A DNA stretch of 64,000 nucleotides, taken from the NCBI RefSeq assembly GCF_051622035.1, contig NC_135360.1, forward strand, positions 7,864,001 through 7,928,000, written 5' to 3'. This document shows positions 1 to 64,000 of the stretch, piece by piece (position 1 is the first letter of the stretch; every line of letters starts with the position of its first letter). This DNA comes from Arctopsyche grandis. Lineage: Eukaryota > Arthropoda > Insecta > Trichoptera > Hydropsychidae. A program made the position numbers and the translations under genes. Under the pieces are notes generated by a model. That model searched no databases. It was not told the DNA's origin and saw nothing but the letters and a program-made list of their open reading frames with translations.

Positions 1-780
1 CAACAACCACTATCACTACCTCAGGTAGGGCTGATTCCGATTTCTGAACTTCGTTAATCAATATGAACAACAATTTGAATTAATTGTAATTGATTTGTTT
101 GTTTATAAATTTTAGGTAGATTTTAGGTGACTAGCTTAGCCCCTCTAGTCCAATGATGGCACACCACTGATACGTATGTATGTATCTATGTATATTTTGT
201 TAAAGGTTGCAGGTATTTCAAAGAAAATATAATTGGACTCATTTAGGGGTTGAAATATAATTTTAAAGAATTTGTTGCACATTCTAATTTAAAACTTTTA
301 GTACAAAGTCTGTATTTTTTACGGCAAAATGAGTTCAATGAACACTAACGAAAAGTATTCAGCTCCGTTTGGGCTTCTTCGTTTCAAAGAAATATGTACA
401 TATGTGCATATATGTATGTATGTGCATACATATGTTCACTCATACGTACATACATAAATATGTTCACTCATACGTACATACATACATATGTTCACTCTTG
501 ACTATTCTATTGCTTAGTCTCATTACATACAACACATATTGAAATTTGATTTTATATATAAAAATTCTCGGTGACTTTTTTATATACATAGAACTTAACC
601 TTGTAGCAATGGTTCGTGAGACGCTCATCAAGGCTGTCAATATGGACGTATTTAATTGGCACGTTTCATATGGAATATTGGAAAATATTTGTCGACGACA
701 TGGCAAATATATCTACCCCTCCCCACCCCCCACCACCCACAAATACCCACACATGGCTTTTTATAATAAAATTTAGGGTT
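1..780. other. AT-rich non-coding stretch
   Basis: No supported gene. Positions 391-490 carry clustered TACA/TGTA microsatellite that forms short self-complementary blocks. The short ORFs here run through this microsatellite and show no family signature. Confidence 0.5.
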
Positions 781-1380
781 GGCGGGGTTGATTGATGTTC
801 GCGGGTATGTCAACGGCAGACGTTTCTTTTTCGACGATTCTTGCCTACCTACTCTATACGAAAACGAAAGTGGAAAAAATGAAATAAAATAAAAAAATAA
901 ATAACAATAATAAAAGGGAAGCCGAACGTCTCACTGTCGCCGCTGTAATCGGCGCGATTCCATTAAGCGGCGTGTTTTATTTTATTTTTGCAACGAGTGC
1001 GCTATAAATTCGGTCGGCTTTGTTCTACGGGGCGTATAATATAATATTATGTGGACACAAACAAAAAGGTGACTGTAGCCGTTTTATTTTCATTAATTTA
1101 AAACGAGTTGATCGTATATTGTATTGTCGTCGTCGCAGTAACGAACGGTCTGCCGGTCGCTCTGAACTGAGCTTATTTTCCCATTTTATCCCTTTCCGGT
1201 CGAGCGTTTTAAAAGTATTGCCTTCGAACGGGTGAAAAACTGTAATAAAATCGAGAAAAGCTCGTCGAACGCTTCACGTTTGCGTAATTTCATAAGCGGC
1301 GACCATTGAGTCTGCACGTCGGAGCTTTATAGTAAATGTCGATCGTAAAGGCTGTGGCGATAAATCAAATTAGGCAATTA
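781..1380 (+). promoter_or_regulatory. CpG-rich candidate promoter / 5' end
   Basis: This stretch is much richer in CpG and mixed sequence than its surroundings. It has a TATA-like TATAAA at 1003-1008 followed by GC-rich sequence (TCGTCGTCGCAG and similar at about 1125-1330). It lies upstream of, and on the same strand as, the gene whose last exons are at 9.3-11.5 kb, so it may be that gene's promoter or 5'UTR. No connecting exon or conserved coding start was found, so this is inference. Confidence 0.25.
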
Positions 1381-1633
1381 AGGCACTTTTTATTGCGTAC
1401 TAGCTGGTGTTGCCCGGCGTTGCTCGAGCGGGTAAAGGTTAGAAAAACATTCGAAATGCTCCGACCACTTTCAAAACTTTCCTACATATGATGTACTTTA
1501 GGCATATGTTAGGAATCATAACTTGATATCATGAAGGTATTTTATTTTTCTATTTATTACCCTCTCCCCCCCCCAATTTAAAAATTCTGATTTAAATAGA
1601 GCAATAATGAGCAGTTGATCTAGTGCAAAACAT

Positions 1634-2597
1634 CTAGATAATTGAATACGTGTCGCAAATAAGGGGATAACTATCATTTTATTTTAAATCTAGTTTTTTT
1701 TTATGGAATAACGTGCTATGTGGTTACATCATTCGTCCCCTCTATAAAAATATTCTCTATCTTTTTCGATTCTCCTGATGAGCCAACGTGCCGTTAGATT
1801 TTTGCACAGTGGAATAACGTCACTTCAAGTCCTAACATGGAGAGGCGCCAGTCGTTCTCTCTGTTAGATTGTTTTGTGTTATGGAATAGCTATGGAATAA
1901 CGTTGTAACTGCATACGCGGATCAAGTCATTCCACACGTTCATAGTGTTTTTCATATTTTTTGTTTTTATTTTTATATTTAATTAATCATGCACACTCGT
2001 CTTAACAGCTTGCTCCAAATTAACGAGTGTGGTATACAGATTAAGAACTATTCATTTTATATTCAAGTATATACCCATATACATATGTATTTATAAATGT
2101 ATATACATTAAACAAAACTAATATGGTCAAACATTGTACAGAAGTATCATATAAGGCAAATACCTATACAAACATCGAGTAACATCCACAAAAAACATCT
2201 ATGGACAAATTTGCAGCATTTATACAAATCAACGAAATTCAAGATTCTGAAATTTTGCTAGCTAGTGGGAATAGGTTGCCAATTAGTCGGATAAATTGGC
2301 AAACTCTGATAGCAAACGATGGACTTAGAGTCATTTATCCAAGGTCTGACCACCAGCAACCTGTAGTATTGAACCCGTGACAATTTTTTCGAAAGCATTA
2401 TGTATATGCTAACCATTAGTCAATGCTGCTGGTTGAATATACCTAATTTGATAACTTTTGATTTTTAAATAAAGTGTGTGTATGAAAATATATATTTTGA
2501 TTTCAAAGAAAGTAATAAATTATATTTTTCTTGAATTCTGTAAAATACAACTTTTGTTAGTTACCACCTTATTCGCGGCACGTATTCAATTGTCTAG
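1634..2597. mobile_element. DNA-transposon remnant with ~42-bp terminal inverted repeats
   Basis: Positions 1634-1674 and 2556-2597 are inverted repeats of each other over about 42 bp with a handful of mismatches; both contain TTGAATACGTG reading inward. The interior (964 bp overall) has no coding capacity, repeats the word ATGGAATAACG several times near 1703-1900, and contains a SINE fragment. No convincing target-site duplication was seen, so the superfamily is not assigned. Confidence 0.5.
2180..2436 (-). mobile_element. SINE fragment, subfamily 2
   Basis: The sequence matches the central block (ATTGGCAAACTCTGATAG at 2295-2312) and the diverged tRNA-like head (TATGCTAACCATTAGTC near 2406-2422) of the SINE copies at 36.97 and 40.55 kb. 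Read on the minus strand the tRNA head is the 5' end. The 3' hairpin tail is missing. It lies inside the TIR element 1634-2597. Confidence 0.6.
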
Positions 2598-2830
2598 TTC
2601 TCCGATGCAAGGTTTTTCAGGCTGTATTTATTAGGGGTGGGGAGGGCTCATATTGAGAGATTTATGGGTCAACTTTGCTGATCTTTAAAACCGCTTAAAT
2701 ATGAGAGTATGTATAATATTTATCAAAGGACGGTTTAAGCACAGATTGTTCATCAAAAAAACGGTTCATAAATTTAATATAATAATTAAAATAGGAATTT
2801 AATTATCATAATAAGGTTCATATTTTAATT

Positions 2831-3275
2831 TTTTTTTTTTTTTTTATTTTTTATTTTACATATATACCAGGAAGGCCTTACAGGTAAATCCCAATGCGCC
2901 TTCCTGGCCAATTACAAATACAAATGCAGCATTTTTTTATTATAAGTCGTTGAATTGCGAGACACTGAAAAAACTCGCAAATTAACGAGACATCTATGAA
3001 TTGTACATAAATTTTTATTGTACATCCATCAAATTTCAAATAGTGGTGACATAGTAGGTAGGAAGGATTTTTAGCCAATTTTTTTTTCCGGGAACCGTTT
3101 CAACAATGAAATCAGAGAAAATTGGCAAACTCTGATAGGAAACGATCAACCTGGAGTCACAAATCCAGGTCTGACCAACAGCATACTCTGAAAAATTCAT
3201 TTTCATTCAGGGATAGAACCCGGCACCTTCTTGACGGTAAGCAGAAGCTTAACGTCCGAGCTATGCTGCTGGCTA
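2831..3275 (-). mobile_element. tRNA-headed SINE, subfamily 1, near full length
   Basis: Read on the minus strand: a tRNA-like head at about 3274-3215, whose A box resembles TAGCTCGGACGTTAAGC and whose B box is GGGTTCTATCCC. Next comes a conserved middle (GTTTCCTATCAGAGTTTGCC), then a 3' end formed by an imperfect hairpin (GCCTTCCTGG / CCAGGAAGGC at 2869-2910), then an A-rich tail. The same architecture recurs at 40.1, 45.9 and 54.4 kb, which defines the family. An (AT)n tract abuts its head side. Confidence 0.8.
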
Positions 3276-3305
3276 TACGTATGTACACACATATATGTAT
3301 GTTAC

Positions 3306-3429
<124 letters not shown>

Positions 3430-4700
3430 AATTTTTATATTTATATATAATATATTTAATTTTTGACGTGTTAGGGTGTCTTATATGTGATAAAGGAAGG
3501 TTTGGTCGCTTCCGACCACAAAAATGCGATCACAGAATGTTGGTTCAGCTATCGAAAAATTGCTAAGGGTCTGTCTTAATTAAATTCTTTCAAAAATAGC
3601 TTATAACCTAATAGCTTATATAAAAAATAGCTTTACAAAATATATTTTTTTATTCCTTTGGCGACTCCCGTAAGCTTTTAGGTTGCAAATTGGTGATCAT
3701 TTTTGAAAATTTCAATAGATTTGGGCAATTTGAAAGTCCGCATCTTAATATCATAAAGCTGTAAATTTGACTTTAATTAATTTTATTACTACATAATACT
3801 CCATTTCAAATTTAATTAGTCTGCAGCAATTTGTAATAGAAGCCTAAATATTTTGTCTATTTTTTGTCGTCAAGTTTTATATTGAGGATGAACTTAATCT
3901 ATAAAATAAACTTTTACGGGAAATTGATTGTAAAAATTTCAACAGAGTTCTACGGCATAATTTTATTGTTTTGATGAAAAAATTCCTGAAACCGGAAGTG
4001 GAATTTTCCTTTTGACGCTTTCTCTTTTTTTACGGCTCATTTTTAGATCAAAGCCCTAACGGATAAAGTTTAAGTGTATCACATCGAGACTCAAATGCAC
4101 TTTTGAAAGCCTCCATCTATCGATTACATACTGATGAATTTTCACCAAACTGAAAGCGATATTATGCTACCATTTTCGCGCGTGAAATTTATTCCTGCAT
4201 TAATGTGAAAATTCGCTTGCATTGCAAAGCTTCCCCTCGTTGAAATTTTACCCTTGTGCATATATCTCTATTCGAAAACCATCATCACTCACAATTAAGC
4301 CTGACAATTTTCATCGACCCAAAAAGGTCATTCATTTTCGCATAATATTATTATACTGTACCTACGTACATCTACATACAATATTGAACAAGCTAAAAGC
4401 TTCGGAAAATTCAATAGACCGGAAGTTAAAGTTTACTTTCGCATCATATTAAATTTCCGTTCACTTCTTATTATTATGCATATTAAATTATCAGAAACAT
4501 CTTTAACGTGTAACTCGGTTCTGCGAAAGCCGATTTCTAAAATATGCTGAGACAAGGGAAGCGCAATTTGAATAAAGTTTCAATTTGTTCATTTGTTCAG
4601 CTTGCATTTTTGCATTAAAGATGCTCTGTAAATATATTCATTAGATGATAAAATAGTAGAAGTAGTCAGTTATTATTTATATTATAGTTAGGACAAATAA
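3430..4700. other. Non-coding, carries two CCGGAAGT boxes
   Basis: No gene supported. CCGGAAGT occurs at 3992-3999 and 4419-4426, in contexts (AAACCGGAAGTGGAATTTT) like those in the dispersed repeat at 38.8-39.4 kb. It is therefore probably a decayed copy of that repeat. Confidence 0.4.
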
Positions 4701-4704
4701 TAGA

Positions 4705-5160
4705 CATGTCCGATAGTAAAGATGAAGAATTGAAAAGACGTATGAAACTAAGCTGGAATGCATTTTGGAAATTAAACGCCAATGTGCCATACACTCAAAT
4801 ATTCCAATGCACTCAAAGAAGTACGGAACTCTCGGCATAACGAGGAAAAATAGGAAATTTAATAAGTGAGTAAGAAGTATAGAGTCGTGAAGTATAACAG
4901 TCGATAGAGTGGTGAAAGTGAAGATATTTAAATGGAAATGGGCAGGTCACGCAGCTAGAAAGATGGACGAAAGGTGGACAAAGGAAGTGCTGAAATGGTA
5001 ATGGTGTAAAAGGGTGAAATGAAGGCTACAAGAAAGATAAGTAGATGAAATTAGAAAAAATTTCGGGTGAGAAGGATGAGAATTGCCAAAATAGGGACGA
5101 ATGGAAGCATAATTTGAGAGTCCTTCATCTAGTAGTGGATGGTGAATAACTGTAAATGAT
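4705..5160 (+). mobile_element. LINE 3' end remnant (reverse transcriptase C-terminal region)
   Basis: Broken plus-strand frames read ELKRRMKLSWNAFWKLN (about 4727-4778), WAGHAARKMDERWTKEVLKW (about 4939-5000) and, near the end, an ESFI..WMVNNCK-like tail. This is the distal region of insect endonuclease-reverse-transcriptase LINEs, in which the typical text is E-x-RRRI...W.AF.KL and WAGHV.R..D.RW. Frames are interrupted by stops and shifts, so it is dead. A second copy with the same polarity follows at 5.33 kb. Confidence 0.65.
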
Positions 5161-5329
5161 AATGATATAGCTGGTGAAAAAAAATTCGAAATCGAACAAT
5201 CAATAAATTCAAATATAATCCCAAATCACACATATTATTGAATTAGTTCTGCCTAATTTTTTACTTTTAATGTTTTGAATTGATAAACGCTGCATGCTTG
5301 GCATAGAAAGCGGAATACGTGGGTATGTA

Positions 5330-5615
5330 TGGCAAGGATAGTGGATATATTGGAGAGAGCGAAAAGATTGAAATGGCAGTGGGTGGGTCACGTAGCTAGA
5401 AGAATGGAAAAAAGGTGAAAAAAAAGTGCTAGAATGGTACCCTAGAGAATGTAAAAGGGTAAAAGGAATACTGCGAAGAAGATGAATAGGAGAAATTAGG
5501 AAAATGTGTAGGGTAAAATGGACGAGAGTTGCGCAAAACAGAGACGAGTGGAATTGTTCTGGAGAGACCTTCATCCAGTAGTGGATAATGAATGGCTGTA
5601 AATGATTATGATGAT
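5330..5615 (+). mobile_element. LINE 3' end remnant, second copy
   Basis: The plus strand reads LERAKRLKWQWVGHVARRME (about 5349-5408), then broken equivalents of the KVLEWYP.ECKRVKG segment and a terminal segment like the one in the preceding copy. Both copies end in a similar TGTAAATGAT-type tail (5150-5166 and 5598-5612). Stops show it is inactive. Confidence 0.65.
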
Positions 5616-8231
5616 ATAACTATATATATTTTATTCAATGTGTGTATTTAAATTTGTCATATTCTCTTACATTCGGTTACAGTTCGCAATTAATCATTTA
5701 AATATACATATAGTCCTGACTTGAGACTATATTTTATATATGTAAAAATGTATGTATCATACATACATACATACATAATCCATATAACTAGGATAACTAA
5801 TGAACTAGTTTGTATTATACTTTGTGCATATAAAAGTCATGTATTTGAAAACCTCGACTCTTGAAAAATGAAGGTTTATAATTATAGTTGAAAATTTATA
5901 ATATTTCGAAAATGTTTTCGATTACACAGTGAAGATAATCGTTAATGTATACACATGTATGTACATCTAGTTTAACCACGCTAGAGATAAATGTGTGTAT
6001 GTATGTATATGTACATACATAAGTTAGTCGTTGACTATACCAAATTGCTCCCAACAAAGGCGACTTTATATAGCTTTTCTTTGAAATGTTGTCGCTCAAG
6101 TTGGCTCGACAGAAAAGGATTAATTAATTAATGATCAGATCGAAGAAGATCCCCGAGGAAATCCGGATACGAATTGCCTGACAGACTTTTCCTTGACATT
6201 TTCCACACACACACACATGCGCGATGACTAATGTATAAGTAGATTAGAAAAGCGGTACGCAAAGGAAATAAGGGCAATTTGGAAACGAATCGTTTTCCCC
6301 AGAGTTGATAATAATACTAACTATGTATATGGTAATTTTCCAGACATTGTCCAATAAATCGTATCTGGGAGCAGGCACGCTCCCCGTACCGTTTCACTGC
6401 CTCTTTTTTTGGACGATTCGGGACATTTTTTGCATCCATTCATTCATTCATTCGTTCGCTTAAAAGGAAAATTCCTTTTCTATTTTTAACACACGAGATC
6501 GTTTTTTTTTTTTTTGTTCATTTGAAAGCTCGAGATTACGTAAACAAGCCTAGGAGAGCGTCAGCGGAAAAAACGCAGAAATTATGCGTCGTTATCCTAA
6601 TTGAAGATCGTCTAATCTGGCATTGAAATACTACCCGATAATAATCGTCCGAGAGAAAGAGAAAAAGCTATATTTAGAACTTCGCTTATATGCGAATTTA
6701 TGTGACGTATAATATTGTGGCGAGGAGCTTAGACTTGGAAGTAAAGTGTATTTCAAACTTGACTGCCGTATTTCAATTACTCGTATTCTCCACGTGTACA
6801 CATACATATATGTACATGAAATATTAGATATATATGTACATAGATACATAATTTGAACCTCCTTCCGTTTCCTTATGACCACCATTAGTTTCCGTTATTG
6901 ATCTTGTCTTCGAGCACCCACTCGTGTAGATTGAAAACAAACTCGACCGACTCATTTCCACTCGATGCGATCGTATAAATTTACTTCATTACTTTCGATC
7001 GATTTCTATATATATTTATTATATGTGCGTGTGTATTTTTTGATGTAATTTTGTCTTAAAAATAATATGCGCCGTATAATTTTATACTCTCGTGTAATTA
7101 TGTCTCGTCGTCATTGCTTTTAGCGTCTGAAGATTCCACTTTTGACGTAATTATATTCGATTACGAAAGTCGATCGATGTTGTTATGATAATAAAATTTC
7201 TCGTCTTTGTAATTTTGAGATTTCTCATTAAGAGTGAATGTAAATATGTACATACATATGTGTAAATTTTGCTACAAGTGTGTGTAAACGCGGAATATTA
7301 GCTATATGAAAATTGTTTGCAATGTGTTTTGGGTGAATTATCTATGTATTATTATTATGTAATGTGATTGTATGAATAATTTAATGAACGGTTTTAATTT
7401 TAAATTATTATTATTTACTTTGTATATGGATTATTTTTTTCTTAATGGAACTAACGTTGCACAGTGTGGCAGTTTGCGGATCTGCCTAGTTTAGAAAAGT
7501 ATTAAAATGTTATCGTTTCAGATTGTTTAATATTTATACTTTGATGTACTATTAATAAAATTTTATTTATTCATCTCAAAAGTCCGTCACATTTGATCAA
7601 ACTTGTGGCTCATGATATCCAATGAAATAGATTTGTACCGGGTGCGTTTTTAACTCTCCGATTGGAAGACAATTATGGTCTAATCGAAAACTTTGTTGAT
7701 AAATTTTTGATTGAATATCACTGAAAAAGATATCTTTTAATATTTTTAGTTAAAATTTTACCAAACATTTAATTTTGAAGAAATTTTAATTAGAATATCG
7801 ACCCCCCGAGTTTGATTTTTTGTAAAAATTCAAAATTTAAACAAGGTTTTTAAAGTTGACTTCCGATTGACTTCGCCATGATATTTAATCAATTATTTAA
7901 GTTAAACTATTCAACTATAAGAAACTGTAAAAATTTGCTGCCTAAATGCCACAAATCTTTATTTTGGCCATTGCTATACCGATGAACAAATGTTAACTTT
8001 TTTGTATCATCATTGATAGGTAACTTTTTGTGATATATTTTTTCCCACTTATTACGAATACATATGATAATTAAATATATATCAATCGTATAGTTTTTTC
8101 TATGCAAAATGCAATGCAAACTCAATTCTGTGCGATAGTAAACTACTACTTTCGGTTCACTACTTTTGTCTTGAAATATCACAATATCTAAATACTTATA
8201 TCGACATCGATAACAAATTTTTGGATGCGGT
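5616..8231. other. Non-coding, probably intronic or intergenic
   Basis: No supported gene. Contains TACA/TGTA palindromic microsatellites near 5755, 6000, 6800 and 7245. A moderately CpG-rich segment lies at 6120-7000. The 129-codon minus-strand ORF at 7907-8296 runs into the foldback arm and shows no recognisable domain. Confidence 0.4.
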
Positions 8232-8607
8232 GCATCCGCTCTAAAATCGCCAGACAAATTGAACGACAGATTAACGGACGGCTGCTTTAAATGCAATTCT
8301 CGTCTTCTCGAATGATAGATTGCACATCAGATGACGGGTAACCTTTCGATGTGCACAGATGCAATTATTAAAATTGAGTTGGATCTTTTAGGCGAGTTTA
8401 ATAAGGCAAGATTCGATAAGTTCCGAATCTTGCCTTATTTAACTCGCCAGAAAGATCCAATTCAATTTTAATAATTGCATCTGTGCACATCGAAAGGTTA
8501 CTCGTCATCTGATGTGCAATCTATCATTCGAGAAAACGAGAATTACGTTTAAAGCTGCCGTTCTGTTAATCTGTCGTTCGTTTTTCTGGCGATTTTAGAG
8601 CGGATGC
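8232..8607. mobile_element. Foldback element: ~184-bp inverted arms around an ~8-base loop
   Basis: Arm 8232-8415 is the near-perfect reverse complement of 8424-8607. The outer ends are GCATCCGCTCTAAAATCGCC and its complement; the inner ends are GGCAAGATTCG / CGAATCTTGCC around an ~8-base loop. A few mismatches (for example ACGGGTAACC versus its partner GGTTACTCGT) show slight ageing. No protein is encoded. No clear target duplication was found; AACAAA occurs on both outer flanks but not flush with the arms. Confidence 0.85.
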
Positions 8608-9341
8608 AACAAACCCCAAATTTTTAAATTATTATATGCCACATCTTTTGAGATATAGCGTTTTTAAAACAAAGGGAGCGTGTGTCTAGGCAAATCTGCA
8701 AATGGCTACACTGTGCGTCGGTAAGGATTTTTTATCAATACATATTCGCAACTTTGTGAAACTTTTTGCGCAATATAAAAAAGCAAAAGTCATAAAATTT
8801 TACGATAGTTAATAAAAATTTGAAAGTTTGCTTTTATGTTGTAAAAAGAGCAAAGAAGAGAAAACGGTGAAAAAAATTATTATTTTACACTATGAGCCCG
8901 TAACTCGAAGGGCAACTAACGGTAAGATCGTCGCGAGTGAACAAGCAGTTTTTAAATATAATAGTAGTCTACAAATTTATTGAAAATTTGGTAGATCTAT
9001 AGCTATAGTTTATCGTGCACTGTTGAAAGTAAAAGATTTGAGAGTTAAAAGGCGCGTCAGAGCCAAACAAATGTATGCACATATCCAATCATTCCACATA
9101 ACCCATACGCGTATAAACTTCCACTTTGACGTCCAAAATGTGAAAAGTGCGACATTATTTTCCGTATAAAAGTGTTTGCTTAGGATCCTCGAAGACAAAA
9201 GGGAAAAAAACGTGTGGGGAAAAAACTTTCCAGCAGACGGATCTGATCGCACTGTACAAACACACCCACGTCCTTTGAAGTCAAAGCACACTTATTATTT
9301 AAATTCGCCACTTATTTATACCGTTATTTTTATTGCTGCAG
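8608..9341. other. Presumed intron upstream of the 9342 exon
   Basis: AT-rich with no coding signature. It ends in the acceptor ATTGCTGCAG at 9332-9341. The upstream exon that should supply the protein N-terminus could not be located in the window. Confidence 0.4.
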
Positions 9342-11454
9342 GATGGTGTCGTGGACGTGTTCAACTCACCAGCTGGCAGAGCCGTCATCTCGAACTGCTC
9401 CCCGGCCAAAATGAGAAGTCCCGTGTTCAAAACCAGTAAGCGCTCTGCAAACACAGATGTCACCAAATTCCTACTGGGCCAGGACAACTTCGACAACGGA
9501 AACAATTGTGTGTCCGCAGTCAAGTTTGAGGAGAAAGTCGTCATATTCGAAGAGGACGAGAGCAGGAGTAAGATCCAGCAGAACGACTGCTGGCAGAGTC
9601 CAGACCTCCAAGACAGGCTGTCCCAGGGTGATTCCAAGTGCGACGAGAGCAGGAACAACAACGTGGGTCTGACCAGGAGGATAGTGACGTTCAAAAACGA
9701 AGATGTCGATAGGGGGGCGACCGTCGTCGAGGAGGATGACGAGGATGCGAGGATCAACGAAAAGATCCTACGGCTCAAAAATCATTACGAAAGAGGTTTT
9801 GTGGCCGATGAGAAGTGCGATATACTCAAGAGGATGCTTACTGGATTTTTGAGTGGGTGGATTTTCGCCAAGAGTAGCTCAAGCGGTGGAAAGTGGAGAA
9901 AGAGGAAGTCCAGTGACGATTTATATAGAGAAGCATCCATGGCGTTGGGTATACCCTGCGAGATGACGGATTCGTGTCGGTGCTTGGACTGTCAGGTACA
10001 TATGTATATGTAATTCTTCATATTATATAACTTAGTATTTATAGTTGACTTTTTGAGAAACCGTAATAAACATACAAGAAACTGACAAATTAATACTTAT
10101 CATATAATTGGATTTTTTTTTACCCAAAAAAGGGGTTTTAAAATCGATTTTCAATTTATAATATTTAAATATGTGTTTTTTAATTTAAATATTTCATTAA
10201 GATTGGCCACAGCCTATTTACTCATCTTATTGATAAAGCACTTGCTTGCCCCGTATGCGGTCATCGACTAAACCCAGAATGTGGTCACCAATGTTTCATC
10301 CAACCTCTTATTTATGTTAAAATAAAATTATGTAATGTAGCGTGGACGTGTAGAGGGGTTTCAGATATCGGAGTGAAGACGCAGCTAGTGCGGTACAGGT
10401 AGTTTATTGGTCTGAACCCGTCAGCTTACCAACTCCGAATGATCCACGGTCCAAAACCACCTAATTATAAGGTCGCGAGACTTTATTGGTCGGTGGTCCT
10501 TACGGCATAAACTCTGAGTTGATGAAAGCTTGAAAAATAAACTCGTACCAGAAGAACATCCCAGGCTGGAAGGTAATACGGGATAAGTACGCGTGGAAAC
10601 GTGAGATTCATGAGAGGAGCCGACGAAACCGCCTACACCCACTTCTAAGCTTAGAGATTGTACTATTATTTACTTACTATTATTTATTTACTATTATGTA
10701 CTTAGTTATTGTATCATTTTCGAGTCTTCATCAAGTCAGAGTTTGTGCCGTAAGGTGGACCCCTTATTGATTATTGTATAATGCTCTTTTATACGGAGGT
10801 CTTTTTGGCGTGAACGCGAGATTAGGTAATCAGCGCTTGACGAGCGCTACACACCTAATCTCTACGTTACAGTAATAGTAATAAAAATATCTCAAAAAAA
10901 ATTTTAGCACTTTAAAAACCGGATGAAAGTTCAGTTTAATTGAACCCACAATTCATCTTAATGGTTTTGCATTCAAAACGCTCCCCTCCCATAGAGCCCG
11001 GTCTCAAAGTACCAAGTGGATAAAATTCCAAAAGTATACACCTACATACATATAAACTTGTTTTGTTTTTTGCCAACAGTGTAACTACTTCGACTGTGGT
11101 GACAGCGACAGCGACACCAGCGAGATGTCTATCAACATGAACGAATGCGACGTGGAGGAGTGGCCTTGCGCGGAGATAAATCCGACCGAGAAGGCCTTCG
11201 ACGTGTTCTACTACGAGGACGAGGTGAAGAAGAAGACGGAGACGACGACGTGCTGCGACGTGACGTCGTCGAAAGAGGAAGATGGCGACGCAGCGACCGC
11301 AGCGCCCGCGACGGCCGGCGACGCAAACTCCGGCGCACCGGCGGCCATTTGCCAAGATGGAGCCGAACTCGCTCCGACACTCGAAATGGCCGCCGGCACG
11401 CCAGTCCTGCTCGACCATCTTCTCAACACGCCGCTCACCTGCACGCTGCAGTGA
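9342..11454 (+). CDS. Cysteine-motif protein A (last two coding exons; N-terminus not found)
   Basis: Two phase-0 exons, 9342-9995 (218 codons) and 11080-11454 (124 codons plus TGA), joined across TGTCAG^GTACAT and CCAACAG^TGT. They give at least 342 residues; the start lies further upstream. Counting from the first visible residue: an acidic tract (VEEDDEDAR) near 127, an amphipathic stretch rich in K/L, a basic KWRKRK at 184-189 (possible nuclear signal), and a cysteine cluster with CRCLDCQ at 212-218, continuing in exon 2 with CNYFDC and an acidic GDSDSDTSE. The cluster reads C-x5-C-x-C-x2-C-x6-C. The tail is alanine/threonine-rich. Gene B at 45.5-49.1 kb shares the cluster and the following GD-D-DT text, so the two are paralogues. 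I do not recognise the family. Metal binding by the cysteines is only inference. A solo LTR sits in the intron. Confidence 0.75.
10336..10871. mobile_element. Solo LTR in the gene A intron (4-bp target duplication)
   Basis: Begins TGTAGCGT and ends ACGTTACA (imperfect short inverted termini, TG..CA). It is flanked by GTAA at 10332-10335 and 10872-10875. The 536-bp body carries AATAAA-like and TATA-like words and no ORF. That suggests a solo LTR of a retrotransposon; a 4-bp duplication is most usual for the Gypsy group. It contains an internal inverted repeat (10492-10526 versus 10727-10761). It interrupts only the intron, so splicing of gene A need not be affected. Confidence 0.65.
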
Positions 11455-12255
11455 TAATTAATCAACGCTCCACAGCTAGCGTGAACCATTGCAATGTCCG
11501 GTAACGATTGACTCTCGATTTTTATATATTACATTACATATACGAAAAAAAAAACGCTTTCTTCGAGTTCCTCAAAAAGTGTGCTTTCTCAAAAGTGAAT
11601 CAAACATATGTGGGACGTGGGTGATGGAGACTGGTTGGTTGTTTGGATTCGGCCTAACTGCGATACGCCGGTGTAAACGAGTCTCAAGCCATATTGTAGT
11701 ATGTACAGTGTAAATGTAGCGAGCGTTCAGACATTATTACAGTTTCAGACACTTTTCCTTTCTTTGCATCAATCATTGTTTCTTGAAGTTTTTTTTTCGC
11801 CGGCGCTCTTTCGGTTTTCTATCGTTTATAAAAAATTACGCTCTTTTTTCTTCACACCCACCTTTGTACTAGTTTAATAGACGCCATTTTTCTCGCTAAA
11901 ACCTTTTCCCGACAAAGTCCGAGATATATTATAATAGGTATAATGTGTATATGTGTGTATAGGAACGCGCGCATACACCTGAGTATACCTATCTTGTGTA
12001 AAAAGTGTATTTATTTGAGTACTTGTATTATGGTGAAATTTCGCATTATTATTTTTTATTAGGATGCTGATCGATTAAAAATATGTGCCTTCGTCATATT
12101 TATTGTTACATTTTAATTTTGTAAAAATCGAGTGTTGATCGCTGTAAAATTGTTCGATTATTATATGTGTATATTTATAATAATCAAAGCAGGCTCATTC
12201 TAACGTAATTATTAATAATAATAATAAAAATAACAATATTTAAAAAAAAATTGTG

Positions 12256-12261
12256 AATAAA
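12256..12261 (+). terminator. Candidate poly(A) signal of gene A
   Basis: AATAAA about 800 bp after the TGA at 11452-11454, at the end of an AT-rich region that reads as a 3'UTR. Other A-rich near-matches lie just upstream (12220-12235), so the true site is uncertain. Confidence 0.35.
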
Positions 12262-12299
12262 CAATTCGGAACTGTTTGCATTGAAAATTATATATACTT

Positions 12300-13530
12300 T
12301 ATTATTATAGCTCAAAGAAATTCTACGCTTAGTGAATAATTCGTATATTTAAAGGCTTAATAATATTATATGATATAAAATTACTATAGTGTAGAATTAA
12401 TTTTTGTGTATTTTTTACATATTAATTAATAATTAATTGTGTATATTTAATATACCTTTGCCTTAAATGTTTATCTTCTAAAATCTCCCTATACATAATT
12501 TGTTTGAAAAATTATCAGAACTGATATTTCTGTCAATATTTATAAATATTGTTATTTAAAAGTACACATGTATGTATATGAATGTATATATTTATAATAT
12601 ATTCCATACCTCATTTAAATGATATATAATAATTGTTATATACATATATTATAGATATAGATACATTTGTATGTATATAAAAAAATAACTACATATATTA
12701 TCTCGCCTTGTTCAATATGGCAATTTTAATATATAATATAATTATTTTTTTGTTATAATATAATGTGGCACGTTAGTATAAATCTTCTGGCAATTCGATC
12801 GATTCAAAGGATGTGTGGTAATTGAATGTACATATGTATGTATATATGTACAGTCTGCTTTTTGGTCAAAGTGGTAAATGATTAAAAACCAGTCGTTCAA
12901 ATCATCATAGTTAGTCACGTCAAAAGAAAAAAAAAGTATGTATTTGACTGAATTTATTCCTTTCAACGTACGAAATTTTTCCGCAAAAGTCCACTTCTAC
13001 TAATAAACACACTACTTATCCCGTCAAAACGTATTTTAGACTTCATACCGTAGAGGGTGGAGACGCGGGGGGCGGCTTTTATCAATCCCTCTTTATACGC
13101 GAGGCGTCCATTATGCGCGAATAATGCACGGCAAACCTTTGGCTGTGTTATTGTTAAAGCACCGTGCAATTTTTTGAGGATCTCTTTTTTCGGGACCCCC
13201 TAACTGCGCACATACGCGCTAGCGTTATTTTTCCCTTTCAGTTGATGGTGAAAAACGACCACCATTAGCGAAGATCTACCCCTAATGGTCACGTGAGGAG
13301 GAGGGTAGAGGAGGGACAGCAACAGGAAGAGGAATAGATAGCCGAGCAAGGGGATGCGATTATAAAAATATTAAATTGAATAGAGTACATATATCTAGTA
13401 CATATTTGAGGTATTATAAAAAAAAATACATACACATACATATGTATGTATGTGACTTATTAATTTAAAAAAATTCAGGATTATCACGTTCACATTCACT
13501 ATTCTCCTTTTTTGTTTTATTTTATATGTA
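12300..13530. other. Intergenic, no gene seen
   Basis: AT-rich to about 12960, then a short CpG-richer segment (13040-13330) without a recognisable protein. A TACATACATATGTATGTA palindrome is at 13433-13450. Confidence 0.4.
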
Positions 13531-14600
13531 AATAAAACTTGTTTTGAAGATAGCAGTACTGGACTTGTTTAATTGATACTTCTTCTTCTTGTTGCTATCA
13601 TCACTCTTGCGGTCGATGATAATGGTTATGCTTCTTCGAAACGTTGAATAGTATGTAATGTTGAATAGCAGAACCGGATTCTTCCATCTATTTAGTTTTA
13701 TAAAGAGTGTAAATAAAACTCTTTTTGAAGACAGCCGCTTTTTTGATTTTTTATTTGATTTTTTCTATTTTTCTTTTCATCAATCTTTTGATCGATGATG
13801 ATGGTAATGCTTTTTCTCTGATACAATGTTGAATAGCTGTGAAAAAATGTGTAATTGTGGTAATAATGACTCCTTTCTGTTGCTTTTACTTTCCTTTATT
13901 TGAAGAAATAGAAGAGGGACTGCCGGCTGGTGTTTGGTGATTGGCACATCACCTATTGAATGTTTAACTGATACTGATATATTAATTAATTGTGCACCGT
14001 CGGTAGCCCTCTATTTATACATTTGTACTAAATATTAGGTGGGGAGCGACCATAACAACATGAAGATTGTCCAAGCTGAAATCGGATTCTTCCATTCTAT
14101 TAATCTTCAGTTGTTGTATGTTATAGTATAAATAAAGCTCTTTTTGAAGATAGCAGCTTAGAACGGTTTTCTTTGTTTATTTATCTCTTGTTATCACTTT
14201 TGTGGTTGATGATAATGGTAATGCTTCTTAAATGTTTCTGTTATTCGCCAAATAAAACTCTTTTTGCAGATAGCAGCCTAGAAGTGTTTTATTTTGTTCT
14301 TTCTCTTCTTGATATCATCACTCTTGTAATCGATGATGATGATAATGCTTCTTCCCTGATACAATATTGAATAACAGAATGGCATACTTCCATCCTATTA
14401 ATTTTCAGTTTAGAACTGTAAATTAATAATTACAGCTTAGATCTGTTATATGTAATAGGTTCATCTTTTACTTTTCATCGTCGCTCCTGTGATCGATGAT
14501 GATGGTAATGCTCCTTCTCTGATCCAATATTAAATAGTAGATTGAGATTATTCCATTCTATTAATTTTCGGTTGCTATAGAGTGCCTATTTTTTCAGGTA
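13530..14600. repeat. Degenerate tandem array with AATAAAACTCTTTTTGAAGA units
   Basis: Units start with a word like AATAAAACTCTTTTTGAAGA near 13531, 13712, 14132 and 14252, with a decayed unit near 14415. Each continues through a pyrimidine-rich block, then CGATGATGATGGTAATGCTTCTTC, then TTCCATTCTATTAATTTTC. Unit lengths vary from about 120 to 190 bp, and about 200 bp of unrelated sequence interrupts the array around 13850-14050. No protein is encoded. Confidence 0.7.
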
Positions 14601-14642
14601 CTCATACTGTAGTTGCAACAACAACATAACCAGTAATCCAAT

Positions 14643-15402
14643 TTACCGGTCTACCGGTAAATGGTCCAAAAAGGTCAGTGAAAATATCTGGTTGATATTT
14701 TGATTTCGATTTTTAAAAATTTCCATTCGTCCATTTGAATTTATTTTAATAGCCGTTGATTCAGTGTTCATTAAATATTTTATTACCGGTACAAAATCTC
14801 CATTGCAACCTTTAAAAGTTGTCATTGAGATGATATAACTGCGTATGAAAATCTACCTATAAAAATTTCATTTTTTTCTTCGACTATCTTTATAAAATTT
14901 TATGTTTTGTATTCTTTTTTTTATGTAATCATTGAATACTGAACAATGTATCAACGAAGTTTCAACACAGAGACGCTTACATATATGTAGCTTGGAACCT
15001 TTAGATTAACATTCTACCTATAGTTTCTTGTAGAATCACGCCTCTGTCTCAAATTCACACATTCAAAAGCTGTTTATCTCATTTGATTTGTGTTTATTTG
15101 GAAACTAGCAAATGAGTAAAACTACGAATGAAAATGTATTTAAGAAAAAATACTGAATTACCGGTAAATATGTAGATTTGACGGTTAATTTGGACTCCCC
15201 TAGTTCCAACCTTTTGCAAGTTTAACTCAATCCACAGTCTGGAATTTTCTGAAGGATCGCTTTTTCCTTCGAATTTTAGGTTAACCCCCATCTCAAAAAT
15301 CACCACACTTTTATTCATCATCTTTTCCTGCAGCATTTTACCTATACATCGCGCGTACTCTGAATCAAACCGTTTCATTGGCTGGATCAGCTGTTTACAG
15401 AT
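14643..15402 (-). pseudogene. Decayed AIFM3-like FAD oxidoreductase fragment (tentative)
   Basis: Minus-strand frames at 15402-15094 read QPMKRFDSEYARCIGKMLQE then FEMGVNLKFEGKSD. At 14825-14643 they read IKINSNGRMEIFKN then INQIFS. The order and text resemble the NADH/FAD-binding region of apoptosis-inducing-factor-3-type oxidoreductases (P-F-R-x-G-xx-IG-MLQ-EK ... GV..FEGK ... IK.NSNG.IEVD...NI..IFA). That family works in mitochondrial or apoptotic redox chemistry. No Rieske domain or intact GxGxxG was seen and the pieces are out of register, so if the assignment holds this is a dead fragment. The match is by eye and moderate. Confidence 0.35.
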
Positions 15403-15771
15403 TGTTTTAGGCCGTGCTGCTGTATAGGAAAGGATTTAATTTATCTCTTTCAATGGAGAAATCTTTCATCTACTGCTTGCATTTCTGGAAACTAGAACCA
15501 TCTGTTTAGATTCAGAATCAAATTCAATTTTTTATGTACATTCTTCTCGGCAAAAATACGTATTTGTCAGACAAACTCTCGCTCTTTGAGTTTTGGGACA
15601 TCTTCTTGCATCAACCTTAGTATGCTAAAATCGTCCCCACAATTCAATAAATGGCACGTATACTCCCCACGAACCGATTAAATTACATGGTTTGGTCATT
15701 TCGGGTTATTTATTTATTTACTTTATGTTATGGAATTTTTGAGATTTATTTTCCTGTTAAGCAATGACAGT

Positions 15772-16576
15772 TTATTGTTCTTCAGATGTACTAGATGCGT
15801 TGTAATAATTTATAATTATGTTCACATCAAGATGACCTAGCACGATAATTTTCGTGATTTTGATAACGAAACTGCTATCATCTATCATATCACTCCATTC
15901 GATAATCAATATTCCTGTGACTCTCTTGAAGTAGAAGTCATCTTCTGTCATGATTGCTGAAAATTCGTCATCGTAGTTTGTGACAAGCTGCCGGAAAGTT
16001 ACGCAACACTCACAGTTCTCCCTGTGATTTTTGTCAGCGAACATCATCCATGTAACTATTACCCTAGCGATCCACATTTTCAGATCTCGGTTTCCAGTGC
16101 ATTTCAATCCATTTTTCCCTTTTCAAACAATCAATCTCGTCCATAACATCGCAGTCATATAGTTAAAGAACTCTTCACAAGCTAGTTCCCTATGGAGCTG
16201 TCTGACGTCTGGTTGATACTGATTAAATTATCTCTGCTGCCAGGGTTGGCAATTTGCTCAAATTTATGGCAAAGTTCTGCCTTGGATCTATTGGCAGGAC
16301 GATCACATCTACTCCGAACACGGCTTCTGAAATGATTGACTCAGTCCCCTGTGGCGTTAGCTTTTGAGGTCGGTCTACCATCTCTTCGGGTACGGGTTGG
16401 TCCGTTTTTGGTCCAATCCTTCCTTTAGGCGTTGTCTTCGGTACTGGGCGCAACTTCTGTCCGACTTTCGTCGGGTGGAAATTTTCTGATCTGCCCTTGT
16501 ACTTCGGTGTAATCTTATTTAAGTCGTCCTCACTGTATTTGTTTTCCAACATGGTTGATAGAGATTCACTTGTCAA
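15772..16576 (-). other. Two adjacent minus-strand open frames, unknown
   Basis: Frames 16576-16223 (117 codons; charged and proline-rich, with KLRPVPKTTPKGRIGPKTD) and 16107-15772 (111 codons) have more coding-like composition than neighbouring AT-rich ORFs. They lie on the same strand as the oxidoreductase-like fragment below them. I recognise no domain. They may be parts of one decayed gene or transposon. Confidence 0.3.
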
Positions 16577-16599
16577 TCAGGAAATCATAAGATATTTAT

Positions 16600-18500
16600 G
16601 TGTACCCCTCGTCCTAACATCCGATGGGACATTAACATATTTTTTTTTGTATTTTATACGAAAAAAACATCTATTCAGAATTTTGACTCGCGATTTTCTT
16701 CTTGGGTTCAAATTTATTAGTTAGAATTTTCTGATTTCTTATCTCAATTTGGCAGCTCTGGCGAATGCATTTGAGTGGTTTTGTTTTGTTTTTATTGATG
16801 AGTTTTAATTTTTATTTTTATTTATTTTTACTCATTTAAAATATACGAACGGATTAATCGCTACGATGGTCGTCATAGGAAATACAAACAGCACATCATA
16901 ATATAATATTTAGTACGACGACGTTTGATTTAATTTTAAATCTCTTACTTAATTTGTTTTTCCAAATTTCAATAAATTATTTTTTTTCTTTATATATGTG
17001 TAATTCAATCGGCCATCGTTTACGTTTTTTATATTCAGTTCCATATCTTTTCGATAGTTTTGTTGTAAATAACGGTTTGTTTTTTAAATTGATCGATAAG
17101 CAATCTCTTTGAATGTTTGGTTTGTGTGAGTACTGCACGTGATCGATATATCAAAATTTACATATATCCAAATACTTGACAGTTGAAGATCAGCCTCAAG
17201 ATATAATTTAGATGAGTATGAACATTTTGGAAACTAAACGATGCTTCTTTAAGCATGTCATACATACAATTTTTCATAATTGACATCAGCAAGTATCATT
17301 GTTGTGTCGTTTGCAAATGATCATCTGTTGAAGTCTGGATCGGATTTTAAGTTAAATTAAATAAAAAAATTAGCACACTCCCCAGTGGTGTTCCTCATGA
17401 AGTCCCAAGTCAATGGGTATCTCATGTTTATTTTTAAGATCCTATTTTTTGTACGTGTAAGTATGTATGTACATATTCCAGTTTCTTGGTTAATAGGTAT
17501 TATGTTCGCTTTTCATTTTCCTCATCAAATTTCAATTAATTTCAAGTTTGCTAGACTTTCTCTAATTTCTCGCCAATTGCGAAAATCATTGGAAGATGAC
17601 CTGAAGACTGGGATGTTCAGTTGGGGTATTCCGACTTTAGCTCTGATACATGCTCGTGTCATTAGGCCCAGAAAATAGAATCATTGTTGCAATACATTTT
17701 TGCAGAATTTGATCCGAAAACATTTTTTTCATTAAAGCTTACCGATTAGAACGTTAATCGTTTAAAACTTGTCTAAAAGCATATGCGAGTATTTTTATTT
17801 TCATATATCTGGCCGTCAGCCGTGCGTGTTCGTGCCAAATTTGCGCTTTTCACCTTTCGCAACCCCTGCGCAAAAACCACACAATATATAATATAAATAT
17901 ATATATTTAAATTTTCTGTGTAATTTATATTCATGCGATTGTGTGCGGGGGAGCGCGAAGTCGCGAGAGCAAAGCGGCAAATAATACCAGCCCAAAGATA
18001 AAATGAAATGAAAAAAAAATAAAACAATTTAACCGGTCGTCCAATGAATAACTTTCACGTCTTTTTACCCTTGTCATTCAAAACAAAGGGTGGCAAAATC
18101 AAAAAAAAAAAAAATCCTCGAGTGTATACTTGCAAAGGCCGGAGGGTAGGAATGGTGGTGGGGTCAAAAGTCAAACAACTAACTAATCCCAAGCCATTGT
18201 TGTGTCGTCTAACGTATACTCCGCCGCTTATTGTTATCTTATTTTTTGAAAATTCCTCGAAAATTTTTTGAATGCCTCTTTGTTATATTGCCTGCAATAC
18301 TAAAGGCGATGCATACTTATAATTCTTCTCATTTACACAACTGATTTTTTATATGACGTATGTAATAATTATTAATGTAGTCTGAAGAAAATTTCTGTGT
18401 ACAAAACCATTAGTTTGACTTGAAAAAATAAAATATCACAATTACTACCTAAGTAAAAATTATAATAAAAAGTCGTCCACGGTTGACTGATATTACAATG
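16600..18500. other. No gene seen
   Basis: AT-rich, with a few mixed-composition islands (17800-17980, 18100-18230). The ORFs are short and without family signatures. Confidence 0.4.
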
Positions 18501-18537
18501 ATACATTTCCTAAGCTTCTTCCTGGTGTCTTTTCTAG

Positions 18538-19070
18538 CTACAGGCTAAGTATTATAAAATTACATCTCAGGTTTACATAATAATATAATTTTCGTATTAA
18601 CAGTCTAAGTTCTAATACTATAGAAAGTACATATACATTCTGGATAATTTTGTTGACTTGTAGCGTCATCCTTTCACGGGCTGCATCGTCTAGTAGAAGT
18701 GACGATTCCGTCTGACTGCGCATCTTGGATAGAAATTCCTGCCCCTTGACAGTTCTGAATGTATCCTGGCGAGCCTGGTCGCGTTGGCGTTCTCGAAACG
18801 GTCTTTGGCCTCCTCTTGCACGACCCTTTCCACGTATAAAAGTGGGAGGGCGTTGAGGGGCGAAAGCCATTGGTAAAGAATTCTCTGGTTCCATAGTATA
18901 AAATACTTTAAAAACAGAGAAATTTCCCGGTAAGCCTGGGAAAATCTGAGTACATATACATATATAAAATTTAGCCGTTTGGTTTTTTTTTTATTAGGAT
19001 ATGTTTTCCTTTTTCTACTTGCTTTATTTTGTTCCATATCGCGTACCAGTTCATGTTTCAAATTCTGAAA
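18538..19070 (-). pseudogene. Unidentified coding-like fragment (R/G-rich), minus strand
   Basis: A frame read from 18894 down to 18538 has MEPENSLPMAFAPQRPPTF, then RGKGRARGGQRP (RG-rich), RERQRDQARQDTF and SSLLLDDAARERM. The next frame upstream (about 19056-18966), after an acceptor-like CTTTTTCAG, reads NLKHELVRDMEQNKASRKRK. The low-AT, charged composition is unlike the surrounding sequence and suggests real coding ancestry, for example an RNA-binding or nuclear protein tail. The two pieces are in different frames. I cannot name the parent gene. Confidence 0.35.
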
Positions 19071-19334
19071 AGAAAAACGCTTTAAAAGAGCATAAGATTT
19101 CAGATCATCTGAAATATCACGAGATTTGTACCTTAGAAAAATAATTTTGGATTCAACTTGTAATGCTCAATTTCTAAATTATCTATTTTGGTCAACTTAA
19201 AGCCCCATATACTTAAAAATTTGACCGCAGTATTGTTTATATATATATATTTTTTTTTAGTACAACGTATTTCAATACTATTTTTCCTTATTATTTAATA
19301 AGGGACTGCAAAATTTGGAATGAAACTATTCCCA

Positions 19335-19560
19335 TGTTCAATTTTTTTGTCTTCTTAATTCATCTCCATCTCCGGTTTACATATATAAAACGCATCAACT
19401 AGCTATGTACGAAGTTCAGATTTTTTTTGTCATACTATTCATGTCCATTTCCCGTCTATAAATACTATAAACTTATTGATGTACGCATTTCAATTTGTTT
19501 TCTCTTAATTCATCTCGTTCTCTGGTTTACAAATACTGAAGCGTATACTATTATCATATT
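19335..19560. repeat. Short degenerate tandem repeat (~80-100 bp units)
   Basis: Three units share TTAATTCATCTCCATCTCCGG / TCTATAAATACTATAAA-type text, at about 19355, 19435 and 19507. They are diverged and non-coding. Confidence 0.5.
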
Positions 19561-20204
19561 ATACAAGATATAAACGATTTTCTGAAACAGGTACAATTCG
19601 CTCCGCAGTCACTGTACAACGGCTATAAATTCGCACTGTGAATATTTTATTGTCGTTGATATGTATATACATATGTAGCTATTCTATGGCCGCAAGCTGT
19701 AGACAATTCAATATTAGAGAACGCACACCGAGCAACAGATACAATTGTAAGATATTGCAATACGATATTAGACTGTTGCATTTTTCAGTAGTATGTACAT
19801 ATGTATATACGATAATGTATAATGTAAAGAAAGAAAAAAAGTTATTTATTTTTTCTTTTGGGAATCGCCGCTTTCTAAACGTCCACGGGTTCTTATCAAC
19901 TTCATACACAAATATAAGAACTTTCTCTTATGAATAATGTATACAGTTATCGGGGGAGTTTTAAAGGAATCGCTCGTATAACGAACCAGAGGCGTCACAA
20001 ACACGTCTCCCCCCCCTTTTTCCGTATCTAAATATTTTATATTGGATCAAATTCGATAGGAAAGAAAGGAGGGGGTGGGGAAGTGTCGTTCAAAAAAAAT
20101 CATTGTACAATAGTGAAAATTTGTTGTTTTTAACGTTCTTACTATTTGGCGGGATGTGATTTTACTATTAAGGCATTGGTCCTTATTCCGCTGCTAATTG
20201 GTTG

Positions 20205-20680
20205 AGATTGTTCTCTGTAGTCATCGGAGTACAATTTGCAAAAAATGTGAAAAACCGGTACCAGTTTTTCACATTTTTTTTTCATCTTCATTTCATCTCC
20301 TCTGAGTTAGATTTTTTAATCTGCTTTACTATCCTGGGAAATGTTATCAATAATTTTAATTTCTTTTGCTTCTTGTCCACATTCTTCTGTGCATGGAACG
20401 TTTCTGTGTAGTTTCGCTTGTTCTGTGTGGTTATTGGAGTACAACTTGTGGCGGTCTGGATTCGACCCGGTAGCAGTTTTTTCAGATTTCTTTCTCATAT
20501 TCATTTCATCTCCTCTGAGTTAGATTTGTTAATCTGCTTTACTATCCAGGGAAATGTAATCGATCAATTTTATTTACTTTGCTCCTTGTCCACATTCTCC
20601 TGTGCATGGAACGTTTCTGTGTAATTTCGCTTGTTCTCTATAATCATCGGAGTACAACTTGCGGCGGTCTGGATTCGACT
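20205..20680. repeat. ~210-bp tandem repeat, about 2.2 copies
   Basis: The block from TGTAGTCATCGGAGTACAA (about 20214) through CATTTCATCTCCTCTGAGTT and GTGCATGGAACGTTTCTGTG recurs at about 20426 and starts again at about 20640. Frames across it give similar cysteine- and phenylalanine-rich peptides, an effect of the repeat rather than evidence of coding. Confidence 0.75.
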
Positions 20681-20689
20681 TTTTTGAAT

Positions 20690-21860
20690 TACCTATTTTT
20701 TTATGATCCTGTAAAAAATTACAGTATTTAAAAAATAAAAAAGTCACAGGACCTTTTATTTTCTTGTTTTGTCTTGTTCAAGTCTTGCTCCGAGTCTTCC
20801 AAAACACTTTTCAACTAGCATTTGCACTTGCATTTATGCTTGAGGGGCTTATGTCGTTGCACTTTTGGGCAATTGATGCTTTATTGAAGTTCGTTTTGAT
20901 GAAACGCGATTGCTTTCTACTTTTGATCTTTAGCGTTTATCCTCGATGAACGCACTTAGCAATTCATATCAATAATTTATTTCAATCACATCAACATAAT
21001 GTTTAATGTGCGCTGACCGTGATTATAATATTTTATAGCCTTTTCATTTGAACTGCGAATAATATAACAACATTAAAAAAAGCTGACCGTCAAATAAGCA
21101 TTAAAACGACACAGACATATAGATGAACATTTAAGATGCAATGTAACCTACATCCATATAATACCAACGTATCCTTACAGTTCTCCTCCGGACTTCTCAG
21201 CAACTTGCATCTCGTATCGCCGCCACTACAAATTTGAATAAACATGAGCAAACAAACGATGAGCTTCACCGATACGTTATTTTAGTAACTTCTTTGTACT
21301 TCAACAACGTGAATAATCAGTACTGTGCTATTCACGTTGACAAATATTCGACTTGAGATAATAATTTCTTAAATCTATTCATATTATTTCTTATGAAGTC
21401 AACACATTTTTGAGATATTATTCAATTTTCACTTTTCCATCTTAAAGAAGTGGTATTTCATTGTTAATCTTTATTTGTCGAAAATGATCAATTTTTTGAT
21501 CTAATTCTTACGACTATACAGTTTTTGATTACGTGTATTATATTTTCTTTTGTCTATATATGTACGTCGTATTTTAATACTTCAAGTATCTGCTTATTAT
21601 TATCTAGTGACAGATACATAAAATAATTATAAATTTAAGTAATTGTTGTGGTTTTTTTCAATACTCCAACATCATTTTTGTTGAGAAAAGCTCTCGTCAA
21701 GTCTCTTCGAATCTTTCTTCTCCGATTACAAATGAATATTGTACACTCATTATTATATTACAAGGTCAAACACTTAAACCAAACATTTCTTACCGTACCT
21801 TTGTGGTGATCATTGACTCGAATCGCTCTGGCATTTTCCAGTAACTGTAGAAAGAAGACT
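20690..21860. other. No gene seen
   Basis: AT-rich intergenic sequence with no recognisable protein, RNA or mobile-element boundary. Confidence 0.4.
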
Positions 21861-21867
21861 ATGGTGT

Positions 21868-21962
21868 TGAGGGATCTCTTCATTCGTTCTCTTCTCTAGA
21901 TCTCTTAATTCGTTCTCATCTCTAGATCTCTTCATTTGTTCTCTTCCCTAAATCTCTTCAAC
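21868..21962. repeat. ~30-bp tandem repeat, three copies
   Basis: AGATCTCTTCATTCGTTCTC-like units repeat three times with small changes (about 21877, 21899 and 21928). Confidence 0.65.
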
Positions 21963-22005
21963 TTTTACTATGCGACTTTGAGAAAGCCTCGCTTTAAGGG
22001 AGACC

Positions 22006-22296
22006 ATGAACGACGAGTTGGTGGTGAGCGGGGGGGGTAGGCTCGTTAAGGGGTGCGCGCGCCACAATTTCGCAACCTCCGGACTGTCCGTTGGGAAAAC
22101 GACGCGCTGTAAATCTGTTACTCGAGATGAAGTCGCTCAAGCACTGCTGATTCAAGGGCTGGTTCCAACCCCCCCGATATCAGAAATTGTGAACAACCCT
22201 CGGCGTACGCTCGTGTGTGCAATATTATATATACCTATGCATCTTGTGTACAGCATCTTGTGTACTCTCTTGTGTCGCAAGTTTGTCGAGTATTGA
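22006..22296 (+). other. Open frame of unknown status (96 codons)
   Basis: A plus-strand frame in an unusually GC-rich patch, containing RLVKGCARHNF and SVTRDEVAQALLIQGLVPTP. Composition differs sharply from the flanks, so it may be an exon or a fragment of a retroelement protein. No family is recognised and no flanking splice signals settle the question. Confidence 0.2.
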
Positions 22297-22689
22297 ATTA
22301 CAAAAGGCCGGCGTATGATACGTCGACCTCTTCGCTCGGGTCGTTGTCATAACTTAGGATGGCTTGGGTGGCGAAGACTGGTGCCGAGTATTCGGGTGAG
22401 TGTATTTAATTAGTCCGTTTTCGGTATATAGTTTTGTTGAATATTCCATTTGAATTGAAGGTTCGCGGTGCGCTCCTCGATTCAGTCGGATGATTTATTT
22501 AAGGGTTTCTAATATTACTGGTGTAATCTAAATTGGCCGTTTTCTGTCAGAATTCGACAGTTTTATTAGATTTTGGTGTATCTATGTAGCTCTGTACAAA
22601 GTTGGCGTTAACTTTTGCGATATATGTATGTATGTACATATTATACAAAAATGGTTTTTGTCTTGATTGTCGGTTCAATGTATAATACA

Positions 22690-23245
22690 TAGGCCTTCTC
22701 GAATTTTTTCGATTATTTTTCGAAGTAAAGGCTATGCTTTTTTTATCAGCTAAAAAAACTATGCTTTTTCAGAAGAGTATTGAAAAAAACTATGGTTTTT
22801 TTCAATACTTTTCTGAGAAATTAGCTAGATAATGACGGTTTTTCAGGAATTCGTGGTTTTTTTTAGCTTCTCCAATTTTGCCGTTATTTTTCAGAGTAAA
22901 AGTTATGAAATGATGCCTTTTGTAGGTGATGATTTTTGAATTTTCTGAGAATTTAGCTATAAAATGACGCTTTTCAACTGTCCGTAATATGTTTTCATAT
23001 ATAATTTTCACTATAATTTGTCCGAGTAAAAGAATAATATGACGGTTTTTAGCTATATTTAATGGTTTTTAGAGTTCTTCACTCATTTCTATTGTTTTTT
23101 TGAGAAATTATCTATAAAATGGTGTTTTTAGGCTGTGCGCGATTTTTTTTTGATTCTCTCCAATTTGTGACATTATTTTTCCAATTAAAAACTGTGAAAT
23201 GATGCTTTTTAGCTGCACATCACAGTTTTTGGATCTAAATCTAAA
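22690..23245. repeat. Degenerate GAGAAATTAGCTATAAAATGACG repeats
   Basis: Variants of a TGAGAAATTAGCTATAAAATGACG word recur near 22813, 22950, 23100 and 23180, each followed by a TTTTTCA/TTTTTAG run. It looks like an old satellite-like array. Confidence 0.5.
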
Positions 23246-23642
23246 TAAGTCTTTTAAAAGTTCATTTCCTTTCCTATATGTATATTTGTATAGGACAGAT
23301 AAATGATCAAATTTTTAAAACATTGAGCTATCTTTGGTTTTGATCACAGTTGAGCTTTTCTTTTAAATGGCAGCTTTTGAAAAATTAAATATAAATAAAT
23401 TATATTTAAATTATTATATGCATATTGTATATATTATAAAGGATAAACAGTATTAAGATTGGAAAACTTTTTACAGTGAAAAGTGCTATAATAATATTCA
23501 AGGGCTATTATTTCAGTTTGAGCAAAACTTATTTAAAAACTTTTTCCTCCAAATCACAGAAGCTATAGTTTTGTACGTATAAAAGTAGAAATTGAATTTT
23601 TACCAAATGATAAAAGGAAACAATTGGACTTTAATTAAAAAT

Positions 23643-24190
23643 AGTAATATAAAACCCAAATAAGCGACACGTGTTAAATACAACATAATACTTAAAATTC
23701 CTTTGAATATTTGTCTAAAATATGATATGTAGTTACGTTATGCTTATATCATAATTTAGATGCACTTTTGTTTGTAGAAGTGTTTGTTTTTTGGATTTTA
23801 TTTGGTAAAAATAATATAAAACCCAAATAAACGACACATGTTAAATACAACATAATACTTGAAATTCCATTAAATATTTACCTAAAAATTTATATATACA
23901 TACAAAGGTGCGTTACGGTCATATCATAATTTAGATGCACTTTTGTTTGTAGAAGTGTTTGTTTTCTGGATTTTATTTGGTAAAAATAATATAAAACCCA
24001 AATAAACGACACATGTTAAATACAACATGATAAATGAAATTCCTTTGAATATTAGTATTTGTATTTCAGATGAAGTAAATAGTAATTATTGAAATTACAT
24101 TAATTATTTTTTTAAAACATAAGATATACATACATAGGTGCGTTACGGTTATATTATAATTTAGATGTACTTTTGTAGAAGTGTTCCTTC
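23643..24190. repeat. ~170-bp tandem repeat, about three copies
   Basis: The word TAATATAAAACCCAAATAA begins at 23645, 23812 and 23987 (spacing 167 and 175). Each unit continues with CGACACATGTTAAATACAAC and TTTAGATGCACTTTTGTTTG. The third unit is altered after about 24050. Confidence 0.8.
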
Positions 24191-24199
24191 TAATACACA

Positions 24200-27100
24200 A
24201 TATATTATACTCATTCCTCAATACATACATTTGTAAATACGTGCGTGCCGCTGAATATAAACGCGCTCACTAACGTACGAATCCTTCGCAGAAAAATATC
24301 GCCATAGTTGCGAACTGTTGACCCTCATTCGAAATAATAAATAAAATAGACCTAGTGCGTCAAAATGAAAATCCTAGGCGTGACAAACAGTGTCGGTGCG
24401 GAAAGTGTTAACAAGGAAAAAGCTTCGCAGGGCATTAGCGTCATACACACTGGCTTCCCCGTGTGCCATTGTAATCCCTTTGGCTTATTTGAGAGCTGAA
24501 GGAGTGGTCCTTCACAGAAACCCTACCTGCCTTAGAATAAACCGATAATCCCCCGCCCCCCACCCCTTCGACAGATCCCCATCCCCTCGTCTAAAATGTC
24601 GAACGTTTTCCGAAATAAAAAATAATAATGTACGTACATATGTATGTACATATATACGTATATATAAAACGAATTTGTTTATTTATACTGTGTATAATAT
24701 TTATGCGAGAGCGGGGCCTGAATTAAGACGTCTCGGAAAAGCCGACGTGGAAGTTTTCTGATGAAAAATTTAACAAGCGAATAAATTGGCGACACTGACG
24801 ACGACGACGACGACGGAAAAGAAATGTATTATTAATTAATGGACTTCGTTTAAAGTTTATCAGTCGATTCGCAATTGTTCAAACGAAAGCACCGTGATTT
24901 TATTGTATGTAGTTTCAATTTATGTAAGTTTGCCCTTGAAATTTCGGCAATGATATTGTATTTCCTCACCTGCTTTTTTCTCCGAGTGCTAACTAAGTTC
25001 AGATAAATTAAACATTTTCGGTTTTTACTTTTGAGGACTTCGTATCTCCTTATTTTAATTCAATTCAATCATACTCGCTCTTCATATTTTGTATCTTCAA
25101 TTTGTCTAAAATGGAAAAAGACTATACATATTTATTTATTTACATACATATGTTTTTAAAGTATCTTACGCATCAACCACTTTATAGCATTCTTAATATT
25201 ATATGTAGTCGCGAAACGGACCATGAATTATTAGAAAAATTCCAATTTCTTTGCAGTACTTCGTGTCTGATATATCTCTCATGCGGTTAATTATTCAATT
25301 TGTGAGAAAATTCTTCCATCACATTAGCTCTTGTTTTTTTAAAAACATTGTACACACATATATATGTTCAATACGTTTAACATATTCTATTTGTCTTCTG
25401 CTTAGATTTGTGTACATTGTACGTGCATATATGCAGGTAGATGTTAATTGGTTCAATTTTTGTAACAAAAAATACGTCAATTTGAGGAATTTTAAATACA
25501 TAAAAAATATGTTTTTTTTTCTTAATACATATATAAAGCTTTTTCCCCTTTAAGAAGTTTATTCGTCAAACAGTTTCATCATTTTTTCTTATTTCCGCGG
25601 TTTGATGTATCGTAACTTACATCCACCGCATTCCTAAAGCATCTACATACACACATATGTATATAGTTATTCCATCCATGGTTTCTTATATTTTCTATCT
25701 CTAATTTTCGTAATATTCTTCAATTTTGAAGAAATTATATTTATAGCCAGGGGAGTATAAATTACACTCATCAACAAATTTTGTACCATTTCCTCAGAAT
25801 TTTGTAACATATTTTCTTTTCCATCAGTCGGAGTCCATTTCAAGTCAAAAGGACCACAGAATATGATTCCATAGCATATAGAAAACTGGAATCAAAAACT
25901 ATGCCCATAAAAAAAAACTTCCATCACCAACCTGAAAAATTGGTTCGTAGATAAGTTTGGAAAGTTTTCTTTTAATCATCTTTCTGCTTTTGTTTCTCGT
26001 CTTCCGAGATACATTCCAGATTTTCACCATTGTGAACCCTTTTCTTTATTTCTATATTTTTAAACATTGTTTTCCAGTATGTCGACTTGGTAATCTCTCT
26101 GTTTATCAACTACGAACAAATTCTACACTTATGTACATATTAATGTACTTGTATTACTCATTTCAATCTTTTCCTTGTTTTGATGCATTGCATGGTCTAT
26201 GTATGTATGTATACATATATACATTTGTATATTTAACATGAATGTTTTACGTATCTTTGCTCAAATGACCAAAAAATAATGTGTCACCTAATTATCATGA
26301 GCTGGAGATATACATACATTGATATTTTCCATTCATTTAAATAGTTTTTCCCCAACCATTTGCAACCTTCTCACTGTTTATTTTACATAAAATACAGATT
26401 TAAAAAAAAATTTCAATTCCTTAAAGCTTCCACACACGTATGCAAGTGTGCAAAATTCTCATTCCTTGTCAACGTTTGGCTGGTGATTTGTGCTTAAATA
26501 TCTTCTTTGAACATACTTTTGCTTGTTTGTTTTAATAGGAACACGTTCAACCATTAATTTATAAATTATTGATGAATTAATTAATTCACTAATCGCTATT
26601 TTCCAAATGACGTTCGTTTATATAAATATTCGGCTATGGAATAGCAACCGATTATATTAGTAATTGGCATTACAGTTGTTTTAATAATACTCTCAATGTT
26701 GTAGATCACATTTGATTTTAATATAAAATCATACAAAAAAATGCTTAACTTTGTAGTATACAAACATATGTACCTATGCAGTATACAAAAATTGTATATA
26801 CATCCACATATGTATATATAATTTTTACTACAGTATATTTTAATAGTAACTGATCCATTATGTATTCATTTGAATCATGCTCCATAGCTTACGTGTTTAT
26901 ATCAATATTATCTATATACGTAATAGGGGAAATTTTAAGGTGTGTTTTATTTATATTATTTTTAAATAAAAACTCTTAAAATTCTTCGATCTGAAGCAAA
27001 CATTTTTTTTTGGTAGTCACCAAGTGTTGATGTTAATGGTTTTGTTCACAGACTCTCCTGGTTTGTTAGTAATATCTGAAACTAATGGAATTTTATTTCG

Positions 27101-27350
27101 GGACTGTTGTATTTTCAGTTTGACATAAATGGGCGTTTTTTATAGGAATAATTTACTTTTATTTAATTCGGATCACTTCGAAGTCCAGGTGGTGAATAAG
27201 TAAATTAGACTACGAGTATAATCAATATATTTTACTGCTATTTTGCACTGATAACGATCAACGGTGATTAAGTGATGTACACTAAAGACCTTTTATTTTT
27301 CAATATTGTTCACCAATATTTATTTCTGGTAGGTATATCAGACTTTCTCC
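24200..27350. other. Gene-poor stretch
   Basis: No gene supported. A (CGA)n run occurs at about 24799-24813. Palindromic TACA/TGTA microsatellites recur at 24630-24665, 26195-26230 and 26760-26820. Rare longer frames are phenylalanine/isoleucine-rich and uninformative. Confidence 0.4.
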
Positions 27351-27360
27351 GCGTGGAATT

Positions 27361-28270
27361 TTCAGATCTGTACTCATTTGATTTTTTCTCAAGCTTCAGA
27401 AAATTGCGTTTGTTTTAGGTTAATTGATTCCAATTTCCCACTGGGAGCAGTCTGTCTAAAGATGTATTTTTGCAGATACGTACTTATTTTAGATGTTTAA
27501 CATTATAGAAGATCACTTCTGTTTTAGATTGATTTTTCTTGAACTTTTCCACTTCCGTTAGACTTGCTGCAAAGTTTTCCCCAATGTTATCAAAATTACG
27601 TTGTTAAATTTGTAGATGTCTACAGACCAGAACTTGCTTGATTTTTTCTTAGGCTTAAGAAAATCGCGTCTGTTTTAGGTTAATCGATTCTAATTTCCCG
27701 CTGAGAGCAGTCTGTCTAAAGATGTATTTTTGCAGATACGTACTTATTTTAGATGTTCAACATTATAGAAGATCACTTCTGTTTTAGATTGATTTTTCTT
27801 GAACTTTTCCACTTCCGTTAGACTTGCTGCAAAGTTTTCCCCAATGTTATCAAAATTACGTTGTTAAATTTGTAGATGTCTACAGACCAGAACTTGCTTG
27901 ATTTTTTCTTAGGCTTAAGAAAATCGCGTCTGTTTTAGGTTAATCGATTCTAATTTCCCGCTGGGAGCAGTCCGTCTAAATATGTATTTTTGCAGATACG
28001 TACTTATTTTAGGTGTTCAACATTATAGAAGATCACTTCTGTTTTAGATTGATTTTGCTTGAACTTTTCCACTTCCGTTAGACTTGCTGCAAAATTTTTC
28101 CCAATGTTATCAAAATTACGTTGCTAAATTTGTAGATGTCTACAGACCAGAACATGCTTGATTTTTTCTTAAGTTTAAGAAAATCACGTCTGTTTTAGGT
28201 TAATCGATTAAAATTTCCCGCTGGGAGCAGTCCGTCTAATTATGTATTTTTGCAGACACTTACTTATTTT
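27361..28270. repeat. Tandem array with exact 260-bp period, ~3.5 copies
   Basis: The anchor TGTTTTAGGT lies at 27411, 27671, 27931 and 28191, that is exactly 260 bp apart each time. The middle copies are almost identical; the first and last are diverged. Each unit contains CTGGGAGCAGTCTGTCTAAA and TTAGACTTGCTGCAAAGTTT. Faint similarity resumes at 28580-28760, beyond a 280-bp insertion, so the array was once longer. No coding potential. Confidence 0.9.
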
Positions 28271-28284
28271 ATGTTTTCAACATT

Positions 28285-28550
28285 ATTTACTTATTTATTT
28301 ATTTATAGTAGTTTTGGACCATTGTGGCTTTACAGGAAGAACCTAATGCGCTACAATCGCGTACATTTGATTAAGAAAAACAGAAAAATAAAAAATAAAA
28401 TACATAAAATAAAAAGCGAAAATGCAAAAGCAGAAAAACATAATAAAATGAAAAAAAAAAAAAAAAAAAAAAAAAACAGAAAACAAAAGAAAAAGAAAAA
28501 ATGTACAAAAGTGTAAAAATCAAAAATGAAATCCAAAAATAACATTAGTC
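28285..28550. mobile_element. A-rich insertion in the 260-bp array (SINE-tail-like)
   Basis: TTATTTATTTATAGTAGTTT, then TTTACAGGAAGAACCTAATGCGC, recalls the 3' hairpin end of the local SINEs. A long A-rich run (28440-28500) follows. It interrupts the repeat text that continues at about 28580. Identity with the SINE family is weak. Confidence 0.3.
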
Positions 28551-28559
28551 AAAATTTTC

Positions 28560-29839
28560 ATTTAGTCATTTAGTCAAAATTTCGGTGTATAAAATTATAA
28601 ATATGTCTGCAGATTAGAACTTAGTTTTACACTTTACAAAATGTTCTCTAAATGTTGTGCAAGATTTCTCTAATGCAGTATAAGGTACGGTGCCAAAAAT
28701 TGTAGGTATGTCTACAGATCTGATCCTGTTTAATGTTTTAGATTGAATTGGAAATTAGAATTTTTACTTTCCCCTTCGTAAAGTGTTCCATTGCGGAGAC
28801 TTTTCCTGCGAAATTTCATTAAGGCTGATAAGTTAGTGTGATGACAACTGTAGATATTATATATTTTATATGTTACATACATATATAAAGAAAATTCAAC
28901 TTTCTTCGCCTAATCTACGACAGATTGATAACCTCTAGCCATAAACTCCCGTCAAAAATGACGGATAATGATCCTCGTACTCTCCCCTATTCATCAAACT
29001 TGTAAAGAAACTGTACATGTGTACGTACATACATATGTAGGTTCATACTTGTCACACGCTAAGTAAGATATAATATTATTATACATTATCACACGAACCA
29101 CATTGACTTATAAAGCGCAAAAACCGAGCACACACTTCCGACGACAGAAAAGTTCTTAAAAGTATATATACTCGACTGTGAATCACCGAGGTTTATTTAC
29201 CGAAAATTTAAATTTGGCTAAGCCGTAAATCTCCGGTTTCGGAAACGAGAAAAATCCATTGTGAAACTAAGAAACTTTTCGAATCCACGAAAAATATAAT
29301 ACATATGTATATACAAGACAAATATGTATGTATACCTTGCAAAAATATCCGGTAGCTTTTGCAACAGCGTATGTATGTACATATCATATTACACACACAC
29401 TAATGCCTATCGCGAAATTGATACTGACAGAAACGATAAATAATTCTTCGCGTGTTTGTTCTGCACTCGCAATATATTAAACGTTGTGATATATTAATTC
29501 CAGTGAATGTTTCGTTCTCTATAACCCGCTCAGAACCTTTTAGGCGTAACCCCCTCCCCGCCCATTATTCGAAATGATTCTTCTTAATCCTTTAATCCCC
29601 GACCCGCTCCCCCCCCCCCCCCCCAATACACTCGTCCCTTAATTAATAAGTAAAGTCGGTGTTTTCATAAAATTTCACTTTGTCGGATTATGAAATGTAT
29701 TTAAAATTAAATTCGGTGAAAGTGTTTAGCGTTAATCGCTTTTATCTTACGCATGACAAAATATTGGAAAAATATTATTAAAATTTATATCAGAGCCGCC
29801 CCCGCACCGATAACATAAATTCCCCGCATTATCGCTTTT

Positions 29840-29898
<59 letters not shown>

Positions 29899-31940
29899 TA
29901 TTTTTCTCCTCTTTATTTTAGTCTCCACTTTCTTCTTCTTCTTAAAAAAAATCTTACACTTCAAAACAATCACGACGTCTTTAAGGAAAGGCAATAAATT
30001 CAGTCGAAATCCCCTTTCTCTCCTCCCCTTATATCTCGCATAATGCTATCTGTATTTTACAAAAATATGATTCATTCATTTTTATATTGAACGAACAGAT
30101 TCGTCGACAGATTGTTGCACGAAAAGAAAATCCCAATTGTTTTATATGTATGTATTATATGTAGATTAAAAAAAAAATACGTATATAATCTACATAGAAT
30201 ATATAATATTATATATTAGTGGGAAAAACAAGCAATAGTTACTATTAGAATTACGTACGGTAGAGTTGAATCAAAGAGTTGATCTGTTGACGTAAATGGG
30301 TCAGATTTTCACTACGCAATTCCGACTATACTTATTCCGATGCTAGTTTTTCGATTAAAAATGTCAAATGTAATATTAAAAAAAAAAACAACAAAAGGAA
30401 AACGAAACGTTGCTTCAATCTCGATTGTGATATTATGAAAAAAAAATAGTTTATATCTAAATATATTATAATATTTAAAAAAAAAGTATATAAATTATAA
30501 TACCCACAGTCCAAGATTTCTAAATTTATTCTCTAAGCGTGTATGTGAGAGTGTTCCTTTTTTCATTTTCCTTTATCATTGTTTATATATTGTTATTAAG
30601 CACAGGTAAAATAAAAATAAATTTACGAGTACATATGTATAAAGAAAATTCAATGTATTAAAATTATATTAACATTTAACACGAGATTATAATGTATGTT
30701 ATATTATCGCACAATCACATGCTATTATTATATTATATTATATTTAATGAAATAAAAGTGTATAAAATATGTATCAATGAGCGTCATTTGTATGATGATA
30801 TATATATTTATTTCAGAGAAAAGCTCAACTATGCAATTATTATAAAACGCATTGAATACTTTCAAATAATAAATAATAATAATAAATCCATGGTTGAGTT
30901 TTTGTTATAATATATATGTACATATATAGTAAAAATATTATATGAAGTATTTTATTTTGTATTTATTATTAAAAAATGTTAATTTGTAATTTATGAGCTT
31001 AATATATAATATTTACGCATAAATTTAAGAAAGCACACCCCCCCCCATTATGCGTTACCGTTAGTTTGAATTAATTGATCAATTAATTATACGTAAAAAT
31101 CGTTTAGTGGACGATGACGTTATTGAATTTTGTTAATACACGACACGTCTTATGTTTTATATACAACGCGTAAAAATAACAAAGTCATTAACAAATTACA
31201 AACGGCGACGTCAAAAACATCGTCCCGCCGACATATTTATGTTCCGTAATTCGATTTTCCGTATGAATAATTGCAATCAACTCTGTACGTTTAATGTGAT
31301 TAAAAATTTGTTGCGTGTACGATCGATCATGCGCACGAAAACAACTGTTATGACCGAATTTATTATTTATTACTACGTTTCCAATTCAAATATTGAATAT
31401 AACCTGTAGAGACATATGTATAATACAGTTTGATTATTTTTGTTTGTTCTGTTTTACATATATGCGTGTGTATGTGTGTGTGTATAAAATTATATAAAGG
31501 AAATTTAATAAATACAGGTACATATGTGTACGGTCGATATTAGTGCGCTTATTGCCAACGACGCATTGTCCCCTTGCATGTACTGTTATGCAATCAAAAT
31601 TGCATTGTAAAACCCGGAAAATGGACGGGATGCGTCGAACAAACGCCATTGTAAGATTCCAGTGCCAAATTTGTTGATAAATGTACAATTGTATTTGGCT
31701 GAAAATATTGTTATTATATGAAAATAAATTCGATACGCTCAAAAATATATGTTCGTTTGTTTTATTTCAAATTGAAATTTCTTTTTGTTTTATTTACTAT
31801 ATTGACAATTTTCAGCTTCAATCAATGAATACAAAAAAAACTTTAATACTATTAGTATTTTCCCGTTGACATTTAACAGTGATTTTGGATAATAATTATA
31901 CCTAGGAGATATATGCTATTTTAAGGGATACATGTATATA
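28560..31940. other. Gene-poor stretch
   Basis: AT-rich with no gene. Holds an (AT)n tract at 29846-29894, a poly-C run at 29608-29623 and several TACA/TGTA palindromes. Confidence 0.4.
29846..29894. repeat. (AT)n microsatellite
   Basis: About 49 bp of alternating AT. Confidence 0.9.
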
Positions 31941-31944
31941 ATAT

Positions 31945-32095
31945 ACTAGTAGTTTTACCCGGCTTCGCTCGGTATTTGTAATATAAACCGCTTAAACACG
32001 GCTAATGTAATAGTAAACGTTTTATTAAATTTATTTGAATAATTATTGAATTTAACGTCACGGATTGTACGAACTAAATTTAATCTTAGGTTTGG
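31945..32095 (+). repeat. Dispersed repeat with ACTAGT..TTTTACCCGGCTTCGCTCGG end
   Basis: Starts ACTAGTAGTTTTACCCGG then CTTCGCTCGGTATTTG and continues TAATAGTAAACGTTTTATTAAATTTATT. The same text is at 41410 (plus) and 43015-43135 (minus); a diverged relative is at 1398-1430. This reads as one end of a transposable element that I cannot classify. Confidence 0.55.
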
Positions 32096-33621
32096 GTGGT
32101 AGAATCAAGAAAAAACCTGAATATATTTATATTATTTGCTATCAATATATCCTCTTGGAAAATAGTGGCATGAGCATTTAACGCCATCTACTGAAAATTA
32201 TTTTAATTAATATATTATTTTTTATTGCTGTTTTATATTGTTTATAAGTAGGTAGGTAGGTAGTTTTTACTTATAATACACCATATGAAATTTTCATCGG
32301 GTCACTTTCATCGGGAAATTTTCACCTTAGATTAAAACTTACATAGCTACAAAATCTCTTTCGAAATTATATATTATATTAAACCTTACAAAATTTCTTT
32401 CGAAATTATATATTAGAAGATATACCTATAGATATATTAGATGGGTGAATATTGTTAAGAATAAATAAGATATTGAAGATGCTTTCAATAGATGCAGCAT
32501 ATATGTACATATGAGTAGATGTTGAACAACTTGTAGATTATGATGGTAATGATATACATATTTTCTTCAATCTAAAAATAAAATATTGAATAAGGTTGGC
32601 TGCATGAATGTTTGTATTGGTTTTTAAAATGGCGCCCAAAACAAATATCACCGTCATTTGACAGTCATCGTAAAATATAAAAAAGCGACCATACACCCGA
32701 TCCGTAAAAAACATTTTTAATTGTAAATAAGCGTCAAACGTTGCGTAACAGATTTTATAATTGAATAAATATTTACGTTTTCATAATTAAAAAAAAAATG
32801 CGTCAAATATACGACTTTGAGCGTGCTCAATTATATTTTCATTTCCAAGTGATAGAGGGGGTAAAATTTTTAATAGCAAAAATAACGAAAAAAAAAGGGA
32901 AAGAATGTAATCTGACTTTATTAAAATATTCTCAAATATAAAGTACCCAAATAAAAGATGATCATATATGTACTTATAATTTTAATTAAATTTCCTAAGG
33001 GGAAGAAAACTTAAATTATTTTTGTTGAAATGCTATTTTTTTCTCCTTGTACGCTTTTTTATCAAATCATTCCATATTTCATAACTCAAATACACTCTTT
33101 TATTAATATATTTTATGTCTTTTTTTCTATATATGAGAAAATTCGCACAAACAAACAACACACACATTTATCTCCAAGGGGGAGAACTGCTAACAAAGCA
33201 AAAACAATAGATACTTTACGTCGATGTATAAATGGATGTGCAAAAATTTTATGGCTGTTATTTGGTCACTTTCAAGGACGTCCACATCTCCCTTTTACCC
33301 ACCTCAAAACCTTTCCTTGCCCATCCTTCTCCCGATCGCGGCGTACATAAATATTATTTACGAGCACGCTCGTTCCTCTTAAAACGTTTTACGCGAGCAG
33401 AAATAAGAAGGTAAACGTTCGTCTTTTTTTCCCGGCGAGTAATAAAGACGCCCGTATAATAAATAGGGGAAACATAAAATTTGACCTGGACCACACTGCG
33501 GGATCCAGTTCGATGTTTACGGCGATTCACTTTCGGAGTCGAAAAATTCGACCGTAAACATGTTAATAAATAAAACAGACATAGGCCGAGGGGGACAGGG
33601 CGCCCCTCATAAACGGAATTA

Positions 33622-33801
33622 ATGGAAAAATCGATGAAGCCGTCTCGGGATGGAAGTCGGGAGATGACGATGAGGCTCCACGGGGGCGGTGAAGAATTAT
33701 GGCGCATCGATTGGCGCCACAGCAAGTGGAAAAGGAAGCGGGAACAAGAAAAACGGGATGCTAATGGTGTCGTTGAGGTCTTCCGCTCAGACCTGAGGTA
33801 A
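33622..33801 (+). CDS. Candidate small ORF or first coding exon (59 codons)
   Basis: ATG at 33622 opens a highly charged frame (MEKSMKPSRDGSREM... WRHSKWKRKREQEKRDANG ...) closed by TAA at 33799. It lies in the middle of a CpG-rich island (33300-33830) within an AT-rich desert. The frame ends at CTGAG^GTAAAG (33797/33798), a good splice donor that overlaps the stop, so it could equally be the first exon of a spliced gene. Downstream exons were not found. No family is recognised. The CpG-rich patch alone could also be a promoter with a chance ORF. Confidence 0.3.
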   Translation: MEKSMKPSRDGSREMTMRLHGGGEELWRIDWRHSKWKRKREQEKRDANGVVEVFRSDLR

Positions 33802-34314
33802 AGTATGGACGACATTCAAATCTCAGGATTTAAAAGTCGCAAAGGGAAGCTGAATGCTCGTAACTTCTTTTTTATTTATTTAATTTGCATTTATCGATCA
33901 ATTCCAGCTCGACGTAACGGGGGCATGAATAAATAAAATCGAAGCTACTCATCGACAACGTTGCCAACTGAAAATTCATATTTAAAAATAAATCTAAAAT
34001 CATTCTATTCTGAACGTATTTTTTTTACTTTATCTAGTTTCGTATAGTACAAGTTGTGCTATATTCCTACAGGGGTGTGTTTTATAATCGATGGCGTCCT
34101 GCAATCGCTTTGTAATTCTGTTTAAAATGTTCGAAAAAAGACAAAATTATGATGCTGCATTGAAAAAAAAGTTATTTTGTATGAAAAACTGCTCGAAAAC
34201 AGAAACATAAGACTTATGTAATTTGGTATAAGTGAAATTGAAATATTCGAATATTTCATTATTAGTATTATTATTATGACTTTTTAGTTAAAATAAAGTT
34301 TTTTTTACAATCAT

Positions 34315-34905
34315 TATTACTTTATCTATGTATGCAGTAACAATAGATGAAGTTTTGTGATCATGCGAAAATTCGAACTCGAGATTTTGATTGATTCGAA
34401 CTCGGAATCGATCACTAATCACGTTTTCATGACCTAGAATAAATGTGTGTGTATGTGTGTGCGAATTTTTTATACACCGTTAGTCCTATCGAACATAAAC
34501 TTAGTATCGGTTACTGAAATTCTTATCGATAGGATGTAAATATTTTTCAAATTTTCATGTTGATCGGAAATGGTACCTCCCCTTATACATATGTAGGTGT
34601 CCTTTTATTAAATCTTTGAATTCAATTATCTCCCAAACCACCAACCGAATCAGACTGAAGTTTTTTTACATGTCATAGAAATTATAAATTTTATACCATA
34701 ATATTTTTACCTCAGTAGTAGTACTTTTACTCAAGAAGATCGAGGTTTTCTATGTTTTTCTCGAAAATCTTTGAAGTTTTTCTCGGAGTTTGAACATTTT
34801 TCTGATTTTCATTGAAACGGTTCTTGTAAATTGGTATCTCTTTTCCTATATCTCTTGCAAATCTCAAAATTTTCACCTTCTTGAGATTCGATTTATATAA
34901 TAAAA
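34315..34905 (-). repeat. Dispersed repeat (LINE 3'-tail-like), minus copy
   Basis: The reverse complement of the block at 43190-43690. Shared landmarks are CTATTGTTACT, GATCATGAAAACGTGATC-like and AGGTACCATTTCC. The common end on the element strand is TAGATAAAGTAAAAA, as for a retroelement 3' end. Shorter copies are at 38776 and 61663. Confidence 0.7.
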
Positions 34906-34954
34906 ATGTTGCAAAATTTCTCCATAAATGTCACTGGATAATGTTTATATATAG

Positions 34955-35590
34955 GTGTTAGAAAGAGTGAAAAGATTCAAATACCTGGGTACCTGGCTGA
35001 ATGAAGAGATTAATTCAGATGAAGATCTAAGAATCCGCATCGAGATGGCCAGAACAGCATTTATCAAAATGAAGGCGACTCTTACAAACAAGCTTCTCAA
35101 TCTTCGTACGCGTTTGAGATTCGCGAAGAGCTACGTCTGGACAGTGTTACTACATGGATGTGAAACGTGGACTCTGAAGACCAGGATAATCAGCCGCATC
35201 GAAGTTTTTGAGATGTGGGTCTACAGGCGTATGCTGAAGATCCTGTGGACCAAACAAATATCAAATGAAGCTGTCCTTGGCATGATAGGGAGAGGCAGAG
35301 AACTTGTTTCTGTCATCAAACGGAGAAATATGGAGTACCTCGGACACATGATACGGGGTCCCAAATACGAATCTCTCCGTTTGATAACCATGGGGAAAAT
35401 AGAAGGTAAAAAATGGATTAGCAGAGAAAAGTTGTCTTGGCTTCGAAACATGCGCATGTGAACCGATATGAGCGCCGAAAATCTGTACCGAGCCGCTGAA
35501 GACCGATGCGGATATCTTCAAATAATCTACGAGGTGGTCGCCATCGTCCGGATGCGGACAGAAGAATGTTTGTATAAATTCGCAATGTAT
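34955..35590 (+). pseudogene. LINE reverse transcriptase, C-terminal fragment
   Basis: The frame from 34955 carries RVKRFKYLGTWLNEE, then RTAFIKMKATLTN, LLHGCETWTLK and VFEMWVYRRMLKILWTKQIS, then YLGHMIRG. This is the canonical distal part of insect endonuclease-reverse-transcriptase LINEs (thumb/connection after the polymerase domain). A TGA at 35459-35461 sits where W is normal, and the frame continues past it (TDMSAENLYRAAEDRCGYLQ), so this is a recent nonsense mutation in an otherwise 5'-truncated copy. No YxDD catalytic motif or endonuclease domain is present. Confidence 0.85.
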
Positions 35591-35599
35591 AAATGCTTG

Positions 35600-36960
35600 T
35601 ATTGATCTGTATTAGTATACTCGTCGCTTTGGACCGATCTTTAAATGCGAGTGTATGTACATGTTCAATTGATATAAAACTTAATAATTAATAATAAATT
35701 ATTGCTCTATAGGGGAAATAATGAAGATTTAAAGGTATAATTTAATAAATTGACAAACTTCCCCCTTTACATATATGTACATACATACATACGTACATAT
35801 TTATGTACATAAATAATAAAACTATTTATAAACTACAACTAAGGCTTTCAATCCTGGGATCCCGGGAATTCGTAAGCTGGAAGTAGATTAAATAGTTTAT
35901 ATACGTGTTAATAAAAAGTAACGAAATGTCTTTTATAACCAAATATTCGATAATAGTACGTGATTTGATATCAAGTAGCATGTTTTCAATTAAATTTTAT
36001 AATGCCTGCAGCTTTATATTTAGGCCAAAAGAGAGACGTTCATATAACTATTTGGCCATAATCGACTACTGTAACAATTATGTACGTATGCATATATTCC
36101 CATGGAAATAAAATGAAAATTCATCATAACAGTTACTGAACGCGAATTTAAAATATTTTAAATGACAGATTGTCACACATTGCGACAGTCGACGCGAACG
36201 AAAATAAATACGACCCGCACGTGTGTTATTACACGGGCAAACATTTTTATTTATTTATTTATTAATTTCGGTATGTGGGTAGATTGGTAATGGCCGAATT
36301 GATCGATTGCAAACGAGCCTCGCTATGGACATTTTATAACGCGTTACGGCCAACGGTTTACGACTAAACGATACCGTGCGAAGTGTCAATTCGAATGTGG
36401 AGAGCGGGATATTGGAATGAGGGGGGGGGGGATATTCGTGCTTATTTGCACAGAGATTTCAACGCGGATAAATCTCTCGTTTTTAACGGATATTTTATGC
36501 AAAAAGCGCGTTATTCACACGCGTCACACAATACGGGGGGGTAAATATCGTTGGCGACAAATCCGCTTAATTTTTAATCGTCATCGTTCTCGAAACAGTG
36601 GATTTTTAATCCTGTTATTTCCGAACGTTTTTGGGTCGTGCACCTACCTTTTCTCCTTTACTTTATGATACTTTCAATATTTAATGTATGTGCATGTACA
36701 TAAGTATAGATGGGAAAATAGCACATATCCTTTCTGGAATATGAATATTTATAAACACGTCCTATTTTGTATGTGTGTAAAATTAAAAGTACCAATTTGC
36801 TTATGATGTCAATTTTTATTTTCATTATTTTCATCTCGTAAAATGTTGGCGTAAACATTTTTGAACTTAATAAGAAACTTTTAAAAATCCTACCGGGAAA
36901 AATACATACATATACGGGCAAATCAAGTGATAAAAATCGCTGTTAAAACCTTATAATATT
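35600..36960. other. No gene seen
   Basis: Mixed composition, with a CpG-richer part at 36170-36620, but no recognisable protein. Long G-runs occur at 36421-36430 and 36535-36541. Confidence 0.4.
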
Positions 36961-36964
36961 TTTT

Positions 36965-37640
36965 TTATCTTTAATTTATACCAGGAAAGCCTAACACGTA
37001 ACCCCAGTGCGTCTTCCTGGCCAGAAACATTGTACAATTAATACAAATATTATTAGTATTATACAAAGTACATAAATACATATTATTTATTATTATTATT
37101 ATTTATTATCAGTAATATTTATATATTTACTTATGTATTTATTTATTTATTTTTTGTTTACTGTTTTTCAATACTTTTTTTATTATCTATATATTATTTA
37201 TATGGGCGTTGGGGATTGCACTATTCTCCTCATCGTCTGGAATAAAAGCTATTATTATTATTATTATTATATCAATTAATATCCACAGAGACATCTATGG
37301 TGAAATTTATAAATTTGAAGCATTTTAAACAATTCAGTAAATACATACATATCAATTAACATCCACAGACATTTATGGTCAAATTTTTTGTGAATTTGCA
37401 GCATTTTATACAATTCAGCGAAATTTGAGATTGCTGAAAACTCGAGTTCTTGCGAGAAAATGGGTAAGGTTGCCAATTTGTTGAAACCGTTTCAATAAAA
37501 ATCACATAAATTGGCAAACTCTGATAGGAAACCTGCAGTCACAAATCCAAGGTCTGGCCAGCAGAAACCAGTGGGATTTGAACCCACTCTGTTCAAAGCA
37601 TTATATGCTAACCACTCGTCTATTCTGCTGGTTAATCATA
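36965..37640 (-). mobile_element. SINE, subfamily 2, with internal ATT-rich expansion
   Basis: On the minus strand the head (37632 downward) reads as a tRNA-like region with B box GTGGGTTCAAATCCCAC. Next comes the conserved middle (CTATCAGAGTTTGCCAATTT), and the 3' hairpin at 36983-37021. Positions about 37080-37265 are an ATT/TTA-rich expansion or insertion between the body and the 3' end. A partly duplicated AATTAACATCCACAGA segment occurs inside. Confidence 0.75.
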
Positions 37641-38162
37641 ATAATAATAATAATAATAATAAAAATACGTATTTGATTTTCATCAGATTTTAGCTGATAA
37701 AATCGAAACAATCTCGCAACATCCGACACCCCCTCATCGGTAACTTTCAGCCTTTCAGGTAATTTGAAATCCTCGTTCGAAATTTATTTAGAGGACGACA
37801 CCTGACGCAAACCACTCGATACTTCAATGTCGAATTTTCAGCAGCGCACTAGGCGTACCTACTCATACAGAAAACACACCTACATATACATATACGTTAT
37901 AAACAAATCCTGAAAGAGAAAGCGAGAGAGGGAGCAATCGTGGCGTATTATCCCGGCAAATCTTCAGCTCAAGACTCGTTTGCATTCAAAACTGTTCCCA
38001 TTGCTCTAAACGTCCTCTAAACCCCCCATCTTTCTCTTCCCCCCCCCCCCCCCCACAACCCGGGAGCACCCTTTCGTAATATTAATTAAATCCGTAATAG
38101 AGGGGGGAGGGTGCGTACGTGGTCTCGTAAAAATCGTAGTGCGTACGTTTTAGTTTGTGTGT

Positions 38163-38203
<41 letters not shown>

Positions 38204-38670
38204 CTTCCGGCGGATGTCGAGAAGGATCCGAATCCTTAGGAAATCAGGCGCATCCTGTGGATTAGCGAAATTGATCTGTCGTGACTTGACGGCGATCCTG
38301 TGGCCTCCGACGTGAGAGGTTAGGGGGCGTTACCTAGGAACGTTTCGGCGCATGCGCCAAACCTAGCTTTTCAAAGTGTTGGGAGGCTGTAGTGAGCGAT
38401 CGTAGCAGGGGGCTGGAACCTTTTACGTGGAAAATCATCCATACATCTTCACCAAACAATCTACTAACATCTGAAAGCCCATACATAATATATACTTTGA
38501 TAAAGAGTTCATTTATTTTAACAAATTTTATATTAATTCATTTGTTTTCAACTTAGACATTCTACACACATATATGCGACTATATGTAATTAAAATAGGT
38601 ACAAACTTCGTAAATCTCATATATACCTCAAAACCTTTATTTAATTCTGCAATAACAAATAAACATTTTA
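37640..38670. other. No gene seen; CpG-richer segment
   Basis: Positions 37720-38440 are GC- and CpG-richer, with a (GT)n run and poly-C at 38040-38054. No coding signature is recognised. A promoter or unrecognised exon cannot be excluded. Confidence 0.35.
38165..38199. repeat. (GT)n microsatellite
   Basis: About 17 GT repeats. Confidence 0.9.
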
Positions 38671-38671
38671 T

Positions 38672-38775
38672 TTTTATTTTATTTATTTTTTACATATATG
38701 TATACCAGGAAGACCTTACAGGTAACCCCAATGCGCCTTCCTGGCCAATTACAAACATTGCAGCATTTTTACTTT
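38672..38775 (-). mobile_element. SINE 3' fragment
   Basis: Only the A/T-rich tail, the CCAGGAAG..CTTCCTGG hairpin and GCAGCATTTTTA remain. It is cut off by the dispersed repeat that starts at 38776. Confidence 0.7.
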
Positions 38776-39480
38776 ATCTATGTACGTAGTAACAATAGAT
38801 GAAGTTTTGTGATCATGCGAAAATTCGAACTCGGAAACCTTTTGGTTTATTGAACTGAAATTTCATATCTAGAAGTTTAAGCGTAATACCAAATTATTTA
38901 TAAAATTTAGTAAGCATCCCTCAACCGGAAGTGGCAGTTTACTCTCGTTCGATTTTTCTTCCACTATTTTTTTCGACCCCTTATACACGTGTGATCTTCA
39001 CGAAAAAAATCAAGTATAATTATTTTATTAATGTGATGAAAATAAAAAAAAATCACTATGTTTAATAAACCGGAAGTGGGATTTTCTCCTCTTAGAAAGG
39101 TCAAAAATGTTGTCGCCTGGATCCTGTCCACGCCCCTGGACGTATTAAGCTGAAAAAATATATTTGTATTCTTTATGTACTAACTTAGAGCTGCTAACGT
39201 TTTGGTCAGAATTCGTAAACCGGAAGTAGTATTTTTTTTTAAAACAATATTTCATCATTTTATTTTGACCTTTTAAATTATATTTATCCTCTTGATATTT
39301 AATGTGTATAATATTTATACTGATTTTAAATAATAAAAAAAATTTGAACAACATCTGACAACCGGAAGTAGAACTTTTGTCTTGTGCAAGTCACCATACA
39401 TTTGCGCTCAATTTGTATCGCTATCATACATAGTTGTTAGTTCAATATCGAATTTTGTTTTGCAACCTTCTTATATTCCT
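38776..39480 (-). repeat. Dispersed repeat with ~145-bp periodic CCGGAAGT boxes
   Basis: Starts with the CTTTATCTATGTACG..AACAATAGATGAAG terminus shared with 34315, 43690 and 61820. It then carries four CCGGAAGT[GA]G boxes at 38925, 39070, 39220 and 39362 (spacing 145, 150, 142), each at an equivalent place in a diverged unit. The ORFs across it are meaningless. Confidence 0.6.
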
Positions 39481-39519
39481 CAAATACATAGATAAAGTCA
39501 TGGGTTGGTCACACCCGAA

Positions 39520-39800
39520 TTTTTTTTATTATTATACAAGTCGCTGAATTACGAGACACTGAAAAACTCTTTGGGTAAATTAGTAAACCCATTTCACTAT
39601 TGATCATCAATTTATTAAATCGATTTATGCGTCTTATTTGTTTCACATAATATAGTAATCGTAAAAATAAATAAGAAAGATATTTTATTTTCGGATTTTT
39701 AATTATATTTATTTATTTTATTACATTATATACCAGGAAGGCCGTACAGGTAAACCCCAATGCGCCTTCCTGGTCAATTACAAACATCGCAGCTTTTTTT
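39520..39800 (-). mobile_element. Two SINE fragments
   Basis: Positions 39530-39575 match the TACAAGTCGCTGAATTACGAGACACTGAAAA part of the SINE body; 39705-39790 match the tail hairpin. They are separate truncated pieces in the same orientation. Confidence 0.6.
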
Positions 39801-39904
39801 TTATTATTATACAAGTCTTTATTATTATACAAGTTTTTTATTATTATACAAGTTTTTATTATTATTAGTATACATTTTTTTATTATTATACATATATGTA
39901 TGTA

Positions 39905-40069
39905 AACATGGTACCACTTAAATATGGTTCCAATACTGTCATTATCGAATCTGCTAATGTTATGACTCTGCCTGGTATACATTTTGAAATTATATGTAAA
40001 TGTAACCAGACTCAAATTTTAAATTTTATTATTAAAATCGCAAATTATATTATTTTACAGGGATGATTT
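39905..40069. repeat. Flank duplicated with 54235-54394
   Basis: ATGGTTCCAATACTGTCATT to ATTATATTATTTTACAGGGAT is shared nearly base for base with the sequence next to the SINE at 54.4 kb. Both copies therefore descend from one SINE-containing unit. Confidence 0.8.
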
Positions 40070-40504
40070 TATTTTTAGTTATTTATTTTTTACATATACA
40101 TATACCAGGAAGGCCTTACAGGTAACCCCAATGCGCCTTCCTGGCCAATTACAAACAATGCAGCATTTTTATTACACAAGTCGCTGTATAACGAGACACT
40201 GAAAACTCGCAAATTAACGAGACATCTATGAATTATACATACATTTTATTGTACATTAATCAATCTCAAATAGTGGTGACATAGTAGCTAGGAAGGATAT
40301 TTAGCCAATTTTACCGGGAACCGTTTCAACAATGAATTCAGAGAAAATTGACAAACTCTGATAGGAAACGATCGACCTGGAGCACAAATATCCAGATCTG
40401 ACCAGCAGCACTACAGATATACTCAGAAAAATTATTTTCATTCGATCGAACCCGGCGCCTCTCGACGCTAAGTAGAAACTTAACGACCGAGCTTTGCTTC
40501 TGGC
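40070..40504 (-). mobile_element. SINE, subfamily 1, near full length
   Basis: All parts are present on the minus strand: head with an A-box-like AAGCTCGGTCGTTAAG and B box GGGTTCGATC at 40440-40500, conserved middle at 40340-40400, and the hairpin 3' end at about 40100-40145. Next to it lies the flank shared with 54.2 kb. Confidence 0.85.
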
Positions 40505-40544
40505 ATTTGTACATAACCCCCATATATGTACATATTTATTTTAT

Positions 40545-41037
40545 CTTTAATTTATATCAGGAAGGCCTAACATCCATATCCAATGCGCCTTCCTGGACAG
40601 AAACATTGTTCATTTTGATACAAATAGTATTACTATTATACAAAGTACATAAATCCATATCAATCAATATTCACAGAAACATCTATGTATGGTCAAATTT
40701 GTAAATTTGCAGCAATTTAAACAATTCAGCAAAATTCAGTTAATACATATCAATTAACATCCACAGAGACATTTTTGGTCAAATTTGTAAATTTGCAATA
40801 TTTTATACAATTCAGCGAAATTCTAAGCTGCTGGAAACTTGATATTTTGCGAGAAAATGGGTAAGGTTGCCAATTTGTTGGAACCGTTTCAATGAAAATC
40901 AGATAATTGGCAAACTCTGATAGGAAACGATAGATCTGGAGTCACAAACCAAGGTCTGGCCAGCAGAAACGAGTGGGATTTGAACCCGTGACCACTCTGT
41001 TCTAATCATTATATGCTAACCATTTAGTGTATTCTAC
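40545..41037 (-). mobile_element. SINE, subfamily 2, near full length
   Basis: Hairpin 3' end at 40558-40598; a body with AATTAACATCCACAGAGACAT duplicated; the middle block ATTGGCAAACTCTGATAG at 40907-40924; and a head at 40970-41035 with the B-box-like GGATTTGAACCC. It directly follows the subfamily 1 copy head to tail. Confidence 0.85.
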
Positions 41038-41409
41038 TGTGCATACATATGTATACAAATGTATGCACAGTAGGCGAGGGCGAAAAATTCGAATATTGGA
41101 TTTCCCACGATTCCCACGCGTGGAAAACTTATGTCGCGTGGAAATGAGTGGTATTTGGCCTGAAAACCTGGTCAAAAATATGTTTTTACGCTTTTTACCA
41201 GAAAATAGCTTTCTGTACAATCATTGCGAGCTATTGACGATTATAAACAATCTTAATACCTTAAAAAGTATGTGCGTCGTATTAACGAAACGTAAATTAA
41301 ACAGTTTCATCGGCTTGAAACAATGGCTTGTATTTTACTGGTAAGTATTTTTATCTATCAGTAATTGAATACTTGTGTTGTGCCCGATTAAATATTATAA
41401 ATATTATGA

Positions 41410-43140
41410 ACTAGTTGTTTTACCCGGCTTCGCTTAGTATTTGCAAAATAAACAGCTAAAACATGGCGAATCTAATAGTAAGTATTCATTTGTTTTTTTA
41501 TTAAATTTATTTAAATTGAAAAAAATATATATGGTAAGTTTTGTTTTGATAAATGGCCAGTATTACTTTTTGGTTGGTATAAACACAATCTTGATAGACA
41601 ATTCCATTCAACAGGCATTGTTATTTGTTCTGGCGAATGTAGGTCAGATTTTTATACTATCCATTCGTTATTTACACTGAAATTTAATAATATAATATGT
41701 ACTGACTATTCTATTAAGAAGATTCTGGCCGAAAACTGATCTATAAACTAACCGAAATCAATTAATATACTACCAATTTAATTTGTTGTCTTAAACAATG
41801 TCCTATGCTTCTGGCGAACCGATTTATATAGACAAAAATTACGTATAATATATTTTTGTTTCAATTTTTTACTATTTTAAACGAAATAAACACCTAATAG
41901 TCACCTATTGAAGTTTTGATTAATTAATAAGAATTCAAATTCGTCGTCGTCTTTTCAATTATCGTTTTTCTCATAATCGCACTGTTATCTTGATTATAAA
42001 AGTAATCGAAAACTTTTCTTATGTGTAAGAAATATACGAATTTTATTTTTTGCATGCCATTAAGTAATGTCGTAGACGTTTGTAAGGAGTTGAGAATTGA
42101 TTTTGTGCGGAATAATCACAGAACCATTATAATTATTTATCAGCATAGTTCATTTACTCCTATGACGATCAATTTTAACCATGTTATACCTATAATTATA
42201 AGTACTTATAGCAAAAAATCTACATATTTACATTTTGATATTGACTAAGACATCAATCTATTGCATGGCCAACTATTCGTATACAAGTTTTCATTAACAA
42301 AATACATATAATACAAAATATATCTACAGGCTATATAATTTCTATCTACTTAATGTTTAAAAACTACTTCCCCCCCCCCCCCATTCATTCCTTCCTTTTA
42401 AAATTACTTTTAAACCAATAAAATAATACAGAATTATCAATTTTAATCATTATCTCATAACTAACTATTATTCAATAATTAATCGTGGTAAAATGAAGAA
42501 GGAATAGAACAGTATGACAATATCTCAAAAGCCCAATACTACGTATGTATGTAATATATATTTTTATTTTACATAGATATATGTATACCAGGAAGGCCTA
42601 ACAGGTAGACCCCAATAAGCTTTCCTAGACAATTAATTACAAACATTACAGCATTTTTTTTTTACATAAATCGCAGTATTTCAAGAGGCTGAAGAATTCG
42701 AAATTAACAATTAATTAATCCATAGATACATCTATGGATTTAACTTGTACATAAATTTTTACATTTAGGTAGGATGATTTTTGCCAATTTGATGGAGGAA
42801 CCGTTTCAGCAATCAAATCAGATAAATTGGCAAACTCTGATAAGAAACGATCGACTTGAAGTCACAAATATCCAATAATTAAAAATAAGGTGATGGTAAA
42901 TTCACCGAAGAAAGATGTTCCCTAAATATACTATAATAATTTAGAAAGATACTTTGTATGTAAGAAACATTGGTTGGGAACTTCGCAAGCAAGTCAAAAA
43001 AACGACGAGTCGATTTTTTTTTTTCGATTTAAATAAATTTAATAAAAAAACAAATGAATATTTACTATTAGCTTCGCCATGTTTAAGCTGTTTATATAAC
43101 AAACACTGAGCGAAGCCGCGTAAAACAACTAGTATACTAT
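41410..43140. mobile_element. Interval bounded by inverted TTTTACCCGGCTTCGCT ends
   Basis: The repeat end at 41411-41525 (plus) and its reverse complement at 43015-43136 (minus) face each other. Both carry CTAGTTGTTTTAC.CGGCTTCGCT, then TAATAGTAA.TATTCATTTG, then TTTTTTTATTAAATTTATTTAAAT. The interior is AT-rich, contains a SINE (42550-42880) and has no coding signature. Either a non-autonomous element with long inverted ends or two independent insertions. Confidence 0.4.
42550..42880 (-). mobile_element. SINE, truncated at the head side
   Basis: The tail hairpin (partly mutated, 42588-42630), body and middle block (ATTGGCAAACTCTGATAAG at 42825-42843) are present. The tRNA head is missing after about 42878. 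Confidence 0.75.
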
Positions 43141-43189
43141 AACCTGGCAAATATTGTAGCAAAATTAAATACTTAATAAAACTAGATAT

Positions 43190-43700
43190 GAAATTTCAGT
43201 TCAATAAATCAAAAGGTTTCTGAGAAAAACATAAAAAACCTCGATTCTCTAGAGTAAAAGTACTACTTCCGGTTCAGATAAAAATATTTAAAATATAGAA
43301 AATTATAAAGATTATTATTTATATTACATGTAAAAAAATTCAGTCCGATTCGGTTAGTGGCTTGGGAGGTAATTGAATTCAAAAACTTAAAAAAAAGAGG
43401 ACACCTATAAGGGGAGGTACCATTTCCAGTCAACTTAAAAATTTGAAAAAAATTTACGTCATGTCGATAAGAATTTCAGTAACTGATACTAAGTTTCAGT
43501 TCGATAGGACTAACGGTGTTCAAAAAATCCCCAAAATACACAGACACACACAAATTTTTTCTAGATCATGAAAACGTGATCAGTAATCGATTCTGAGTTC
43601 GAATCAGTCAAAATCTCGAGTTCAAATTTTCGCATGATCACAAAACTTCATCTATTGTTACTACGTACATACATAGATAAAGTAAAAAAATATTTCATTC
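43190..43700 (+). repeat. Dispersed repeat (LINE 3'-tail-like), plus copy
   Basis: Longest copy of the family also found at 34315-34905 (inverted), 38776 and 61663. It ends TACATACATAGATAAAGTAAAAA. One ACTTCCGG box is at 43264. Non-coding. Confidence 0.7.
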
Positions 43701-43839
43701 GTATCGATTTTTCTTAAAAACAAACATTACTTTATATTTCTATACAATGTGTAAAATTAAACTTCATATATGTATATATATATTACAAGCATAGTTAAAT
43801 TCAAAAACATTTACATAATATGATTTAACAACAAAACGG

Positions 43840-44430
43840 GGATGGTCATATTTACTCGGCGCATGGCCGCGATCCGCGCCGCTACGACCAAATACCACCC
43901 CACGGTGACGTAGCCTTGGAAAATGAAGGTAAATCGCAAATGGTGGAACCTGTCAAACGCAAACAATATTCGCGGAAAATCAGCGTTTTTCAATTGATTC
44001 GACACCCGTTTTCAAGCAGCATCATCACACTCTACACTCGTACACGCTTTTCCGACGAAAAATCAACCACGCGCCACACCCACGAGCTGGACGCGAAACA
44101 CACCCTGCCATATTGAACTGAAAACTCGACGACCTTCGCAACATTTTCCACCAGGTAAATCGATACCAGTATTTACTCAGTTCACTTCAGTTATTCGCTA
44201 CTCCTTCCTGCCTGTGCTCAGTACAATTGTACTAATTACGCTGTATTTACGGAGTGGTGAAATTCAGTGTTGACGTGAAAAGCTGCACTCATATCGAGTG
44301 AAAATTTTGTCGTGTTGTTGATTTTCCATACACGACGTAACCGGACTTCATATTGGTGATTAGATATTGATATTTTTCAATTGCCTTTTTTCTTCATTAA
44401 TCAGTAATAAAGCATGGCCAGTAGGTATAG
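43840..44430 (+). promoter_or_regulatory. CpG-rich candidate promoter and 5' exon of gene B
   Basis: CpG-dense sequence (GCGCATGGCCGCGATCCGCG at 43859-43878 and beyond) is followed by TCAGTT-type initiator words near 44179-44193, then by sequence that could be a 5'UTR ending at a donor-like CCAGTAG^GTATAG (about 44425). It is about 1 kb upstream of the first recognisable coding exon of gene B and on the same strand. Placement is inferred from composition only. Confidence 0.3.
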
Positions 44431-45478
44431 TTTCTAAAGTGATGTGAGCTTACTACTAACAGTTGAATTATGGCTTGTCATATTTACCACATAAAAAGGT
44501 GACCAGATATCTTCAAGTTAGAAACTTTTCAATATATTCAATATAAGTCATTTTAAATACAAAATTAAGTCGTTTTTTTAATATGCTTATACTATTTTTA
44601 ACTTATTTCTTTGTGAAATTATAAAATTTCACTACCTTATAAAAAAAATCTTTAATGGAAAACATATTGAAGAGATGCAAATTCTCATCTAACTAGAAAT
44701 ATTTGCGTGAAAATGTTGATAGCCTCTGATTTATTATAAGAATATATTTTATTTTCAACACAACAGCTTTTAAGAATAAAAAGATAAAGTCTATAATTTG
44801 GCTGGTCTATAATAAACCCAAATTTGTCACGAACATATATGTACATATATATATATATTAGCGAACGAGATTGCCATTATACGCATACAAGGTTAATTGG
44901 CAGATTGATACAAATCATGTGGGTATTTTCAAAATGGTATGCAATTTTTGTTAGTATTTAAGTAATGAATTCATCAAATTCTGCTCACCTTGGCATTGCA
45001 TGTTCGTAGAAAAGATAGCAAATTTATGCTTTTAAATAACATTTGATTTTTTCAGACTCTTAGTCATACTGTAATGGAAAATGGAGTATATTTGTACATA
45101 GCTTGCTGCAGCATAATTAATGACCGAGCAAAAGTGAGTCTCAGCTCATTATGAATTCTGCTGACGTGAGCCTTTTTTTCATGTCATTGGTTTTATTTGT
45201 GAACTTTTGTGAAGCTTATCAATATTTATGTGGTAGTTTCAGGGTTCACGAACTATTTTTCGATTAAATATGGTGTATAGAAAGTAGATATCTTCCTTTT
45301 TGTTTTGTCCTATGCTATTAAACTTAATTCGTCGCTTCGTCGCTCTATGACTGTAAACTCCTTTGTGTGTCAGTTCGATTTATTTTCCGCACTAATAAAC
45401 ATACGAATATGTACATTTCAGCCGAGAAAAATAAACTCATTCGCCGTGGCACCGTTTAAGTTGCACCACCGCTTCAGG

Positions 45479-48400
45479 ATGTCGCGGGAGAAGTCCCAGG
45501 AGCCGCCAACATCTTCAGCTGAAAATTTGCTCAGCGGAAGTGGCGCTTCCACCGAAAATATCGGTAAAATAAATCGATTTTTATACACGAAAGCAATGAG
45601 GTGCAAAATTTTCAGTAGCACCGAAAATGATGAAGTATAAGAATATCGATTTTATTTTTCAGACAACAACGCTTACCTGAATCCAGCTGCAACCACCCAT
45701 GGGATTCCTAGCAGTCCACCGCCATCATACCAACATGTAATAGAAGAGGTAATCAATTCACTTTGATAAATCAAACAAATCCGAATTCCAATCGAATATT
45801 CCAGATTCCAATCGAATATTCGAATATTCGATAGTCGAATATATGTATGTAGTCAGCCTTTTTTGGATACTCGAAAAATCGAATATTTTTCATTTTACTT
45901 GATTATTATCTAATATACATATTTTATTTTATTTTTATTTTTACATATATACCAGGAAGGCCTTACATGTAAATCCCAATGCGCCTTCCTGGCCAATTAC
46001 AAATTACAATTACAATTACAAATGCAGCATTTTTATTACAAGTCGTTGAATTACGAGACATCTAGAATTGTTCATAAATTTTATTGTACATCAATCATAC
46101 TTCAAATAGTGGTGACATAGTAGGTAGGAAGGATTTTTAGCCAATTTTTTTTCCCGGGAACCGTTTCAACAATGAAATCAGAGAAAATTGGCAAACTCTG
46201 ATAGGAAACGATCAACCTGGAGTCACAAATCCAGGTCTGACCAACAGCATACTCTGAAAAATTTATTTTCTTTCGAGGCCCGGGCCCAGGGATCGAACCC
46301 CGGCGCCTGTCGACGCTAAGCAGAAGCTTAACGATGGACCTATGCTGCTGGCTATGTATATCTAATATATAATTTCGAATGAGACTTTGCATATACATAT
46401 GTATGTATGTATGTATGTAACCTTCGTTCATTGGTTCGTAGATGACACACTCGATTTTTTTTTTCGATTCATAGGCGCCGATTCGATTTTTTTCGATTCA
46501 AAGGATTCGAAGTCCCCGGGGGCGAAGGTTCCGGGAGTGAAGGCGCGGTGGCGAAGGCGCGGGGGCGAAAGCGCGGGGGCGAAGGCGCGGGGGCGAAGGC
46601 GCGGGGGCGAAGGCGCGGGGGCGAAGGCGCGGGGGCGAAGGCGCGGGGGCGAAGGCGCGGGGGCGAAGGCGCGGGGGCGAAGGCGCGGGGGCGAAGGCGC
46701 GGGGGCGAAGGCGCGGGGGCGAAGGCGCGGGGGCGAAGGCGCGGGGGCGAAGGCGCCGGGGCGAAGGCGCCGGGGCGAAGGCGCGGGGGCGAAGGCGCGG
46801 GGGACATTGTCGTCGCGACGTCGCACTGACATTGTCGAGACTATGAACTAGGCCTAAGACTTAGCTTTCCTGATCTGCTACGCCGCTTCCTCTTGTTCCC
46901 TCCGCGACACAAAACATAAATAATATCATTTCAAATTTTTCCGACGTATTCAAACAATTCCCCAACAATAAAAATAAAACATTAGTTTATCTCCAGTCAG
47001 TGCCGGCCTTATACCCTATGGCAACCTCGGGCATTTTTTTCCAAGCGCCCCTAGAATTTTTTTATAAAAAATTGGTTACCATCCTCCTTTTTCCAGGCTT
47101 GGAACCGGTAGCAAAGTGGTTAACAAGGTTTCCCAACCTCAGGTGGATTTAAAAATAAATAAAGAAAATAATATTTCAGAAGTGAACTTTCCGAGTCTTT
47201 CTTTCAACAAAATCTTTAATTAAAGCTGAAAAATCAAGATTTTCAGCGATATAATTTTCAGTAGATAGAGTTTCAAAATTGGAAAGTCTATTTTGTGACA
47301 TTGGAGACTGGAGATAAGTTTTATTCAATTTAAGTTTCGAAAACCTACGTTCACCACTTGGTACAGTTTCACGCAATGTCAGCAAATTTTGCATATTTAA
47401 AAATAAACGTTTATTTGAAAAAGAACATCGTACCAAATTAATATTGAAATTAGAAAGCTGAAATATTGTAATTGTACCGCTAATGAGGTTGCTTCGTGAG
47501 CTACACCTGGATCTTTTCAGTATCAGATAAATTAATTAAAGCATCATGAACGTCAACAATTTGATATCGAACTGCTTTGATACTTGCTATTTTCGCTTTC
47601 CATCGTGTGTCAGATGATAAGGAATTATTATAATTGCACGTGATCAGTTAGAATCTTCCAGCGATATATTGAAGCCGACAATAGTCTTTGAAAAATACTG
47701 AAACAATCTTTGAAGAATATTGAAAAAAGTTTGCGATGTTATAGAAGGTTTCGCAGCGTCGTTGAAATGTTAAACTAATTTTTTTGATAAGCATAAGAGA
47801 ATTATAATTCAAAAGGGAATGTGTCGTCACCCAATTAATAAAATGTGCCGAGTACAAATGTTTGATCTTAGAAAGTAGAGGCGCCTTTGACACTAATCTA
47901 AAAAAAATTAAGGCCTTTGGCACTCTAATTTCAAATTTTAAAGCGCCTACGGTGCATCGTGCGGCGCCCTAACATACTCGGCGCCCTCGGGCACAGCCTG
48001 ACCCAGCCCCCCCCTTAAACCAGCACTATCTCCAGTATATCTAAATTATTGACATACAACTTAATTAAGTTAACCATTGAAATAAACAGACAGAGAAAAC
48101 CAAACTCTTCACAAGATGACCGTAGATTATATTATAAAAAATACCTTCTATCGTTTTTTTGATTTCCTGCTCATATCCATAATTTTACTGACTGATTCCT
48201 TTGAAGTTTTTCAAACAATTTCAATGATTGATTCTATTGAGGTTATAAATTGAGTAGGTACATACTTAAAAACATCTTATATGTAATTTCAGACACGCCT
48301 AACCGCATTAACTAACTACGACCAAACTCCGGTGAAATCTCGACTGCACTCTTCAAAGCGATCCAGCTTCGATTCAATCAGCCAAAACTCGAACCCTGAA

Positions 48401-49128
48401 CAATCAACACCGACCAGGTCAAGCTTCGTTAGAAGAGCCAACACTATCTCCACGGACGATTCCTCATACTCGAACGGAAATGAAAGCAAATTCGACGAGA
48501 ACTGCTCAAAATTAACATTGGACGATCAGGAGAAGGAAGTGGACGGAAGCGAGGCAGATCTGCTGTCCAACGCAGCACCCAGCGAAATATCCTTATGGCA
48601 AGACTATCAGGAACCTTCGACTTCTTATGATGCCAGCTCTCGCCAACTGGACAATGATAGTGTCAAAACCCTGGCCGTATCTCAGATGGGAGATCGGGAT
48701 TCTGATGACCAGGACACGTATATGTATGAGAGCATCGACAACTATGAAGAAGAAGCGACTAAACCAAATAACGACTACAACCGCAATAAAAAGAAAACTC
48801 CCGTCAGGCAGAAGGCTATTATTGAGGTCCTTTTGAGCTTTTTCATTACTACTGTGAAACTTATCGATCTTTTTAACTGTGATATTGTCCGTTTCAGGTT
48901 GTTGCCAACAAGACGTCAAAAGTGATGTACGCAGCTTTGGCTAAGGAGCTGGGTCTCCAATGCAGCATGTCAGATCAGTGTCGATGCGTGGACTGTCAGG
49001 GTGGATATTTGAGGTGTGGTGATGCAGATGGTGATACTGGTGGTGATGGTGGTTTGGGTGCTGGTACTCCCATGTTCGTGTCTGAAGCTTTCGGTCATGG
49101 AATAGCTCCAGCTTGTCAAATTATATAA
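45479..49128 (+). CDS. Cysteine-motif protein B, paralogue of the 9.3-kb gene
   Basis: Four coding exons: 45479-45563, 45663-45748, 48293-48826 and 48898-49128 (311 residues). Junctions are ATCG^GTAAAA / TTTTTCAG^AC, GAAGAG^GTAATC / ATTTCAG^ACA and ATTGAG^GTCCTT (weak donor) / GTTTCAG^GTT. The ATG at 45479 follows an acceptor-like ACATTTCAG at 45413-45421. Features: serine-rich N-terminus; PPSY (residues 48-51), a PPxY WW-domain ligand; a long S/D/E-rich region; then C257-x5-C263-x-C265-x2-C268-x6-C275 with CRCVDCQ, followed by GDADGDT. The cysteine block matches gene A at nearly every key position. Gene A has an intron right after the Q that gene B lacks. The family is not recognised; an adaptor or nuclear regulator role would be a guess. 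The 2.5-kb intron holds a SINE, a minisatellite and a hAT element. Confidence 0.75.
45915..46355 (-). mobile_element. SINE, subfamily 1, full length, in the gene B intron
   Basis: Antisense to gene B. Head at 46353-46270 with B box GGGGTTCGATCCC; middle block 46180-46210; hairpin 3' end at about 45953-45990; AAAATAAAATAAAAT-type tail on the minus strand. It is the best preserved copy of the head in the window. Confidence 0.88.
46535..46805. repeat. GC-rich 14-bp minisatellite, ~19 copies
   Basis: The unit is GCGCGGGGGCGAAG, almost perfectly repeated, with single-base variants near both ends. Because 14 is not a multiple of 3, all three frames read the same 14-residue period on each strand. 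That explains the long repetitive ORFs seen here in several frames; they are not genes. The array interrupts a very AT-rich intron. Confidence 0.95.
46998..48028 (-). mobile_element. hAT element with perfect 8-bp target duplication
   Basis: Flanked by TCTCCAGT at 46990-46997 and 48029-48036. Termini are CAGTGCCGG (left) and TAGTGCTGG (right, inward), with subterminal CCTCGGGC on both sides. The 1031-bp length is far below an autonomous hAT, so it is an internally deleted derivative that kept part of the transposase. It is inserted in the gene B intron in antisense. Confidence 0.88.
47176..47940 (-). pseudogene. hAT transposase remnant (zf-MYM / DUF4371 type)
   Basis: Minus-strand frames contain SDTRWKAKIASIKAVRYQ (about 47616-47563) and, after stops, RRFSKLKLNKTYLQSPMSQN then AENLDFSALIKDF (about 47355-47185). 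The first matches the TRW.A...A...L region, the second the C-terminal hAT dimerisation domain (ERSFSKLK.IKTYLRS.M.Q.RL..L), of ZMYM1-like hAT transposases. Frames are broken, and the N-terminal BED/MYM finger and catalytic DDE parts are missing. It is contained in the element with TIRs at 46998-48028. Confidence 0.85.
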
Positions 49129-50923
49129 AACGCAACTGCTAGGATTTTGAGAACTATCATTATAGTCCCTGAACGATAATTTGGTACCCAGGACATTGAT
49201 TGTCTACTGGGTAATAATTGCGTTTGACCAGTTTGCTGCTGAATGTTGACTCCTTAGTTGAGTCATTTCATGCATGAGCTTGCGTCATATATGCTATAAC
49301 CTTTCAAAAGACAAATTGGGTACATTTTTGCAGTACCTGTCTTTCAAAACATACTCAATACATCACTGCTTTGAATTTAATGCTCGTTTTTTCTTAGTTA
49401 GGGACGTATGTATATGTGTATATAAAACTAATGTATAATATTATTTATTGCAGTTTTTATCTCACGAAAGCATATTTCAAGGGGCGGAAACACGCCTTTT
49501 ATCAGTACAAATCATGATTCAAATACGCCACCTTGAGATAAAAACATACTAAAAATACGTCCCAACTAAAAAAAATCAAGCTCTCACTAGCAAAATGTTC
49601 CAATGAAATTGCAACTTGCATTATAATACTCGCTGTTTAGCAATGAAAGATTACAACCTGCATGCATTTACATATGTATACATATATAGTCTACACACGA
49701 ATCAAGTAGAAATTCAATATCAACCGAGTACAATGTTTTTTTTTTGTATCGTTATCACTAAGGGAGGAGTAGTATCCTACGACACGGTCGAGTTTAGGTC
49801 GCCATCCTGTGAGTTGGGACCAATTCGACCATGTTGTTGGCTACTACTTTCTTCCAGCCATTTCATTTCATTTCATTCCTTTCACTCCCATATTTGGTGA
49901 CCCCGATTACATGTAAGTCTACAAATAGGCACCAAACTATCGTGCAGGGACTGACTGTAAGCTTCATACATTCGCAAACGCTTTCATTGTTTGAGTTATT
50001 TACAAATGTCTGTTTGTATGTATGTATGTATGTTGCTTTATATACTATACCTTCTACATATATATGTATGTATAATATTTTGCAATTTTATATTATTTCA
50101 AAAAAAATTAAAGAGGCTCATTTGACAAAGTTTAATTCACATTTTATATATGATACAAATGTAATCAGTTCAAATTAACACCTTTTTATAAATTTATTTC
50201 ATGTTTTGTTAAATTATAACTTACATATAATCTTTCTAGAGTACTTCCAATGAAATAATTAAAAGTCAATGCCCTTTATATTAAACCAAAAACAATATAA
50301 TGTGCAGTATTTGACTCGCTACTTCGAAACTTGATGTACTGTGAATTGAATCAAAAGCAGGGAAGTGATACGAAGAATGTGATATAATCTACATACGTAT
50401 ATTCTAAAAAAGGAAAAATTATATTTAATAAAATTTTGAACAATTGCAGTTTTCCATTCCAGTATTGGACCTCTTTAATTATTATATTATGTATTTAAAA
50501 AATGGTCTAGTTAATTTTAATCGATTGGTTCTCTTTTATGGGTATTCTATTTACCTTGTAGCCAAATTGATTTAAAAGTGTTCATTTTGTAGAGTGCATC
50601 GACGTGTGTATAGTAAATGTACACTTATTATGTGTACATATTACATATATTGAAAGTGTTCCCTATCAAATTGCCGAAGAGCTTTTGATCAGAGACGCAT
50701 CAATATGAATTGTATTAAAAATTGTAAATGTGTATGTATTTGTGTGGAATTATAAGATATGAAAAAAAAAGCCTTCGACGATGAGAAATGTGATTTTTTA
50801 ATATAAATATATTATATTTTACAAAGTGTAATATATTATGTATATTAAAAAATTTTGCATTTTACTTTGAAATGAATTTATAACTGTGTATGTATTTATT
50901 ATGTATGTTTTTGTTTACTTTAG
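49129..50923. other. 3'UTR or intron downstream of gene B
   Basis: No independent gene seen. AT-rich; the sequence around 49740-49930 is more mixed but not recognisably coding. Confidence 0.4.
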
Positions 50924-51068
50924 TTTGGCCCGGATTTATCCGAGTACTTACAGAAGTATGATGAAATTTACTATACGGGTACGTCTGAGTTGAAATATTG
51001 TAATTTTGCCAAATTGCGACAAATTGCAACAAATTTTATATTATTCAGACGATGCGTCTGAAAAATGA
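50924..51068 (+). CDS. Two terminal exons, probably alternative 3' end of gene B
   Basis: Acceptor TTTACTTTAG opens exon 50924-50978. It is joined across ACGG^GTACGT .. TTATTCAG^AC to exon 51049-51068, ending in TGA at 51066. The 70-bp intron has strong consensus ends, and the spliced frame reads FGPDLSEYLQKYDEIYY then TDDASEK. Entry phase is 0, matching the phase-0 end of gene B exon 3 at 48826. Skipping the cysteine exon would give a 259-residue isoform. The text faintly resembles the FDVFYYEDE segment in the C-terminus of gene A. Alternatively it ends an independent gene. AATAAA-like signals follow at about 51085. Confidence 0.5.
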
Positions 51069-52093
51069 AACAGTGTATTTATAAAAATAAATTAAAAATG
51101 GATAAAAAACGATTACAATCGTGTATAAAATAAAATGTATCTATTTATATCCGTCGATCATTTCGAACTGGCCTAAAAAACATCGACTTTTTTTCAATTT
51201 ACACACAAGTTTTCAAATATTTCTCACTGAAATTATATATATATATTTTATACATCATCAAAATTTTCCAAAGTTAAATAAACTTTCACTTAATTTTTGT
51301 ACTAACACGGCATACTATTTTCATGTTTTTGTTTTTGGAAAAATATACACAAGTATAACTAATCATGAAAGAAGATCTAAAAAAAATATATAAAAATTAT
51401 TCAAATACATAAATGTATGTAATTAGAAAAAAGTATGTGTGTAGTTTGAATTGTTGACAAACCAAAAAAAAAAAAATATATTAAAATAAAATGATAATGT
51501 GTATGCTTTTATCTGTACTATATTAAACCTGTATAGTATATATATAAATCTATTCATCAATATATTTTGGATGACTTTTATAAGACAAAAAAAACTATTT
51601 TCAATCATCAAATCTTATAATAACTTGTAATAAAATGTAATTTGTTTAGACGGTTAAGTCTGTGTGTAAATAATTAATGTTTAGCGAGTATTCCAAACTA
51701 AATGTGTAACCATTATTTTGAAAATAGTACATACAACCTACCTAATACGTGTAAAACATAAAAAAAAAACAAATTAACTTGATTTACATACATATATTGT
51801 ATATAAACTAAACACATTCACTTGTACGTGTCGGTCAGTTGAGCGATACGCAATGTGAGTAGTCTATATACATATGTATATAATGAATAATTAGAAATGA
51901 CTGGTATATGATAAGACTTGCACAACGTATTAGTAGTTTTAGCTTGTACCACACAGAACTTATATATGGTCAATTAATGTCCCTATTACTTACTACTCGC
52001 ATTACCGAATGGCTATTTTGAATGTATTCAATTAATATCAGTCAACTGAAAGTCCATTTTATCATTTTCATAAGAATAAATTAAATTATTATT
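51069..52093. other. AT-rich, no gene seen
   Basis: Probably 3'UTR at its start, then intergenic. Short TACATATGTATA palindromes occur at 51785-51880. Confidence 0.4.
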
Positions 52094-53098
52094 AGACACG
52101 TATTTTGGGCATCTATTTTTGTCAATTTTAGCATTTTCATTTTGCATTTTAGCGTTTTAGGGCATTAGGGCGGTTTCAGACTAGCGTTTTTTTCTGCGCG
52201 TATACGGTCGTTTCGGCATACGCGCTTACACGCGCGCTACTTTTCGCGCTTCAAAAAACCGGACGCGCGTACACGGGCTTATTCCGGCGTTTTCGCTCGA
52301 ACCGGTAGTGGTGATTTAGTATCAACATGGATAATACGAGCTTATAAGCGCATCTACGCTCGTACGAGCTGCGCGTATGGAAAACGACGCGCCTATACGC
52401 GCCTACATGCACTTCAAAAAACGAGATTATACGCGCGTATAAAACGCTAGTCTGAAACCACCCTTAAAAATGTTCAATTTCAGCATCTATTTTTATGAAG
52501 AGTTTAATTTTAAATAATAAAAAATTTTGATGAATTTTAATAAAATTTATATACATACATATATACAATTTAAAGACAACACAACAATTAAAAAATAATA
52601 GAAAAATTCAAAAATGTTTTGGAATTAAAATTTCAATGAAAAAAACATGAATATTAAAATACAAAGACAAAAAATATGAATATAAAAATATAATACCAAT
52701 TATAATTTATTAAAACTCAACATGGAGCATATTTCTACAGATTATTTTTTGAGATTTGTGCAACGATCGGTAGCAATTATATTGTATTTACTAAAATACC
52801 TTTCACCATCCACACTTTTGTCTACTATTTACAGTAGTAGATAAAAGCAGTTGCTTGGTTTCGACAGGAAAAACACCGTCTATGGTAAACTGCAAGCTCT
52901 GTTTTATCCCCTCAATTTCTTCACATAATAAATGGGCAAAGGGATAGGAAGACCCTTCTAAATTGTCTATTAATTTTATGCAAATTTCACTTTTGTTTGT
53001 TATTTTAACTTCTATTCGCATATTTTACGAATTTAGCATGTATTCCGAATTTTAGCATCAATTAAACATTAATAGCAAAATGCCCAAAATACGTGTCT
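52094..53098. mobile_element. DNA transposon remnant with 19-bp perfect TIRs
   Basis: AGACACGTATTTTGGGCAT at 52094-52112 and its exact reverse complement at 53080-53098. Subterminal TTTTAGCAT words are repeated inside both ends. The element is 1005 bp, including a nested 296-bp MITE. A 72-codon minus-strand frame (53021-52803) with FAHLLCEEIEGIKQSLQFTI may be the last relic of its transposase; I cannot name the family. No clear target duplication, so the superfamily is open. Confidence 0.7.
52168..52463. mobile_element. Harbinger-like MITE with TTA target duplication
   Basis: TIRs GGGCGGTTTCAGACTAGCG and (inward from the right) GGGTGGTTTCAGACTAGCG differ at one base. Flanks are TTA at 52165-52167 and 52464-52466. 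A 3-bp TTA duplication with G-starting TIRs is typical of PIF/Harbinger. The interior is very CpG-rich, built of CGCG and TATACGCGC-like words, and non-coding. It is nested inside the 52094-53098 element. Confidence 0.88.
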
Positions 53099-53105
53099 CT
53101 ACACA

Positions 53106-53225
53106 TCGGTGAAAGCTGGGCCGAGTCCATCTCATTAGTATGAGTCTTAAGTCATGATTAGGCAGATAGATTAAAAAAAAGTCTGCCCTTACATGTCATA
53201 CTGACTCGGCTTGGCCATCACTACA
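53106..53225. repeat. Imperfect inverted repeat, possible small MITE
   Basis: GTGAAAGCTGGGCCGAGTC near 53109 faces GACTCGGCTTGGCCATCAC near 53203. The match is imperfect and no target duplication is evident. Confidence 0.3.
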
Positions 53226-53849
53226 TATATTATATATTACTTACTCATGTCTTAAACTTGAAATAGCGACTTCACACAAAGCTACACCCTATTATGTCCT
53301 TGCTGATGCTGTGCGTCTAGTAATCCATTTCTTCCTTATATGTATGTATGTATGTTACGTCGTAACGAAAATTTTCCTTATAAAATACATGTATACCTAC
53401 ATATATAAATACCTAACCGCAAAAAGTTTTTACTTATGTTATTTGGTGTATTTGTGTTTTTTAGTATAAATAAAAAAATATACTTATTAATCGTAATTAA
53501 ATGTAATAACATGTAATTGTACAATATAAACTTTATATTGCATATATAAAACTCAAAAATGATTTATTATTGGGAGAATGTAATAAATTTTGTAATGCAA
53601 AGAAATTTCAATTGTTTTTTTTTATTTTTCAATCGTATGGCAATTTTACACATTTTTTTGTTTTATTCTGTTATTTTCAGACAACTTGAGAGATATTACA
53701 AAATATATAAAAATGTATTACAATTATGAGGGCTAAATAAATTAAATGATGGTGGGATTTGATGAACGACTATTAATTTATTTTCTATTTGTGCCGTATT
53801 GTGATTATTGACCATTCCCAAGTAAATTTGTAAATTTGATATATATTTT

Positions 53850-54134
53850 AATCTGGAATTGTTGAGCAGTTTTCGGAGCGTTTGTCTTCAAAGTGACGAA
53901 ACGTCGAAACGAAGGTCAGATAAGCATTTGGATATCAAAATAGAAGAAGTTTTTCTGGACGATGTGATATGGGAGGACGAGTCAAATGATGATTCTCCAG
54001 CAAACGTTTGTAATTCCCCCGTCAATGACGATGAAAATGAATGGGAATCGCACTCAACATTCGAAAACAGTCATACTGGAGAAAAACCACACCGATGTCA
54101 AATTTGTTTAAAATCATTCACACAAAAATCTTAA
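53850..54134 (+). pseudogene. Broken, inverted copy of the ZAD zinc-finger gene
   Basis: The plus strand reads LELLSSFRSVCLQSDETSKR, the acidic linker (IKIEEVFLDDVIWEDES...), then jumps directly to SHTGEKPHRCQICLKSFTQK and stops. It therefore lacks the ZAD exon, the first fingers and everything after half a finger. It is inverted relative to the intact genes at 55.0 and 59.6 kb and closest to them in the linker. The sequence after it (54141-54175) resembles 59243-59290. Confidence 0.85.
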
Positions 54135-54234
54135 TGTAATAAAACACATGCCATTCAAATAAACAAAGGATTTTATTCATTTTATACATTTACCCAAACT
54201 TATCAGCCAAATTAACACTATTATAAAAATTATA

Positions 54235-54394
54235 TATGTAAACATGGTTCCAATACTGTCATTATCGTGTCTTCTAAAGTAATGACTCTGCCTGGTATAC
54301 ATTTTGAAATTATAAATGTACCCAGACGCAAATTTTAAATTTTATTATTAAAATCACGAATTATATTATTTTACAGGGATAATTTTATTTTTAG
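54235..54394. repeat. Flank duplicated with 39905-40069
   Basis: Near-identical to the sequence beside the 40.1-kb SINE (see that entry). The shared junction with the SINE tail implies that a composite unit was copied. Confidence 0.8.
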
Positions 54395-54815
54395 TTATTT
54401 ATTTTTTACATATACATATACCAGGAAGGCCTTACAGGTAACCCCAATGCGCCTTCCTGGCCAATTACAAACAATGCAGCATTTTTATTATACAAGTCGC
54501 TGAATTACGAGACACTGAAAAACTCGCAAATTAATGAGACATCTATGAATTGTACATAAATTTTTATTGTACATTAATCATACTCAAACAGAGGTGACAT
54601 AGTAGGTAGGAAGGATTTTAGCCAATTTTAATCGGGAACCATTTCAACAATGAAATCAGAGAAATTGGCAAACTCTAATAGGAAACGATCGACCTGGAGT
54701 AACAAATATCCGGGTCTGACCAACAGCACTGCAGACATACTCAGAAAAATTATTTTCAATCGAGGTCAGCTCATTATTTTCAATCAGTTAAGCAGAAGAG
54801 CTATGCTGCTGGCTA
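54395..54815 (-). mobile_element. SINE, subfamily 1, head decayed
   Basis: Tail hairpin at 54420-54460, body, and middle block (ATTGGCAAACTCTAATAGG at 54664-54682) are present. The head is partly rearranged, with AGCAGAAG and AGCTATGCTGCTGGCTAT left at 54788-54817. Confidence 0.8.
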
Positions 54816-54991
54816 TGTATGATATATTCTTAAACCAAGTCTTCCTCTCTATGGGATGATAACTTCATCGAATGCTAAATTTTGATTAGGTACATACACT
54901 GTCTTAAATTTTCTTAGGAAATAATCTATTATTTGTGGTAAATTGTAGGAAATAATCTATTAAATCGGTAAATTGTTCCAATCGTATGTTA

Positions 54992-56264
54992 TTAAAGATC
55001 ACGTAAAGGGGGAGGGGGGACCCTTGCATAAGTTTTGCATGAGGGCCCAAAATTCATAGCAAAGCCACTGCTCTCGGCATGAGTTATCTTATGGGCAAAA
55101 AGTTCGGATTTGTAAGCAAATGGTTGGAAGCAAATGTCGCATTTGTGGCATTTTACTTTGTTGTGAGTTAACAAATGTCTCACAAGGCAAATTTTGACTG
55201 TAAATGATTTTAAACAAACATCACACGTGTATGGCTTTTCACCAGTGTGAGATCTATTATGTATCGCAAGGGAACATTTTTCGATAAATGATTTTAAACA
55301 AATTTTACATTTATATGGTTTTTCACCCGTGTGAGTATTCTTATGTGCCAAAAGCTTAGATTTGCGAGTAAATGATCTGGAACAAACGTCACATTTGTAC
55401 GGTTTTACCCCAGTGTGAATTACCAAATGTCTCATAAGGGTGCATTTTTGAGCAAAGGATTGGAAACAAATATCACATGCGTGCGGCTTTTCTCCAGTAT
55501 GCGATCTTTTATGTGTCGTAAGGGAAGATTTTTGTGTGAATGATTTTAAACAAATGTCACATTGATGTGTTTTTTCCCCGATGTGACTGTTTTTATGGAG
55601 AATAAGTGAAGATTTGTAAGTAAATGACTTTGAACAAGTGTCACATTTGTACCGTTTTACCCCAGTGTGAGTTATAAAATGTCTCACAAGTGAATATTTC
55701 TTAGCAAATGATTTTGAACAGATATCACATGTGTGTGGCTTTTTTTCAGTATGGGATCTCATATGTTTCACTAGTTCAAATTTAATAGTAAATGTTTTTG
55801 AACAAATTTCACATTTTAATGCCGAGTGCGATTCCCATTCATTTACCTCTTCATTGACAAGGGAATTACAAACGTTTGCTGGAGAGTCATCATTTAACTC
55901 GTCCTCCCATATCACATCGTCCAGAAAAACTTCTTCTATTTTGATATCTGAATGCTCATTCGACCTTCGTTTCGACGTTTCGTCACTTTGAAGACAAACG
56001 CTCCGAAAACTGCTCAACAATTCCAGATTTTTGGCACAAGACAGACAAATCCTATCCGGCAGCCCGTCATCTTTATTAACCTGCAAATATAAAGAAAGGT
56101 GCTATATAATGAGACTGTATTAAGGTGACAACAGGTTAAAAGTAACTATTACCGACCTGAAGCCGACAACAGCTCCAAATGCGTTGTGCCAGTGGATGAA
56201 GATTATCATGGATGGAAACGTGAGATTCGGGGGAAGCAGAAAAAAGGCAAAGTCTGCACTGCAT
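54992..56264 (-). CDS. ZAD-C2H2 zinc-finger protein, 9 fingers
   Basis: Two exons: 56264-56157 (36 codons, ATG at 56264) and 56080-54992, joined by a 76-bp phase-0 intron (CTTCAG^GTCGGT / TTTGCAG^GTT). They give 398 residues. The N-terminal ZAD zinc knuckle has C3/C6 (QCRLC) and C48/C51 (ICLSC), split by the intron. An acidic linker (EEVFLDDVIWEDE) follows, then nine tandem C2H2 fingers with TGEKP-like linkers, and a short tail ending PPPPLRDL. ZAD proteins are insect nuclear DNA-binding factors that dimerise through the ZAD. The start is the ATG just before QCRLC; no upstream in-frame ATG was found. The sister gene at 59.6-60.7 kb shares exon structure and upstream sequence to about 56490, so this is a segmental duplication. 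DNA target unknown. Confidence 0.9.
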
Positions 56265-56489
56265 AGCGCTAAATCCCAACAGGATTAATGACAACACTAA
56301 ATGTCAAAACACGTAGTCTCTTCTTCTTCTTCTTTTTTGAAACTTGGTCTAAATATTACACACAGTTCACAGCCATAAGTCATAACGTAAATTATATCAA
56401 CTTTATTAAATCATATTACGACAATCGAATAACTGAACGTTTTACAAGAGAACACGCAGCTATTGAACGACACGAACAGAGTGCTTAAC

Positions 56490-57387
56490 TAAAGAACGCC
56501 GCGTCGAATTCTCGCAGTGGTAAGTGAACTCATGGATTACTGAAGGCATGTATCCCTAAACGCAACACATAAATAATTTTTTAAAGTATACAGTTAAATT
56601 ATAAAATATTCATTGATATGATCTGACATCACGCTGCACCCCTCTAATACAGTTCGTAAATTTTTCAATCGTAGGAATAAAATATAGCGTAAAGATCGAA
56701 TGATCTCTAAGCATGTGACCCTGCACCTGAAGGAAAACAAAAATGACATTATCGCACAGCTGCACACATAGCGACCTCCAGACCAGAGAAATGTAATAAT
56801 AATAGAAGGGCCCTTACGAATAAATAACTGTTGTCAAAATTACGCGGTACGTCTCTATAGATACGCTACAACGCACGGAATACAATCGGATCAATTTACT
56901 TATAAATATGTATCCCATGTTGTTTATTGTGTGTTTTTGAATGCATTGTGCAATTTTTACCGATGCTTGCCCATCTTGCGAGTAACATAAACAAACAGAG
57001 AAGTTTTTATCGGACTTACGTCGAGCACCAAGCATCAAATACGACTGATGCTAAAATTATTTAGGATTGTCTGTGGACAATCGTCACTTGACAACAATAT
57101 GACGCCTGAAGCCACTTCTATTAATATAACATTTCTCTGCTCCAGACACACCAGCAATCCAGGACGCGCGAGCGTATAAGAAAATTATCTTACCCCGCAG
57201 CTGCACGGCGGACGAACTTCAGACACTGACCACATAACACAGCTGCATCACACGACCTTCAACACACATCTTCACATAAAACCAGGATATGTAAGTGAGC
57301 CCAACAGCCTCAAAAACCTGAAGTTCATCTAGCTGCTCCTTCGAATGATTTTTAATTTCAATTTTGAAACTTTTTTGGGGGGGTTCC
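56490..57387. other. No gene seen
   Basis: Mixed sequence upstream of the 9-finger gene. The 5' duplication with 60.8-60.93 kb ends near 56490. No protein is recognised; the minus ORF at 57038-56814 has no domain. Confidence 0.4.
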
Positions 57388-57391
57388 TTAA

Positions 57392-57896
57392 GAGGGCTGT
57401 ATACCCCAAACCTTAATTTTGTTGCCGTCCCTTTCTTCGATATATATATTGAGTGTATGCGACAATATATATCAATATATATATTGAGTGAATGCGACAG
57501 TTGCGCTTCGACCAGATAATACGTATTTTAAATCGACAAAATCGAGGTTTCGTATTCTCCAGTTTTCTCCCCCGAAACTGGACGAATTTAAAAAAAAAAT
57601 CATCATCGGTATGAGAAAGATATTTTCTGTGCAACTATGCGCGTATTTTTTTTTTAAATCGACCGTTAAATAAGCACGCTGGACTCATTTCGTGGGTGTA
57701 AAAAAGAGGCGATTTTATAGATGTTTGGCGGCTCCTAGCTCCTATAAAAAATAACTAATCAAAAAAACAAAACCACAGAAACATGCCTATGGTAGATATC
57801 CATAGCATATTAAAAAAATGATTTCTCTAGTGCCATAATTGAGGAAGGGAGAAGTGTAATACGTTTGTATGGACAAGGCGCAGGTGTTCAGCCCTC
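57392..57896. mobile_element. piggyBac-like MITE flanked by TTAA
   Basis: TIRs GAGGGCTGTATACC (left) and GAGGGCTGAACACC (right, inward), with TTAA at 57388-57391 and 57897-57900. The 505-bp interior has no ORF of interest and includes an ATATATATTGAGTG repeat. TTAA duplication is diagnostic of the piggyBac superfamily. Confidence 0.7.
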
Positions 57897-58031
57897 TTAA
57901 GCATGTTAGCCCGGGGGCCCAGCTTGGGATGATTAATGATTAATGATTAAGATTGAAGGAATATGGGAAGGTGAGAAAAGTATTTTAATAGTTATTTACA
58001 ATTTTTATTGATCGATAAAGTCATTAGAGGT

Positions 58032-58310
58032 CTACATAAATGTTGTTGAATGATCAGATCGAGGATTATCAAATTTACCCAACTGAGCATTAAACAGTAA
58101 CGTGATAATATTGCTCTTGATAACAGTTTGAGCATAATCGCTTTTTATTTTCCTTAGTTCCCTGCCAACAACATCACCAAAAACGGTAAAATCATCTTTG
58201 GCTTCACGATTTTTTTGAATAGAAGAAAGTATATTTATCATATTCGCCAATTGTACGTTATCATTATTAGTTCCCTTCTTTGTACTAGACGATAAAACAC
58301 TATCTTCTTC
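58032..58310 (-). CDS. C-terminal exon with a BESS motif (MADF-BESS-type protein)
   Basis: Acceptor TAATTTTAG precedes 58310. The frame runs 92 codons to TAG at 58032. It reads EEDSVLSSSTKKG, a polar region, then DDFTVFGDVVGRELRKI and TVIKSNIITLLFNAQLGKF, which match the BESS motif (D.F..FG..V...LR.L ... A...I..LLF.A..G) that mediates protein interaction in MADF-BESS regulators. The MADF DNA-binding half would be in an upstream exon and was not found; transposase fragments lie there instead. MADF/Myb-like proteins are the usual second gene of Harbinger transposons, so this may be an element-borne rather than host exon. Confidence 0.6.
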   Translation of the reverse strand, partial: EEDSVLSSSTKKGTNNDNVQLANMINILSSIQKNREAKDDFTVFGDVVGRELRKIKSDYAQTVIKSNIITLLFNAQLGKFDNPRSDHSTTFM

Positions 58311-58389
58311 CTAAAATTATTTTTACAAGCTTTTTATTATTATATTCCAAATTCATGAATCGCCCTCAGCATTAGAGATTGCAAATGGA

Positions 58390-58605
58390 GATGAAAAAAT
58401 TTCCGTCATTATTTTGGTGGCATTGATGGAAAACAACTATAAAGGATTCTTCAGCATAGTCTCAATGGCAATTATGGATGGACAATATAACTTTATCTGT
58501 GTAAATGTTGGATGTCAAGAAATGATTTCCGATGGTGGTAAAGTGAATAAGCGAAATCAGGTCGTAATATTTTGGAAAAAAATGTGTAATAAAACATATT
58601 TTTAA
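58390..58605 (+). pseudogene. Harbinger transposase fragment (DDE core)
   Basis: One frame reads FRHYFGGIDGK (about 58402-58434). After a frame break comes NYKGFFSIVSMAIMDGQYNF, then NVGCQEMISDGG. These are the GxxDG and YKGFFSIVLLA..D..Y.F..V.VG..GR.SDGG landmarks of PIF/Harbinger DDE transposases, including two of the acidic catalytic positions. About 15-20 residues between the first two blocks are lost, so it is inactive. Confidence 0.8.
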
Positions 58606-59089
58606 CTTTAAAAATTCGCTAGATTATTAATTGTACGTGTTTGTAAGCAAAAAAAATACAATCAATAGTTTGTAACATCCGACTATTGATTCTGACTCAT
58701 TTTGGCACAGCAAAACTAGATTTTGAATTAAAGACTGCTAAACCCATATGAATAATTGCACATTCTTTTTTATCACTCGCTTCTCTTAAACAAGATTATT
58801 TTAATATTCGAAATTAATGGGTCAAATTTAGTAAATATTGATTGGTCTCTGCTAATGTAATTTTTTTTTTTTTTTTTTGATGAGTGCTATTATAGTACTC
58901 TAGTATTAAGCAAATCTATTGAGAAATTGTGACAGTAAAATTTATTTGCAAAGACAGCATGATGCCTTTGCAAATAAACTTCATTTTTGATCTGACTCAA
59001 ATTCTTAAATAACATATGTAAATTTATATATATATTTTGGTACTCATACAAAAAAAAACTCAAGACCGGTTAACTCAAATGGGTCACTT

Positions 59090-59465
59090 GAAATTATTAA
59101 AGAGTTATTTGGTGACCAGCGTGTCAAAGATTGCCGATTCCTGCCATCAACTATCGAAGAGAGCACAGGAAATTCGGAAAAACTTTGAATTATTATTTAC
59201 AAGATCGAGTAATCCATCATCTAAAATGTATGATAATCCATAATCTAATAAAACACGTGGTATTCAAAAAAACAAACGATTTTATTCATGTAAAAACACA
59301 TAATTTTAAACTAATTTATAACAAAAAAGATTGGTTTTTAGAACACGCATGTGTACATATAATTAATGAGTTTTGCAATTATTGCAGAATGACCATTGAA
59401 ACATTTGAAGAATTATTTTCGCCTATTAGAAATAAATACTCACTTTTGGCTCAACAATACTAGAT
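59090..59465 (+). pseudogene. Further Harbinger transposase scraps
   Basis: The frame at about 59376-59460 reads NEFCNYCRMTIETFEELFSP, like the FFRMT.ETFD.LL..I segment near the N-terminus of Harbinger transposases. At 59140-59240 a frame with AQEIRKNFELLF resembles their C-terminal end. The order (C-terminal piece before N-terminal piece) means that two copies met here or one was rearranged. Confidence 0.5.
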
Positions 59466-59640
59466 TTTGTGTTAGAGTGAAAATAGTTAATTTCGCATAT
59501 CTCATAAACGAGAGCAAACCAACAAAAACCATTGTCATATTCGAATTCAGTGTCTCAAACGTAGTAAAGTTTGATGAGTCTCGGCTCCGCTATTGTTTTG
59601 TTGTTGCTCAGTGTAATTGGAATTATTTAATATCATATTA

Positions 59641-60722
59641 TTAAAAATCGCGTAAAGGGATAGGCGGTACTTTTGAATAAGTTTTGCATGAGGGCCTCAC
59701 ACTGCTCTCAGTGTGAGTTTTCATATGAACAAAAAGTTCAGATTTGTAAACGAATGGTTGGAAGCAAATGTCGCATTTTACTTTGTTGTGAGTTAGCAAA
59801 TGTCTCGCGAGGGAATATCTTTTAGTAAATGATTTTAAACAAACATCACACTCGTGCAGTTTTACCCCAGTGTGAATTACCAAATGTGTCTCAAGGATGC
59901 GTTTTTGAGCAAATGATTGGAAACAAATATCACATGAATATGGCTTTTCCCCCGTATGAGATCTTTTATGTGTTGTAAGGGAAGATTTTTGTGTGAATAA
60001 CTTTAAACAAATTTCACATTGATGTGGTTTTTCCCCGGTGTGACTGTTTTTATGGAGAATGAGTGAAGATTTGTAAGTAAATGACTTTGAACAAGTGTCA
60101 CATTTGTACAGTTTTACCCCAGTGTGAGTTATAAAATGTCTCACAAGTGAATATTTCTTAGGAAATGATTTTGAACAGATATCACATGTGTGTGGCTTTT
60201 CTTCAGTGTGGGATCTCATATGTTTCACTAGTTTAAATTTAAGAGTAAATGTTTTTGAACAAATTTCACATTTGAATGCTGAGTGCGATTCCCATTCATT
60301 TACCTCGTCATTGACAGGGGAATTACAAACGTTTGCTGGAGAATCATTACTTGACTCGTCCTCCCATATCACATCGTCCAGAAAAACTTCTTCTATTTTG
60401 ATATCCGAATGCTCATTCGACCTTCGTTTCGACGTTTCATCACTTTGAAGACAAACGCTCCGAAAACTGCTCAACATTTCCAGATTTTTAACACATGGAA
60501 GACAAATTCTATCCGGCAATCCGTCATTTTTTTTAACCTGGAAATGAGAAAGGTACGAGACTAAGTATGAGACTGGGGTAAAATGACAACAGGCTCAAAG
60601 TAACTGTAATCGACCTGCAGCCGACAACAGCTCCAAATACGTTGTGCCAGTGGATGAAAATTATCATGGATGGAAACGTGAGATTCGGGGGAAGCAGGAA
60701 ATAGGCAAAGTCTGCACTCCAT
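59641..60722 (-). CDS. ZAD-C2H2 zinc-finger protein, 7 fingers (duplicate)
   Basis: Exons 60722-60615 (ATG at 60722, 36 codons) and 60537-59641, with a 77-bp phase-0 intron (CTGCAG^GTCGAT / ATTTCCAG^GTT). They give 334 residues. The ZAD has C3/C6 (ECRLC) and C48/C51 (ICLPC). An acidic linker almost identical to that of the sister gene follows, then seven C2H2 fingers. Relative to the 9-finger gene, two fingers' worth of sequence between fingers 5 and 8 is missing, and the last linker is shortened (HNKVKCDIC). The frame is intact and substitutions are scattered, so it may be functional with an altered DNA target. Upstream sequence is shared with the sister copy to about 60930, so it probably has the same promoter. 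Confidence 0.9.
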
Positions 60723-60759
60723 AGCGCTAAATCCAAACAGGATAAACGACAACTGTCAA

Positions 60760-60930
60760 AACACGTAGTCTCTTCTTCTTCTTCTTTTTTGAAACTTGGT
60801 CTAAATATTACACATAGTTCACAGCCATAAGTCACAACGACAATATCATTTTTATTTATTTATATAATGGTAACCGAATAAATGAATGCTATACTACAGA
60901 AAACACTGTTATTGAACGACGCAAACTGAA
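60760..60930 (-). promoter_or_regulatory. Shared upstream region of the ZAD gene pair
   Basis: CTTCTTCTTCTTTTTTGAAAC, TTGGTCTAAATATTACACA and AGTTCACAGCCATAAGTCA recur at 56315-56390 upstream of the 9-finger gene, with decaying similarity beyond. The duplication therefore carried about 150-200 bp of 5' flank that probably holds the promoter. Individual elements cannot be assigned. Confidence 0.45.
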
Positions 60931-61202
60931 TACTTGACAAGTGAAAGTACTGAGTACTGTCAAGTTCTCGTTGTGAAAAGCTATGTTCCCTCTAAAGCCC
61001 CGTATTCACCAAGTTGCGACAACTTTACGGCCGCACCCGAACCCATTAAATTACAGCAACAGGGGGGTGTACTCACCAAGCTACTGCAACTGCTCGCTGC
61101 AAAAGTTCGCTCGGTTCGTCAGTTAGCGTAAATCTATCCACAATATAAAACCCTCCTGAACAAAACTGGCGTGTATTCGCTAACAGGGTGTACTCACAGA
61201 GC

Positions 61203-61590
61203 GGTCTCCCTCACGGGACCGAAAGTGAAACACCCGAAAATGCAAATATCGGAAGGCAAAGATCGAAAATCGAATGATTTTAAGTCTAAAGATAAAAAAG
61301 GGTGCATGGTAAACGGTACATACTCACTTAATTTGCGCGAGCAGGATACAACAGGAACAAGAGGAACAGGCTTTTCCTCCCGTATTAATGTGCGCGCGCA
61401 GAATACGGGAAGAAAAGCATGTTCCTCTTGTTCCTATCGTATCCTGCTCGCGCAAATTAAGTGAGTATGTACCGTTTACCATGCACCATTTTTTTTTGAT
61501 CTTTCGATTTAAGATGTTTCGATTTTCGATCTTTGCCTTCCGATATTTGCGTTTTCGGGCGTTTCACTTTCGGTCCCGTGAGGTAGACCC
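61203..61590. mobile_element. Foldback (Mutator-like) element with 10-bp target duplication
   Basis: Two arms of about 190 bp are near-perfect reverse complements. The outer ends are GGTCTCCCTCACGGGACC versus GGTCCCGTGAGGTAGACC; the centre is near 61396. CTCACAGAGC flanks both sides (61193-61202 and 61591-61600). Long TIRs plus a 9-10-bp duplication fit Mutator-like elements. It contains no transposase. The target itself lies in a GTACTCAC-rich repeat-like region (60990-61195). Confidence 0.85.
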
Positions 61591-61662
61591 CTCACAGAGC
61601 TACTGCGATATTTCATTACAAAAGTTCGATCACAGCAAACCTATATGCAATAACACACAAAT

Positions 61663-61830
61663 CCCCAAAATACACAGACACACACACATTTTTTCTAGAT
61701 CATGAAAACGTGACCAGTAATCGATTCTGAGTTCGAATCAGTCAAAATCTCGAGTTGGAATTTTCGCATGATCACAAAACTTCATCTATTGTTACTACGT
61801 ATGTATGTACATAGATAAAGTAAAAATTAA
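61663..61830 (+). repeat. Dispersed repeat (LINE 3'-tail-like), short copy
   Basis: From CCCAAAATACACAGACACAC to ACATAGATAAAGTAAAAA, nearly identical to 43530-43690. Confidence 0.75.
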
Positions 61831-62202
61831 AAATTATGTGATTTTAGATTAAAATTACGATATAAATAATATGATACAATGTAGATATGATACTTACATT
61901 GTAGTGATTTTTTTTTAAGAAAACTATTCAGGAAAAAGGTGTCAATAAATTAAAAGAATGTGAAAGAAATTTTTTGTCATGTATTGATTTTATTTTAATT
62001 TAATTATATACAGACAAAAACACAACATATTCTATCAACTATTTCTTGTATATAACACTTATATTTTATCAACCTATAGTCTTACAAATTCCTCCAATAT
62101 GCTACTGTGGTTAAATATAGTCAAAAAAGGGAACATTATAATGAATATAGATTGTTATTTATTTATCAAATTAAAAACATAAGAAATAAATTTTATTTTA
62201 AA

Positions 62203-63560
62203 TTACGAAATGAATTCTAATTTTCGTTTTTTTGATGTTGCAAATCTGTCCAAGATTTTTTCAGGATCCAGGTTCATATCCCAATGTGTAATAAAGCCAG
62301 ACCTAATAATCTTTCTTTGCTCATTCGATTTCTTAGCCAGGTTTTCAGGCGTCGTAACCCGGAAAAGCTTCTTTCTGCTGAAGCGACACTGATTTAATAA
62401 AATTTGTAACAAAATTTCACAATTAGGATAATACATAAGTCTCTATCACATGTCTTATAAATATCTATTAAACTATTTGCATTATTATTTTCTCGAATAC
62501 ATTTTCTTTTCCACATTGCAACTACAGACATAAAACTTGATTCAGAATTCAAACCCCCCATTCAATCCAGTCAGGAATGATTTGTATTTTATCCATAATT
62601 TAGATAATGACAATTTTAAATCATCATCAGCGTCTATTAAATTTGTTGGTAATAAAATGTGTAACATAAAAGCATTTATTTTGTTCTCGTTAAAACCTGA
62701 TTTTATGTCTGAAATTATCTCATCCAGCATTGGAATAAAAATACTTTTTCGGTAGTAGGTATTCCTCTGACATGGTGCATGAATAATTTGCCCGTTTTGA
62801 TTTTTTTGCAGCAATCCTAGAAATTTCAAGCTCCACCTCTAAATCTTTTGCTAAATTAGAAGTTTTTTCTAATGACATTAATAGCTGAAATTAGATCAAG
62901 TGATTTTTTTTTTAAATAAATTACTTAATATTACTGTTTTGGAAAATATATATGTTATGCATCGAAGTGATACCAAAAATTCAGTCTTTGTAAAACAATT
63001 AATAAAAAGATGAGCTTTTGTGGAAGATACGAAGTTTCAATGTTTTCCAAGCGTTTTTATTATGAAAATAATATTATTTTCAAAATATATCGAAGTGTTA
63101 TGTCTTTCGACCCAGCGAGTATCTCATAAACTCCCTAACTTGTTGCCTAAAACATTTTTTAGAGCAAAATTTATTTTTGCTGATGCATGAAAGAAAGCAA
63201 TGATTTCTTTCATTACTCCAAAAGAATTTCGAGCACATTGTATCCCTACACATTTGGATAATAAAAGATTAAATGCGTGGTTGAAACAGGGTATTCTGCA
63301 TGCATGTGGAGCAATTTTTGAATTTGAGTTACAGCACTTCGCAACTCGGACATCATGAAATTACATATGTCGGTACAAATTCCAACACAATCACATGTAC
63401 ATATGTATTTATTTTATTTTTTTGCAAAATTTCCTAATTTTACACCATCAATATTAGGTTCATATGTTGAATTAAAATCTGCACCATTATTCATCTCATG
63501 TAAATCAATAAAATCCTCTCTGATTTCATTCTTATGAACATAACGAATTATCACACTTAT
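62203..63560 (-). pseudogene. Decayed hAT transposase (ZMYM1 / DUF4371-like)
   Basis: Minus-strand pieces in transposase order: QISVIIRYVHKNEIREDF (about 63590-63530), SELRSAVTQIQKLLHMHA (about 63350-63297, the GASVMSG...VQ..I region), TYYRKSIFIPMLDEIISDI (about 62767-62710), YPNCEILLQILL (about 62433-62398) and DPEKILDRFATSKKRKLEF (about 62265-62209). This spans most of the catalytic core and the C-terminal dimerisation domain, but frames change and stops occur. A SINE cuts its N-terminal side at 63570. It is a different copy from the 47-kb element, and its termini were not identified. Confidence 0.75.
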
Positions 63561-63569
63561 TTGGGATAT

Positions 63570-64000
63570 TTTTTTTTTACATACATACATACATATATAC
63601 AAATATACCAGGAAGGCTTAACAGGTAAACCCCAAATGCGCCTTCCTGGTCCACATAATTATTACATAGATACATGTAAATCTAAACAATATCTGACATC
63701 TATGGTCAGATATTACAAACATCGTATTAATACGATAAATAACGATGAATAACTTTCATGTAGCAATACGAATTTTATATTCGATAAACAACCACAGAGA
63801 CATCTATGGTGAGCAATATGGCGAAACCTAAGATATAACAATAACTAAAGGTTCGCAACAGAAAATTGGGAAGGAAACGCCAATTTTACAGGAATCGTTT
63901 CAATGAAAATCAGAAAAATTGGCAAATTCCGATAAGAAACGATCGACCTCGACAAACCAAGGTCTGGCCAACAGCGAGACTTAGCGGGAATCGAACTCGT
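63570..64000 (-). mobile_element. SINE, truncated by the window edge
   Basis: Tail hairpin at 63607-63650, duplicated CACAGAGACATCTATGGT-type body, and middle block ATTGGCAAATTCCGATAAG at 63918-63936. The head begins with GGGAATCGAACTCG at the last bases (minus-strand B box CGAGTTCGATTCCC). Inserted into the decayed hAT. Confidence 0.85.

Follow-up and report, generated by a model that had tools for sequence, protein, structure and literature searches.

Two diverged DUF4802 paralogues in Arctopsyche grandis: a shared cysteine module, CaaX-type ends and a possible role as lipid-anchored adaptors

Can a short cysteine-rich module that two otherwise dissimilar genes have in common tell us what these genes might do? 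The question is raised by a stretch of 64,000 nucleotides of Arctopsyche grandis (contig NC_135360.1, positions 7,864,001 to 7,928,000 of the forward strand; hereafter the window). A first-pass annotation had noticed two genes here, A and B, and had read them as a local duplication in which only the cysteine module stayed conserved, pointing to that module as the functional core. We asked whether A and B belong to one family, what they share besides the block of cysteines and which kind of protein they might encode.

Gene models and the region common to both genes

Gene B was found where it had been annotated, as an open chain of four exons with GT-AG borders (Table 1). This was the sole open combination of exons among the splice sites tried; the donor of exon 3 (GAG/gtccttt) looks weak. 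The predicted protein comprises 311 amino acids, from MSREKSQEPP to APACQII. A 71-nt intron (48827-48897) lies directly before the module and is absent from gene A. The reverse holds for an intron within the cysteine block: B reads through CRCVDCQ without interruption, as had been noted, whereas A has an intron after CRCLDCQ. Splicing at this site is backed by the Pfam profile PF16060 (DUF4802), which gives 57.9 bits for the spliced sequence of A (60 aa given) versus 45.1 bits for the unspliced one (35 aa, to the stop). The last exon of A then reads from CNYFDC to LTCTLQ and the stop codon. The splice acceptor at 9342 suggests an exon further upstream in gene A, which may be non-coding because an ATG follows at residue 24. 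The 5' end of gene A was not found, and the known gene consists of two exons.

Table 1. Positions of the features of genes A and B within the window.
Feature	Position	Strand	Remarks
Gene A first known exon (body, beginning of cysteine block)	9342-9995	+	654 nt; to CRCLDCQ
Gene A intron inside cysteine block	9996-11079	+	1084 nt, phase 0; absent from B
Gene A last exon	11080-11454	+	CNYFDC, acidic text, insert, AGTP tail, CaaX, stop
Gene A AGTP tail	11392-11451	+	ends in CaaX box CTLQ, 11440-11451
Gene B exon 1	45479-45563	+	ATG start at 45479, MSREKSQEPP...; GT donor after 45563
Gene B exon 2	45663-45748	+	bears PPPSYQHVIEE; PPSY at 45719-45730
Gene B exon 3	48293-48826	+	body, much S, D and E
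Gene B exon 4	48898-49128	+	DUF4802 module, AGTP tail, CaaX; stop ends at 49128
DUF4802 (PF16060) match in gene B	48910-49092	+	model 1-61 of 64; E 2.2e-20, 81.6 bits (genome profile search)
Gene B five-cysteine block	48961-49017	+	C-x5-C-x-C-x2-C-x6-C; residues 257, 263, 265, 268, 275
Gene B CaaX box CQII	49114-49125	+	read from sequence; prenylation predicted

The five-cysteine block C-x5-C-x-C-x2-C-x6-C and the acidic text behind it are indeed common to A and B, both on the plus strand. In a BLASTP alignment 21 of 44 residues of the module are identical (51.2 bits, E 1e-14). The Smith-Waterman score of 118 compares with 27.3 ± 5.5 for shuffled sequences, none of 1000 shuffles reaching it. 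No convincing similarity was detected between the bodies when residues 1-240 of B were aligned with residues 1-180 of A, a range that leaves out the insert after the module of A: the score was 48 versus 36.5 ± 6.1, and 49 of 1000 shuffles scored as high. The richness in S, D and E that had been put forward as a distinguishing mark of B did not hold up, with these residues making up 29% of the whole protein in B and 27% in A. In the body encoded by exon 3 of B no Pfam family was matched above its cut-off; a Calcipressin match at residues 44-146 stays below the cut-off of that family (E 0.05, 13.8 bits).

Intron 2 of gene B contains 20.4 copies of the 14-bp unit CGGGGGCGAAGGCG at 46517-46803. 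On both strands several frames run open through this stretch, which we read as a simple repeat and not as a gene. Within the same intron, a frame at 47176-47535 (minus strand) resembles by eye the C-terminal part of a hAT-type transposase; it gave no Pfam match.

Elsewhere in the window, C2H2 zinc-finger frames were found at 54992-56101 and 59641-60594 on the minus strand, with ZAD-like starts of 25.2 bits (below the cut-off) and 30.3 bits (over it), respectively. By eye, the plus strand shows a piece of the ZAD/C2H2 kind at 53826-54134, where zinc-finger matches remain below their cut-offs, and at 34955-35461 something like the end of a non-LTR retroelement protein, for which Pfam matches are at chance level only (E 0.18). 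Two single frames lie 1.1-7.2 kb past the end of the window on the minus strand (C6 7929139-7930413 and 7934006-7935208). Each combines a ZAD-like start (zf-AD 27.4 and 23.6 bits, both below the 28-bit cut-off) with an ISXO2-like transposase domain that passes the threshold of PF12762 (E 1.5e-10 and 1.4e-14), and one possible reading of the pair is a host-transposase fusion that was duplicated within a cluster of ZAD genes. Scanning for tRNAs found none. On another contig (C1:36084329-36085669) we came across a COX1 sequence that covers the Pfam model in full, contains 11 TGA codons and is open under the invertebrate mitochondrial code; either mitochondrial DNA was inserted here recently or the assembly joined separate sequences.

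Family membership and the residues that the profile expects

Both proteins belong to DUF4802. In hmmscan B matches positions 1-61 of the 64-position model PF16060 with 79.1 bits (E 2.8e-22) and A positions 1-50 with 52.3 bits (E 6.8e-14), the curated cut-off being 27 bits for the whole-protein score. No other Pfam family was found above its cut-off when the proteins were scanned. The two genes are thus paralogues of one family with diverged bodies, as had been proposed, and not members of unrelated families; this part of the question is settled. The pair likely arose by local duplication. With the family A and B have in common the stretch before the block, the five cysteines, Q-x-x-Y and the AGTP tail. 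Each also departs from it: A by a long insert that separates the acidic stretch from the tail, B by deviating from the family preference in QGGYLRC.

When the 476-Mb genome was searched with PF16060, three places were retrieved, and the two over the cut-off are B and A; the search went exon by exon and scored the best candidates only, so that a diverged or split copy could escape it. The third place (C5:25260436; E 0.6, 19.3 bits) lies below the cut-off and shows no convincing gene by eye. Searching with the last exon of B alone again gave B and A as the two candidates. The pattern CRCxDCQ occurs at four places in the genome, two of which are A and B. Neither of the other two was taken as a relative: one reads by eye like what we take to be a Niemann-Pick C1 exon, the other has no frame of note.

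Beyond this genome, a pattern scan of genome contigs had 21 matching stretches and yielded one locus, in a Sphingorhabdus MAG. Its similarity extends over 17 residues with 59% identity, at an E of 3e-5 that is relative to the candidate stretches only, and was taken as chance. Among 49 pattern-matching stretches of viral contigs there was no relative, and neither was there one among solved structures in the PDB, where the best E values of 0.53 and 0.52 are at chance level. In the open-licence full-text literature we found no mention of DUF4802, PF16060 or IPR032061, the last presumably being the InterPro number of the family. The CRCxDCQ strings were not found in the literature either, and among the matches listed for PPxY and CaaX none concerned this family, judging by title and the start of the abstract.

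Which residues the family expects was assessed by probing the PF16060 profile, not the Pfam alignment itself, with altered copies of the module of B, which scores 82.5 bits when unaltered. Conservation of the cysteines outside this genome could be checked indirectly in this way. Replacing each of the five by alanine lowers the score to 77.1, 77.1, 77.1, 77.1 and 77.3 bits, a cost of 5.2-5.4 bits per residue, and the cysteines are therefore features of the family; all five are present in both A and B. The non-cysteine single alanine changes tried cost 4.0-5.6 bits: Tyr33 gave 76.9 bits (cost 5.6), Tyr7 77.0 (cost 5.5), Arg25 78.0, Asp28 78.3, Gln30 78.4 (cost 4.1) and Gly15 78.5. Taken together, no single change tried costs more than those at the five cysteines and two tyrosines, and other conserved residues are nearly as costly. 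Among the combined changes, the stretch MFVSEAF replaced by alanine gave 72.8 bits and Ser21 together with Gln23 78.9 bits. Three Asp of the acidic text cost just 4.6 bits together (77.9 bits), and changing GTP to AAA in the tail just 3.7 bits for three residues (78.8 bits). The exchange of CQII for alanine left 82.5 bits unchanged, the CaaX end lying outside the Pfam model.

Some changes raised the score. Val27 to Leu yielded 84.3 bits, SNYFD in place of GGYLR 93.3 bits (a gain of 10.8), and the CNYFDC and acidic text of A placed in the module of B 89.3 bits (a gain of 6.8). Judged by the profile, A keeps the family form of the QGGYLRC segment and B has drifted from it.

The AGTP tail, the CaaX ends and the PPSY motif

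The cysteine module is not the only part that has been kept. The C-terminal part of the profile (about positions 49-61) is matched by B up to position 61 and by A only when its tail is grafted: in whole A the match stops at position 50, short of the tail, and with the insert left out and the spacing of B not copied it covers model positions 1-43 (59.6 bits) and is not extended. The module of B scores 63.3 bits when cut at residue 49, 82.3 bits with its own tail and 73.6 bits with the tail of A, which adds 10.3 bits. Ten computer shuffles of the tail of A, grafted in the same way, gave 62.5-65.9 bits, all ten below the tail itself, and a hand-scrambled tail with the last letters of A retained gave 66.2 bits. 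Because the graft surpasses the scrambled and shuffled tails, it is most likely that the tail of A derives from the family tail and has diverged.

Both proteins end in C-a-a-X with an aliphatic a2 and a last residue of a kind that FTase or GGTase-I accepts, CQII in B and CTLQ in A, and the box follows the shared AGTP motif at a similar distance. The earlier statement that the cysteine module alone stayed conserved was thus too narrow. Over the window and 30 kb of flanks the CaaX pattern stands at 50 of 8314 frame ends (frames of at least 4 codons; 0.6%). For longer frames the counts are 11 of 1726 (at least 30 codons), 4 of 378 (at least 60) and 1 of 78 (at least 100); they include the ends of A and B, whose last-exon open frames measure 132 and 81 codons, respectively. 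The probability of finding both of two ends in CaaX form by chance is about 4e-5 to 1e-4, a figure that overstates the case somewhat, the pattern having been chosen after both ends were seen.

Published data on prenylation bear on these boxes in part. CaaL/I/M sequences are targets of GGTase-I, and CQLL, CTII and CTIL were prenylated in a yeast assay, CQLL mainly by the human farnesyl enzyme, CTII and CTIL being shifted without it (PMC11152559). Neither CQII nor CTLQ is named in the main text of that study. Prenylation substrates are described as having a small, flexible and preferably hydrophilic linker before the box, and GGT1 as favouring chiefly leucine and methionine as the final residue (PMC1175975), where B has isoleucine. 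By eye, the linker of B agrees in part with this description; that of A agrees less well, the stretch before its CaaX box being more hydrophobic.

The PPSY motif ascribed to B was recovered at residues 48-51, within PPPSYQHVIEE, and is the sole PPxY of this protein. A PPxY arises by chance in about 2.8% of 20000 shuffles of B; the motif alone is therefore weak evidence. No PPxY is present in the two known exons of A, nor in any plus-strand frame of the 20 kb before the window or of window positions 1-9341. Likewise, tblastn with the N-terminal part of B returned no second copy of the PPPSY exon upstream of A or across the 94 kb searched locally.

A possible function, its alternatives and related systems

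DUF4802 is a Pfam entry of unknown function, for which the CaaX ends of A and B and the PPSY of B give a functional lead. Our preferred reading, held tentatively and at somewhat less than an even chance, is that A and B are diverged DUF4802 paralogues that act as prenylated, membrane-tethered intracellular adaptors, with DUF4802 as interaction module and the PPSY of B as docking site for a WW protein. Both would be intracellular and mostly disordered, and prenylation at the C-terminal CaaX box would tether them to membranes, perhaps by a geranylgeranyl group at CQII of B and a farnesyl group at CTLQ of A. Together with the AGTP tail and the conserved stretch on its N-terminal side, which may be a short helix, the DUF4802 block would form a small interaction module near the membrane, stabilised by metal, which the block probably binds, or otherwise lipid-modified. 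Through its PPPSY, B would bind a WW-domain protein, a Nedd4-family ubiquitin ligase being the likeliest candidate, and bring it to membrane targets, an arm that A would lack. An AlphaFold model of the module has a mean pLDDT of 42.8 and is uninformative on a helix or a metal site.

The five cysteines also allow for a zinc-binding interaction fold in nucleus or cytosol, the CaaX-like ends being coincidental and the PPSY incidental. Evenly weighted, spacing-fixed cysteines are typical of metal sites, and such weighting and spacing are seen for all five. In addition, the chance frequency of PPxY in the shuffles (2.8%) and the position of the CaaX region beyond the Pfam model fit with this explanation. 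It does not account for the finding that two of two proteins end in CaaX after an AGTP motif, compared with about 0.6% of frame ends, and we consider it unlikely. Multiple palmitoylation of the cysteine block as a patch, in addition to the prenyl anchor and with no metal-binding fold, would likewise explain cysteines clustered beside an acidic stretch in a probably prenylated protein, and is consistent with the low confidence of the block model. However, Tyr33, Gln30, Arg25 and Asp28 are costly to the profile as well, as would be expected of a specific fold or interface, and the last cysteine of the block stands 33 (B) or 115 (A) residues away from the CaaX cysteine rather than adjoining it; we regard such a patch as distinctly improbable.

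Finally, one of the genes could be a duplicate in decay that no longer works. The departure of B from the family in QGGYLRC, where SNYFD for GGYLR gains 10.8 bits, the 20-copy 14-bp repeat in its intron 2 and the weak-looking exon 3 donor might be taken as signs of decay. Yet both frames are open with GT-AG introns, the five cysteines are kept and both proteins clear the Pfam cut-off by a wide margin, and we regard decay as very improbable.

Returning to the reading of A and B as membrane-tethered adaptors, a wider proposal for the family can be formulated, which we regard as possible and on the doubtful side. DUF4802 proteins would be lipid-anchored intracellular adaptors. Duplication would have preserved their cysteine module and prenylated tail but not the docking arm, which diverged, such that B, and not A, would recruit a WW-domain ubiquitin ligase or a Yorkie-type protein to membranes; the lipids might differ as well (geranylgeranyl versus farnesyl).

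Ras and Rho proteins are CaaX prenylated proteins. Prickle is described as farnesylated (PMC3715439). A and B resemble these proteins in the C-terminal cysteine at position -4 and the aliphatic a2, but contain no GTPase, LIM or other known domain, DUF4802 alone being above its cut-off.

With regard to the docking arm, Commissureless, PRRG4, Ndfip and FAM189A2/ENTREP carry a transmembrane segment. They are described as membrane-anchored PPxY adaptors of Nedd4-family ligases, and B would likewise join membrane attachment and a PY motif in a small adaptor. B differs from them in having a predicted lipid anchor instead of a transmembrane segment and a single PPxY, and no sequence relation is claimed: the presumed likeness to Comm/Ndfip-type adaptors is one in working, not in membership. 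Were prenylation and WW binding through PPSY to prove true, the transmembrane Nedd4 adaptors would have a lipid-anchored equivalent in insects.
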